Origin: an uncultured Lachnospiraceae bacterium
Lineage (GTDB): Bacteria; Bacillota; Clostridia; Lachnospirales; Lachnospiraceae
Length of the DNA: 38,780 nucleotides
NCBI GenBank assembly: GCA_949287925.1
Contig: CASEIR010000035.1
Coordinates: 1 to 38,780, forward strand
Direction of reading: 5' to 3'
A model generated the notes under the pieces. It made no database searches, was not told the origin of the DNA, and saw only the letters and a list, made by a program, of their open reading frames with translations. Made by a program: the position numbers and the translations under genes. Of this stretch, positions 1 through 38,780 are shown piece after piece; position 1 is the first letter of the stretch, and each line of letters opens with the position of its first letter.

Positions 1-360
1 AGTATGATTTTCTTCCAGTTCACGCAGACAATCTAATAATTCCAGACGGTATGTTTCCGGAAGCAGGTCCGCAATTTGTTCAACTGCCCTGCTTTCTTTT
101 TTTCTGTCTTCTTCCCTCTTTTCAAAACAGGGAATATCTCCAGTGACCGCTTCTCCGATATCATGAAACAAACACATCTTCATGATCTTTTCCATGTTGC
201 ATTCCGGCAGTTCATCCCGGACCAGCCAGGCAAAGACCATCAGGCGGAACGTATGCTCCGCCACACTTTCTCTTCTGCCGTCAGATGTCCAGGAATGTCT
301 GGTCCTGCATTTCAGTTTTTCCGCCACCGACATAAATTCCAGTAATGTACGATAATCCAT
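1..360 (-). CDS. HD-domain hydrolase (YfbR/HD_3-like), 3' part beyond the window
   Basis: The minus strand is open from an ATG at 360 to the window edge, so about 120 N-terminal residues are visible. The protein starts MDYRTLLEFM. It carries SVAEHTFRLM, then CLFHDIGEAVTGD, the His...HD metal-binding pattern of HD-domain phosphohydrolases. The spacing of the first His (SVAEH) and the HD pair resembles the small YfbR-type 5'-nucleotidases and related HD_3 proteins, which hydrolyse phosphate esters with a divalent metal. The exact substrate cannot be inferred. The gene begins 12 bases after the stop of the patatin-like gene and has a GGGAGAAGCAGG ribosome binding region, so the two are probably cotranscribed. 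The C-terminus is not in the window. Confidence 0.85.
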   Translation of the reverse strand, partial: MDYRTLLEFMSVAEKLKCRTRHSWTSDGRRESVAEHTFRLMVFAWLVRDELPECNMEKIMKMCLFHDIGEAVTGDIPCFEKREEDRKKESRAVEQIADLLPETYRLELLDCLRELEENHT

Positions 361-372
361 TCCTGCTTCTCC

Positions 373-1230
373 CTACTGTTCCAGGTACTCCTTAAGCGCC
401 TGGAACTGCTTTTTCATCTGTTTATATCCATGCTCATAAAATCTCATCAAAGCATCGTAATCCTTTTCCAGCCTGGAAACGGTAGGAACCATGGGGCGGA
501 TTACAAAAATCTTTCCTTCTTCTTCCATCTGTTCCATCTGTTCCATCTGTTTGTTATACATTGCGTTCCGGTGACAGGTAGTGCGCACCAGGTTTGGATA
601 TTTTCTATACGCACTGATATAGAGACTTTTCACTCCCTTTGACAAAGGCTTCTTCCGATATCCCGGATTCCTGGTCAGGATCAGGACAATCTTCTCATTT
701 CCCTTTTTCAATGCTCTACGAACCGGAATAGAATCTGCCAGTCCTCCGTCCAAATAAGGAATCCCATCTACCTTCACGATGGGAGAGATCAAAGGCATAC
801 TGCAGGATGCCCGGCATATGCGCATAAGCCGCTCCCGGTCCCGGGACTCTGTCAGATAGTCTGCTTTTCCCGTCTCACAGTTGGTGGCTACAATCTCACA
901 TTCCATTTCAGAAGAAAAATAAGTGTCATAATCAAAGGGGAACAGGTCATTCGGATATTTATCAAACACCATATCCATGTCCAGCAGACTTTTTTCTTTA
1001 ATGAATTTCCGGAATCCATAATAATAATCATATTCCTTTTCTTTATGGATCATACAGTCTCTAGTTCTTCCAATCTGTCTTGAAACATAATCCACTCCGT
1101 TACAGGATCCTGCGGATACTCCGATTACATGAGAAGTATACAGATCCTGCTCCATAAGATAATCCAGAGCGCCCGATGTAAATACTCCCCGTGTCGCTCC
1201 TCCTTCTAATACCATCGTTGCTTTTACCAT
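373..1230 (-). CDS. Patatin-like phospholipase/esterase (YjjU type)
   Basis: A 285-residue patatin-family protein. Near the N-terminus is the glycine-rich oxyanion stretch EGGATRGVF, followed by the nucleophile elbow GVSAGS (GxSxG, Ser around residue 41). The catalytic Asp lies in LDGGLADSIP around residue 160, so the Ser-Asp dyad is intact. The length and C-terminal region fit the bacterial YjjU-like subgroup with a C-terminal DUF6363-type extension. These are soluble, presumably cytoplasmic lipid acyl hydrolases of unknown physiological substrate. A short tandem repeat (MEQMEQMEE, bases about 520-555) sits in the C-terminal part and looks like a benign 9-bp expansion. The gene heads a likely two-gene operon with the HD hydrolase. 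Confidence 0.9.
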   Translation of the reverse strand: MVKATMVLEGGATRGVFTSGALDYLMEQDLYTSHVIGVSAGSCNGVDYVSRQIGRTRDCMIHKEKEYDYYYGFRKFIKEKSLLDMDMVFDKYPNDLFPFDYDTYFSSEMECEIVATNCETGKADYLTESRDRERLMRICRASCSMPLISPIVKVDGIPYLDGGLADSIPVRRALKKGNEKIVLILTRNPGYRKKPLSKGVKSLYISAYRKYPNLVRTTCHRNAMYNKQMEQMEQMEEEGKIFVIRPMVPTVSRLEKDYDALMRFYEHGYKQMKKQFQALKEYLEQ

Positions 1231-1256
1231 AGTTGATACCCCGCTTTCTATCTGCT

Positions 1257-1331
1257 ATTATATACCGTTTTTTGCATTTGGCAAACCTCTGGTTTTAATA
1301 ACTTGCTAATTCCTAAGAGATTTGATAAGAT
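1257..1331. promoter_or_regulatory. Divergent promoters of the patatin and ABC-F genes
   Basis: On the minus strand TTGCCA (1279-1284) and TATAAT (1257-1262) are 16 bases apart and point at the patatin gene. On the plus strand TTGCTA (1303-1308) and TAAGAT (1326-1331) are 17 bases apart and point at the ABC-F gene. Both are sigma-A-like. The -10 of the patatin promoter matches consensus perfectly; the plus-strand one is weaker. Confidence 0.55.
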
Positions 1332-1380
1332 AGGCAGGGTATCTGTAAATGATTATGAGAATGCAAGGAGTAAACATAAT

Positions 1381-3015
1381 ATGATCAGTACAAGTAATAT
1401 CACATTACGTGTGGGAAAAAAAGCTTTGTTTGAAGATGTAAATATCAAATTCACCGAAGGCAACTGTTATGGGCTGATCGGCGCCAATGGCGCAGGAAAA
1501 TCTACGTTCCTGAAAATTCTGTCCAGGCAGCTGGAGCCTTCCAAAGGCGAGGTTGTCATAACTCCCGGCGAACGGTTGTCTTTCCTGCAGCAAGACCACT
1601 TCAAGTATGATGAATACCCGGTATTGGACACCGTTATGATGGGGAATGCCCGTCTCTACGAGATTATGAAAGAAAAGGAAGTCATCTACGCAAAAGAAGA
1701 TTTCACCGATGAAGACGGCATCAAGGCCAGTGAACTGGAAGCAGAGTTTGCAGCCATGAACGGGTGGGAAGCTGAATCCGATGCAGCCTCACTTCTCAAC
1801 GGCCTGGGGATTGACACCGCCATGCACTATGAGATCATGAAGAATCTGAATGGACCGGAAAAGGTAAAAGTCCTGCTGGCACAAGCTTTGTTCGGGAACC
1901 CGGACATTCTGCTTCTGGATGAGCCGACCAACCATCTGGATCTGGACGCTATCGCGTGGCTGGAAGAATTTTTGATCAATTTTGACAACACCGTCATCGT
2001 AGTTTCTCATGACCGGTATTTCCTGAACAAGGTCTGCACACAGATCGCAGATATTGATTATGGAAAAATCAAGCTATATGCCGGTAACTATGATTTCTGG
2101 TATGAGTCCAGCCAGCTTCTGATCCGCCAGATGAAAGAAGCCAATAAGAAAAAAGAAGAAAAAATCAAGGAACTTCAGGAATTTATTTCACGGTTCAGCG
2201 CTAACGCCTCCAAATCCAAGCAGGCCACTTCCAGAAAACGTGCCTTGGAAAAAATACAGTTGGACGAGATCCAGCCTTCCAGCCGGAAATATCCTTATAT
2301 TGACTTTCGCCCCAACCGGGAGATCGGCAATGAAGTACTCACCGTAGAAGGCCTCAGCAAAACCATTGACGGCGAGAAAGTATTGGATAATATTTCCTTT
2401 ACCTTGAACCGGGAAGATAAAGTCGCGTTTGTCGGCGGAAATGAACTGGCAAAAACAACCCTTTTCCAGATCCTGACTGGCGAGATGGAACCCGATGAAG
2501 GAACCTATAAATGGGGCATCACAACTTCCCAGGCATATTTTCCACTGGATCCGGGAGACGAATTCGACAACGATTCTACCATCGTGGAATGGCTGACCCA
2601 GTATTCCGAAGAAAAGGACGTCACCTATGTCCGGGGATTTCTGGGACGGATGCTGTTCGGCGGCGACGACGGAATCAAGAGAGTCCGGGTACTCTCCGGT
2701 GGAGAAAAGGTGCGCTGTCTGCTGTCCAAAATGATGATCTCAGGCGCCAATGTACTGATCCTGGACGAACCGACCAATCATCTGGATATGGAAAGTATTA
2801 CAGCCCTCAACAATGGAATGATCAAGTTCCCGGGTGTCATTCTCTTCTCATCCAGAGACCATCAGATCGTACAGACCACCGCCAACCGCATTATGGAGAT
2901 CGTACCGGGCGGAAGGCTGATTGACAAGATCACCACCTATGATGAGTATTTGGAAAGCGATGAGATGGCAAGAAAGCGTCAGACTTATTCGGTACAGATG
3001 GAAGAAGATGATTAA
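1381..3015 (+). CDS. ABC-F family ATPase (YkpA/YbiT type)
   Basis: The ATG at 1381 (MISTSNITLR) is chosen over the upstream in-frame start because AAGGAG lies just before it and the N-terminus then matches ABC-F proteins (544 aa). There are two ABC ATPase domains and no membrane segment. NBD1 has Walker A GANGAGKST, signature LNGPEK, Walker B LLLDEPTNHLD and switch SHDR. The basic interdomain linker has the EANKKKEEKIKELQ helix and SANASKSKQATSRK. NBD2 has a modified Walker A (GGNELAKTT), signature LSGGEK and DEPTNHLD. ABC-F proteins act on the ribosome as translation factors or antibiotic protection factors. This sequence resembles the B. subtilis YkpA/E. coli YbiT housekeeping branch rather than a known resistance branch. 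The NBD2 switch motif reads SSRDH, with Arg where His is usual. Confidence 0.92.
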   Translation: MISTSNITLRVGKKALFEDVNIKFTEGNCYGLIGANGAGKSTFLKILSRQLEPSKGEVVITPGERLSFLQQDHFKYDEYPVLDTVMMGNARLYEIMKEKEVIYAKEDFTDEDGIKASELEAEFAAMNGWEAESDAASLLNGLGIDTAMHYEIMKNLNGPEKVKVLLAQALFGNPDILLLDEPTNHLDLDAIAWLEEFLINFDNTVIVVSHDRYFLNKVCTQIADIDYGKIKLYAGNYDFWYESSQLLIRQMKEANKKKEEKIKELQEFISRFSANASKSKQATSRKRALEKIQLDEIQPSSRKYPYIDFRPNREIGNEVLTVEGLSKTIDGEKVLDNISFTLNREDKVAFVGGNELAKTTLFQILTGEMEPDEGTYKWGITTSQAYFPLDPGDEFDNDSTIVEWLTQYSEEKDVTYVRGFLGRMLFGGDDGIKRVRVLSGGEKVRCLLSKMMISGANVLILDEPTNHLDMESITALNNGMIKFPGVILFSSRDHQIVQTTANRIMEIVPGGRLIDKITTYDEYLESDEMARKRQTYSVQMEEDD

Positions 3016-3043
3016 AAAAGAATCCCTCCGGGGATTCTTTTTT
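3016..3043 (+). terminator. Rho-independent terminator of the ABC-F gene
   Basis: Perfect 11-bp stem AAAAGAATCCC / GGGATTCTTTT with loop TCCG, followed by T residues, directly after the TAA stop. The T tract runs into the stop codon of the convergent minus-strand gene, so the hairpin may serve both. Confidence 0.9.
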
Positions 3044-3554
3044 ATATTCTGTCTTTTAGCTTATGGTAAACCAAGTCAAAGTCTTCCTGGCTGGTCACTC
3101 CTTTTTTGGTAGAAATCAACTCATGACGTTTTTGGTTTTTGTCCGTTAGAAACAAGGTTTTTCCATCAGAACAGATCCCTACCTCCAGCTTTTCCATGTC
3201 TTTCAATGCATAGACATAAACGTCATTCTGGTAAACCAGAACGTAATCTCTGACAATCAAAAGATGGGGCGCCTTTATTTCAAAAATGTCCGGCGCCGTC
3301 AGCTGGCGATAAAACTCCTCTTTATCTTCTATGCCATCCAGTTTTTCCCTCAGGCTACGCTGAGCTTTTAGAATAACTACCGCCAGTCCCACACCTAGCA
3401 CACCAAGAATCAATGTAATACGGATATCTGTGAATCCGCAGATCAGCGCAATACAGATCAAACTTTCCCAGATGATCATTCCGGTACGGATCCGGGTTGA
3501 CCGTTCTCTGATAAAATCCTGATATTTCTGCTCTCCTGCAGTCTGAATTTTCAT
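3042..3554 (-). CDS. Small hypothetical membrane protein
   Basis: A 170-residue protein of unrecognised family. Two hydrophobic segments (about residues 26-42 and 45-62) form a hairpin near the N-terminus. A soluble, charged C-terminal domain of about 100 residues follows, with alternating beta-like stretches (APHLLIVRDYVLVYQNDVYVYAL). The arrangement resembles two-TM proteins with a cytoplasmic PH-like/YcxB-like domain, but this is only a topological impression. The AAGGAG site 7 bases before the ATG supports the start. It begins 19 bases after trpS and is probably the last gene of that operon. Confidence 0.7.
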   Translation of the reverse strand: MKIQTAGEQKYQDFIRERSTRIRTGMIIWESLICIALICGFTDIRITLILGVLGVGLAVVILKAQRSLREKLDGIEDKEEFYRQLTAPDIFEIKAPHLLIVRDYVLVYQNDVYVYALKDMEKLEVGICSDGKTLFLTDKNQKRHELISTKKGVTSQEDFDLVYHKLKDRI

Positions 3555-3573
3555 CTTTTTCTCCTTATGCCGC

Positions 3574-4578
3574 CTATCGGATACGCTCCGGGAATCCCAC
3601 TTTTTTCTGAACTTTTCTCAAAGTTTTATTTGCAAAATATCCGGCTTTCTCCGCATTGTTTTTAATGACAGAATCAATATAAGCCTTATCTTTTTCCAGT
3701 CTTGCCACCTCATCTTGGAGCGGTTTTAAGACCGCACATACCGCCTCTCCCACTGCCATCTTGAATTCACCGTAACCTTTACCGTCGAATTCCTGCACTG
3801 TTTCTTGCGGTGTCTTGCCAGTGCATGCGCTGTAAATATCGATCAGGTTCTTTACGCCAGGCTGTTCATCCCGGTACAGGATCTGGGCTTCCGAATCTGT
3901 TACTGCCCGTTTACATTTACGCATAATGGTATCCATATCATCCATCAGATAGATGCTGGCATTCGGATTTTCATCGGATTTTGACATCTTTCTGGACGGA
4001 TCCTGAAGACTCATGATCTTGGCGCCCACCTTCCCCACATAAGCTTCCGGAACCGTAAAAACGTTTCCATAGATATTGTTAAAACGCTCCGCGATATCCC
4101 TGGTCAGCTCCAGATGCTGCATCTGGTCGATCCCCACGGGGACTACATCTGCCTGATACAACAGAATATCTGCCGCCATCAGCACCGGATACGTAAAGAG
4201 TCCCGCATTGATATTGTCCGCATGCTTCGAAGCCTTATCTTTAAACTGGGTCATACGGTTCAGTTCTCCCATATAAGTAAAGCAGTTCAGGATCCAGGCC
4301 AGCTCCGCATGTCCCGATACATGGGACTGATAATAAATACAGTTCTTCTCCGGATCCAGGCCAGCCGCAATATACAGTGTCAACAGTGCCCGGGCACGTT
4401 TTCTCAACGTTGCAGGATCCTGCCTTACCGTAATGGAATGCATATCCACCACACTGTAGAAACATTCATATTCATCACTCAGTGTTACCCAGTTTTTCAG
4501 CGCCCCCAGATAATTCCCCAGAGTCAGATTTCCTGTCGCCTGCATACCGCTGAATAATACCTTTTTATCGTTAATCAT
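3574..4578 (-). CDS. trpS: Tryptophanyl-tRNA synthetase
   Basis: Class I aminoacyl-tRNA synthetase that charges tRNA-Trp. The start at 4578 (MINDKKVLFSGMQ) is preferred because AAGGAG lies upstream and the protein then has the usual length of 334 aa. The first nucleotide-binding signature is TGNLTLGNY, in place of HIGH as in bacterial TrpRS. The KMSKS loop is RKMSKSDENPNASIYL near residue 195. The region GIDQMQHLELTRDIAERFN is characteristic of the family. It lies 22 bases downstream of the histidine phosphatase gene and is likely cotranscribed with it. No T-box was seen directly upstream, although a Trp-type T-box exists elsewhere in the window. Confidence 0.96.
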   Translation of the reverse strand: MINDKKVLFSGMQATGNLTLGNYLGALKNWVTLSDEYECFYSVVDMHSITVRQDPATLRKRARALLTLYIAAGLDPEKNCIYYQSHVSGHAELAWILNCFTYMGELNRMTQFKDKASKHADNINAGLFTYPVLMAADILLYQADVVPVGIDQMQHLELTRDIAERFNNIYGNVFTVPEAYVGKVGAKIMSLQDPSRKMSKSDENPNASIYLMDDMDTIMRKCKRAVTDSEAQILYRDEQPGVKNLIDIYSACTGKTPQETVQEFDGKGYGEFKMAVGEAVCAVLKPLQDEVARLEKDKAYIDSVIKNNAEKAGYFANKTLRKVQKKVGFPERIR

Positions 4579-4600
4579 AATATTGTTTCTCCTTTTCCAT

Positions 4601-5245
4601 CTATTTTGACTGATCGGCCCACGGATCCGCAATGCCGTCGTAATATACTACATTTTCTGACAATATCTCCAATCTTCCACCCTGAACCAGGACTTCCGTT
4701 ACGGCACAGTTCTTATGTACGCCAGTTCCCCAGTAATCCGCCAGCAACGTGCCTTTGATATTGCATAGGATTCCAGCCAGTGCCGCTCCGTGAGTGACTA
4801 TCAGCACATGTGAATCTTCCGGCAGTGAATGGCTGCAGATATCCGCAAGAAATTCTCCGGTTCTTCTCTTCACATCCACAAAGTTTTCTCCTCCCTCCGG
4901 CGCACGGTACTGCTCCGGATGATCGAAGAAATTGTGAAATTCTTCCGGCAATTCCCAGCCTTCTTTCGAACAGCACTTCCCTTCATATTTCCCAAAGGCC
5001 ATTTCTATGATCCTTGGTTCTTTGATGATCTGTATTTTTCGTTTTCCTACTATCAGCTCAGCCGTTTCCCTCGCCCGGATCAGCGGGCTGGAATAACACA
5101 GATCAAAGGGAATGTCTTTTAGTCCTTCAGCCGTCTTCTTCGCAAGTTGCCGTCCTGTTTCATTCAGAGGAATATCCACCTGCCCCTGGATCCGCTTCTC
5201 GCTGTTCCAGTCTGTAATCCCATGTCTTACTAAATATAGCTTCAT
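4601..5245 (-). CDS. Histidine phosphatase (phosphoglycerate mutase-like) family protein
   Basis: A 214-residue branch-1 histidine phosphatase. It begins KLYLVRHGITDWN with the catalytic RHG motif (His8), followed by the conserved IQGQVDIPLNETGRQLA block and the second His in LIVTHGAAL. Such proteins are broad phosphatases or metabolic mutases; alpha-ribazole phosphatase (CobC-like) and generic phosphatases look alike, so the substrate is undetermined. The start has TAGGAGGCGGGAT before ATG. It is the first gene of a probable operon with trpS. Confidence 0.88.
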   Translation of the reverse strand: MKLYLVRHGITDWNSEKRIQGQVDIPLNETGRQLAKKTAEGLKDIPFDLCYSSPLIRARETAELIVGKRKIQIIKEPRIIEMAFGKYEGKCCSKEGWELPEEFHNFFDHPEQYRAPEGGENFVDVKRRTGEFLADICSHSLPEDSHVLIVTHGAALAGILCNIKGTLLADYWGTGVHKNCAVTEVLVQGGRLEILSENVVYYDGIADPWADQSK

Positions 5246-5357
5246 ATCCCGCCTCCTAACATACGAAGTAAGTATAACATATCTTTTTCGATTTTACATA
5301 GTAAATTCACAGGAAAACTGTTATAATTGTCCTATCAACAAACAGGAGAATGACATT
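5246..5357. promoter_or_regulatory. Divergent promoter region of the phosphatase-trpS operon and luxS
   Basis: A TATAAT at 5322-5327 (plus) lies 30 bases before the luxS start. A TATACT (minus, 5271-5276) faces the phosphatase gene. Neither has a convincing -35 at 16-18 bases, so both are tentative. No riboswitch was recognised. Confidence 0.4.
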
Positions 5358-5831
5358 ATGGAAAAAATTAAAAGCTTTACCGTTGACCATCTGCGTCTGG
5401 TACCTGGACTGTATGTTTCCCGGATTGATTATGTGGAAGGACATCCTGTCACTACTTTCGATATCCGGATGACCAGCCCCAATGACGAACCGGTGATGAA
5501 CACAGCTGAGATCCACACCATCGAACACCTGGCAGCCACATTCTTAAGAAACCATCCGGATTATGCATCCCGGACGATTTATTTCGGCCCTATGGGCTGT
5601 AGGACCGGTTTTTATCTGATTCTTTCCGGAGAATATTCTTCTTTCGATATCGTACCGCTGATGAAGGAAATGTATGCTTTTATTGCGGATTACGAAGGCG
5701 AAGTACCCGGTGCATCCGCAAAAGACTGCGGAAATTATCTGGACATGAATCTTCCTATGGCCAAATACATTGCAAAAAAGTATTTGAATATACTGAACAC
5801 AATCACACCGTCTCAGCTCATTTATCCTTAA
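5358..5831 (+). CDS. luxS: S-ribosylhomocysteine lyase
   Basis: LuxS cleaves S-ribosylhomocysteine to homocysteine and 4,5-dihydroxypentane-2,3-dione, the AI-2 precursor. The ATG at 5358 (MEKIKSFTVDHL) has AGGAG 9 bases upstream and gives the standard size of 157 aa. The metal-binding HTIEH motif is near residues 53-57 and the third ligand Cys is in KDCGNY near residue 121. PMGCRTGFY, with the catalytic Cys, is intact. It is monocistronic and convergent with the NRPS operon. MetAA further along the window belongs to the same methionine/homocysteine economy. An AI-2 signalling role cannot be concluded. Confidence 0.97.
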   Translation: MEKIKSFTVDHLRLVPGLYVSRIDYVEGHPVTTFDIRMTSPNDEPVMNTAEIHTIEHLAATFLRNHPDYASRTIYFGPMGCRTGFYLILSGEYSSFDIVPLMKEMYAFIADYEGEVPGASAKDCGNYLDMNLPMAKYIAKKYLNILNTITPSQLIYP

Positions 5832-5841
5832 GTTCATGGAA

Positions 5842-5869
5842 GAGGAGCGCCGTCTCAGGGCTGCTCCTC
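5842..5869. terminator. GC-rich hairpin shared by luxS and the NRPS operon
   Basis: Inverted repeat GAGGAGC / GCTCCTC with a 14-base spacer lies between the convergent luxS and ACP stops and overlaps the last ACP codons. It lacks a strong T tract on either strand, so it is a tentative bidirectional terminator. Confidence 0.45.
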
Positions 5870-6112
5870 CTCTATCAGCTTGTTCTCTATAATATACTCG
5901 ACCACATCTTTTATCTGCATCATATTCTTTACTTCGCGCAGATTTACTTCTATCTGAAATCTATTTTCAAACTCACAGACTAAATTAGCCAGATCCATCG
6001 AATTCAATGCCAGATCACGGACGAATTCCGTATCCATAGTAATCTTTTCAACCCCGATTACGTCGCGGATAATCTCTTCTACATTTCGAAATACTTGCTC
6101 ATCCACAATCAT
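5855..6112 (-). CDS. Discrete acyl carrier protein of the NRPS operon
   Basis: An 85-residue acidic helical carrier protein. The phosphopantetheine site is DLALNSMDLANL, with Ser38 in the L-x-S-x-D-L context (an N replaces the more common D/G before Ser). The start overlaps the end of the ligase gene (ATGA) and has a strong AAGGAGG site, so translation is coupled. In known lipopeptide systems such a stand-alone ACP receives an acyl group from an acyl-AMP ligase and presents it to the starter condensation domain. That is the inferred role here. It is the last gene of the five-gene operon. A phosphopantetheinyl transferase is not in the window. Confidence 0.9.
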   Translation of the reverse strand: MIVDEQVFRNVEEIIRDVIGVEKITMDTEFVRDLALNSMDLANLVCEFENRFQIEVNLREVKNMMQIKDVVEYIIENKLIEEEQP

Positions 6113-7752
6113 TCTGCCTCCTTACGCTTGATCTTTTTTATTGCTGTTTTCTTAAACTCTGTTTCAGACAGTTTGACAGACAGTATCCGCTTATAGTCTG
6201 GCAATGTCATATTTAACTTGTTGATCTCATCTTGAAGAAGATCCAGAACCTGATAATTATCCCGCGCATCCATATATTCTTCATCCACACAGACCATAGC
6301 AGAAAGCATTACATCGTCTCCGGCCTCTCCCACAACAGCTCCATATACCATGACTTCTTTCACAAAAGGAATCTTCTGGATATATCCTTCCAATTCCTCC
6401 GGCACGACCTTTTTCCCACTGTTAAATACGATCAGGTTCTTTTTTCTTCCGCAGATATACAGATGCCCTTTCCGGTCCATATATCCAATATCACCAGTCC
6501 GATACCATCCATGGTCAAAACATTCTTCTGTCAACAGCATATTTTTATAGTACTCTTTAAAAACAGACGGCCCTTTTACCAGAATCTCTCCATCATCAAA
6601 CCGGATCCGCGTCTGCGGGATCGGTCTCCCCACCGACTCTAAAACATTATCTTCATTCTGGTTACTGCTGATCAAAGGACTGCACTCTGTAATTCCGTAA
6701 CCCTGGAACACTTGTATCCCGTAAACTTGAAATTCTTCAGCGATTTTTTCATTCATCTGCGCCCCGCCACAGGTAATCATCTTCAGATCATTCCCCACGA
6801 TCTGATCAATTTTACTGTCTTCAAATATCCTTCGGCACCATTTCCATATAATTGTCCTTTTGTATCTTTCGACCGCTTTTCTTGCTTTTGCCCTCACTCC
6901 TTCCCTTTCCTGTATTCTATGAAGCTCTTTCAGAAGATTTTCCAGTATCATAGGTACGCAGATGAGGACCTCCGGTTGAAAAGCTTTCAGATCCCGGAAA
7001 AATGTCTTTAAATTTCCATTCAGACAGATGGTATTCCCTTGTGTGATAGAATTCAAAACACCGCAAACCAAAGAATATGTATGATAAAGGGGAAGGGGAT
7101 CGAACAGCTTTTTCTTTGCTTTAATCAGCGATTGTGTATGGCAGGCATTAAACATGATATTATACTGCGTAAGCACAACCGGTTTCGATGTGTTCGTTGT
7201 TCCTGATGTATATACGATTGCCAGCACATCCTCCGGATCTGCCGCAGGCAGTCCTAGTTCTTTGCTATTCTTTTTCTTTCTCCCCTCCTCCAGCAAATAC
7301 TGAATGCTCCATCCGGCGGCTGTTGTTTTCTGATTCATTATAATACACGGTATTTTTAATACAGAAAACGCTTGAGAAAACACCTGATCTGTCGCCACAT
7401 AAAGGGCATCCGCATGACGGGCCATCCGCACCATCTCTTTTTCACTGTTTTCAATATCAATCGGGATCACAGTACATCCAACCAGCCCCGCCGCACAAAA
7501 CACAAGCACCCATTCATACGAATTCTGTCCGGCAATTGCAATATGCTTTCCGTTCATTTTTCTCTCACAGAAGCTATGCGCAAGCGCATAAACATCGTTC
7601 ACAAAATCCGGATACGATATCGTTCGTTCTTTGCCGTCTCGCTCATAAAACGTAAATGCCGTATCCGTGGAATACAACTGGCCAATCTCTCCGAAGCACT
7701 CCGTAAGTGTCTGATATTCTCTCACTTGATGATATTTGACATATTGCTTCAT
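6109..7752 (-). CDS. Fatty-acyl-AMP/acyl-ACP ligase (ANL superfamily)
   Basis: A 547-residue adenylate-forming enzyme when started at 7752 (MKQYVKYHQVREYQ), where AAGGTG lies upstream; the longer reading begins inside the preceding gene. Adenylation motifs in order: YTSGTTNTSKPVV (P-loop, around residue 185), GYGITECSPLIS, YRTGDIGYMDRKG and GRKKNLIVFNSGKKV, with a C-terminal Lys-rich end carrying TAIKKIKR. These activate a carboxylate as acyl-AMP. Given the adjacent ACP and the NRPS with an N-terminal condensation domain, the likely job is loading a fatty acid onto the ACP. The P-loop departs from the common GxxKG pattern (N and P replace the glycines). Chain length cannot be read from sequence. 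Confidence 0.9.
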   Translation of the reverse strand: MKQYVKYHQVREYQTLTECFGEIGQLYSTDTAFTFYERDGKERTISYPDFVNDVYALAHSFCERKMNGKHIAIAGQNSYEWVLVFCAAGLVGCTVIPIDIENSEKEMVRMARHADALYVATDQVFSQAFSVLKIPCIIMNQKTTAAGWSIQYLLEEGRKKKNSKELGLPAADPEDVLAIVYTSGTTNTSKPVVLTQYNIMFNACHTQSLIKAKKKLFDPLPLYHTYSLVCGVLNSITQGNTICLNGNLKTFFRDLKAFQPEVLICVPMILENLLKELHRIQEREGVRAKARKAVERYKRTIIWKWCRRIFEDSKIDQIVGNDLKMITCGGAQMNEKIAEEFQVYGIQVFQGYGITECSPLISSNQNEDNVLESVGRPIPQTRIRFDDGEILVKGPSVFKEYYKNMLLTEECFDHGWYRTGDIGYMDRKGHLYICGRKKNLIVFNSGKKVVPEELEGYIQKIPFVKEVMVYGAVVGEAGDDVMLSAMVCVDEEYMDARDNYQVLDLLQDEINKLNMTLPDYKRILSVKLSETEFKKTAIKKIKRKEAE

Positions 7753-7766
7753 ATTCCACACCTTTC

Positions 7767-9305
7767 TTATTCCTGAGCGCTTTCGTGAGTCCACTGAAGC
7801 CGCTCCGCAATGGTATCATAATCTTCCAGGACTTGCAAAAACAAGTCTACAAGCTGAGAATCAAATTGTGTCCCTTTTCCCTGTATCAATTCCTGTATGC
7901 TGCTTTCCAGCGACAATTTCTTCCGGTAATGCCGATCCGACATCATTGCATCAAAAGAATCAGCTATTGCGATCATCCTTGCTTCCTCCGGTATCTCCGT
8001 CCCTTTCAGACCGTTGGGATATCCTCCGCCATCATATCTCTCATGATGGGCGCAGACGACATCTCCTAGATTGTCAAACATTGTCATACAAGACAGAATC
8101 TGTTTGCCCATTTCCGGATGCCGTTTTATTACCGCGAATTCTTTTTCATCCAGACTTCCCGGTTTACACAGTATATTATCAGAAACGCCAATTTTTCCAA
8201 TATCGTGAAGCAGCCCCCCAATATGAATCCTCTGAATGTAATTCGTGTCTTTTCCTGCTTTTTTCGCCAGTTCTACCGCATAAAATGCCACGCGGTCGGA
8301 ATGCCCCCTGGTATACAGATCCTTTGCATCCACAAGAAGACGCATTGCCTCAACTGTCTGCATATAGCTTTCACGGATCTGTTGATTCGCTTCTTTAAGA
8401 CTTTTATTATTGGCGTTGATCATGGTCGTCAGGATATTGTTGTGAAGCGCGGTTGTAACCTGTTCAGAATATACGGCAAGCAAAGCTCGCAGTGTCGCGT
8501 CCATGTTCTCTTTTCGCTCCACACATATCATTCCAAGCACCACCTCACCACTCTTTAAAAGCGGGAGAAGCATCCACTCCTCATTGCACTGGATGACTTT
8601 TTCTTCCATCAGGTTTTGCACAATTTCTTTCATCTGACAATAATTTTCCGTCATAAACTGCCGGAAATTTTTGTGAAATATACCACTTCCCACAAATACA
8701 TCTGAATCCAGGCCAATCAGCGTACTATTGTTCACTGCTGCTTCTGGCCTGATCCATAAGAACCCATTCTCGCCTCCCACAAGTCTGAGATAATCATTCA
8801 GTATATTTCTGGAAGTCTCTTCGATCGGCATTGTCTGGTGCATCCTTGGTATAGCTGAAAGAATCTCGCTCAACCCTTGCTGATATCTGGATATCGTCCG
8901 TATCTGTTTGATGGATTTAACACAGCTTTCCACCAGAAGTTCCAGTTGGTCATATCTGTCGCTCTTTTCATAGTAACCTTGAATATCCAATTCCCGGATA
9001 GTATTCAGGGGAGGCGCCAGTTCTTTATGCCCTGTAAGCATAATGACAAAAGTCCGGTCATCAAACTCTCTTAATCTGGACACGACCACATCCCCGCAGA
9101 TCGGCTGCATAATGAAATCTAAAAGCAAAATATCATAATGCATCTGGTGCATTCTTTCCAATGCTTTTAAAGGATCATTCTGTGTTTCCACCCAATATCC
9201 CAAAGCATTAAAATTCTGTTTCAGGGCATCCAGAATATAGATATCATCATCCAATATCATAATGGTGTACCCATTCTTTTCTCTTCCTGTCTTATTTTTC
9301 CGCAT
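7767..9305 (-). CDS. HD-GYP response regulator (probable c-di-GMP phosphodiesterase)
   Basis: A 512-residue three-part protein. Residues 14-125 are a receiver domain with acidic pocket MILDDD, phosphoacceptor Asp63 (LLLDF), Thr91 and Lys114. Residues about 160-295 look like a GAF-type sensor fold. A coiled linker (about 296-325) leads to an HD-GYP domain (about 325-505) with GHSDR, GGLLHDIGKIG (HD 367-368) and HHERYDGGGYP (420-430). All metal ligands and the GYP motif appear intact, so c-di-GMP hydrolysis is expected from family knowledge. There is no DNA-binding domain. The gene lies 17 bases after the kinase gene and has its own GAGGTT site, so kinase and regulator are a natural cognate pair. 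Confidence 0.93.
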   Translation of the reverse strand: MRKNKTGREKNGYTIMILDDDIYILDALKQNFNALGYWVETQNDPLKALERMHQMHYDILLLDFIMQPICGDVVVSRLREFDDRTFVIMLTGHKELAPPLNTIRELDIQGYYEKSDRYDQLELLVESCVKSIKQIRTISRYQQGLSEILSAIPRMHQTMPIEETSRNILNDYLRLVGGENGFLWIRPEAAVNNSTLIGLDSDVFVGSGIFHKNFRQFMTENYCQMKEIVQNLMEEKVIQCNEEWMLLPLLKSGEVVLGMICVERKENMDATLRALLAVYSEQVTTALHNNILTTMINANNKSLKEANQQIRESYMQTVEAMRLLVDAKDLYTRGHSDRVAFYAVELAKKAGKDTNYIQRIHIGGLLHDIGKIGVSDNILCKPGSLDEKEFAVIKRHPEMGKQILSCMTMFDNLGDVVCAHHERYDGGGYPNGLKGTEIPEEARMIAIADSFDAMMSDRHYRKKLSLESSIQELIQGKGTQFDSQLVDLFLQVLEDYDTIAERLQWTHESAQE

Positions 9306-9322
9306 CCGAATTCAACCTCTCA

Positions 9323-11137
9323 TTATTTGTCGGCTTTTTCCGGTAAAGATACAAAAAAAGTAACACCTTTCTCCGGATTATTTACAAACCACATCTTGCC
9401 GCCGAATTTTCCTTTGATAATCTCTTCAGAACTATACAATCCCAGACCTGTTCCGTTAATTCCTTTTGATGTATACATGGTTCGGAATAATTTATTTTCG
9501 GCGTCATCCGGAATCCCGCATCCGGAATCACATACCGACAGAATCACCTGGCCCGTTTCCCTGTACGCGCGAAGAATAATATCCCCTCCGCCGTTTTCCA
9601 TTGCATCACATGCATTGTCAACCAGGTTATTCAAAACCTGTACAAGGTTATTGATATCTCCGTTAATTACATCCTGGTCAGACAGTTCATTCTGTATAAC
9701 CAGACGGCATCCGTTTTTTACCAGCTTACTTTTCAGAAACATCTGTACCCGCTTTAATACTTCCGATATTGGAAACTCACTTTCAGATAATGTACTCAGA
9801 TTTGCAGCCATGCCTTTTACTGTAGTAATGATATCAGACATATAGGCGCAGCATTCTTTTGTTTTATTAAGCCATCCCGTCATCTCTTTGCATATCTCAT
9901 AATGATCTTCGATCGTAACCTCTGAATCTCCAATACTCAATCGGTATTCTTCTACCAGATTGTCCAGAGCTTTTACGTTACCTGAAATAGCCATAATCGG
10001 TGTTTTCAGATTATGTGATATACTCCCAATCATCTGCCCTAGTGAAATCAGCCGCTCTCTTTCCATCGCTCTGCTCAGATTCTGCTGTTTCTTCTGCAAT
10101 TCCTCTTTCAGCTGTGTTACATCACGGAACATGGCTATCACACCCACAATATGATGGCTCTGCACTACAGGCGTCAGTTCCACGGAATAGTAAATCTTCC
10201 CTTCCTGCGACAAAACAGGTTGTTCATAAGAAATTACATGTACAGACTGTTTGCACACATCAAAGAAATTCAGCAGGTTATAGATCACGTTTTTCTTACG
10301 TTCTTCCAGCTTCTCAACGAGCTCCTTCAGATAAACATTCGGCTTCATACCAAATTCTGCTCCAAACGCCATATCAAACACGGAATTGGAATAAACGATA
10401 CAGCTATCGGAAGAAAATATTACATATCCTTCAGAAATATTATCAACCATGTTTTGAATCGCCAGCGGTTTTATATTTAAAAAATTCAAATGATATACCG
10501 CTATTCCATGGAAAAGCAATGTAATCAGAAACGCCAGCGGAGTAGCCGCTATAGACAGATTCAGGATCTTTAATGTAACCAGCACATTCACCATCAGAGG
10601 AACAATAAGTCCCGTGATAAACAAAACAGCCTGAGCCGCCGTCCTCCCATGTCTGTTGATTGCCGCATAACGAAACATAATAAAAATTGCAACCAGACTG
10701 TAAAAATAATACTGTCCCCCAGACAGGAAAAACAACGGTCCATACGCCACCTCTGATGCATAAATCGAAAAATGTGTGTAAAAAAGATGATGGATCGGAT
10801 TCGTAAATGCAATTACAGCCGTAATTCCGGGCAAAACATACAACAGATAATAATATCCTGGAAGATGAGAGACATTTTTGGTAAATATAATGGACAAAAG
10901 CAACAGTGACACAACCATATATCCGGATGCACAGCATGTGAAAGCATCTGGTATCCACAGGTACTGCTTCGGGACGTACTGCATAACATTAACTCCCTCC
11001 AGCCATACCGCAAGACAACTCACTGAAAAAATATACAGTTTCTGTGATACCAGTAATTTCCCCTTTTTCAGGTTGATTAAGATAAAGAATATCAGGAATG
11101 AAACAAACACATCCATCAGGTGTCCTTCTACATTCAT
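9323..11137 (-). CDS. 7TM-PAS sensor histidine kinase
   Basis: The start at 11137 (MNVEGHLMDVF) is chosen because its ATG overlaps the NRPS stop (ATGA) and AGGGGG lies just upstream; the protein is 604 aa. About seven hydrophobic segments span residues 10-220, like the His_kinase_N_7TM sensor module. A PAS-like domain follows (about 228-345; NISEGYVIFSSDS). The dimerisation/phosphoacceptor helix has SHNLKTP (His375). The ATPase domain has the N box LNNLVDNACDAM, the G1 box CDSGCGIP and GTGLGL. A membrane-buried 7TM input suits a lipophilic ligand. With the NRPS directly upstream, that ligand could be its lipopeptide product (inference). The residue after the phosphoacceptor His is Asn rather than Glu/Asp. 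Confidence 0.93.
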   Translation of the reverse strand: MNVEGHLMDVFVSFLIFFILINLKKGKLLVSQKLYIFSVSCLAVWLEGVNVMQYVPKQYLWIPDAFTCCASGYMVVSLLLLSIIFTKNVSHLPGYYYLLYVLPGITAVIAFTNPIHHLFYTHFSIYASEVAYGPLFFLSGGQYYFYSLVAIFIMFRYAAINRHGRTAAQAVLFITGLIVPLMVNVLVTLKILNLSIAATPLAFLITLLFHGIAVYHLNFLNIKPLAIQNMVDNISEGYVIFSSDSCIVYSNSVFDMAFGAEFGMKPNVYLKELVEKLEERKKNVIYNLLNFFDVCKQSVHVISYEQPVLSQEGKIYYSVELTPVVQSHHIVGVIAMFRDVTQLKEELQKKQQNLSRAMERERLISLGQMIGSISHNLKTPIMAISGNVKALDNLVEEYRLSIGDSEVTIEDHYEICKEMTGWLNKTKECCAYMSDIITTVKGMAANLSTLSESEFPISEVLKRVQMFLKSKLVKNGCRLVIQNELSDQDVINGDINNLVQVLNNLVDNACDAMENGGGDIILRAYRETGQVILSVCDSGCGIPDDAENKLFRTMYTSKGINGTGLGLYSSEEIIKGKFGGKMWFVNNPEKGVTFFVSLPEKADK

Positions 11138-14100
11138 TCTGTTTCCCCCTCTGCAAAACATCTTCTCAATATCTCTGTTTCAGGCACCGGCCATCGGAAT
11201 CCCACATGTTCCAGTTCTTCTATTGTTTTTCTTACAGACAGGCGGATTTTGGCCGGTTTTAGTTCTCCGGAAAACCAGCTTTGCACTAGTGCCTGAATAT
11301 ACGGTGATTCTGAGTTTATTCCTGCCAGTTCTAACGCCGTCTCAAATTCATCATCAGAAACCATCCTTAGTTCTTTGCAGCTGCCAAGCAGCTGCACAAC
11401 AGAGACTTCGTTTGGATTGAATATGTGATAAGCTCCTCCCGTCTCCCCAGACAACAGATACACTGCTTTTGCTGCCGCGTCAACATAGGTAACTTCCATC
11501 GTTGTTTCACGCAGGCTTTCCGGAATCATCCCGAACTCCAGAATTCCCCGGATCAGACGATAATACGCATTGCTTTCTTTATTCCTCTGAAATTGCCCTG
11601 AATATGAATTGCAGACCAGCCGCCCGATGCGGAAGATTCTTGCATTCACGCCTTCTTTCTGCGCATCGGCAATCTCCGCTTCTGCCAGCATCTTACTTTT
11701 GGCGTATGGATTCTCCATCCAGTTCTGTCCGATGTCCATATCGGACTCTTCATAGATAACTTTCGCTCCAGGCGCATCTATCAGATACTCTCCAGCCACA
11801 CTGACCGTAGATATATGCATAAGCACTGCATTCGCTTCTCTTGCAAACCGTATGATCTCCTCCGTGCCTTTCACATTCGTATGAAGCAGTTCTTTTTCAG
11901 GCGCAAAATGGCGTACATCTGCAGCACAATGATAGATAACTTCCACCTGTCCGGCAAGTCTTCGGTATGTCTCCTCGTCGAGTCCCAGACACGGTTCCGT
12001 CACCTGCCCTGTCACAACTTCCACCTGGTCACAATGCAGATTCCAGTAATTCTGGCCAAAATACTCTGTCATGACTTCCGCCAGACGATTTCCCTCTCCC
12101 CGGACCAGACAATATATTTCTCTGCGTCCGCTGTCCAACAGCGTTTTTAATAGATAACTGCCAAAATAACCGGTTGCTCCGGTAAGAAGAACCGGCCCTT
12201 TTCCGCACAAGCTCCGCGGCTCGTCCAATACCTTTTCTGGTATGACCTTTTCCTTCTGCCGTTTCTTTTCCGACACCAGAACAACATTCTTTTGTCCACA
12301 TTCTCCGCACAAAATTCTTATTTGTTCGCTCAGCGCAGGATACCGGTAAAAGTCATTGATTGAAAACTCATAGTGTTTCTGATGATACTGATTCAGTATA
12401 ATAATCGCCGTCAAGGAGGTCCCCCCCTGCTGGAAAAACGAAACGTCCTCCAGCGGTTCTTTTCCAAGCACTTCACGCCAGATCTCCCGCAGGCAATGTG
12501 CGGCATCTCCGATCACATCTATATCTGTTTCGGATACCTCGTCCGCATTTCTTCGAATCCTGTCCGGATTCAGCTCAGCAAGAACATGCAGATCCGTTTT
12601 TCCACTTGCATTTCTTGGCATTTCATCCAACAGAATCAGTTCGGAGGGAATCATATAATCCGGAAGCTGTTGTACCAGATATTCCCTCAGTTCCGCTTCC
12701 CGATACCCTGTTTCCGGTACAAGAACTCCTCTTAAAAACCTGGGCATACCATCCTTCAAAATTGGAACAACTGCGGCCTCTTTTACATACGGCGACTGTG
12801 TCATTACCGTCGCAATCTCCACCGGTTCGATTCTGTGACCATTCAGTTTCAGCTGCGTATCCACTCTTCCAAGACATTGCCAGTTACCGTCTGCCCGCAT
12901 CCTTCCTATATCGCCGGTCCTATACATTTTTTCTCCCGGATTGATTCGATCTGCAATAAAAACCTGATCCGTCAGTTCTTTTTGATTGATATATCCCAAA
13001 GACAAACATTCTCCCGCTATATAGATCTCTCCCACCGCAGTCGGCGGAACTGGATTTTGGTTTTTGTCAAGCAGATAATACCTGCAATTGCCGATTGGTT
13101 TCCCGATATGAATACTGGATTCATTTCGGATCTCGCCCTGACAGTTATGCACCGACGTCTCCGTAGGGCCATAAATATTATAAATCTTTGCCTCCGTGAG
13201 GGAACAGAGATGTTTCTTCAATTCCATGGTCCACGGTTCTCCTAGCAGAATAATGGTTTTTATCTGTCTGAGACATGCACGGAACGTTTCATCATTCAGA
13301 CACATCAGGATCCGGGAAGGTGTCAGCTGCAATATCGTCACTTCATCCCTTTGTATTCTCTCTGCCATTTTCCAGGGAAGCATCATTTCTTCCTCATCGG
13401 CAACACTCACAGAATATCCCTTGGCAAGAGCCAGAATAGTTTCCGTTGTGAATACATCAAACACACAATTGGACGCACACAGGATTCTCTGCTCTTCGTC
13501 TCCAAGCAAAGGCTCCAGGTGAGCCGCCAGATTGGATAAGGATTTATGCAGCATCATTACACCTTTGGGCTTCCCCGTTGAGCCTGAAGTAAAGATAACA
13601 TTTGCCACATCCTCAGGACCGTTTACCGCCGGTATAACCATATCAGAAATCTCTTCTTTTCCCGCCTGGTATACCAGAATTTCCCCCTGGATCTCCTCCT
13701 TCAGCTCGATGTCTGATCCGCAGACTGTTATTTTCACCTCAGCCTGCCTTAGCATATAGAGTATTCTTTCTTTTGGGAATGCCGGATCAATCGGAACGTA
13801 AGCGGCGCCTGCTTTTAAGATGCCGAACATGATAACGGGCATATCACCGCTGCGCCTGATCATAAACGCTACTGTATCGCCTTTCCCGATTCCGCGCTCC
13901 GCCAGGCGGCGGGCAAGCACATTCGACCTTTCACTTAATTGCCGATATGTATAGCATTGTTTTTCCCCCCATACAACTGCAGTTTTGTCCGGATAGATCA
14001 AAGCCATATAATCCATCATACAATCCGTAGTTGTTGTGTCATAAGGTGTCCGTATACGGTTCGGGCGCTCCAGCAGCTCATACCTGTCACGAGGATCCAG

Positions 14101-17100
14101 AAGATCCAGTTTTTCTGGCATCTTTTCTGTATGCTCGAGTACAGACCTCAGCGTATGGATAAAACAACGGCTATAATACGCAATTGTCACCTCGTCAAAC
14201 ATGCTTCTGGCATACTCAAAATATAACCGATAATGACCCTTTTCTGAACATGCGGCTGCAAGATGCAGATCTACTTTCACAGCCTGTTCATCATCTGGAA
14301 GATATGTGAGCACTATATCGCCCATTCTGATTTCTTTCAGATCCGAGGGGGCCAATGAAAACATAATGCTGTAAATCGGATTTCGGTCTCTGCTGTGTTC
14401 CACATCCCGCATTTTCATCAATTCATCCAGAGAGATCTCCTGATGATCCATAATTCCAAAGACCATGTCTCTTACCCGATACAGATAATCCTGGTAAGAT
14501 TCATCCTGCCGTATTGAGATAAATACAGGCAATGTATGTATAAAAACGCCTGTCATCTGTTCTAGCCCCGGATGTCTTCGCCCGGAAAACGGCGATCCGA
14601 TCACTACAGAATCCTCTCCTGAAAAAGAGCTGACCATAACTCCAAATACGCTCAGCAAAGTTATGTAAGGAGTCACCTTAAACTTTTGACAAAATTCAGG
14701 AAGTTTTTTGTCCAGATCTTCCGGCAGCTCAAACTCATATCTGCCTCCCCTGCCATCAAACACAGAGGGTCTTGGTCTGTCGGTCGGGAATTCCACCGGC
14801 CTGATTTTATCAGGAAGCATATCTTCCCAGTACATCTTGTTCTTATCGGCTTCTTTGGATTGACGTTCATGAATCCACCATGCATAATCCGTATAACTTA
14901 GATCCGGCAGATTATATTCCACATTCTCATACTGCTTTTTTAACCGTTCAAGAATCATCTGGCTGCTGATCCCGTCAGATATAATATGATGCATGTCTAT
15001 CAGTATATAATGTCTATTATTCTGATCTTTTGCTACTGCCGCACGGATCAGAGGCGCCTTTCCAATGTCGAATGGACGGACAAACTGTGACAGAGCGTCT
15101 TTAATCTCCGCGCAATCTATATGCTCAAGTTTAAAAGGAACTTCCTCATGTACTACCGCAATGATCTGTCCGTCCCGGATCGTAAATTCTGTGCGCAGCT
15201 GCTCATCTTCCTGAATCATGCGTTGAAACATCTTCTCCAGACGTTCTTCATCCAGCTCTTTTTCTGACAGAAAAGCTCCCGGCATATTATAACTTCTTCT
15301 TGTTTCATCAAGATTATGCATGACAAAAAATCCAGTCTGCACAGGTGTCGCCGGATACCACTCCCGGCATTTAGCTCTCGGAATAAAATGACCGGCTCCG
15401 GTTTCTTTTACTGCAGATCCCCGCAGCTGATTTCCAAATCTGCGGATTGTACTGTTGACATATAATTCCTGTACAGAAACCGTCTTTCCAAACTCGCGCT
15501 CCACCTCTGTCAGCATAAACACCGCATTCAGCGAATTCCCGCCTGACAGGAAATAATCGGAATGAACTCCCAGCTCCTCCCTTTCCAGAATCTTTTTCCA
15601 GATGCGAAGCAGTGTTTCTTCCGTTTCATCCGCAGGGTTCTCCTGCATATCCGGAATATCCGGCGCTGGCAATCTCGCATAGTCGATTTTCCCATTTGCT
15701 GTAACCGGCATTTCTTCAACCTGACAAGCACAGACCGGAAGCAGATATCTTGGAAGATATTCTGCTCCATATGTCAGAATTTCATCCGGATCTATCTGTT
15801 CAGACGCTGAATAGTAGGCAATCAGCTGTGCGTTCTCACCATCTCCGTAAAGACTTGCCACACATTGAGATACCAGAGGATGTCCTGCCAGAACATTCTC
15901 GATCTCTGCCAGTTCAATCCGATGTCCTAATACTTTCACCTGATTATCATTACGGCCAAGATAAACAATTTTCCCATCACAGGTCCATTTCCCCATATCT
16001 CCTGTCCGGTAAAGAACCTGCCCGCTTACGAAGGGATCTTCCACAAATTTTTCTCTGGTAAGTTCCGAGCGGTCATGGTAGCCTTTTGCCAAACATTCTC
16101 CTCCAATATATAATTCACCGGCCACATTAACCGGAAGCGGATGCATATTTTCATCCAGAATATAAATCCGGCAGTTTGCCAGAGGCTTGCCAATCGTAAT
16201 CTGCCCTTTTCCATTCACAACCGTATGGCTGACTGCTACGGTAGCTTCTGACGGTCCGTACTGATTGTACAAAGATGCGGCTGTATAGTCCCGCAGCTTA
16301 AAAAACAGATCGGGCGGCATCGTTTCCCCACCGCAGACAATTGTTTCCAAATGAGGAAGCGCATGGCGGAAGTCATGATCTTTCAGGTAAGCCGAAAGCC
16401 TGGATGGTGTAAGCGCCATGAAGCCAACATCATATTCTGTAATCAGTCTTCCTATTTCGCGCGGATGTATCATCTCCCTTTCACTGGCCAGCACGATGGT
16501 GGCGCCATTCAGCAACGCAATCATACTTTCCAACAAAAACGCATCAAAACTCACATTACAAATAGACAGCACTGCTCCTTTTGGATACAATCCTGTCATA
16601 ATTCCAGCCAGATTCATAACACTCTTCTGTTCAACTTCCACAGCTTTTGGCTTTCCGGTAGTTCCTGAAGTATATACCAGATATGCAAGACGGTCAGCGG
16701 TGATATCCGGAAGTTCCATATCCTCCTGCGCACTTAACAACGTTTCTGCATTAACAGCACATATTCCCGGTTCAGCATCTTCCCAGTGTCTCATAAACCC
16801 TGGATTCGTTCCGGTAATACACACAATAGCCTGCGAATCCCTCAATAGTTCCTGGATTCGTTCTTCTGGCTGCTCTGGATCTATCAGCAGCCATGAATAT
16901 CCGGCGAATGCGCTGGCACACATCATCACCAATAATTTCTCCGATCTGGGGAGCATGATTGCCACAGTTCCTTCTGTCTTCCCTGTATAAAGAACCATAT
17001 TTCTCGCAGCCTGCTCTGCCTGCGAGATCAGCGTTTCATAACAAACCCTCTGATTGTCAAAAATAACCGCCGCACGATTCGGATATGACAGGCTTATGCT

Positions 17101-18522
17101 TTTCAGACGCTGTGCAATTGTCTGCTTTCTGTCAAACCAGGTGTCTGTTTTATTAAAATCAAAAACTACTTTTTCTTCCTCTTCCTCATAAAGCAAAGTT
17201 AATTCTGCAAGCGGCGTATTCGGATGACATAATCCTTCTTTTAGTATTTTTACAAGACGGTGATGCAATTCTTCGATCTCATTTTCCGAAAATATCTGTG
17301 TCAGATAATCGTAATCTACTACAAACTGCCCGTCTTCATCACGATTGCTTAGATGAATGCACAAGGTTTCACTTTGATATCCGCTGTAGATCCATCTTCC
17401 TTCAAGGGTAACATGCGCTCCTCTTAAATGATCCATTTTCCCATTCTGATAAGATAAAGCTATTTCAAACAACTGATCCGGAACCACTTCTTTATCCGCT
17501 GCCGCCAGCCTTTTAATATCTTCAAAAGGAATTCTTTGATGATAAAGCAGGGCAAACCAGTCATCCTTTAATTTTTCATTAAATTCATTCCAGGTAAACT
17601 GAATATCCAGTTCATTGACAAAGGGCAGCGTATTTACAAACATACCGCCCGTTTTCTTTTCTCTGTGGTTCAGCCTGTTAATCGTCGGTACACCAATACA
17701 GAACCTTTTCTGCCCGCGGATTCTTCTAAGATATACTGCAAGTCCCATATAAAATACTGCAAACGGAGATACTTTTTCCTTCTCGCAGTACGCTACAATC
17801 AATCGATTCAGCCGATTGGGCAGCAGATATGAACGTCTCAGGCCTACCGGACTGATATGTGCGCACTGATACTCCTTTGCAAGCGCAGGAGGAATATCCT
17901 GAAGCTGCTTTGCCCAGTATGTCTTATCACGCTCATAAGATTTGGAAAGTAAATATTTTTGTTCCGCTTCTATATGTAATTTATAATCTGGAACAACCTG
18001 ACAATCCGTCTCCTGTCCTTTTAAAAGCTGAAAATAATTATGTATAATATGATTTGTCACGAGAGCATGCGACCATGCATCGGCAACAATATGATGCACT
18101 CTGGTCAAGATGCCGCCCGAATGATCTGAAAGCTTAAATATGATCATCTGACAAAGCATGGAATCGCACAACACAAAGTGTTCACGCGCGACAGATTGAT
18201 ACCAGATCTGAATTCCTTTTTCATTAGTTCCTGAAAAGTCATAATATTCTGCTCTTTCCGGAATTTCTTTCGAAATATATTGATACGGTTTTCCATTTCG
18301 CACAGTGATTCTTGTCCGCAGTGTAGGGAACGCCCGATATGCCAATTTGACACACGTCTGCAAATATTCTACATTCAGATTCCCTTCTATTTTAAGTGCT
18401 GTACAAATATTATTCATCGGAAGTCCTGAATACACACGTTCCAGATTCCAAATATTCTGCTGGCTGTACGACAAAGGAAACCATTCTGTGTTTTCCTGTT
18501 CTTCTATACTATGCATTTCCAT
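11134..18522 (-). CDS. Two-module NRPS with terminal reductase (C-A-T-C-A-T-R)
   Basis: A 2462-residue nonribosomal peptide synthetase. C1, about 10-440: HHIVADA at 143-149, with Ala at the usual Gly. A1, about 465-950: YTSGTTGKPKAV near 617, NQYGPSEA, YRTGD, catalytic Lys945 in TANGKID. T1: GGNS with Ser997. C2, about 1050-1480: canonical HHIISDG at 1178-1184. A2, about 1500-1980: FTSGSTGKPKGV, NIYGPTET, Lys1975. T2: GGTS with Ser2036. Reductase, about 2105-2462: NAD(P)-binding TGATGYFG, then ST (2238-2239) and NPYAKSK (Tyr2273, Lys2277). From alignment by eye to the GrsA pocket, A1 reads D-A-L-A-V-G-Q-V-A-K and A2 D-V-T-Q-I-L-I-V-H-K. Neither matches a code I can assign. An N-terminal C domain plus the ligase and ACP suggests an N-acylated dipeptide, released reductively as an aldehyde (or alcohol). 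This is the architecture of gut clostridial dipeptide-aldehyde/pyrazinone synthetases. It is the first gene of the five-gene operon. Confidence 0.95.
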   Translation of the reverse strand: MEMHSIEEQENTEWFPLSYSQQNIWNLERVYSGLPMNNICTALKIEGNLNVEYLQTCVKLAYRAFPTLRTRITVRNGKPYQYISKEIPERAEYYDFSGTNEKGIQIWYQSVAREHFVLCDSMLCQMIIFKLSDHSGGILTRVHHIVADAWSHALVTNHIIHNYFQLLKGQETDCQVVPDYKLHIEAEQKYLLSKSYERDKTYWAKQLQDIPPALAKEYQCAHISPVGLRRSYLLPNRLNRLIVAYCEKEKVSPFAVFYMGLAVYLRRIRGQKRFCIGVPTINRLNHREKKTGGMFVNTLPFVNELDIQFTWNEFNEKLKDDWFALLYHQRIPFEDIKRLAAADKEVVPDQLFEIALSYQNGKMDHLRGAHVTLEGRWIYSGYQSETLCIHLSNRDEDGQFVVDYDYLTQIFSENEIEELHHRLVKILKEGLCHPNTPLAELTLLYEEEEEKVVFDFNKTDTWFDRKQTIAQRLKSISLSYPNRAAVIFDNQRVCYETLISQAEQAARNMVLYTGKTEGTVAIMLPRSEKLLVMMCASAFAGYSWLLIDPEQPEERIQELLRDSQAIVCITGTNPGFMRHWEDAEPGICAVNAETLLSAQEDMELPDITADRLAYLVYTSGTTGKPKAVEVEQKSVMNLAGIMTGLYPKGAVLSICNVSFDAFLLESMIALLNGATIVLASEREMIHPREIGRLITEYDVGFMALTPSRLSAYLKDHDFRHALPHLETIVCGGETMPPDLFFKLRDYTAASLYNQYGPSEATVAVSHTVVNGKGQITIGKPLANCRIYILDENMHPLPVNVAGELYIGGECLAKGYHDRSELTREKFVEDPFVSGQVLYRTGDMGKWTCDGKIVYLGRNDNQVKVLGHRIELAEIENVLAGHPLVSQCVASLYGDGENAQLIAYYSASEQIDPDEILTYGAEYLPRYLLPVCACQVEEMPVTANGKIDYARLPAPDIPDMQENPADETEETLLRIWKKILEREELGVHSDYFLSGGNSLNAVFMLTEVEREFGKTVSVQELYVNSTIRRFGNQLRGSAVKETGAGHFIPRAKCREWYPATPVQTGFFVMHNLDETRRSYNMPGAFLSEKELDEERLEKMFQRMIQEDEQLRTEFTIRDGQIIAVVHEEVPFKLEHIDCAEIKDALSQFVRPFDIGKAPLIRAAVAKDQNNRHYILIDMHHIISDGISSQMILERLKKQYENVEYNLPDLSYTDYAWWIHERQSKEADKNKMYWEDMLPDKIRPVEFPTDRPRPSVFDGRGGRYEFELPEDLDKKLPEFCQKFKVTPYITLLSVFGVMVSSFSGEDSVVIGSPFSGRRHPGLEQMTGVFIHTLPVFISIRQDESYQDYLYRVRDMVFGIMDHQEISLDELMKMRDVEHSRDRNPIYSIMFSLAPSDLKEIRMGDIVLTYLPDDEQAVKVDLHLAAACSEKGHYRLYFEYARSMFDEVTIAYYSRCFIHTLRSVLEHTEKMPEKLDLLDPRDRYELLERPNRIRTPYDTTTTDCMMDYMALIYPDKTAVVWGEKQCYTYRQLSERSNVLARRLAERGIGKGDTVAFMIRRSGDMPVIMFGILKAGAAYVPIDPAFPKERILYMLRQAEVKITVCGSDIELKEEIQGEILVYQAGKEEISDMVIPAVNGPEDVANVIFTSGSTGKPKGVMMLHKSLSNLAAHLEPLLGDEEQRILCASNCVFDVFTTETILALAKGYSVSVADEEEMMLPWKMAERIQRDEVTILQLTPSRILMCLNDETFRACLRQIKTIILLGEPWTMELKKHLCSLTEAKIYNIYGPTETSVHNCQGEIRNESSIHIGKPIGNCRYYLLDKNQNPVPPTAVGEIYIAGECLSLGYINQKELTDQVFIADRINPGEKMYRTGDIGRMRADGNWQCLGRVDTQLKLNGHRIEPVEIATVMTQSPYVKEAAVVPILKDGMPRFLRGVLVPETGYREAELREYLVQQLPDYMIPSELILLDEMPRNASGKTDLHVLAELNPDRIRRNADEVSETDIDVIGDAAHCLREIWREVLGKEPLEDVSFFQQGGTSLTAIIILNQYHQKHYEFSINDFYRYPALSEQIRILCGECGQKNVVLVSEKKRQKEKVIPEKVLDEPRSLCGKGPVLLTGATGYFGSYLLKTLLDSGRREIYCLVRGEGNRLAEVMTEYFGQNYWNLHCDQVEVVTGQVTEPCLGLDEETYRRLAGQVEVIYHCAADVRHFAPEKELLHTNVKGTEEIIRFAREANAVLMHISTVSVAGEYLIDAPGAKVIYEESDMDIGQNWMENPYAKSKMLAEAEIADAQKEGVNARIFRIGRLVCNSYSGQFQRNKESNAYYRLIRGILEFGMIPESLRETTMEVTYVDAAAKAVYLLSGETGGAYHIFNPNEVSVVQLLGSCKELRMVSDDEFETALELAGINSESPYIQALVQSWFSGELKPAKIRLSVRKTIEELEHVGFRWPVPETEILRRCFAEGETE

Positions 18523-18557
18523 ACCTTTATCCTTTAGTAATATAAAACAAACTGTTC

Positions 18558-18642
18558 ATTATATTATATATCAACCAAATTGATAGCGCCAGTCAATTGT
18601 ATAATTCAAAATAGGGAAATTTTTCCATATAATTATACAATT
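18558..18642 (-). promoter_or_regulatory. Promoter and candidate operator of the NRPS operon
   Basis: Two overlapping TATAAT boxes (18558-18563 and 18563-18568, minus strand) precede the NRPS. TTGACT (18591-18596) is the only -35-like hexamer but stands 22-27 bases away, too far for ordinary sigma-A. The spacer holds an inverted repeat TATCAA-N5-TTGATA (18569-18585). Upstream are two copies of AATTRTAYAATT, at 18595-18606 and 18631-18642, in perfect inverted orientation. Each is itself nearly palindromic and their centres are 36 bp apart. The near copy overlaps the TTGACT. This suggests regulated transcription by a dimeric regulator at paired sites. An AU-rich RNA hairpin is the alternative. 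Confidence 0.55.
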
Positions 18643-19166
18643 TCAACTTGACATATTTTCATAGCTTCCAATGCATTTTTATGCGCATTTACCGAGGTCC
18701 CAGCGCAGCATTCTGAATCAACAATAATACGTATCTCCGGTAGGACCATTTTCAGATAAAGGGCATTGGATATCACACATATATCCGTGCACACCCCAAT
18801 CAATGTAACAGACTCTATTCCGCTTTCTCCGGACTTTTTTAATTCTTCATCCTTATGTATCAGAATCCGGCCCAGTTCAATACTTCCAAACGTTCCTTTA
18901 TCTACCGCTTCACACTCTCTTAATGCATCAATTTCCGGACGAATCTCCCATCCCCAGGTGCCTTTGATACAGTGTTTAACCGGCAGCTTTCTTCCTTCCT
19001 GTGTTTCCAGGTATTCTTCGCCATGCGTATCTCTTGTAAAAAAGACACAGCCGTCAAAACCTCTGATCTTTTCCACCACATCTGGTATAATGGCAACCGC
19101 TTCATCGGTTCCCAACGCACCGTCTATGAAATCATTCTGCATATCCACAACTATCAATACATTCAT
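18633..19166 (-). CDS. Nicotinamidase-like cysteine hydrolase (isochorismatase superfamily)
   Basis: A 177-residue protein when started at 19166 (MNVLIVVDMQNDFIDGAL), where GGAGG is correctly placed. The catalytic triad is visible: Asp in VVDMQNDF, Lys in VDKGTFGS and Cys in GVCTDICV. The metal-binding His/Asp residues of nicotinamidases appear in TRDTHGEEY and VKHC. It most resembles PncA-like enzymes that deamidate nicotinamide to nicotinate, but related amidases cannot be excluded. It ends 110 bases before the NRPS start on the same strand. The NRPS operator arm overlaps its stop codon. The content suggests NAD salvage rather than NRPS chemistry. Confidence 0.85.
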   Translation of the reverse strand: MNVLIVVDMQNDFIDGALGTDEAVAIIPDVVEKIRGFDGCVFFTRDTHGEEYLETQEGRKLPVKHCIKGTWGWEIRPEIDALRECEAVDKGTFGSIELGRILIHKDEELKKSGESGIESVTLIGVCTDICVISNALYLKMVLPEIRIIVDSECCAGTSVNAHKNALEAMKICQVEIV

Positions 19167-19236
19167 CCTGCAATCCTCCATGAAACCTAACATAATAAAC
19201 CTTTTATAACATTATATAGCATATAAAAGCAGAAAA

Positions 19237-19262
19237 AAAGAGTTCCTCTACCGGAACTCTTT
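19237..19262 (-). terminator. Terminator of the infC-rpmI-rplT operon
   Basis: Perfect 10-bp stem AAAGAGTTCC / GGAACTCTTT with a 6-base loop, followed on the minus strand by a run of T residues. It lies just after the rplT stop. Confidence 0.9.
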
Positions 19263-19278
19263 CTCTCTTTATATTATA

Positions 19279-19635
19279 TTATGCAAGTTTTGCTTTTGCA
19301 GTCTCAGCCAGCGCTGCGAATCCTTCTGCGTCATTCACCGCCAGTTCAGCCAGCATCTTTCTGTTAATGTCAATGTTTGCCATCTTCAGGCCATGCATAA
19401 ATTTACTGTAAGAAAGGCCATTCATTCTTGCAGCCGCATTGATACGTGCGATCCACAGCTGGCGCATCTGACGTTTGCGCTGCTTTCTTCCTGCATATGC
19501 AGAAGTCAAAGCTCTCATAACAGACTGTTTTGCAACTCTGTACTGTTTTGAACGCGCTCCTCTGTATCCTTTTGCCAGTTTCAATGTTCTATTGTGTTTC
19601 TTTTTTGCGTTTAATCCGCCTTTAATTCTTGCCAT
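19279..19635 (-). CDS. rplT: 50S ribosomal protein L20
   Basis: A 118-residue basic protein with the full L20 sequence: [31 protein letters not shown] and [19 protein letters not shown]. It binds 23S rRNA early in large-subunit assembly. In Firmicutes it also represses its own operon through the leader RNA. It is the last gene of infC-rpmI-rplT, in the standard order. A GGAGGAAATAAGAG site precedes the ATG. Confidence 0.98.
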
Positions 19636-19668
19636 CTCTTATTTCCTCCTTCAATACTCACTGATATC

Positions 19669-19866
19669 TTACAGATACGGTAATACTTTCTTCATGTTCT
19701 TTACATTAGTTGCATCTGTAACGGTCGGCTTTCTAAGATTTCTTTTTCTCTTGGTAGACTTCTTAGTTAAGATATGGCTCTTGTAAGCTTTATTTCTTAC
19801 CAGCTTTCCTGTACCTGTTTTTTTGAAGCGCTTTGCAGCTGCTCTATTTGTTTTGATCTTTGGCAT
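19669..19866 (-). CDS. rpmI: 50S ribosomal protein L35
   Basis: A 65-residue basic protein, [20 protein letters not shown], with the complete L35 pattern ([18 protein letters not shown]). It lies between infC and rplT, the conserved operon position, with AAGGAGGAAC before the ATG. Confidence 0.98.
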
Positions 19867-19898
19867 AATAAGTTCCTCCTTAAAAATATAATGTATTT

Positions 19899-20405
19899 TT
19901 AACGTTTTTCAGTTAAAACCATGCTCATGCTTCTGCCTTCCAGTTTCGGCGCTTTCTCAATCACAGCCACATCTGCAAGCAGCTGTGCAAAATCATCCAG
20001 AATATGCTTGCTCTGCTGCACATGCGCCATCTCGCGTCCACGGAAACGCAGGGTGACTTTTACTTTATTGCCTTTGCTGATAAATTTTTTGGCATTGTTA
20101 ACCTTCGTGTTCAGATCGTTGGTTTCGATGTTCGGAGAAAGACGGACTTCTTTTACTTCTACCGTCTTCTGTTTCTTTTTCGCTTCTTTTTCTTTTCTTG
20201 CAAGTTCATATTTATACTTGCCATAATCGATGATCTTACATACCGGCGGCTGTGCCTTGGGAGCGATCTTCACCAGATCAAGTTCCGCCTCCTGCGCAAG
20301 CTTCATTGCTTCTCTCACCGGCATAATCCCCAACTGCTCCCCGTTCTCTGAGATCACCCGAACCTCTTTGTCACGGATCTGTCCGTTAATCATTAACTCG
20401 CTAAT
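19899..20405 (-). CDS. infC: Translation initiation factor IF-3, with probable AUU start
   Basis: IF-3 of 168 residues. It has the N-domain ([14 protein letters not shown]...[24 protein letters not shown]), the linker [20 protein letters not shown] and the C-domain ([33 protein letters not shown]). The open frame extends upstream through the terminator hairpin, so that extension is not credible. GGAGG at 20415-20419 is 9 bases before an ATT codon at 20405-20403 (ISELMING). An AUU start is the well-known autoregulated infC initiation codon. The only nearby ATG (20393) would be 21 bases from the site. The gene heads the infC-rpmI-rplT operon. Confidence 0.95.
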
Positions 20406-20617
20406 TGCCTTGCACCTCCATTTGCAAAAAAATAAGTGAATAGTTTTGAGACTATCCACTTGCATATCAGCATAATAAATCTTATCATATATAAGATGAT
20501 CTGATTTATCAACAAAATATCAAACCAATAGTCACCCGATTGTGCTATGGTGAGAGTGGATACTCTACTTTCTTTTTATACCTCAATTAATCTATCATAG
20601 TTTTCCCTTTATGTCAA
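20406..20617 (-). promoter_or_regulatory. Promoter and leader RNA of the infC operon
   Basis: TTGACA (20612-20617) and TAGATT (20589-20594) are 17 bases apart on the minus strand. The roughly 180-base leader then carries a small hairpin AGAGT-ATCC-ACTCT (20553-20566), an AT-rich stem region around 20480-20510 and the terminator described separately. No open frame is convincing here. It is probably an L20-leader-type autoregulatory element. Confidence 0.75.
20425..20461 (-). terminator. Leader terminator/attenuator of infC-rpmI-rplT
   Basis: On the minus strand an 11-bp stem (AAGTGGATAGT / ACTATTCACTT, one G-U) with a 6-base loop is followed by seven T residues, just before the infC Shine-Dalgarno. 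An upstream leader segment TATCCACT (complement of 20555-20562) is exactly complementary to AGTGGATA in the 5' arm, so an antiterminator pairing is possible. This is the layout of L20/IF-3-controlled leaders. Confidence 0.8.
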
Positions 20618-20759
20618 CTACTATTTCAAAATCCTGTTCTTCTATTTTTATATATAGAAATAAAACAGAGAGAATTCTATTTTTGCTTGCGTTATATATA
20701 AATTTATTATAATATGGCTTATATATGTTTAAAGGAAATGTTTGAGGAGGTTTTCACAA
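20618..20759 (+). promoter_or_regulatory. AT-rich upstream region of the SNF symporter
   Basis: TATAAT at 20708-20713 precedes the GAGGAGG ribosome binding site (20744-20750) of the symporter. The -35 candidates (TTGCTT, TTGCGT) have poor spacing. Nothing else is recognisable. Confidence 0.45.
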
Positions 20760-22115
20760 ATGAAAAACAGAAGTAATTTCTCCGGCAAGCTGGGCTTTGT
20801 CCTTGCTGCCGCCGGTTCTGCCGTGGGACTGGGTAATATCTGGCGGTTTCCATATCTCGCAGCACAGTATGGAGGCGGTACGTTTCTCATTATTTATCTG
20901 ATCCTGGCAGTCACATTCGGATTTTCTTTAATGGTTGCTGAGATTGCGATCGGCCGAAAGACCGGATTAAGCGCCATCGGTGCTTTCAAGGCTCTGGATT
21001 CCCGTTTTGGATTTCTGGGAGTTCTTGCAGCTTTGGTTCCGATCATCATCTTCCCGTACTATTCCGTAATCGGGGGATGGGTTGTCAAATATTTTTCCGT
21101 GTTCCTGACCGGGCAGGGAGCTCAGGCTGCAAGTGATGAATATTTCGGTGGATTTGTAGGCGGTACTTTCGAACCCATCGGATGGTTCCTGATCTTCCTG
21201 GGCGCTACCGCTGTTATCGTTTTGCTGGGAGTCGAAAAGGGAATCGAAAAAGTCAGCAAATTCATGATGCCCATCCTGGTACTCCTGACACTTGGCATAT
21301 CCGTTTACTGTCTGACACTGGACGGAGCTTTGGATGGTCTGGCTTATTACGTTCAGCCACATATGGCTGATTTCTCAGTCAAAACAATTCTGGCAGCTAT
21401 GGGACAGCTCTTCTATTCCATGTCTCTTGCTATGGGTATTATGGTGACCTACGGTTCCTATATGCGCAAAGATACCAGTCTGGAAAGTTCCGTACGCCAG
21501 ATCGAGATTTTTGATACCGCAATTGCTTTTCTCGCAGGTTTAATGATTATTCCAGCAGTTTTTGTTTTCTCCGGCGGAGATCCGAAGATGCTTTCCAGCG
21601 GACCAAGCCTGATGTTTGTCATGCTGCCGAAGGTCTTTGCCAGCATGCCTATGGGGAATATCATAGGAGTGGCATTCTTTGTCCTTGTTATATTTGCGGC
21701 GCTGACATCTTCCATCTCCCTGATGGAGACCATCGTATCCATCTTCCGCGACAAGTTCCATTGGGGCCGAAAGAATGCCTGCATCTTCGTTGCAGTTCTG
21801 GCACTGATTCTGGGAATTCCTTCTTCTCTCGGATTCGGACCACTGTCCTTTATCACATGGTCCGGCATGACAATCCTGGATATTATGGACTTTACCAGTA
21901 ACAGTGTACTGATGCCGATTGTAGCCTTCTTCACCTGCATCTTTGTCGGTTATGTAATCAAGCCCAAAACAATCGCTGACGAAGTCCGTGAAAATGGAGC
22001 AAAATTCACAGGCGAAAAGCTGTTCAACGTTATGATCAAATGGATCACACCTATCTTCCTGATCCTGATTTTAGTCAGCTCTGTAGCTAATGCAATGGGA
22101 TGGTTTAAGCTTTAA
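20760..22115 (+). CDS. Sodium-dependent amino acid symporter (SNF/NSS family)
   Basis: A 451-residue polytopic protein with about 11-12 membrane segments. TM1 carries the sodium/substrate site signature AAAGSAVGLGNIWRFPYL, a hallmark of neurotransmitter:sodium symporters (LeuT, MhsT, Tyt1). A further characteristic block is YSMSLAMGIMVTYGSYM. Bacterial members import hydrophobic or aromatic amino acids with Na+; the substrate is not readable here. The ATG at 20760 has GAGGAGG at good spacing; an in-frame TTG lies in that site and is rejected. The gene is monocistronic. Confidence 0.94.
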   Translation: MKNRSNFSGKLGFVLAAAGSAVGLGNIWRFPYLAAQYGGGTFLIIYLILAVTFGFSLMVAEIAIGRKTGLSAIGAFKALDSRFGFLGVLAALVPIIIFPYYSVIGGWVVKYFSVFLTGQGAQAASDEYFGGFVGGTFEPIGWFLIFLGATAVIVLLGVEKGIEKVSKFMMPILVLLTLGISVYCLTLDGALDGLAYYVQPHMADFSVKTILAAMGQLFYSMSLAMGIMVTYGSYMRKDTSLESSVRQIEIFDTAIAFLAGLMIIPAVFVFSGGDPKMLSSGPSLMFVMLPKVFASMPMGNIIGVAFFVLVIFAALTSSISLMETIVSIFRDKFHWGRKNACIFVAVLALILGIPSSLGFGPLSFITWSGMTILDIMDFTSNSVLMPIVAFFTCIFVGYVIKPKTIADEVRENGAKFTGEKLFNVMIKWITPIFLILILVSSVANAMGWFKL

Positions 22116-22130
22116 AATGTAATATAATTT

Positions 22131-22167
22131 AAATCCCCTCTTAAGCTTGCCGCTTAAGGGGGGATTT
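22131..22167 (+). terminator. Terminator of the SNF symporter
   Basis: A 16-bp stem (AAATCCCCTCTTAAGC / GCTTAAGGGGGGATTT, one T-G) with loop TTGCC, starting 15 bases after the stop. Confidence 0.85.
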
Positions 22168-22170
22168 AAT

Positions 22171-22205
22171 AAATAGGAGAATCTTTACAGATCCTCCTAT
22201 TTTTC
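22171..22205 (-). terminator. Terminator of the ABC exporter operon
   Basis: A stem AAATAGGAG / CTCCTATTT continues across one mismatch into ATCT-TTAC-AGAT. It lies directly after the exporter stop on the minus strand. The plus-strand side also ends in a T tract, so it may act in both directions. Confidence 0.75.
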
Positions 22206-22207
22206 AT

Positions 22208-24097
22208 TTAAGACAACTCCAATTTCCCTGTATACAGTTGATAATAGGTTCCTTTCAGTCCCAGCAGTTCTTTGTGATCTCCTCGCTCTATGATTCTTCC
22301 ATGTTCCAGAACCATGATAGCGTCACTGTTCCGAATGGTTGACAGCCGATGCGCAATTACGAATACTGTACGCCCTTTCATCAAATTATCCATTCCCTGC
22401 TGAACAATTCCCTCGGTACGGGTATCGATGCTGGAAGTCGCCTCATCCAGAATCAATACCGGCGGATCTGCAATAGCTGCTCTTGCAATCGCCAATAACT
22501 GCCGCTGCCCCTGTGACAGTTCTTCTCCGTCGCCGCTTAACATCGTATGATATCCTTGAGGCAACATCCGGATAAACTGATCTGCATGTGCCAGTTCAGC
22601 CGCACGATACACTTCTTCATCCGAAGCATCCAGCTTTCCATACCGGATATTTTCCATGATCGTACCGGTAAACAGGTGAGTATCCTGTAATACAATTCCC
22701 AACGATTTCCGCAGATCTGCCTTTTTAATCTTATTAATGTTAATGCCGTCGTACCGGATCTTTCCATCCTGCACATCATAGAAACGGTTAATCAAATTGG
22801 TAATGGTCGTCTTTCCTGCCCCTGTAGATCCCACAAACGCCAGCTTCTGTCCCGGCTTTGCATACAGGGTCAGGTCATGAAGCACCATGTGATCTTCCGT
22901 ATACCCGAACGACATGTCAAAGAAACGGACGTCTCCCTTCAGTTCCGTATAAGTGACGGTACCGTCTGCCTGGTGAGGATGTTTCCATGCCCACATTCCG
23001 GTCCGTTCTTCGCATTCCTCAATCTCGCCTTTTTCATTCTTTCTGGCATTCACCAGCTTCACATAGCCGTCATCTGTTTCCGGTTCTTCATCCATAAGAT
23101 TGAAGATTCTCTCTGCTCCGGCGAGCGCCATAATAATCGAGTTGAACTGCTGTGCCACCTGCATGAAAGGTTGTGAAAAGCTCTTGGTAAACTGCAGATA
23201 GGACGCCATTACTCCAAGCGTGATATTTCCAATCCCCGCCACAGATAGAAAACCGCCAAGAACCGCCGTCAGAACAAACAGAAGATTCCCGATATTGCCG
23301 ATGATAGGTCCCATCATACTGGCAAAGGTATGGGCGCTGGACGCGCTGTGGAACAGCTTCTCATTCAATGCATCAAACTCCTCTTCTGACTTACGTTCAT
23401 GATTGAACACTTTAACCACACGCTGCCCATTCATTCGTTCTTCTACGAATCCGGTAATATTCGCCAGATCAATTTGTTGACGGATAAAGTATTTTCCACT
23501 GTTACCTCCAATCTTCCTGGACACCAGGACCATCAGGCCAATCATGATCACAGCCAGAATTGTAAGGATCGGGCTTAATACAAGCATGGCAATAAAGGTC
23601 ACCAGAATCATCAATGCTGACATCAGCACCTGGGGGATGGATTGGTTGATCATCTGGCGCAGGGTATCGGTATCATTGGTATAAAGACTCATGATGGAAC
23701 CATTGGCATTCTGGTCAAAATAACGGATCGGAAGCTTCTGCATATGACAGAACATCTCATCACGCACACGCTTCAATACCCCTTGCCCAATCACCACCAT
23801 TAATCTTGTATATACAAACGTTGCAATCACTCCGAGAAAGAAGATGGATCCCAGCACCAGCAGCGCCCGGTACAATTCCGTAAAATCCGGATCCTGGCTT
23901 CCGATAAGCGGAATAATAAAATCATCCAGCATATATCTGAGCGATAAGGACACCGATATACTTGCAACGGAGCTGACCAGGATACAGATCAGTACAATTA
24001 CAAACTGGATCTTGTATGTACCGGTAACGTAACGCAGTAGTCTTTTTGCTGTCTTAATCGTATTATCTGTAATCTGTGGTTTCTCTTTCTTATTCAT
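22208..24097 (-). CDS. ABC exporter subunit B (heterodimer partner)
   Basis: A 629-residue half-transporter with six membrane helices (about 30-330) fused to a nucleotide-binding domain. An insertion of about 45 residues (KNEKGEIEECEERTG, about 355-400) sits between them. Walker A is GSTGAGKTT, the signature is degenerate LSQGQ, Walker B with catalytic Glu is LILDEATSSID, and the switch is AHRLST. The partner gene overlaps by 8 bases and has a degenerate Walker B and switch. Together they form the one-degenerate-site heterodimer of the TM287/288, BmrCD and LmrCD type. These expel drugs, lipids or peptides; the substrate is unknown. The operon also contains a MarR regulator. Confidence 0.94.
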   Translation of the reverse strand: MNKKEKPQITDNTIKTAKRLLRYVTGTYKIQFVIVLICILVSSVASISVSLSLRYMLDDFIIPLIGSQDPDFTELYRALLVLGSIFFLGVIATFVYTRLMVVIGQGVLKRVRDEMFCHMQKLPIRYFDQNANGSIMSLYTNDTDTLRQMINQSIPQVLMSALMILVTFIAMLVLSPILTILAVIMIGLMVLVSRKIGGNSGKYFIRQQIDLANITGFVEERMNGQRVVKVFNHERKSEEEFDALNEKLFHSASSAHTFASMMGPIIGNIGNLLFVLTAVLGGFLSVAGIGNITLGVMASYLQFTKSFSQPFMQVAQQFNSIIMALAGAERIFNLMDEEPETDDGYVKLVNARKNEKGEIEECEERTGMWAWKHPHQADGTVTYTELKGDVRFFDMSFGYTEDHMVLHDLTLYAKPGQKLAFVGSTGAGKTTITNLINRFYDVQDGKIRYDGININKIKKADLRKSLGIVLQDTHLFTGTIMENIRYGKLDASDEEVYRAAELAHADQFIRMLPQGYHTMLSGDGEELSQGQRQLLAIARAAIADPPVLILDEATSSIDTRTEGIVQQGMDNLMKGRTVFVIAHRLSTIRNSDAIMVLEHGRIIERGDHKELLGLKGTYYQLYTGKLELS

Positions 24098-25823
24098 TTT
24101 CCGCGCCTCCTTTCATCTGTGATTCGTATACCTCACGGTAAATCTGGTTCGTACGCAGAAGTTCTTCCGAAGTACCAATGCCGTCAATTTTCCCGTTATC
24201 CATTACTATAATCAGATCCGCATCTTCCACAGAAGAAATCCTCTGTGCAATGATAATCTTAGTGGTATCCGGGATTTCCTCCCGGAACGCCTGACGGATC
24301 AGAGCATCCGTACGGGTATCTACCGCGCTGGTAGAATCATCCAGAATCAGGATCTTCGGCTTCTTCAAAAGAGCTCTTGCGATACAGAGTCTCTGCTTCT
24401 GTCCTCCGGATACGTTATTGCCGCCTTCCACGATCATGGTGTGATATCCGGAAGGAAATTCCCTGATAAATCCATCTGCCTGTGCCAGTCTGCACACTCT
24501 TTGCACCTCTTCTTCACTGGCTGACTCATCTCCCCACCGGATATTTTCATAAATGCTTCCGGTAAATAGCACGTTCTTCTGTAATACCATAGACACCTGG
24601 TCACGCAGCGCTTTCAGGCTATACTCTCTTACATCGCGTCCTCCGACCTTTACACAGCCTCCTGTCACATCATACAGTCTGGGAATCAGCTGTACCAATG
24701 TAGACTTCGCGCTTCCGGTGCCGCCGATCACACCTACAATCTGTCCGCTTTTAATATGTAAATTCACATCCTTCAGGGACAAATTGCCATCCTTTCCAGC
24801 ATAACTGAAATTTACATTTTCAAAATCAATATCTCCGTTGGCAACCTCTGTTGCCGCACTCTCATCCTCCTGCATCTCCGGAATTTCTTCCAGCACTTCC
24901 CGGATACGGTCGGAAGACGCTTCCGCGATCATAATCATAACAAATACAAACGTAACCATCATTAAAGACATAAGGATCTGCATGGCATATACCATGATGC
25001 TGGTCAGTTCCCCGGTCTGCATCGTGCCAAACACAATGCTTTTCCCGCCGATCATCACCAGCAGCAGAACTACCGTATACATCACGAACTGCATCACCGG
25101 CGAGTTCCATGCAACAATCATCTCTGCCTTCGAAAACAGCCGGAAGATGATCCGGGAGATCTTCTGGAATTTTTCATTTTCATAGTCTTCTCTTACATAT
25201 GCCTTCACTACACGGGCGGCACTCACATTCTCCTGCACCGTATTGTTCAGCACATCATATTCATCAAATACCTGGATAAAATGAGGATGTGCTTTCTTTG
25301 CGATAAAGATCAGCGCCCCGCCCAGAATCGGAATCGTAACCAGCAGCAGATACGCCACTTCAATATTAATGGCAGCCGTCATCACCCAGGCAAGGATCAC
25401 CATGATCGGGGCTCTGGAAAGAAGCCGGATAGAAAACATATATGCCATCTGTACATTTGTAATATCCGTTGTCAGTCTGGTTACCAGACTGGATGTGGAA
25501 AAATGATCAATATTCCCAAAGGAAAATTCCTGAATCTTATAAAAGATATCATGCCGCAGATTTTTGGCATACCCGGACGAAGCGACCGCCGCCATCTGCC
25601 CTGCTTTTGCTCCGAAAAACAGAGCCAGAATGGCCATGATAACCAGTATCACACCCATCTTTATGATGTATGCCAGATCTCCTTCTGTGATTCCCACGTC
25701 AATGATTTTTGCCATCAGAAGTGGAATCAGTACTTCCAGGAACACTTCCAGCGCCACCAGAACCGGTGTCAGAATGGATTCTTTCTTATATTCCCGCACG
25801 GACTTCAATAATTTTCTGTTCAT
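24090..25823 (-). CDS. ABC exporter subunit A (degenerate ATPase site)
   Basis: A 577-residue six-helix exporter half with a C-terminal ATPase domain. Walker A reads GGTGSAKST and the signature is canonical VSGGQKQ. Walker B is LILDDSTS, with Asp in place of the catalytic Glu. The switch His is replaced by Gln (AQRISS). These substitutions define the non-hydrolysing site, completed by the LSQGQ of the partner. It starts MNRKLLKSVREYKKES and is translationally coupled to subunit B. It follows the MarR regulator gene by 53 bases. Confidence 0.94.
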   Translation of the reverse strand: MNRKLLKSVREYKKESILTPVLVALEVFLEVLIPLLMAKIIDVGITEGDLAYIIKMGVILVIMAILALFFGAKAGQMAAVASSGYAKNLRHDIFYKIQEFSFGNIDHFSTSSLVTRLTTDITNVQMAYMFSIRLLSRAPIMVILAWVMTAAINIEVAYLLLVTIPILGGALIFIAKKAHPHFIQVFDEYDVLNNTVQENVSAARVVKAYVREDYENEKFQKISRIIFRLFSKAEMIVAWNSPVMQFVMYTVVLLLVMIGGKSIVFGTMQTGELTSIMVYAMQILMSLMMVTFVFVMIMIAEASSDRIREVLEEIPEMQEDESAATEVANGDIDFENVNFSYAGKDGNLSLKDVNLHIKSGQIVGVIGGTGSAKSTLVQLIPRLYDVTGGCVKVGGRDVREYSLKALRDQVSMVLQKNVLFTGSIYENIRWGDESASEEEVQRVCRLAQADGFIREFPSGYHTMIVEGGNNVSGGQKQRLCIARALLKKPKILILDDSTSAVDTRTDALIRQAFREEIPDTTKIIIAQRISSVEDADLIIVMDNGKIDGIGTSEELLRTNQIYREVYESQMKGGAENE

Positions 25824-25876
25824 GTGCTATTCCCTTCCTTTCTATCTGTCATTCTTTTAAATTCCTAGGCCTTTTT

Positions 25877-26302
25877 TCAGGAACTTAGATTTTCCGAAAT
25901 CTGTTTCAACACGCGGAGAAATACAGCCATGTCGTTCTCGGAGATTCCTTCCTTAATCTGTTCTTCCATTCTTTTGATCGTATCCAGAAGATGACATCGT
26001 ACTTTCACCGCCTTGTCCGTCGGAACAATTCGCTTCAGCCTGGCATCGGATTCCACTCTCTCCCGGTAAATATACCCTTTTCTTTCCAGTAGCTGCAGTG
26101 TCTCTGTTGCCGTTGACCTGCGGATGTTATATTCTTTTTCTACATCCTTCTGAAACAGATCCCTGTGCATGGTTTCAAACAAAATGTAATGCAGAATATG
26201 CTTCTGCATATTGGTCAGATCATCCTGCAAATCCCCGGAAAATATCTGTCTTTTCAGCTGATGCGAGACCTGACTGATCCATCTGCCAGCTTCATCTTCC
26301 AT
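25877..26302 (-). CDS. MarR-family transcriptional regulator
   Basis: A 141-residue winged-helix protein: helical N-terminus, recognition region (KEYNIRRSTATETLQLLERKG), beta wing (YIYRERVESDARLKRIVPTD) with the conserved D-x-R, and C-terminal dimer helices. It is the first gene of the exporter operon and probably a repressor of it. A tandem 15-bp repeat lies around the inferred transcription start and is the best operator candidate. Effector unknown. Confidence 0.92.
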   Translation of the reverse strand: MEDEAGRWISQVSHQLKRQIFSGDLQDDLTNMQKHILHYILFETMHRDLFQKDVEKEYNIRRSTATETLQLLERKGYIYRERVESDARLKRIVPTDKAVKVRCHLLDTIKRMEEQIKEGISENDMAVFLRVLKQISENLSS

Positions 26303-26346
26303 AATTGCACTCTCCTTTTCCTGTTCATGGTCAGAACCAGGTTATT

Positions 26347-26410
26347 GTTCGGTTTCTAACAGTTCGGTATCTAACATGTTATAGTATATTCTGGTTTCTT
26401 TTAATGTCAA
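26347..26410 (-). promoter_or_regulatory. Promoter and tandem-repeat operator of the MarR-exporter operon
   Basis: TTGACA (26405-26410) and TATACT (26383-26388) with a 16-base spacer point into the MarR gene. Immediately downstream are two adjacent copies of TGTTAGAWACCGAAC (26362-26376 and 26347-26361; 14 of 15 identical), covering about +1 to +30. A repressor bound there would block initiation. Confidence 0.8.
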
Positions 26411-26458
26411 TGGTTTTCATCCAGGAAATCAACGAAAAATTCGAATGGCCTATTGCAA

Positions 26459-26495
26459 AAAGAAGCCTTCTGCCAAAACGGCAAAAGACTTCTTT
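26459..26495 (-). terminator. Terminator of the B3/B4 domain gene
   Basis: A 16-bp stem (minus strand AAAGAAGTCTTTTGCC / GGCAGAAGGCTTCTTT, two G-U) with a 5-base loop and trailing T residues, shortly after the stop at 26504. Confidence 0.85.
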
Positions 26496-26503
26496 CTTTG
26501 TTA

Positions 26504-27169
26504 TTATTCCACGATCCAGCTTTCAATTTCTTCCGCTTTCGCGTACAATTCCAGATATTTCTTCCCATATTCCAGAGCTTTTTCCAGATCCTGATTAACA
26601 GAAAAGGAATAGATCAGAGTCAGCACTTCCCTGGCTGACTCTGTGATCATGGCTCTTCTGGAATCGCTGGTAGAACTTCCGATAGCTCCTTTTTGATCCG
26701 CGAGTACAGGCAGAGCCTCGATATTAATCTCATCTTTGCCAATCCCGAGATAAGTTTCACCCGGTTTCCCAATCCGGAACACCAGCTCTTCTTCGATATT
26801 GGAGGCGTCATAGGAACCCACGGAAAATCCGGATTCAATGGATATCAGATTATTAACATCAACTACTGTATTAACCTCATATAATCCCTTTCCCTGCCCG
26901 ATCCGCCGAATCAGCGCTTCTGACGAAACCCGGTACCTGCTGGGATCTTTGCCAAACGCTTTATAAGCAGCTCTGGACTCTTTGATATTCGGGATCTCAT
27001 TGACTCCGTAATCAAAAATAGCATCTTTCGCCTTTTTAAAGATATCTTTTTTCAGATACTTCCACATCTCTTCATTCTTTTTTTCAACGTTCACTTTATA
27101 CTGAAGACATCCCACCCTGGTATCTGGCCATAGTCGTTTCATTTCCGGATCGATTCTCAGATTCTTCAA
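26504..27169 (-). CDS. Stand-alone B3/B4 tRNA-editing-like domain protein
   Basis: A 221-residue soluble protein matching the B3/B4 fold otherwise found in the phenylalanyl-tRNA synthetase beta chain. Typical blocks are AYKAFGKDPSRYRVSSEALIRRI, VNTVVDVNNLISIESGFSVG and DSRRAMITESAREVLTLIYS. In PheRS this domain hydrolyses mischarged Tyr-tRNA-Phe. Free-standing homologues are common in Firmicutes but their function is unsettled. No catalytic domain accompanies it. It sits between degV and the MarR operon, and has its own terminator. Confidence 0.85.
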   Translation of the reverse strand: MKNLRIDPEMKRLWPDTRVGCLQYKVNVEKKNEEMWKYLKKDIFKKAKDAIFDYGVNEIPNIKESRAAYKAFGKDPSRYRVSSEALIRRIGQGKGLYEVNTVVDVNNLISIESGFSVGSYDASNIEEELVFRIGKPGETYLGIGKDEINIEALPVLADQKGAIGSSTSDSRRAMITESAREVLTLIYSFSVNQDLEKALEYGKKYLELYAKAEEIESWIVE

Positions 27170-27207
27170 TTTTTTTCACCTCTTCTATCTTTTATCTTAT
27201 CCTGATG

Positions 27208-28071
27208 CTAGCGTTTTTCTCCCATACAGAATACCGCCACCACGCCAGGGCCTGTATGACTTCCGATTACGGTTCCAATATTATTGACTAATACTTCTTG
27301 GATACCCATCTTCTCTCTTACCAGATCTGCAACATAATTCGCATCCTCTTCACAATCTCCGTGGGTAATCATCACCAGATCATTTTCCCAGCCTCTGGAC
27401 TGCTCCTGCGCCATATTCACAATCTTCTGCAGGGATTTCTTCCTTCCCCGCTCTTTTCCGATCACCTGCAGATAACCGTTATCATCCATATGTATGATGG
27501 GTTTAATCTGCACAATGCTTCCAACCACCGCTACGGTCTTGGATATACGGCCTCCTCTTTGCAGGTGATGGAGATCGTCAATCGTCACATCATGGCAGAC
27601 ATGCAGTTTATTTGACTCTACCCATTCAGCCAGCTGATCGATATCCATTCCTTCTTTCTTCCGTTTCAGAGCATAATAAAGCAACAGCCCTTCGCCCAGA
27701 CAGGCGCACAGCGTATCGATCACAATGACCTTCCGGTCCGGATACTCTTCCTGAAGCTCTTCCGCAGCGATCCTCATACTATTATAGGTCCCGCTGAGTC
27801 CGGACGAAAAACCCAGATGCAGAATATCCTTTCCTTCTTTCAGAAACAGCTCAAATGCTTCCCGGGCCTCCTCCGGATTTACCTGGGAAGTCGTTGCCAT
27901 CTTTCCATCTCTTAGCTTCTGAAAAAATTCCTTGGCAGACAATCCATCCATATCCACATAGGATACGCCATCCATCATATATTTTAACGGTATCACCGGC
28001 ACATTCCGTTCCTGCAGCCATTCTTTCGGAAGATCCACCGTACTGTTCACTGTAATTACATAATCGCTCAT
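27208..28071 (-). CDS. DegV family fatty-acid-binding protein
   Basis: A 287-residue DegV protein. The start at 28071 (MSDYVITVNSTVDLP) follows AGGAGG. A longer reading is excluded because a strong promoter (TTGCCT-17-TATAAT, 28118-28146) lies inside it. Conserved blocks: VNSTVDLPKEW, TTSQVNPEEAREAF, LHLGFSSGLSGTYNS and the C-terminal IGSHTGPGVVAVF. DegV/FakB proteins bind a fatty acid and present it to FakA for phosphorylation; FakA is not seen here. The gene appears to be monocistronic. Confidence 0.93.
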   Translation of the reverse strand: MSDYVITVNSTVDLPKEWLQERNVPVIPLKYMMDGVSYVDMDGLSAKEFFQKLRDGKMATTSQVNPEEAREAFELFLKEGKDILHLGFSSGLSGTYNSMRIAAEELQEEYPDRKVIVIDTLCACLGEGLLLYYALKRKKEGMDIDQLAEWVESNKLHVCHDVTIDDLHHLQRGGRISKTVAVVGSIVQIKPIIHMDDNGYLQVIGKERGRKKSLQKIVNMAQEQSRGWENDLVMITHGDCEEDANYVADLVREKMGIQEVLVNNIGTVIGSHTGPGVVAVFCMGEKR

Positions 28072-28117
28072 TTTTACCCCTCCTTTTTTTGCATGAGCAG
28101 TATAAAATTCTGTTCCC

Positions 28118-28146
28118 ATTATACCACTTTCATATAGGATAGGCAA
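28118..28146 (-). promoter_or_regulatory. Promoter of the degV gene
   Basis: TTGCCT (28141-28146) and consensus TATAAT (28118-28123) with a 17-base spacer, 47 bases upstream of the chosen start. Confidence 0.75.
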
Positions 28147-28172
28147 AATACTTTTCTGCTCGTTTTTACAGA

Positions 28173-29558
28173 TCAGTTCAGTTTTATATTCAGATAATTC
28201 CTTCCGGACAGTGTTTTATTAAAGCAAATGCTACATACGATGATCAGAAATCCTGCCAGAAAACCAATCCAGTTAAATAAAGCTGTCAGAATCAGCAGTT
28301 CCAGACGCATGAACTTCAATGCGTATCCCAGTTCAAAATTTGGCTGCGTATAATTTGCCACGGCCACAAACGCCATATACAGCATAACTTCACTGTTAAA
28401 CCAGCCGGATTTTACCGAAAACTCACCCATAACCAGACCTGCGATCACGCTCAGCGGCGTACTGAGCATACTCGGAGTATTCAGCGCGGCAAGACGTAAT
28501 CCGTCGATTGCTATTTCCAGCAGTAAAAGCTGAAAAATCAAGGGAATATTCACGGTATCCTTTACCGCCACAAACGCAAATACCGAAGGAAGCCAGTTCA
28601 GATTCTGCATAAACAGCAAAAACACCGGAGTCAAAAATACGGTTGCTATGGTGATCAATGTTCTGGCAAATTTCAGATAAACATTTGTCAGTGTGGGAAA
28701 ATAATAATCATTCGCTTCTTCAATAATATCTAATATAGAAGTGGGCAGAATCATCGCCGACGGCGAATTATCCACCAACAGAACCACCTTTCCTTCCAGC
28801 AGACAAGCCGCCGCTGTATCTGGCCGTTCGGTAAACTTAAACTTCGGGAAAGGATTATACCACTTCCTCCGAAACAGGCATTCTGCCAGGCTTTGCTGAT
28901 TCATCCGCAGATCATCTACTTGTATCTTCTGAATACGGTCAGACAGATTCTTCAACAATTCCTGGTCGACTCTGTCGTTCATATAACAGATCGCCACATC
29001 TGTTCTGGAACTCTCTCCTACTTCCTTCATTTCCATAACCAGGTGGGGATCCCGGATTCTTCTTCGCATCAACGCTGTATTGAATACAATCGTCTCTACA
29101 AACCCATCTCTGGATCCTCGCAAAGACTTGTCCTTATCTGGCTCGTCTACACTTCTGGCAGGATAGGTTCTGCAATCAATGGCTATACACGCCTCGTACC
29201 CGTCAATAAACAGACAGACGGCTCCCGACAGGATATTGCGAAGTACCATATCATAATCTCCCAGTACATCTACCTCCACATAAGGAACACAAGCTCTGGT
29301 AAACTGAGCAGCGTCCGGCGGCATATCTTCTTCTTTTACTTTTACCATAGAATCCATAATTTTAAGCATGACTTCGTCCTTCACGAAGCCATCGATAAAA
29401 TAAAAGGAAGCCATTCTGCCACCGATCATAATATCCCTCTGTATAATATCAAAGCTTTCTTTCACTGGCAGGATCTCATTTAAATATTCTGTATTCTCTT
29501 CTCTGGACGCACAGATTTTTTTCTGACGAAGCGATTCTCTTTTCTTTGTATCCGGCAT
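28173..29558 (-). CDS. Spore germination protein, SpoVAF/GerA family
   Basis: A 461-residue GerA-superfamily membrane protein. The ATG at 29558 (MPDTKKRESLRQ) is preferred over an in-frame GTG, which is part of the AGAGGTG ribosome binding site. The N-terminal two thirds are soluble, with the family blocks NPFPKFKFTERPD and VDNSPSAMILPTS. The C-terminal part has about four membrane helices. The TERPD...VDxSPS pattern is close to SpoVAF, the GerA paralogue linked to spoVA, although here no spoVA genes or gerB/gerC partners are adjacent. It suggests the host forms endospores. Confidence 0.88.
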   Translation of the reverse strand: MPDTKKRESLRQKKICASREENTEYLNEILPVKESFDIIQRDIMIGGRMASFYFIDGFVKDEVMLKIMDSMVKVKEEDMPPDAAQFTRACVPYVEVDVLGDYDMVLRNILSGAVCLFIDGYEACIAIDCRTYPARSVDEPDKDKSLRGSRDGFVETIVFNTALMRRRIRDPHLVMEMKEVGESSRTDVAICYMNDRVDQELLKNLSDRIQKIQVDDLRMNQQSLAECLFRRKWYNPFPKFKFTERPDTAAACLLEGKVVLLVDNSPSAMILPTSILDIIEEANDYYFPTLTNVYLKFARTLITIATVFLTPVFLLFMQNLNWLPSVFAFVAVKDTVNIPLIFQLLLLEIAIDGLRLAALNTPSMLSTPLSVIAGLVMGEFSVKSGWFNSEVMLYMAFVAVANYTQPNFELGYALKFMRLELLILTALFNWIGFLAGFLIIVCSICFNKTLSGRNYLNIKLN

Positions 29559-29646
29559 ATTTTTCACCTCTGATTCCTGGATTCAGGCAAGTCTGTGCCT
29601 GCCTTCATAGGAATTAGAATATCCCGGTCCGGACAGATTATACACA

Positions 29647-29675
29647 AAACGGATGAAGAATCTCCTCATCCGTTT
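29647..29675 (-). terminator. Terminator of dut
   Basis: A 12-bp stem (minus strand AAACGGATGAGG / CTTCATCCGTTT, one G-U) with a 5-base loop and a short T tract, just after the dut stop. Confidence 0.85.
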
Positions 29676-29684
29676 CTCATAATT

Positions 29685-30203
29685 CTATCTCTTTGTCGTA
29701 CTTCCAAATCCGCCATTGCGGATTTCTGTCACTTCATCATCTACCGTAATACCATATTCCACAAAAATACCCTGCATAAATCCACTTCCGGCCGGAAGAT
29801 CTACCGTTTTTCCTTCATTACTGTCATTGGTGATCTTAGCGAATATATGTCCTTCATTATCCGAACCGTAATAATCACTGTCAATGATTCCCACCGTATT
29901 GTTCAGCTGAAGGCGGTATTTAAACCCCAACCCGCTTCTGGGGTAGCATTTCAATACCCAGTCCGGTTCCATCCACGCCCGGATGCCGGTAGGAATCTTG
30001 ATCGTTTCTCCCGGAGCAAGCCTTACCGTCACCGGCATGAAAAAATCATACCCCGCGGATCCTGCAGTCGCCCGCCTCGGAAGCAGCAGTGCGTCATAGA
30101 TTTGCCGGAGTTTTTCTTCCTCGCATTCACCGAATACATCCAGATATCCTTCTCGAAACTGCATATAGCTTACTTTAGAAAATTTAGCAATCTTTTTCGC
30201 CAT
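29685..30203 (-). CDS. dut: dUTP diphosphatase
   Basis: Trimeric-type dUTPase that converts dUTP to dUMP. The five family motifs are present in order: PRRATAGSAGYDF (1), YPRSGLG (2), GIIDSDYYGSDNEG (3), a diverged GSGFMQGIF (4) and GGFGSTTK (5). It has 172 residues from the ATG at 30203; an ATG at 30212 is nearly on top of the GAGGAG site. An N-terminal extension of about 40 residues precedes motif 1. It follows the ABC importer ATPase gene by 52 bases and may be read with it. Confidence 0.92.
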   Translation of the reverse strand: MAKKIAKFSKVSYMQFREGYLDVFGECEEEKLRQIYDALLLPRRATAGSAGYDFFMPVTVRLAPGETIKIPTGIRAWMEPDWVLKCYPRSGLGFKYRLQLNNTVGIIDSDYYGSDNEGHIFAKITNDSNEGKTVDLPAGSGFMQGIFVEYGITVDDEVTEIRNGGFGSTTKR

Positions 30204-30255
30204 ACCCTTCATCTCTCCTCTTTAAAGTCATCGGCTCTCTTCCGTACACCAGTCC

Positions 30256-31029
30256 CTAATTACCACATTCCACACTAATTTCATTAAACAGTGCCAGGAT
30301 GTCTTCTACTGGAATTTGACGCTTTTCCTCTTCCTTCTTATCTAAAATCACACTTCCTTCGTGCATCATAATCAGCCGGTTTCCATATTCTACGGCATAG
30401 CGGAGATTATGCGTCACCATAATTGTAGTAAGCTTCTTATCTTTTACAATCTTGTCTGTCAGCTCCATAATCAGTTCCGCTGTTTTCGGATCCAGCGCTG
30501 CAGTGTGTTCATCCAGAATCAGAAACTCAATCGGCGTTAATGTAGACATCAAAAGCGCCATAGCCTGTCTTTGACCTCCCGACAATGCTCCCACTTTGAC
30601 ATCCAGTTTATCTTCCAGACCCAGATTCAACTGAGACAACTGCTCCCGGTAGTACGCAATTCTATTCTTATTTGTGCCCCTTCTCAGATCATACAACATT
30701 CCCTTATTGTCAGCAAGAGACATATTCTCCAAGATTGTCATCGATGGACATGTCCCCATCGCGGGATTCTGATAAACTCTGCCAATCCGCCGGTTTCGAC
30801 GATATTCTTTTTCCTTTGTGATATCTTTTCCATTTATCAGGATCTGTCCCTCCTCAATAGGAATACTTCCGCAGATAATGTTGAGCAATGATGTCTTGCC
30901 GGAGCCGTTGCTGCCCACCACCGATAGGAATTCTCCTTTCTCAATGCTTAGGTCAAATCCATGAAACAGACATATCTCATTAATGGTACCTGGATTATAG
31001 TATTTGCGGATCCCTTTTAATTCAAGCAT
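30256..31029 (-). CDS. ABC importer ATPase (tryptophan-type transporter)
   Basis: A 257-residue ATPase with Walker A GSNGSGKTS, Q-loop region, signature LSGGQRQ, Walker B FLILDEHTAALD and switch THNL; all catalytic residues look intact. It overlaps the permease gene by 8 bases (ATGCTTGA), so translation is coupled. It energises the importer formed with the permease and lipoprotein genes. The upstream T-box points to tryptophan as substrate, as in predicted trpXYZ systems of Firmicutes. Confidence 0.92.
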   Translation of the reverse strand: MLELKGIRKYYNPGTINEICLFHGFDLSIEKGEFLSVVGSNGSGKTSLLNIICGSIPIEEGQILINGKDITKEKEYRRNRRIGRVYQNPAMGTCPSMTILENMSLADNKGMLYDLRRGTNKNRIAYYREQLSQLNLGLEDKLDVKVGALSGGQRQAMALLMSTLTPIEFLILDEHTAALDPKTAELIMELTDKIVKDKKLTTIMVTHNLRYAVEYGNRLIMMHEGSVILDKKEEEKRQIPVEDILALFNEISVECGN

Positions 31030-31903
31030 TTTTATTCACCCTTGTCTTTCTTTCCATACTGATGATCAGGATCACCAGGAATAACACTGCTGTAATCAAC
31101 TTCATTGCCTGAGGCTCAAAATTACGAAGCGCCACCGCCACACAGGCTTTGTAAATCACAGAACCGATCAAAACTGCTGTAGTCGCTTTCAAAAAAACTG
31201 TTCCTTTAAAGATACTGGTTCCAATAATCACACTCGCCAGGCCGATTACAATAGCGCCAGTTCCCATGGAAATCTCAAACACCCTTTCCTCCTGTGCAAA
31301 AATACATCCGGCAAAAGAAACCAGTCCATTCGCAACAGCCAGTCCCAGAATCTTCACGTTGCCCTGATCCTTCGCGAGAGAAGTAACCAATATCGGATTA
31401 TCGCCCACGGCCTGCAACAGGAACCCGGATTTCGTTTTCAGATATAAATCCAGAAATACTTTGCAGACTAGCGCCAGTATAAGAACCATCAACAGTGTCG
31501 TATAACTTTTCAGCGCTTCCGGCATCATCCTTTCCACCATCTCATTTTTAAAAATAGAATCCTGTGAAAACAACGGTACATTCGCTGTTCCCGCAATATA
31601 CAAATTGATTGTCCATAATGCCGTCATCATAATAATTCCAGACAGCAAATCCCGCACCTTTCCTTTCACATGGATCAGCCCTGTGCAGACTCCAGCAAGT
31701 GCTCCTGCCAAAAATGCCGCCGGAAGGGTTAGATAAGGATTCACTCCTCGTGTCATAAGAGCTGCCGTCACCGCCGCTCCAAGCGGAAAGCTTCCGTCAA
31801 CCGTCAAATCCGGGAAATCCAGAATTTTGTACGTAATATACACTCCCAGGCCAAGAATACCGTAAATCAGTCCCTGCTCAATGATCGTTACAAAAAAATC
31901 CAT
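31022..31903 (-). CDS. ABC importer permease (tryptophan-type transporter)
   Basis: A 293-residue membrane protein with about eight to nine helices, of the LivH/BPD_transp_2-like permease family. Characteristic segments are GLGVYITYKILDFPDLTVDGSF (split here by function, not sequence) near the N-terminus and VANGLVSFAGCIFAQEERVF in the middle. It follows the substrate-binding gene by 17 bases and overlaps the ATPase gene, completing a three-gene importer. Confidence 0.9.
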   Translation of the reverse strand: MDFFVTIIEQGLIYGILGLGVYITYKILDFPDLTVDGSFPLGAAVTAALMTRGVNPYLTLPAAFLAGALAGVCTGLIHVKGKVRDLLSGIIMMTALWTINLYIAGTANVPLFSQDSIFKNEMVERMMPEALKSYTTLLMVLILALVCKVFLDLYLKTKSGFLLQAVGDNPILVTSLAKDQGNVKILGLAVANGLVSFAGCIFAQEERVFEISMGTGAIVIGLASVIIGTSIFKGTVFLKATTAVLIGSVIYKACVAVALRNFEPQAMKLITAVLFLVILIISMERKTRVNKNA

Positions 31904-31920
31904 GAAAATGCCTCCTAATT

Positions 31921-32937
31921 CTACTCTGCCGCAATCTGATCAAAGCTTTCCACTGCCGAATTCAGCAGTTCTTCAGATATATGGATTCCAAGATTTTCCG
32001 CAACCTTTGTATTTACATAGAATCCTGGCTCTGTAATGATCTCATAATTCATTTCGGACGCTTTCTTTTCTCCCTTCAGAATCTGCGCTGCCATCTTCCC
32101 TGTCTGCTTCCCAAGCTCAATATAATCGATTCCTTCCGCCGCCAGACAGCCGATCTTTACCTGCTCAATCTCACTTCCGAATACTGGTATTTTCTTTTCA
32201 TTCGCTTTTTCCAGAATCGTCGGCAGCGATGCAACAACTGTATTATCTGTCAGATTTGTAATGCAGTCTACTTCACTTAACAGATCGTCCGCCGCAAGCG
32301 GTACATCTGCAGTCGTAGAAATTCCTTTTGTAATCAATTCAAATCCGTATTCTCCGGAAAGTTCCTCGTACTCCGCAATCGCAGAGACAGAATTGGCTTC
32401 GCTTGTCGTATACATGATTCCCAGTTTCTTAGCGTCCGGCAAAAGTTCCCGTATCATTTTCAGCTGTTCTTCCACCGGAAGTTTATCCGAAGTCCCGGTA
32501 ACTTCTCCTGCCGGAACTCCATCTTTATCCGCAAGTTCTGCTTCCACTGGATCTGTCACAGCTGTATACACAACCGGAATCCCACTGTCCATAGCCGCAT
32601 TGTATGCACTCTGTGCGCTCGGAGTCGCGATGGCACAGATCAGATCCACTTGATTGGAAACGAAACTGTCTGAGATCTGCCCGGCAGTCCCCATATCCGA
32701 TGCCGCATTCTTATATTCTACCGTCAGATTCTCTCCTTCCACGATTCCTTCCTCTTCCAGACCTGCCAGGAACCCTTCTTTGCAGTTATCCAGAGATCCA
32801 TGTTCTGCAAACTGCTCAATACCAATGGTATAACCTTCTCCTTTACCGCCGGTAGAATCCGACAGGTTCCCACATCCGGACACTGCCATTACTGTCATTA
32901 CTGTTGTTAATAAACCTGCTGTTAATCTTCTTTTCAT
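31921..32937 (-). CDS. ABC importer substrate-binding lipoprotein (TrpX-like)
   Basis: A 338-residue exported lipoprotein of the ABC_sub_bind family. The ATG at 32937 (MKRRLTAGLLTTV) has AAAAGGAG before it, and the signal peptide ends in the lipobox AVSGC. Typical blocks are IGIEQFAEHGSLDNCKEGF, AIATPSAQSAYNAA, DKLPVEEQLKMIRELLP and IPVFGSEIEQVKIGCLA. This is the TrpX-type binding protein, and the T-box with UGG specifier just upstream supports tryptophan as ligand. It is the first gene of the importer operon. Confidence 0.92.
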   Translation of the reverse strand: MKRRLTAGLLTTVMTVMAVSGCGNLSDSTGGKGEGYTIGIEQFAEHGSLDNCKEGFLAGLEEEGIVEGENLTVEYKNAASDMGTAGQISDSFVSNQVDLICAIATPSAQSAYNAAMDSGIPVVYTAVTDPVEAELADKDGVPAGEVTGTSDKLPVEEQLKMIRELLPDAKKLGIMYTTSEANSVSAIAEYEELSGEYGFELITKGISTTADVPLAADDLLSEVDCITNLTDNTVVASLPTILEKANEKKIPVFGSEIEQVKIGCLAAEGIDYIELGKQTGKMAAQILKGEKKASEMNYEIITEPGFYVNTKVAENLGIHISEELLNSAVESFDQIAAE

Positions 32938-33119
32938 TTTTCTGTCTCCTTTTCTGTTCTCTTTTTGTCTTTCAGACTGCATTCTGCCAGCAGTCTGGAT
33001 TTGTTAGGAGAGAAAATCACCGATTCTTCCGGTAAATCACCAGATTACTAAAAACACATTCCGGAATGGTAAGCAATTGCCAATGTCCCAGGCAAGTCCG
33101 GCTTTGGCCCGTCGCGAGT

Positions 33120-33410
33120 ATAAAAAAACCGTCCCAAACCCTAAGGTTTGAGACGGTAATATAAACATATTATCGCGGTACCACTCAAATTGACGAATCG
33201 TCCACTTTCTCATGTACTAACATACACTCCTGATTGATAACGGGTTCGGTTCCCGACATACCATACTCTCATACGATTTCAGGCAGCCCTCAAAAGTCCA
33301 TTCGCCTGTCAGATCCATACGACAATCCCACCATCTGCCGCTCTCTGTAATTTCTCAATGATAAGCTACTCTTCTTTCTCAACGGTTTATTTATATAATT
33401 TACATTTCTT
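33120..33410 (-). ncRNA. T-box riboswitch, probable tryptophan specifier
   Basis: A minus-strand leader of about 290 bases. The T-box core GAGTGGTACCGCG is at 33174-33186. It is followed by the terminator (stem 33128-33140 / 33145-33157, loop of 4, then seven T) and preceded by Stem I features (AGAGAGC, GATGGTGGGATTG). In the segment GGCGAATGGACTTTTGAG the specifier position reads UGG (33300-33298), the tryptophan codon. Uncharged tRNA-Trp would stabilise the antiterminator and turn on the importer. The specifier was placed by context, not by a folded model. Confidence 0.92.
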
Positions 33411-33439
33411 ACTTTAACGCAACAAAGTACATTTGTCAA
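33411..33439 (-). promoter_or_regulatory. Promoter of the T-box/importer operon
   Basis: TTGACA (33434-33439) and TAAAGT (33411-33416) with a 17-base spacer, immediately upstream of the T-box Stem I and just after the AGCS symporter stop. Confidence 0.75.
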
Positions 33440-33456
33440 GACAAAGTTTTTTGTTC

Positions 33457-34851
33457 TTATCCTTTGATAACCGGAACCGGTGTATCATCTTTTTTGTCGA
33501 TATCATTAATATACTTCTTAGTCTCACGGACAATTTCGTTAGACAACAGAAGCACAGCAACCAGGTTGGGGATCGCCATAAATGCATTCAGCGTATCTGC
33601 GATCAGCCATACCAGGTCCAACGCTACAACCGGAGCAATCGCTGCAACAGCGATATAAAGAATCCGATAACCAATCAAAACTCCCTTGCCGGCTTTTCCT
33701 GCAAAATACTCCACACAACGTTCGCCATAATATGCCCATCCAAGAATGGTAGAGTATGCAAAAGAAATAATACCCAATGTCAAAATTACAGGTCCAAGGA
33801 CCGGAATCTGCCCGAATGCCAGGGAAGTCAAGACACCGCCGTCCGAAACTTCATCTGCATTAATGGTAGGGTTCTTCATGATCGTAGTTACCAGTACCAG
33901 ACCAGTCATGAAACAAACAACAACCGTATCCCAGAATGTTCCGGTAGAAGATACCAGCGCCTGGCGTACCGGATTTCTTGTCTGAGCTGCTGCAGCCGCG
34001 ATGGGTGCGGAACCAAGACCAGATTCATTCGAAAACAGACCACGGGCAACTCCGTAACGGATTGCCATCATAAGCCCCTGGCCAATCAAACCGCCTGCCG
34101 CTGCTCCCGGCGTAAATGCCAGCTTACAGATAGTTACAATTGCCGGAATGATAAAGTCATAATTCATGCAAAGAATAATCAAGCAGCCAAGTACATAGAA
34201 GATAGCCATAAACGGCACCAGTTTCTCACATACGTTGGCAATGGATTTGATTCCGCCGAAAATTACGATTGCTGTAAGAATTGCAATGACAATTCCTACA
34301 ATTGCCGGCGGAATATTGAAGTTTTCTTTACAAACGGTTGCAATCGCATTAACCTGTGTCGCGCATCCAATACCAAAAGATGCAAATCCAGCAAAGACCG
34401 CAAAAAGAATGCCTAGCCACTTCAGATGCAGTCCCCGTTCCAATGCATACATGGCACCGCCCTGCATACGTCCGTCTTCTGTCTTCACTCTATACTTTAC
34501 AGCGATTAGAGATTCTGCATACTTCGTCGCAATTCCAAACACACCAGTAAGCCAAATCCAAAGAACCGATCCGGGACCGCCCAATGCAATCGCGGTACCA
34601 ACTCCGATAATATTACCGGTTCCGATCGTTGCCGCCAGCGCGGTCGTCAGCGCTCCGAACTGAGATACTTCCCCTTCCGCGTCCGGATCTTTGGATACAG
34701 AGAGTTTTATACCTTTTGCAAGCGTATATCTCTGAATGAAGCCGGTACGGATCGTCAGAAAGATATGTGTTCCCAGCAGAAGTATGATCATAGGCCATCC
34801 CCATACCACACCGTTCACAGCAGTTACAACAGTATTAATAGCATCCAACAT
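33457..34851 (-). CDS. Sodium:alanine/glycine symporter (AGCS family)
   Basis: A 464-residue polytopic protein with about ten to eleven helices. AGCS signatures include FGALTTALAATIGTGNIIGV, GGAMYALE, ARGLFSNESGLGSAPIAAAAA and FAYSTILGWAYYGERC. It imports alanine, glycine or related small amino acids with Na+. The start at 34851 (MLDAINTVVTAVNG) has GGGGGA upstream. The leader contains a GCAAGAG/CTCTTGC hairpin and a strong promoter with an upstream palindrome. The next operon downstream begins with its own promoter, so this gene is monocistronic. Confidence 0.93.
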   Translation of the reverse strand: MLDAINTVVTAVNGVVWGWPMIILLLGTHIFLTIRTGFIQRYTLAKGIKLSVSKDPDAEGEVSQFGALTTALAATIGTGNIIGVGTAIALGGPGSVLWIWLTGVFGIATKYAESLIAVKYRVKTEDGRMQGGAMYALERGLHLKWLGILFAVFAGFASFGIGCATQVNAIATVCKENFNIPPAIVGIVIAILTAIVIFGGIKSIANVCEKLVPFMAIFYVLGCLIILCMNYDFIIPAIVTICKLAFTPGAAAGGLIGQGLMMAIRYGVARGLFSNESGLGSAPIAAAAAQTRNPVRQALVSSTGTFWDTVVVCFMTGLVLVTTIMKNPTINADEVSDGGVLTSLAFGQIPVLGPVILTLGIISFAYSTILGWAYYGERCVEYFAGKAGKGVLIGYRILYIAVAAIAPVVALDLVWLIADTLNAFMAIPNLVAVLLLSNEIVRETKKYINDIDKKDDTPVPVIKG

Positions 34852-35055
34852 GTAATGATTCCCCCTTTTCTTTTTGCTTTTCCTTTGCTTGTACATGCAC
34901 TTTTGTTGGAAGGTGATTATGATAAAGCAAGAGAGCATCGGCACAACCAGTCGGCACCCTCTTGCGTACCATCTTGGATATATTTTAACTTAATGTATTG
35001 AAAATATCAATATTTGTTATTAATATGACATATTATTCGTCATTATGACGAATAT
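34852..35055 (-). promoter_or_regulatory. Promoter, upstream palindrome and structured leader of the AGCS symporter
   Basis: TTGATA (35005-35010) and TAAAAT (34982-34987) with a 17-base spacer form a good promoter. Upstream, a 21-base palindrome TATTCGTCAT-T-ATGACGAATA (35034-35054) is centred near -69, an activator-like position. The roughly 120-base leader has an inverted repeat GCAAGAG / CTCTTGC (34927-34933, 34959-34965) enclosing two TCGGCAC repeats. No known riboswitch was recognised. Confidence 0.65.
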
Positions 35056-35104
35056 ATAAAGATTTTTCTTCTTTTTTATCATTGTTAATTATATAACCAG
35101 TCCA

Positions 35105-35141
35105 TTTGTGCGAATATTCTGACGTTTTTTATTCGCACAAA
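35105..35141. repeat. Perfect 11-bp inverted repeat
   Basis: TTTGTGCGAAT (35105-35115) and ATTCGCACAAA (35131-35141), separated by 15 bases, between the AGCS promoter region and the terminator of the CmpB-like gene. No T tract follows either arm, so it is not a simple terminator. Confidence 0.7.
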
Positions 35142-35174
35142 AAAGCTCCGCAGAAATTTATCTGCGAAGCTTTT
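35141..35174 (-). terminator. Terminator of the metAA/CmpB-like genes
   Basis: A 14-bp stem (minus strand AAAAGCTTCGCAGA / TCTGCGGAGCTTTT, one G-U) with a 6-base loop, then T residues; it lies 19 bases after the stop. Confidence 0.88.
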
Positions 35175-35193
35175 ATATATTATGCACAAATTT

Positions 35194-35739
35194 CTATTTT
35201 ATCAGGTAGGTGTAAATAACATCCGAAAGGAAAATAATTCCCAATATTGACGCAATAATATCCAGAGTACGTTCTGACATTTTTCCTGTCACTTTATAAA
35301 ATAACGGCTGCAGAAGGTACAGAAACACCATTCCGCCGATTCCGAATCTCAGGCTGGGATTCGGTGCGATCCGCCCTTGAAAATTCCAGGAAAACCTGGT
35401 GTAATCCCACAGCCATTCACCCGCCGTAAACTCCATGATATAACTGGCCGCCAGCTCTACCGCTGTCGTAATCAGAACGATTCCCAGAAATACCAGCACC
35501 GGCGTTACTTTGACTCTGCCCACACGGATGTCTTTATTTTTCAGTCTCCAGAGCAATGCTACCAGAATCAGCGCCCCGAATCCATACACCACACAATAGG
35601 GACCGAACAGGACTCCCCTGTTGGAAAATCCCCACCTGTATACTACCACCTCCAAAAAAACTTCATAAATCCAGCCCAGTATGGAATACATCATAAAATA
35701 CAGAAAATATTCCTCCAGAAGTTTTATCCCCCGTCTCAT
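35194..35739 (-). CDS. CmpB-like membrane protein (putative ABC-transporter type IV family)
   Basis: A 181-residue protein with about five hydrophobic helices. The sequence MMYSILGWIYEVFLEV, NRGVLFGPYCVVYGFGA and VELAASYIMEFTAGEWLWDYTRFSWNFQGRI is typical of PF06541 (DUF1113, CmpB). These are called putative ABC transporter components, but no ATPase is adjacent and the function is unknown. It lies 25 bases downstream of metAA, and is followed by a terminator. Confidence 0.82.
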   Translation of the reverse strand: MRRGIKLLEEYFLYFMMYSILGWIYEVFLEVVVYRWGFSNRGVLFGPYCVVYGFGALILVALLWRLKNKDIRVGRVKVTPVLVFLGIVLITTAVELAASYIMEFTAGEWLWDYTRFSWNFQGRIAPNPSLRFGIGGMVFLYLLQPLFYKVTGKMSERTLDIIASILGIIFLSDVIYTYLIK

Positions 35740-35764
35740 TTAACTTCTCCTTATCTGAACGAAA

Positions 35765-36685
35765 TTAAAATGGTGTCCCGTCAAGATCATACGGGGTCAC
35801 CTGATATACATAATAATTCAGCCAGTTCGTATACAGATTATTTGCTGTAGCTCTCCAGGTAAGCAACGGACGGCTTTCCGGATTATCATCCGTATAGTAA
35901 TTTACCGGCATCTGAATCAGCAGTCCTTTTCCCAAATCTCTCTTATACTCCTGATCCAGTGTCACCCGGTCATATTCCGGATGCCCCATAACAAAAATTT
36001 GTCGTCCGGCCTGTGCCATGGCAAGAAACAGCCCGGCCTCATCCGATTCCGCAAGTATCGTAAGCCGCTCATCTTTCCGCACCAGGTTCAGCGGAATCTC
36101 TGTGTGGCGGGAATGCGGCGCCAGAAACACATCGTCAAACCCCCGCACCAGCGGGATTTTCCGGTTCAGCACCTTATGCCAGAACACACCAAACACCTTA
36201 TGGTCCATCTGTACTTTGTCAATCCCATAGTGATAATACATCGCTGCCTGCGCTCCCCAGCACAGATGCAGGGTTGATGTCACATGCGTCTTGCTCCACT
36301 CCATGATCTCTTTAAGTTCTTCCCAGTAATCCACGTCCTCGAACAGCATCTGTTCTACCGGAGCTCCGGTTATGATAAATCCATCAAACTTCCGCTCTTT
36401 GATTTCATTAAATTTACAATAAAACTTATTGAGATGGCTGGTAGGCGTATTCTTGGATACATGACCCGACACCATCACAAAGGTCACGTCCACCTGAAGC
36501 GGCGTATTAGAAAGCGAGCGCAGGATCTGCAGCTCCGTATCTTCCTTCAGCGGCATCAGATTCAGCAGACCGATCTTGATGGGACGAATATCCTGATGCA
36601 TGGCCCGATGTTCATCCATGACGAAAATATTTTCACTTTCCAGAATCTCCTTTACTGGGAGATCATTCTGAACTCTTATCGGCAT
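35765..36685 (-). CDS. metAA: Homoserine O-acetyltransferase (MetA family)
   Basis: A 306-residue MetA-family enzyme at the entry to methionine synthesis. The catalytic Cys142 is in HLCWGAQ, and His235 and Glu237 in GHPEYD. Residue 111 is Glu (TGAPVE). Published work on this family shows that Glu111 selects acetyl-CoA while Gly111 selects succinyl-CoA, so acetyltransferase is the better name although databases often say succinyltransferase. It lies 3 bases after the AI-2E gene and probably shares its promoter. No S-box riboswitch was seen. Confidence 0.95.
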   Translation of the reverse strand: MPIRVQNDLPVKEILESENIFVMDEHRAMHQDIRPIKIGLLNLMPLKEDTELQILRSLSNTPLQVDVTFVMVSGHVSKNTPTSHLNKFYCKFNEIKERKFDGFIITGAPVEQMLFEDVDYWEELKEIMEWSKTHVTSTLHLCWGAQAAMYYHYGIDKVQMDHKVFGVFWHKVLNRKIPLVRGFDDVFLAPHSRHTEIPLNLVRKDERLTILAESDEAGLFLAMAQAGRQIFVMGHPEYDRVTLDQEYKRDLGKGLLIQMPVNYYTDDNPESRPLLTWRATANNLYTNWLNYYVYQVTPYDLDGTPF

Positions 36686-36688
36686 ATT

Positions 36689-38047
36689 TTACTCTCCTTT
36701 ACTTTCATTGGCAGCTGGTTTTCTCTCCTGTTTTTCACAGGCATCCACGCGATGAAATTTCCCTTCATCATCCACAAAGCTAAGTGGGTCATAATTACTG
36801 GAACTCACCGGCAGCTTTTTACGCTCCAGACGGTTATTCATGATGAGATCAACAATATAATACAGCAACGCAAAAGTGGGCACTCCCATAACCATACCTA
36901 CGAAGCCGAACAGTCCGCCGCCAAGCAGAATGGATACGATCACCCAGAATGCCGATAGTCCCGTGGAATTTCCAAGGATCTTCGGTCCCAGAATATTTCC
37001 ATCAAACTGCTGCAGAAGCAAAATAAACAGAATGAAATACAGACCTTTAATGGGATCATCCAGCATGATCAGTATGGCGCTTGGGATAGCACCAATATAA
37101 GGACCGAAAAACGGAATCACATTGGTAACTCCCACGATTACACTGACCAGAACCACATACGGCATTTTCAGAATCGTCAGTCCCAGGAAACAGAGTACTC
37201 CGATAATTGCGGAATCGATGATTTTACCAATAATAAATCCGCCAAATACTTCATCGCTTTTTGTTGCCAGATGCAGCACCATATTTGCCTTTTTCGGTTC
37301 GAGAAAAGCATAGATCATCTTTTTACACTGTCTCGCGAACAGTTCCTTACTAAACAGGATATAGACTGATACAATGATACCAATCAGCGCATTGAATATC
37401 TCGCTGAAAACATTAAACACGCCTTCTGTCAGATTCGTCATGATCTCATTGGTTTTCGGCAAAAGCTCCGTCCGAAGCCAGTTCTGCAGCATCTCCGTTC
37501 CCTCTTCCAGAACGGTTTTCATAAACACGGAAATCGTGGAATCTTCCAAAGTGATGCTGGAGAGCCTGGATACAATATCATTCATCTGACTGGGCAATGT
37601 AAATACGAGATTCCGGATACTGCTGTACAGTTCTGGAATCAGCAGGTTCAACAGCGTTATGACCAGAAGGATCATCAGAATCAACACAATCAGAATCCCC
37701 ACAGCCCTGGATATCTTTTCTGCCTTACCTTCCAGCTGGATCCTCGTCTGAAGCTTAGGCACCAGAAACTGGTCTACCTTTCTCACGACCGGATTCAGAA
37801 GGTATGCGATCACACATCCATAAACGACCGGTTTCAGTACATGGAATATCTTTCCGGCAGCCCCGGACAGTATATCCAGCCGCAGGAGCGCGAAATAAAA
37901 GAGCAGCCCCGCAGCAATTACAAGAAAATATGTAATTCCTTTATTAAACGCCAGTCTGAGCTTGGAAGGGCCTCCGGTCCCCAGTCTGGGACTTCCGGAA
38001 TAATAAGCCTTTTTCACATCCGTCTTCTTGTCATTCTTTTTTTCCAT
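36689..38047 (-). CDS. AI-2E family transporter
   Basis: A 452-residue membrane protein of the AI-2E (UPF0118) family, with about eight helices in the pattern 2-1-5. Blocks GGFIIGKIIDSAIIGVLCFLG (interrupted in writing) and VTNVIPFFGPYIGAIPSAIL are characteristic. Family members include exporters of very different substrates and Na+/H+ antiporters, so AI-2 export is not implied. The start at 38047 is preferred because the promoter TTGACT-17-TATAAT (38085-38113) lies inside the longer reading. Its spacing to the AGAGG site is long, so the exact start is less certain. Confidence 0.85.
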   Translation of the reverse strand: MEKKNDKKTDVKKAYYSGSPRLGTGGPSKLRLAFNKGITYFLVIAAGLLFYFALLRLDILSGAAGKIFHVLKPVVYGCVIAYLLNPVVRKVDQFLVPKLQTRIQLEGKAEKISRAVGILIVLILMILLVITLLNLLIPELYSSIRNLVFTLPSQMNDIVSRLSSITLEDSTISVFMKTVLEEGTEMLQNWLRTELLPKTNEIMTNLTEGVFNVFSEIFNALIGIIVSVYILFSKELFARQCKKMIYAFLEPKKANMVLHLATKSDEVFGGFIIGKIIDSAIIGVLCFLGLTILKMPYVVLVSVIVGVTNVIPFFGPYIGAIPSAILIMLDDPIKGLYFILFILLLQQFDGNILGPKILGNSTGLSAFWVIVSILLGGGLFGFVGMVMGVPTFALLYYIVDLIMNNRLERKKLPVSSSNYDPLSFVDDEGKFHRVDACEKQERKPAANESKGE

Positions 38048-38084
38048 TCTATAATATAATTCCTCTCTATCAAACAGTAAAACT

Positions 38085-38113
38085 ATTATACTATCCTCCG
38101 AAAAGCCAGTCAA
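38085..38113 (-). promoter_or_regulatory. Promoter of the AI-2E/metAA operon
   Basis: TTGACT (38108-38113) and consensus TATAAT (38085-38090), 17-base spacer. Confidence 0.82.
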
Positions 38114-38120
38114 TAAACAA

Positions 38121-38160
38121 AAAGAAAACCTTAAGGATTACTCCCTAAGGCTTTCTTTTC
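38121..38160 (-). terminator. Terminator of the DUF1540 gene
   Basis: A stem of GAAAGCCTTA / TAAGGTTTTC (one G-U) with a 12-base loop and a long T/C-rich tail on the minus strand, between the DUF1540 stop and the AI-2E promoter. Confidence 0.78.
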
Positions 38161-38166
38161 TCAACA

Positions 38167-38478
38167 TTAACATTTGAATGTGGCACATTCTGTGTCTTTA
38201 CACTGACAGGCATTTCCGCCTTCAACGCTGATTTTTCCAGCCCGGCATGCACACTTGTCATTGTACATACAATCCATCGCCTGACAGTCTACACTGCTGT
38301 ACGCAGATGCATGTCCCACACTGTTGGAAGCTGCGGTTCCTGTCCGTTCTACAAAGCTGTCACAACAGGTTTCTTCCGCCTTTCTGGCTGCGTTTCCTCC
38401 TACAACAATGCGGTCGAGCGCACAATAATCATCTTTATTGTGGGCACATGTCTGTACGGTACACTTCAGTTCCGGCAT
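38167..38478 (-). CDS. DUF1540 cysteine-rich protein
   Basis: A 103-residue soluble protein with two copies of the DUF1540 pattern: residues about 4-42 (LKCTVQTCAHNKDDYCAL...CDSF) and about 62-103 (VDCQAMDCMYNDKCACRAG...CQCKDTECATFKC). Fifteen or so Cys residues suggest metal binding. The ribosome binding site AGGAGG is at good distance. Function unknown; homologues are common in Clostridia. It lies 59 bases after thrS. Confidence 0.85.
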   Translation of the reverse strand: MPELKCTVQTCAHNKDDYCALDRIVVGGNAARKAEETCCDSFVERTGTAASNSVGHASAYSSVDCQAMDCMYNDKCACRAGKISVEGGNACQCKDTECATFKC

Positions 38479-38537
38479 AATATTACCTCCTGTTCTTTCT
38501 GAAATATCGAGATATATTATGTCCGTTTCTATTATTT

Positions 38538-38780
38538 TTATTCTTCAGCTTTTACAACTTCGCGCTGTGCTTTGGATGCAATTTCCTGCCGGATAGCCGC
38601 AATAAATTCTTTGAGATCTTTCTGGCCTTCATCTCCTGCGAAACGGCTTCTGACAGAAACAACTTCTGTTTCTTCCTCTTTCGCTCCCACCACCAGCATG
38701 TACGGGATTTTGTTCACCTGTGCTTCGCGGATCTTATATCCAATCTTCTCAGCTCTGGTATCGATCTCTGCCCGGATACC
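38538..38780 (-). CDS. thrS: Threonyl-tRNA synthetase, C-terminal fragment
   Basis: The minus strand is open from the window edge to TAA at 38538, giving the last 80 residues: [54 protein letters not shown]. This is the anticodon-binding C-terminal domain of ThrRS, with the YxLxVGxKE block. The catalytic part lies beyond the right edge. The gene is probably normal; truncation is by the window. Confidence 0.93.

Follow-up and report, generated by a model that had tools for sequence, protein, structure and literature searches.

We propose that the five-gene operon at positions 5855–18522 of the window (the whole 38,780-nucleotide stretch of DNA that was analysed) probably acts as a self-contained small-molecule signalling system, in which the product of a nonribosomal peptide synthetase (NRPS) would be sensed by a neighbouring kinase and hydrolysis of a cyclic dinucleotide would be the output. 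As the preliminary description had it, the five ORFs share a strand (minus) and have ends that overlap or nearly do so, and they run from upstream to downstream in the order NRPS, kinase, regulator, acyl-activating enzyme and acyl carrier protein (ACP):

11134..18522, minus strand: NRPS, 2462 aa, C-A-T-C-A-T-R (Pfam and motifs)
9323..11161, minus strand: sensor histidine kinase, 612 aa as listed, 7TM-PAS-HNLKTP-HATPase_c (Pfam, motif and model)
7767..9305, minus strand: response regulator, 512 aa, REC (D63)-DUF3369-HD-GYP (HDIGK, HHERYDGGGYP) (Pfam and motifs)
6109..7794, minus strand: acyl-activating (AMP-forming) enzyme, 561 aa as listed (Pfam)
5855..6112, minus strand: free-standing ACP, 85 aa (Pfam PP-binding)

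Homologue alignment and the DNA together place the likely kinase start at the ATG at 11137, inside the listed ORF, where it forms an ATGA overlap with the NRPS stop, and the likely start of the acyl-activating enzyme at the ATG at 7752, also inside its listed ORF and 14 bp past the regulator. The kinase and regulator genes are 17 bp apart, and those of the acyl-activating enzyme and ACP overlap by 4 bp. We note that the host is a bacterium related to gut Lachnospiraceae.

Pfam matches in the NRPS comprise two Condensation, two AMP-binding and two PP-binding domains and NAD_binding_4 (R), in the order C-A-T-C-A-T-R within a single protein; the R domain is a thioester reductase, with GATGYFG at residue 2115 and YAKSK at residue 2273. 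The acyl-activating enzyme (AMP-binding and AMP-binding_C_3) may load an acyl chain onto the ACP, whose serine was located by eye in LALNSMDL. Taken with the acyl-activating and ACP genes, the leading C domain and the R domain make an N-acyl dipeptide aldehyde the most likely product, and the operon probably serves the biosynthesis of a small lipopeptide that is released as an aldehyde. Pyrazinones can form by cyclisation of free dipeptide aldehydes; an N-acyl product should not cyclise in that way. The best NCBIfam model for the NRPS was that of AusA (NF047350), the two-module, reductase-ended aureusimine/phevalin synthetase of Staphylococcus, but the score of 1157.6 bits is below the cut-off of 2500 and leaves the NRPS outside the AusA class. 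To our knowledge AusA has no leading C domain, unlike the NRPS here. Nine positions of each A-domain code were read through a motif, with GrsA numbering and the tenth position (K) assumed; no amino acid was named from the codes. Over 46 loci, with the duplicates L038, L063, L041, L066 and L085 excluded here and from the flank clustering, the second A code draws, per position, on more letters than the first does, and its greater variation between clades would be in keeping with a family of related signals. Codes of the first A domain are diverse too, with 19 distinct ones in these 46 loci, and the motif that unifies them was composed after the codes had been viewed.

In the kinase, Pfam matched HisKA_7TM and HATPase_c, with HisKA under its cut-off, and named no PAS domain. 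An AlphaFold2 model (29 sequences including that of the window; mean pLDDT 81.9, pTM 0.46) has seven helices within residues 9–225, strands and helices in a PAS-like order at 245–347 and then the kinase core. The earlier domain calls for all five proteins were thus upheld, by Pfam and, for the PAS domain, by this model. A Foldseek search of the kinase was uninformative on the 7TM part, the 50 matches listed being described as kinases, photoreceptors or kinase domains. Pfam found no receiver or Hpt match and the C-terminal end is HATPase_c, so the kinase is not a hybrid. The window kinase carries HNLKTP, and HNL[KR][TS]P is present in 97 of 104 NRPS-linked kinases after removal of duplicates; motif counts in kinases and regulators excluded the five duplicates above and L117, L120, L124 and L125. 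The regulator matched Response_reg, DUF3369 and HD_5, with no DNA-binding domain found by Pfam. Its D63 is kept in 7/7 aligned regulators, and the neighbouring pair therefore has both the phospho-acceptor histidine and the receiver aspartate of a two-component system. HHExxxGxGYP occurs in 89/89 HD-GYP regulators and HDxGK in 88/89, and the best solved-structure match of the HD-GYP domain is a 3',3'-cGAMP phosphodiesterase.

The association between NRPS and kinase was followed in three sets of loci, which overlap, as five of the seven family kinases and four class-sample kinases are identical to a named-locus kinase. Seven of 240 genomes sampled from the same family carry the kinase, and the same seven carry a full-length NRPS, adjacent and in the identical five-gene order; if the two were independent, and with shared descent ignored, this coincidence would have a probability of 1.2e-13. 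In named strains, which include Blautia parvula, Faecalicatena contorta and Holdemania filiformis, the kinase is immediately preceded by an NRPS in 78 of the 80 closest loci (the best 80 of at least 551), with a median gap of 3 bp, and the other two are contig edges. Within the same best 80, an HD-GYP regulator is directly downstream of the kinase in 73. Sixteen of the 80 do not have the acyl-activating gene immediately downstream. Where a receiver gene follows in NRPS-linked named loci (73 loci), it is of the HD-GYP type in 72 and truncated by the contig end in the other. An HD-GYP gene is not directly downstream in 1/78 NRPS-linked named loci and 9/26 NRPS-linked class-sample loci (10/104 in total, two of these loci being common to both sets).

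The class sample gave 49 matches in 47 loci, two matches sitting inside stretches fetched for neighbours. More distant kinases in 16 of these 47 loci lack an upstream NRPS, and three of the 16 (L131–L133) have an HD-GYP regulator with a PilZ-related gene in the NRPS position. Approached from the synthetase, seven of eight two-module NRPSs of the class sample (ORF length 2478–2567 aa, window left out) adjoin the kinase, five of the seven also having HD-GYP directly downstream; the eighth (G429) has neither gene adjacent. One-module matches were also judged, and longer NRPSs were left out except for G371 (L176), which has no kinase. Another locus of the same family, L166, encodes C-A-T-C-A-T-R, an ACP and an acyl-activating enzyme with no kinase or regulator within 19.9 kb. 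The preliminary description had regarded the functional link as weak if homologous NRPS loci generally lacked the pair, or if the pair were found equally often away from NRPS genes. The former is refuted for the close clade, although NRPS loci other than L166 also lack both genes; the latter does not apply to the close kinases, but the 16 class-sample kinases above stand apart from an NRPS, three of them with the regulator. The proposed link largely withstood both tests, and the interpretation in the preliminary description is supported in part. The linkage is still seen where NRPS identity has fallen to 27%, and it extends to several families and one other phylum; the kinase family is retained as the synthase varies between two-module R, one-module R, a domain of reductase type resembling the solved 9e4s/9e4x, and TE. 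Most one-module C-A-T-R NRPSs are followed by a second kinase type, which has the same core and lacks a 7TM match. That kinase relatives in other anaerobes repeatedly adjoin such synthetases points to a putative NRPS-made chemical signalling system.

Distance matrices were compared over 48 loci with a complete C-A-T-C-A-T-R, 7TM kinase and regulator, excluding the class sample, the five duplicates and a sixth, L117. Coevolution of sensor and synthase looked strong in the 48 loci, but it faded without five distant loci, and REC, which is not a sensor, gave similar values. In the remaining 43 loci, the partial r beyond the kinase core was 0.18 for 7TM with A2 (1/500 permutations), and the partial r for REC with A1 was also 0.18 (7/500 permutations). 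Any co-divergence of sensor and synthase beyond the kinase core is weak, and the sensor does not stand out in it. Divergence of the receiver follows that of the kinase core (r 0.89; 48 loci), unlike that of the HD-GYP domain (0.47), and regulators occur in both a DUF3369 form and a short form; the simplest reading is that one HD-GYP has been swapped for another.

Several operons carry further parts related to c-di-GMP. Of the 55 named loci that extend at least 1000 bases upstream of the NRPS, 12 have a GGDEF gene on that side at a distance of 15–99 bp, and as 11 of the 12 belong to one kinase clade this represents about two gains, not twelve. In G201 the upstream gene is the sole match to GGDEF in the genome, which is 93% complete; L058 carries 7TM-PAS-GGDEF, and in L135 a PilZ domain is fused to the NRPS. 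Only three of the seven kinase-bearing family genomes have a PilZ match, none by the operon, and only two have a c-di-GMP-I riboswitch, none of which was found near the operon in the window or the seven genomes; the scan for another c-di-GMP riboswitch class covered the window. The proposed c-di-GMP output is strengthened by the GGDEF and PilZ parts, but the accompanying claim that it acts 'rather than gene activation' was not borne out, as 9/82 loci carry a gene from a cluster in which the member that was tested turned out to be a BTAD-type regulator. Motility was dropped as an output, with flagellin matches in 2/7 genomes and none in the window's genome.

Biosynthetic clusters are often governed by sensor kinases, and a rather unlikely alternative is that the kinase responds to a cue from the host or the environment and, via c-di-GMP, times the making or activity of an NRPS product that is an effector, such as a protease inhibitor, and not a ligand. 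The PilZ–NRPS fusion would open the synthase to control by c-di-GMP, the BTAD-type cluster genes fit such control, and the kinase relatives without an NRPS show that the sensor can serve other ends; gut peptide aldehydes are moreover described, in extracts of the source, as protease and proteasome inhibitors (PMC8518294). However, the regulator has no Pfam DNA-binding domain, no c-di-GMP-I riboswitch lies by the operon, and the same kinase core follows several synthase types while the type of sensor changes at one-module C-A-T-R loci, a pattern for which sensing of the product accounts more readily. We consider it distinctly improbable that the kinase serves feedback or self-protection, reading the build-up of the cell's own reactive aldehyde, or the damage it does, at the membrane and lowering c-di-GMP as a stress response. 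The R domain does predict aldehyde release and the model embeds the sensor in the membrane, but thioesterase-ended synthases, from which no aldehyde is expected, share the same kinase, and the flanks of 82 loci (ORFs of at least 90 aa, named by eye with few Pfam tests) show no family resembling detoxification, efflux or protease genes that keeps a constant position. Plain co-inheritance of a pair with no functional tie to the product is very improbable: unrelated genes can share an operon and some related NRPS loci lack the pair, but the link holds across divergent and changing synthases and across phyla.

Two other flank clusters were set aside, one of opposite-strand ORFs (13 loci), taken from their position as shadows of the acyl-activating gene, and one that is ABC-transporter-like (12/82 loci, assigned by eye and, for two members in the window, by Pfam), which is scattered on both strands and is not counted as part of the operon. 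No Agr/ComQXPA pro-peptide or processing protein had a Pfam match among the scanned window genes, the flank clustering having taken ORFs of at least 90 aa, above the size of a short pro-peptide.

In the signalling system that we favour, the acyl-activating enzyme and ACP would provide an acyl chain, which the NRPS would couple to two amino acids and release reductively as the N-acyl dipeptide aldehyde. The product would leave the cell, no exporter having a constant position in the operon, and could then bind the adjacent kinase through its 7TM or 7TM/PAS part. Phosphate would pass to the REC-HD-GYP regulator, a pairing suggested by linkage, whose HD-GYP domain, given its motifs, may hydrolyse c-di-GMP or a similar dinucleotide, and cell density or confinement would in this way be converted into a second-messenger change.

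The closest parallel is with the Rpf/DSF system of Xanthomonas (RpfF–RpfC–RpfG), where one cluster holds a signal synthase, a sensor kinase, a REC-HD-GYP regulator that degrades c-di-GMP and a fatty acyl-CoA ligase (PMC6337780, in extract). The operon here also combines a synthase, a sensor kinase, a REC-HD-GYP protein with catalytic motifs and an acyl-activating enzyme. However, its synthase is an NRPS and not a putative enoyl-CoA hydratase like RpfF, of which no Pfam match was found among the operon and scanned neighbours, its kinase is a plain 7TM-PAS protein in contrast to the hybrid RpfC, and many of the regulators carry DUF3369. The best reading of these sequences is of an operon that would be like Rpf/DSF in logic, with an unrelated synthase and kinase. 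The gut dipeptide-aldehyde NRPSs (ruminopeptin and relatives) share dipeptide synthesis ending in a reductase, and the extracts of their descriptions make no link to a kinase or HD-GYP protein. The pyrazinones AI-3 and DPO are likewise small signals derived from amino acids, made from threonine via Tdh (PMC13220807, in extract). An NRPS–kinase–HD-GYP operon was not described in the extracts of the literature searched, among the matches listed. It is possible, rather than probable, that nonribosomal quorum sensing in anaerobes comprises a large family of systems, each with its own lipopeptide (mostly aldehyde) signal, dedicated receptor kinase and c-di-GMP hydrolase, in which the second A domain sets the 'dialect', release and sensor domains are exchanged together and GGDEF or PilZ parts are added, as a second, independent solution to the Rpf/DSF logic.

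The exact function of natural monoketopiperazines, the cyclised relatives of peptide aldehydes, has been called elusive in the extract seen (PMC12153313). A tightly linked receptor kinase would give peptide aldehydes a direct and testable role in signalling, for which the three strains named above are suited, and the operon offers a candidate class of ligand for HisKA_7TM receptors.

The preliminary description placed five same-strand genes in one operon, and the ORF listing of the window, which is the entire contig C35 (38,780 bases) of a 2.2 Mb assembly (stated to be 83.6% complete and 6.4% contaminated), confirms all of them, with the following Pfam domains:

11134-18522, minus strand, NRPS (Condensation twice, AMP-binding twice, PP-binding twice, NAD_binding_4 once)
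9323-11161, minus strand, kinase (HisKA_7TM, HATPase_c)
7767-9305, minus strand, regulator (Response_reg, DUF3369, HD_5)
6109-7794, minus strand, acyl-activating gene (AMP-binding)
5855-6112, minus strand, ACP gene (PP-binding)

The kinase start is likely to overlap the NRPS stop as ATGA, and the likely start of the acyl-activating gene is 7752. An AlphaFold2 model of the kinase (29-sequence alignment, that of the window included) has seven helices, a PAS-like domain and a kinase core. An isochorismatase-family gene on the operon strand (18633-19193) ends 110 bp upstream and was excluded from the operon because no relative of it was found in the flanks of other loci. At the other end, luxS (S-ribosylhomocysteinase, the AI-2 synthase; 5112-5831, plus strand; Pfam 1.7e-61) is convergent, with its ORF end 23 bp from the last operon gene, a proximity that is likely to be coincidence. 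A T-box leader (33146-33391, minus strand; Rfam RF00230, 101 bits) is unrelated to the operon.

Among 240 genomes of the family, the kinase was matched in seven (E <= 1e-20) and the NRPS in 38 (1e-60), both searches scoring first-look candidates only, usually five and two per genome respectively. NRPS matches of at least 1544 bits (38-100% identity) came from seven genomes, identical to the kinase-positive seven, and the next score was 574; two sampled genomes of the same genus gave weak NRPS matches (best 2e-44 and 5e-49). HisKA_7TM had eight matches across the seven genomes, seven being the operon kinase. Regulator matches occurred in 177 of the 240 genomes and, among the matches listed, mostly covered the HD-GYP part alone; HD-GYP proteins are therefore common and it is the combination that is special.

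The neighbourhood search proposed in the preliminary description bears out the arrangement. All six other kinase-positive family genomes, and so all seven, have the five genes in unchanged order, the acyl-activating gene of one (L032) being two overlapping ORFs. A search of species genomes with a seven-kinase alignment confirmed at least 551 relatives; among the best 80, kept as named loci, 78 have an NRPS gene immediately before the kinase in the same orientation (31 of them overlapping, median gap 3 bp), and in 73 the gene immediately after the kinase is an HD-GYP regulator. In the 80, the acyl-activating gene comes next after the regulator in 54 and does not in 16, with 10 undecidable. The two named loci lacking the upstream NRPS (L105 and L107) are contig edges: the edge-cut ORF of L107 matches the solved structure 9e4s (deposited as amino acid adenylation domain protein; 1.3e-73), and both edge-cut ORFs have a weak PigE-type match. 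In the kinase tree (81 rows) Lachnospiraceae and Oscillospiraceae are interleaved, and Erysipelotrichaceae (Holdemania), Christensenellaceae and one Coriobacteriia MAG are also present.

A small-molecule signalling circuit is the most economical reading of an operon in which this gene content, tight linkage, catalytic motifs and, in some cases, c-di-GMP parts are observed. The operon would make a small product, with predicted acyl loading and aldehyde release; this would escape from the cell and be sensed, as putative ligand, by the 7TM/PAS kinase, which would transfer phosphate to the regulator, whose HD-GYP part would hydrolyse c-di-GMP, the presumed direction of the response. The logic of signal synthase, sensor kinase and REC-HD-GYP protein is shared with Rpf/DSF, in which, as outlined in the source cited, these parts are RpfF, RpfC and the c-di-GMP-degrading RpfG, respectively (PMC6337780); however, the synthase and kinase of the operon are unlike RpfF and RpfC. 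Gut peptide aldehydes such as ruminopeptin, as outlined in PMC8518294, match the predicted product in class. Among the papers listed in a literature search, none names the NRPS-kinase-HD-GYP link; prior notice is possible, key peptide-aldehyde papers lying outside its scope.

The chief rival explanation has the kinase respond to an outside cue, with c-di-GMP governing production. Synthase variation alongside a constant sensor set is circumstantial evidence that suits a receptor reading the product. Linked-locus NRPSs are C-A-T-C-A-T-R, C-A-T-R, C-A-T with a 9e4s-type domain, C-A-T-TE or C-A-T without a release domain (L112), and one-module C-A-T-R forms mostly pair with a second kinase type that has the same core and no 7TM match (exception, L161). 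A code motif for the first A domain, written after the codes were seen, fits 46 of 52 two-module loci; in these, the 19 codes of the first A domain are built from close letters, one to four at each position, and the 21 codes of the second use as many as six at a position.

Four one-module NRPSs of 1431-1447 aa (L121, L126, L128 and L175) end in a 9e4s/PigE-like reductase-type domain that replaces the usual R, and the edge-cut ORFs of L105 and L107 show the same domain type; a profile built from L105, L107 and the C-termini of L121, L126 and L128 also matches L175, absent from its building. A phosphopantetheinyl transferase-like gene cluster, with no member in the window, occurs just after the ACP position in 27 of 82 loci and upstream in four; the only member examined with Pfam (L055, 8198-9316) is fused to a GNAT domain.

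The HD-GYP regulators of 89 NRPS-linked loci keep HHExxxGxGYP in every case and HDxGK in 88. Among solved structures, the closest relative of the HD-GYP part is a 3',3'-cGAMP phosphodiesterase; a metal-dependent phosphohydrolase ranks second and a cyclic di-GMP phosphodiesterase third. The receiver diverges in step with the kinase core (r 0.89), with no such agreement for the HD-GYP part (0.47), and regulators occur both with DUF3369 and without it, so one HD-GYP part has probably been swapped for another. GGDEF matches are present in all seven family genomes and a PilZ match in three. Of the 55 named loci with at least 1000 bases present upstream of the NRPS, 12 hold a same-strand GGDEF gene there, 15-99 bp from the NRPS; 11 belong to a single kinase clade of 13 rows, in which the remaining two (L090 and L091) are cut before that point, and L065 stands apart, implying about two gains. 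In genome G201 this gene is the only GGDEF match found. Directly after the regulator, L058 has a 7TM-PAS-GGDEF gene (6057-7604, plus strand) that joins the receptor type of the kinase to a diguanylate cyclase. A BTAD-type regulator cluster (Pfam assignment from L089 alone) is found in nine of 82 loci, eight upstream (e.g. L089, 401-1639) and L036 downstream, and by eye the C-terminal part of the L089 protein resembles a degenerate GGDEF. A conserved ORF of 135-142 aa lies downstream in the GGDEF-bearing clade (6/82 loci); that of L078 (15431-15859, plus strand) had no Pfam match.

At L135 an N-terminal PilZ-containing region (RxxxR...DISTSG) is fused to a C-A-T-TE NRPS (8294-13930, minus strand) next to the genes for a 7TM kinase and an HD-GYP regulator. 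The fusion may allow c-di-GMP to act on this synthase directly, and it is compatible with both the signalling circuit and the outside cue. Over its length, the region is 28-30% identical (E to 4e-70) to a stand-alone 543-aa protein, without a Pfam match at 0.001 (L131 protein scanned), whose gene immediately precedes a 7TM kinase/HD-GYP pair at loci with no NRPS:

L131, 4176-5807, minus strand, 543-aa protein
L132, 3854-5485, plus strand, 543-aa protein
L133, 3147-4778, plus strand, 543-aa protein

These three loci come from a class sample in which the kinase alignment matched 44 of 391 genomes at 1e-90. The 47 neighbourhoods comprised 26 with an NRPS directly upstream (17 with HD-GYP directly downstream, nine without it there), five contig edges and 16 without an NRPS. 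Besides the three with an HD-GYP regulator, the NRPS-less loci are seven adjoining a 203-208-aa receiver protein, five kinase pairs and one kinase alone. The tie of the pair to the NRPS, also put forward in the preliminary description, was seen in five of eight cases: a converse search of the class genomes gave eight NRPS matches with ORFs of 2478-2567 aa (window not counted), of which seven adjoin an operon-type kinase, and at five of the seven an HD-GYP gene comes next after it. The NRPS of genome G429 (27% identity) adjoins neither, and L122 and L150 have the kinase next to a two-module NRPS with no HD-GYP directly downstream. One-module matches were kinase-linked in G427 and G449 and not in G501, and no kinase was seen at G508 or at the multi-module NRPS of G371. 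L019 combines a one-module C-A-T-R NRPS with a kinase of the second sensor type and no HD-GYP gene within the stretch read, and other family or order NRPS loci (L020-L024, L164-L170) had neither kinase nor HD-GYP regulator there. One of these, L166 (4986-15659, minus strand), from the same family, encodes a C-A-T-C-A-T-R NRPS, ACP and acyl-activating gene without the pair; with an equal biosynthetic set, it is the natural comparison for the signalling idea.
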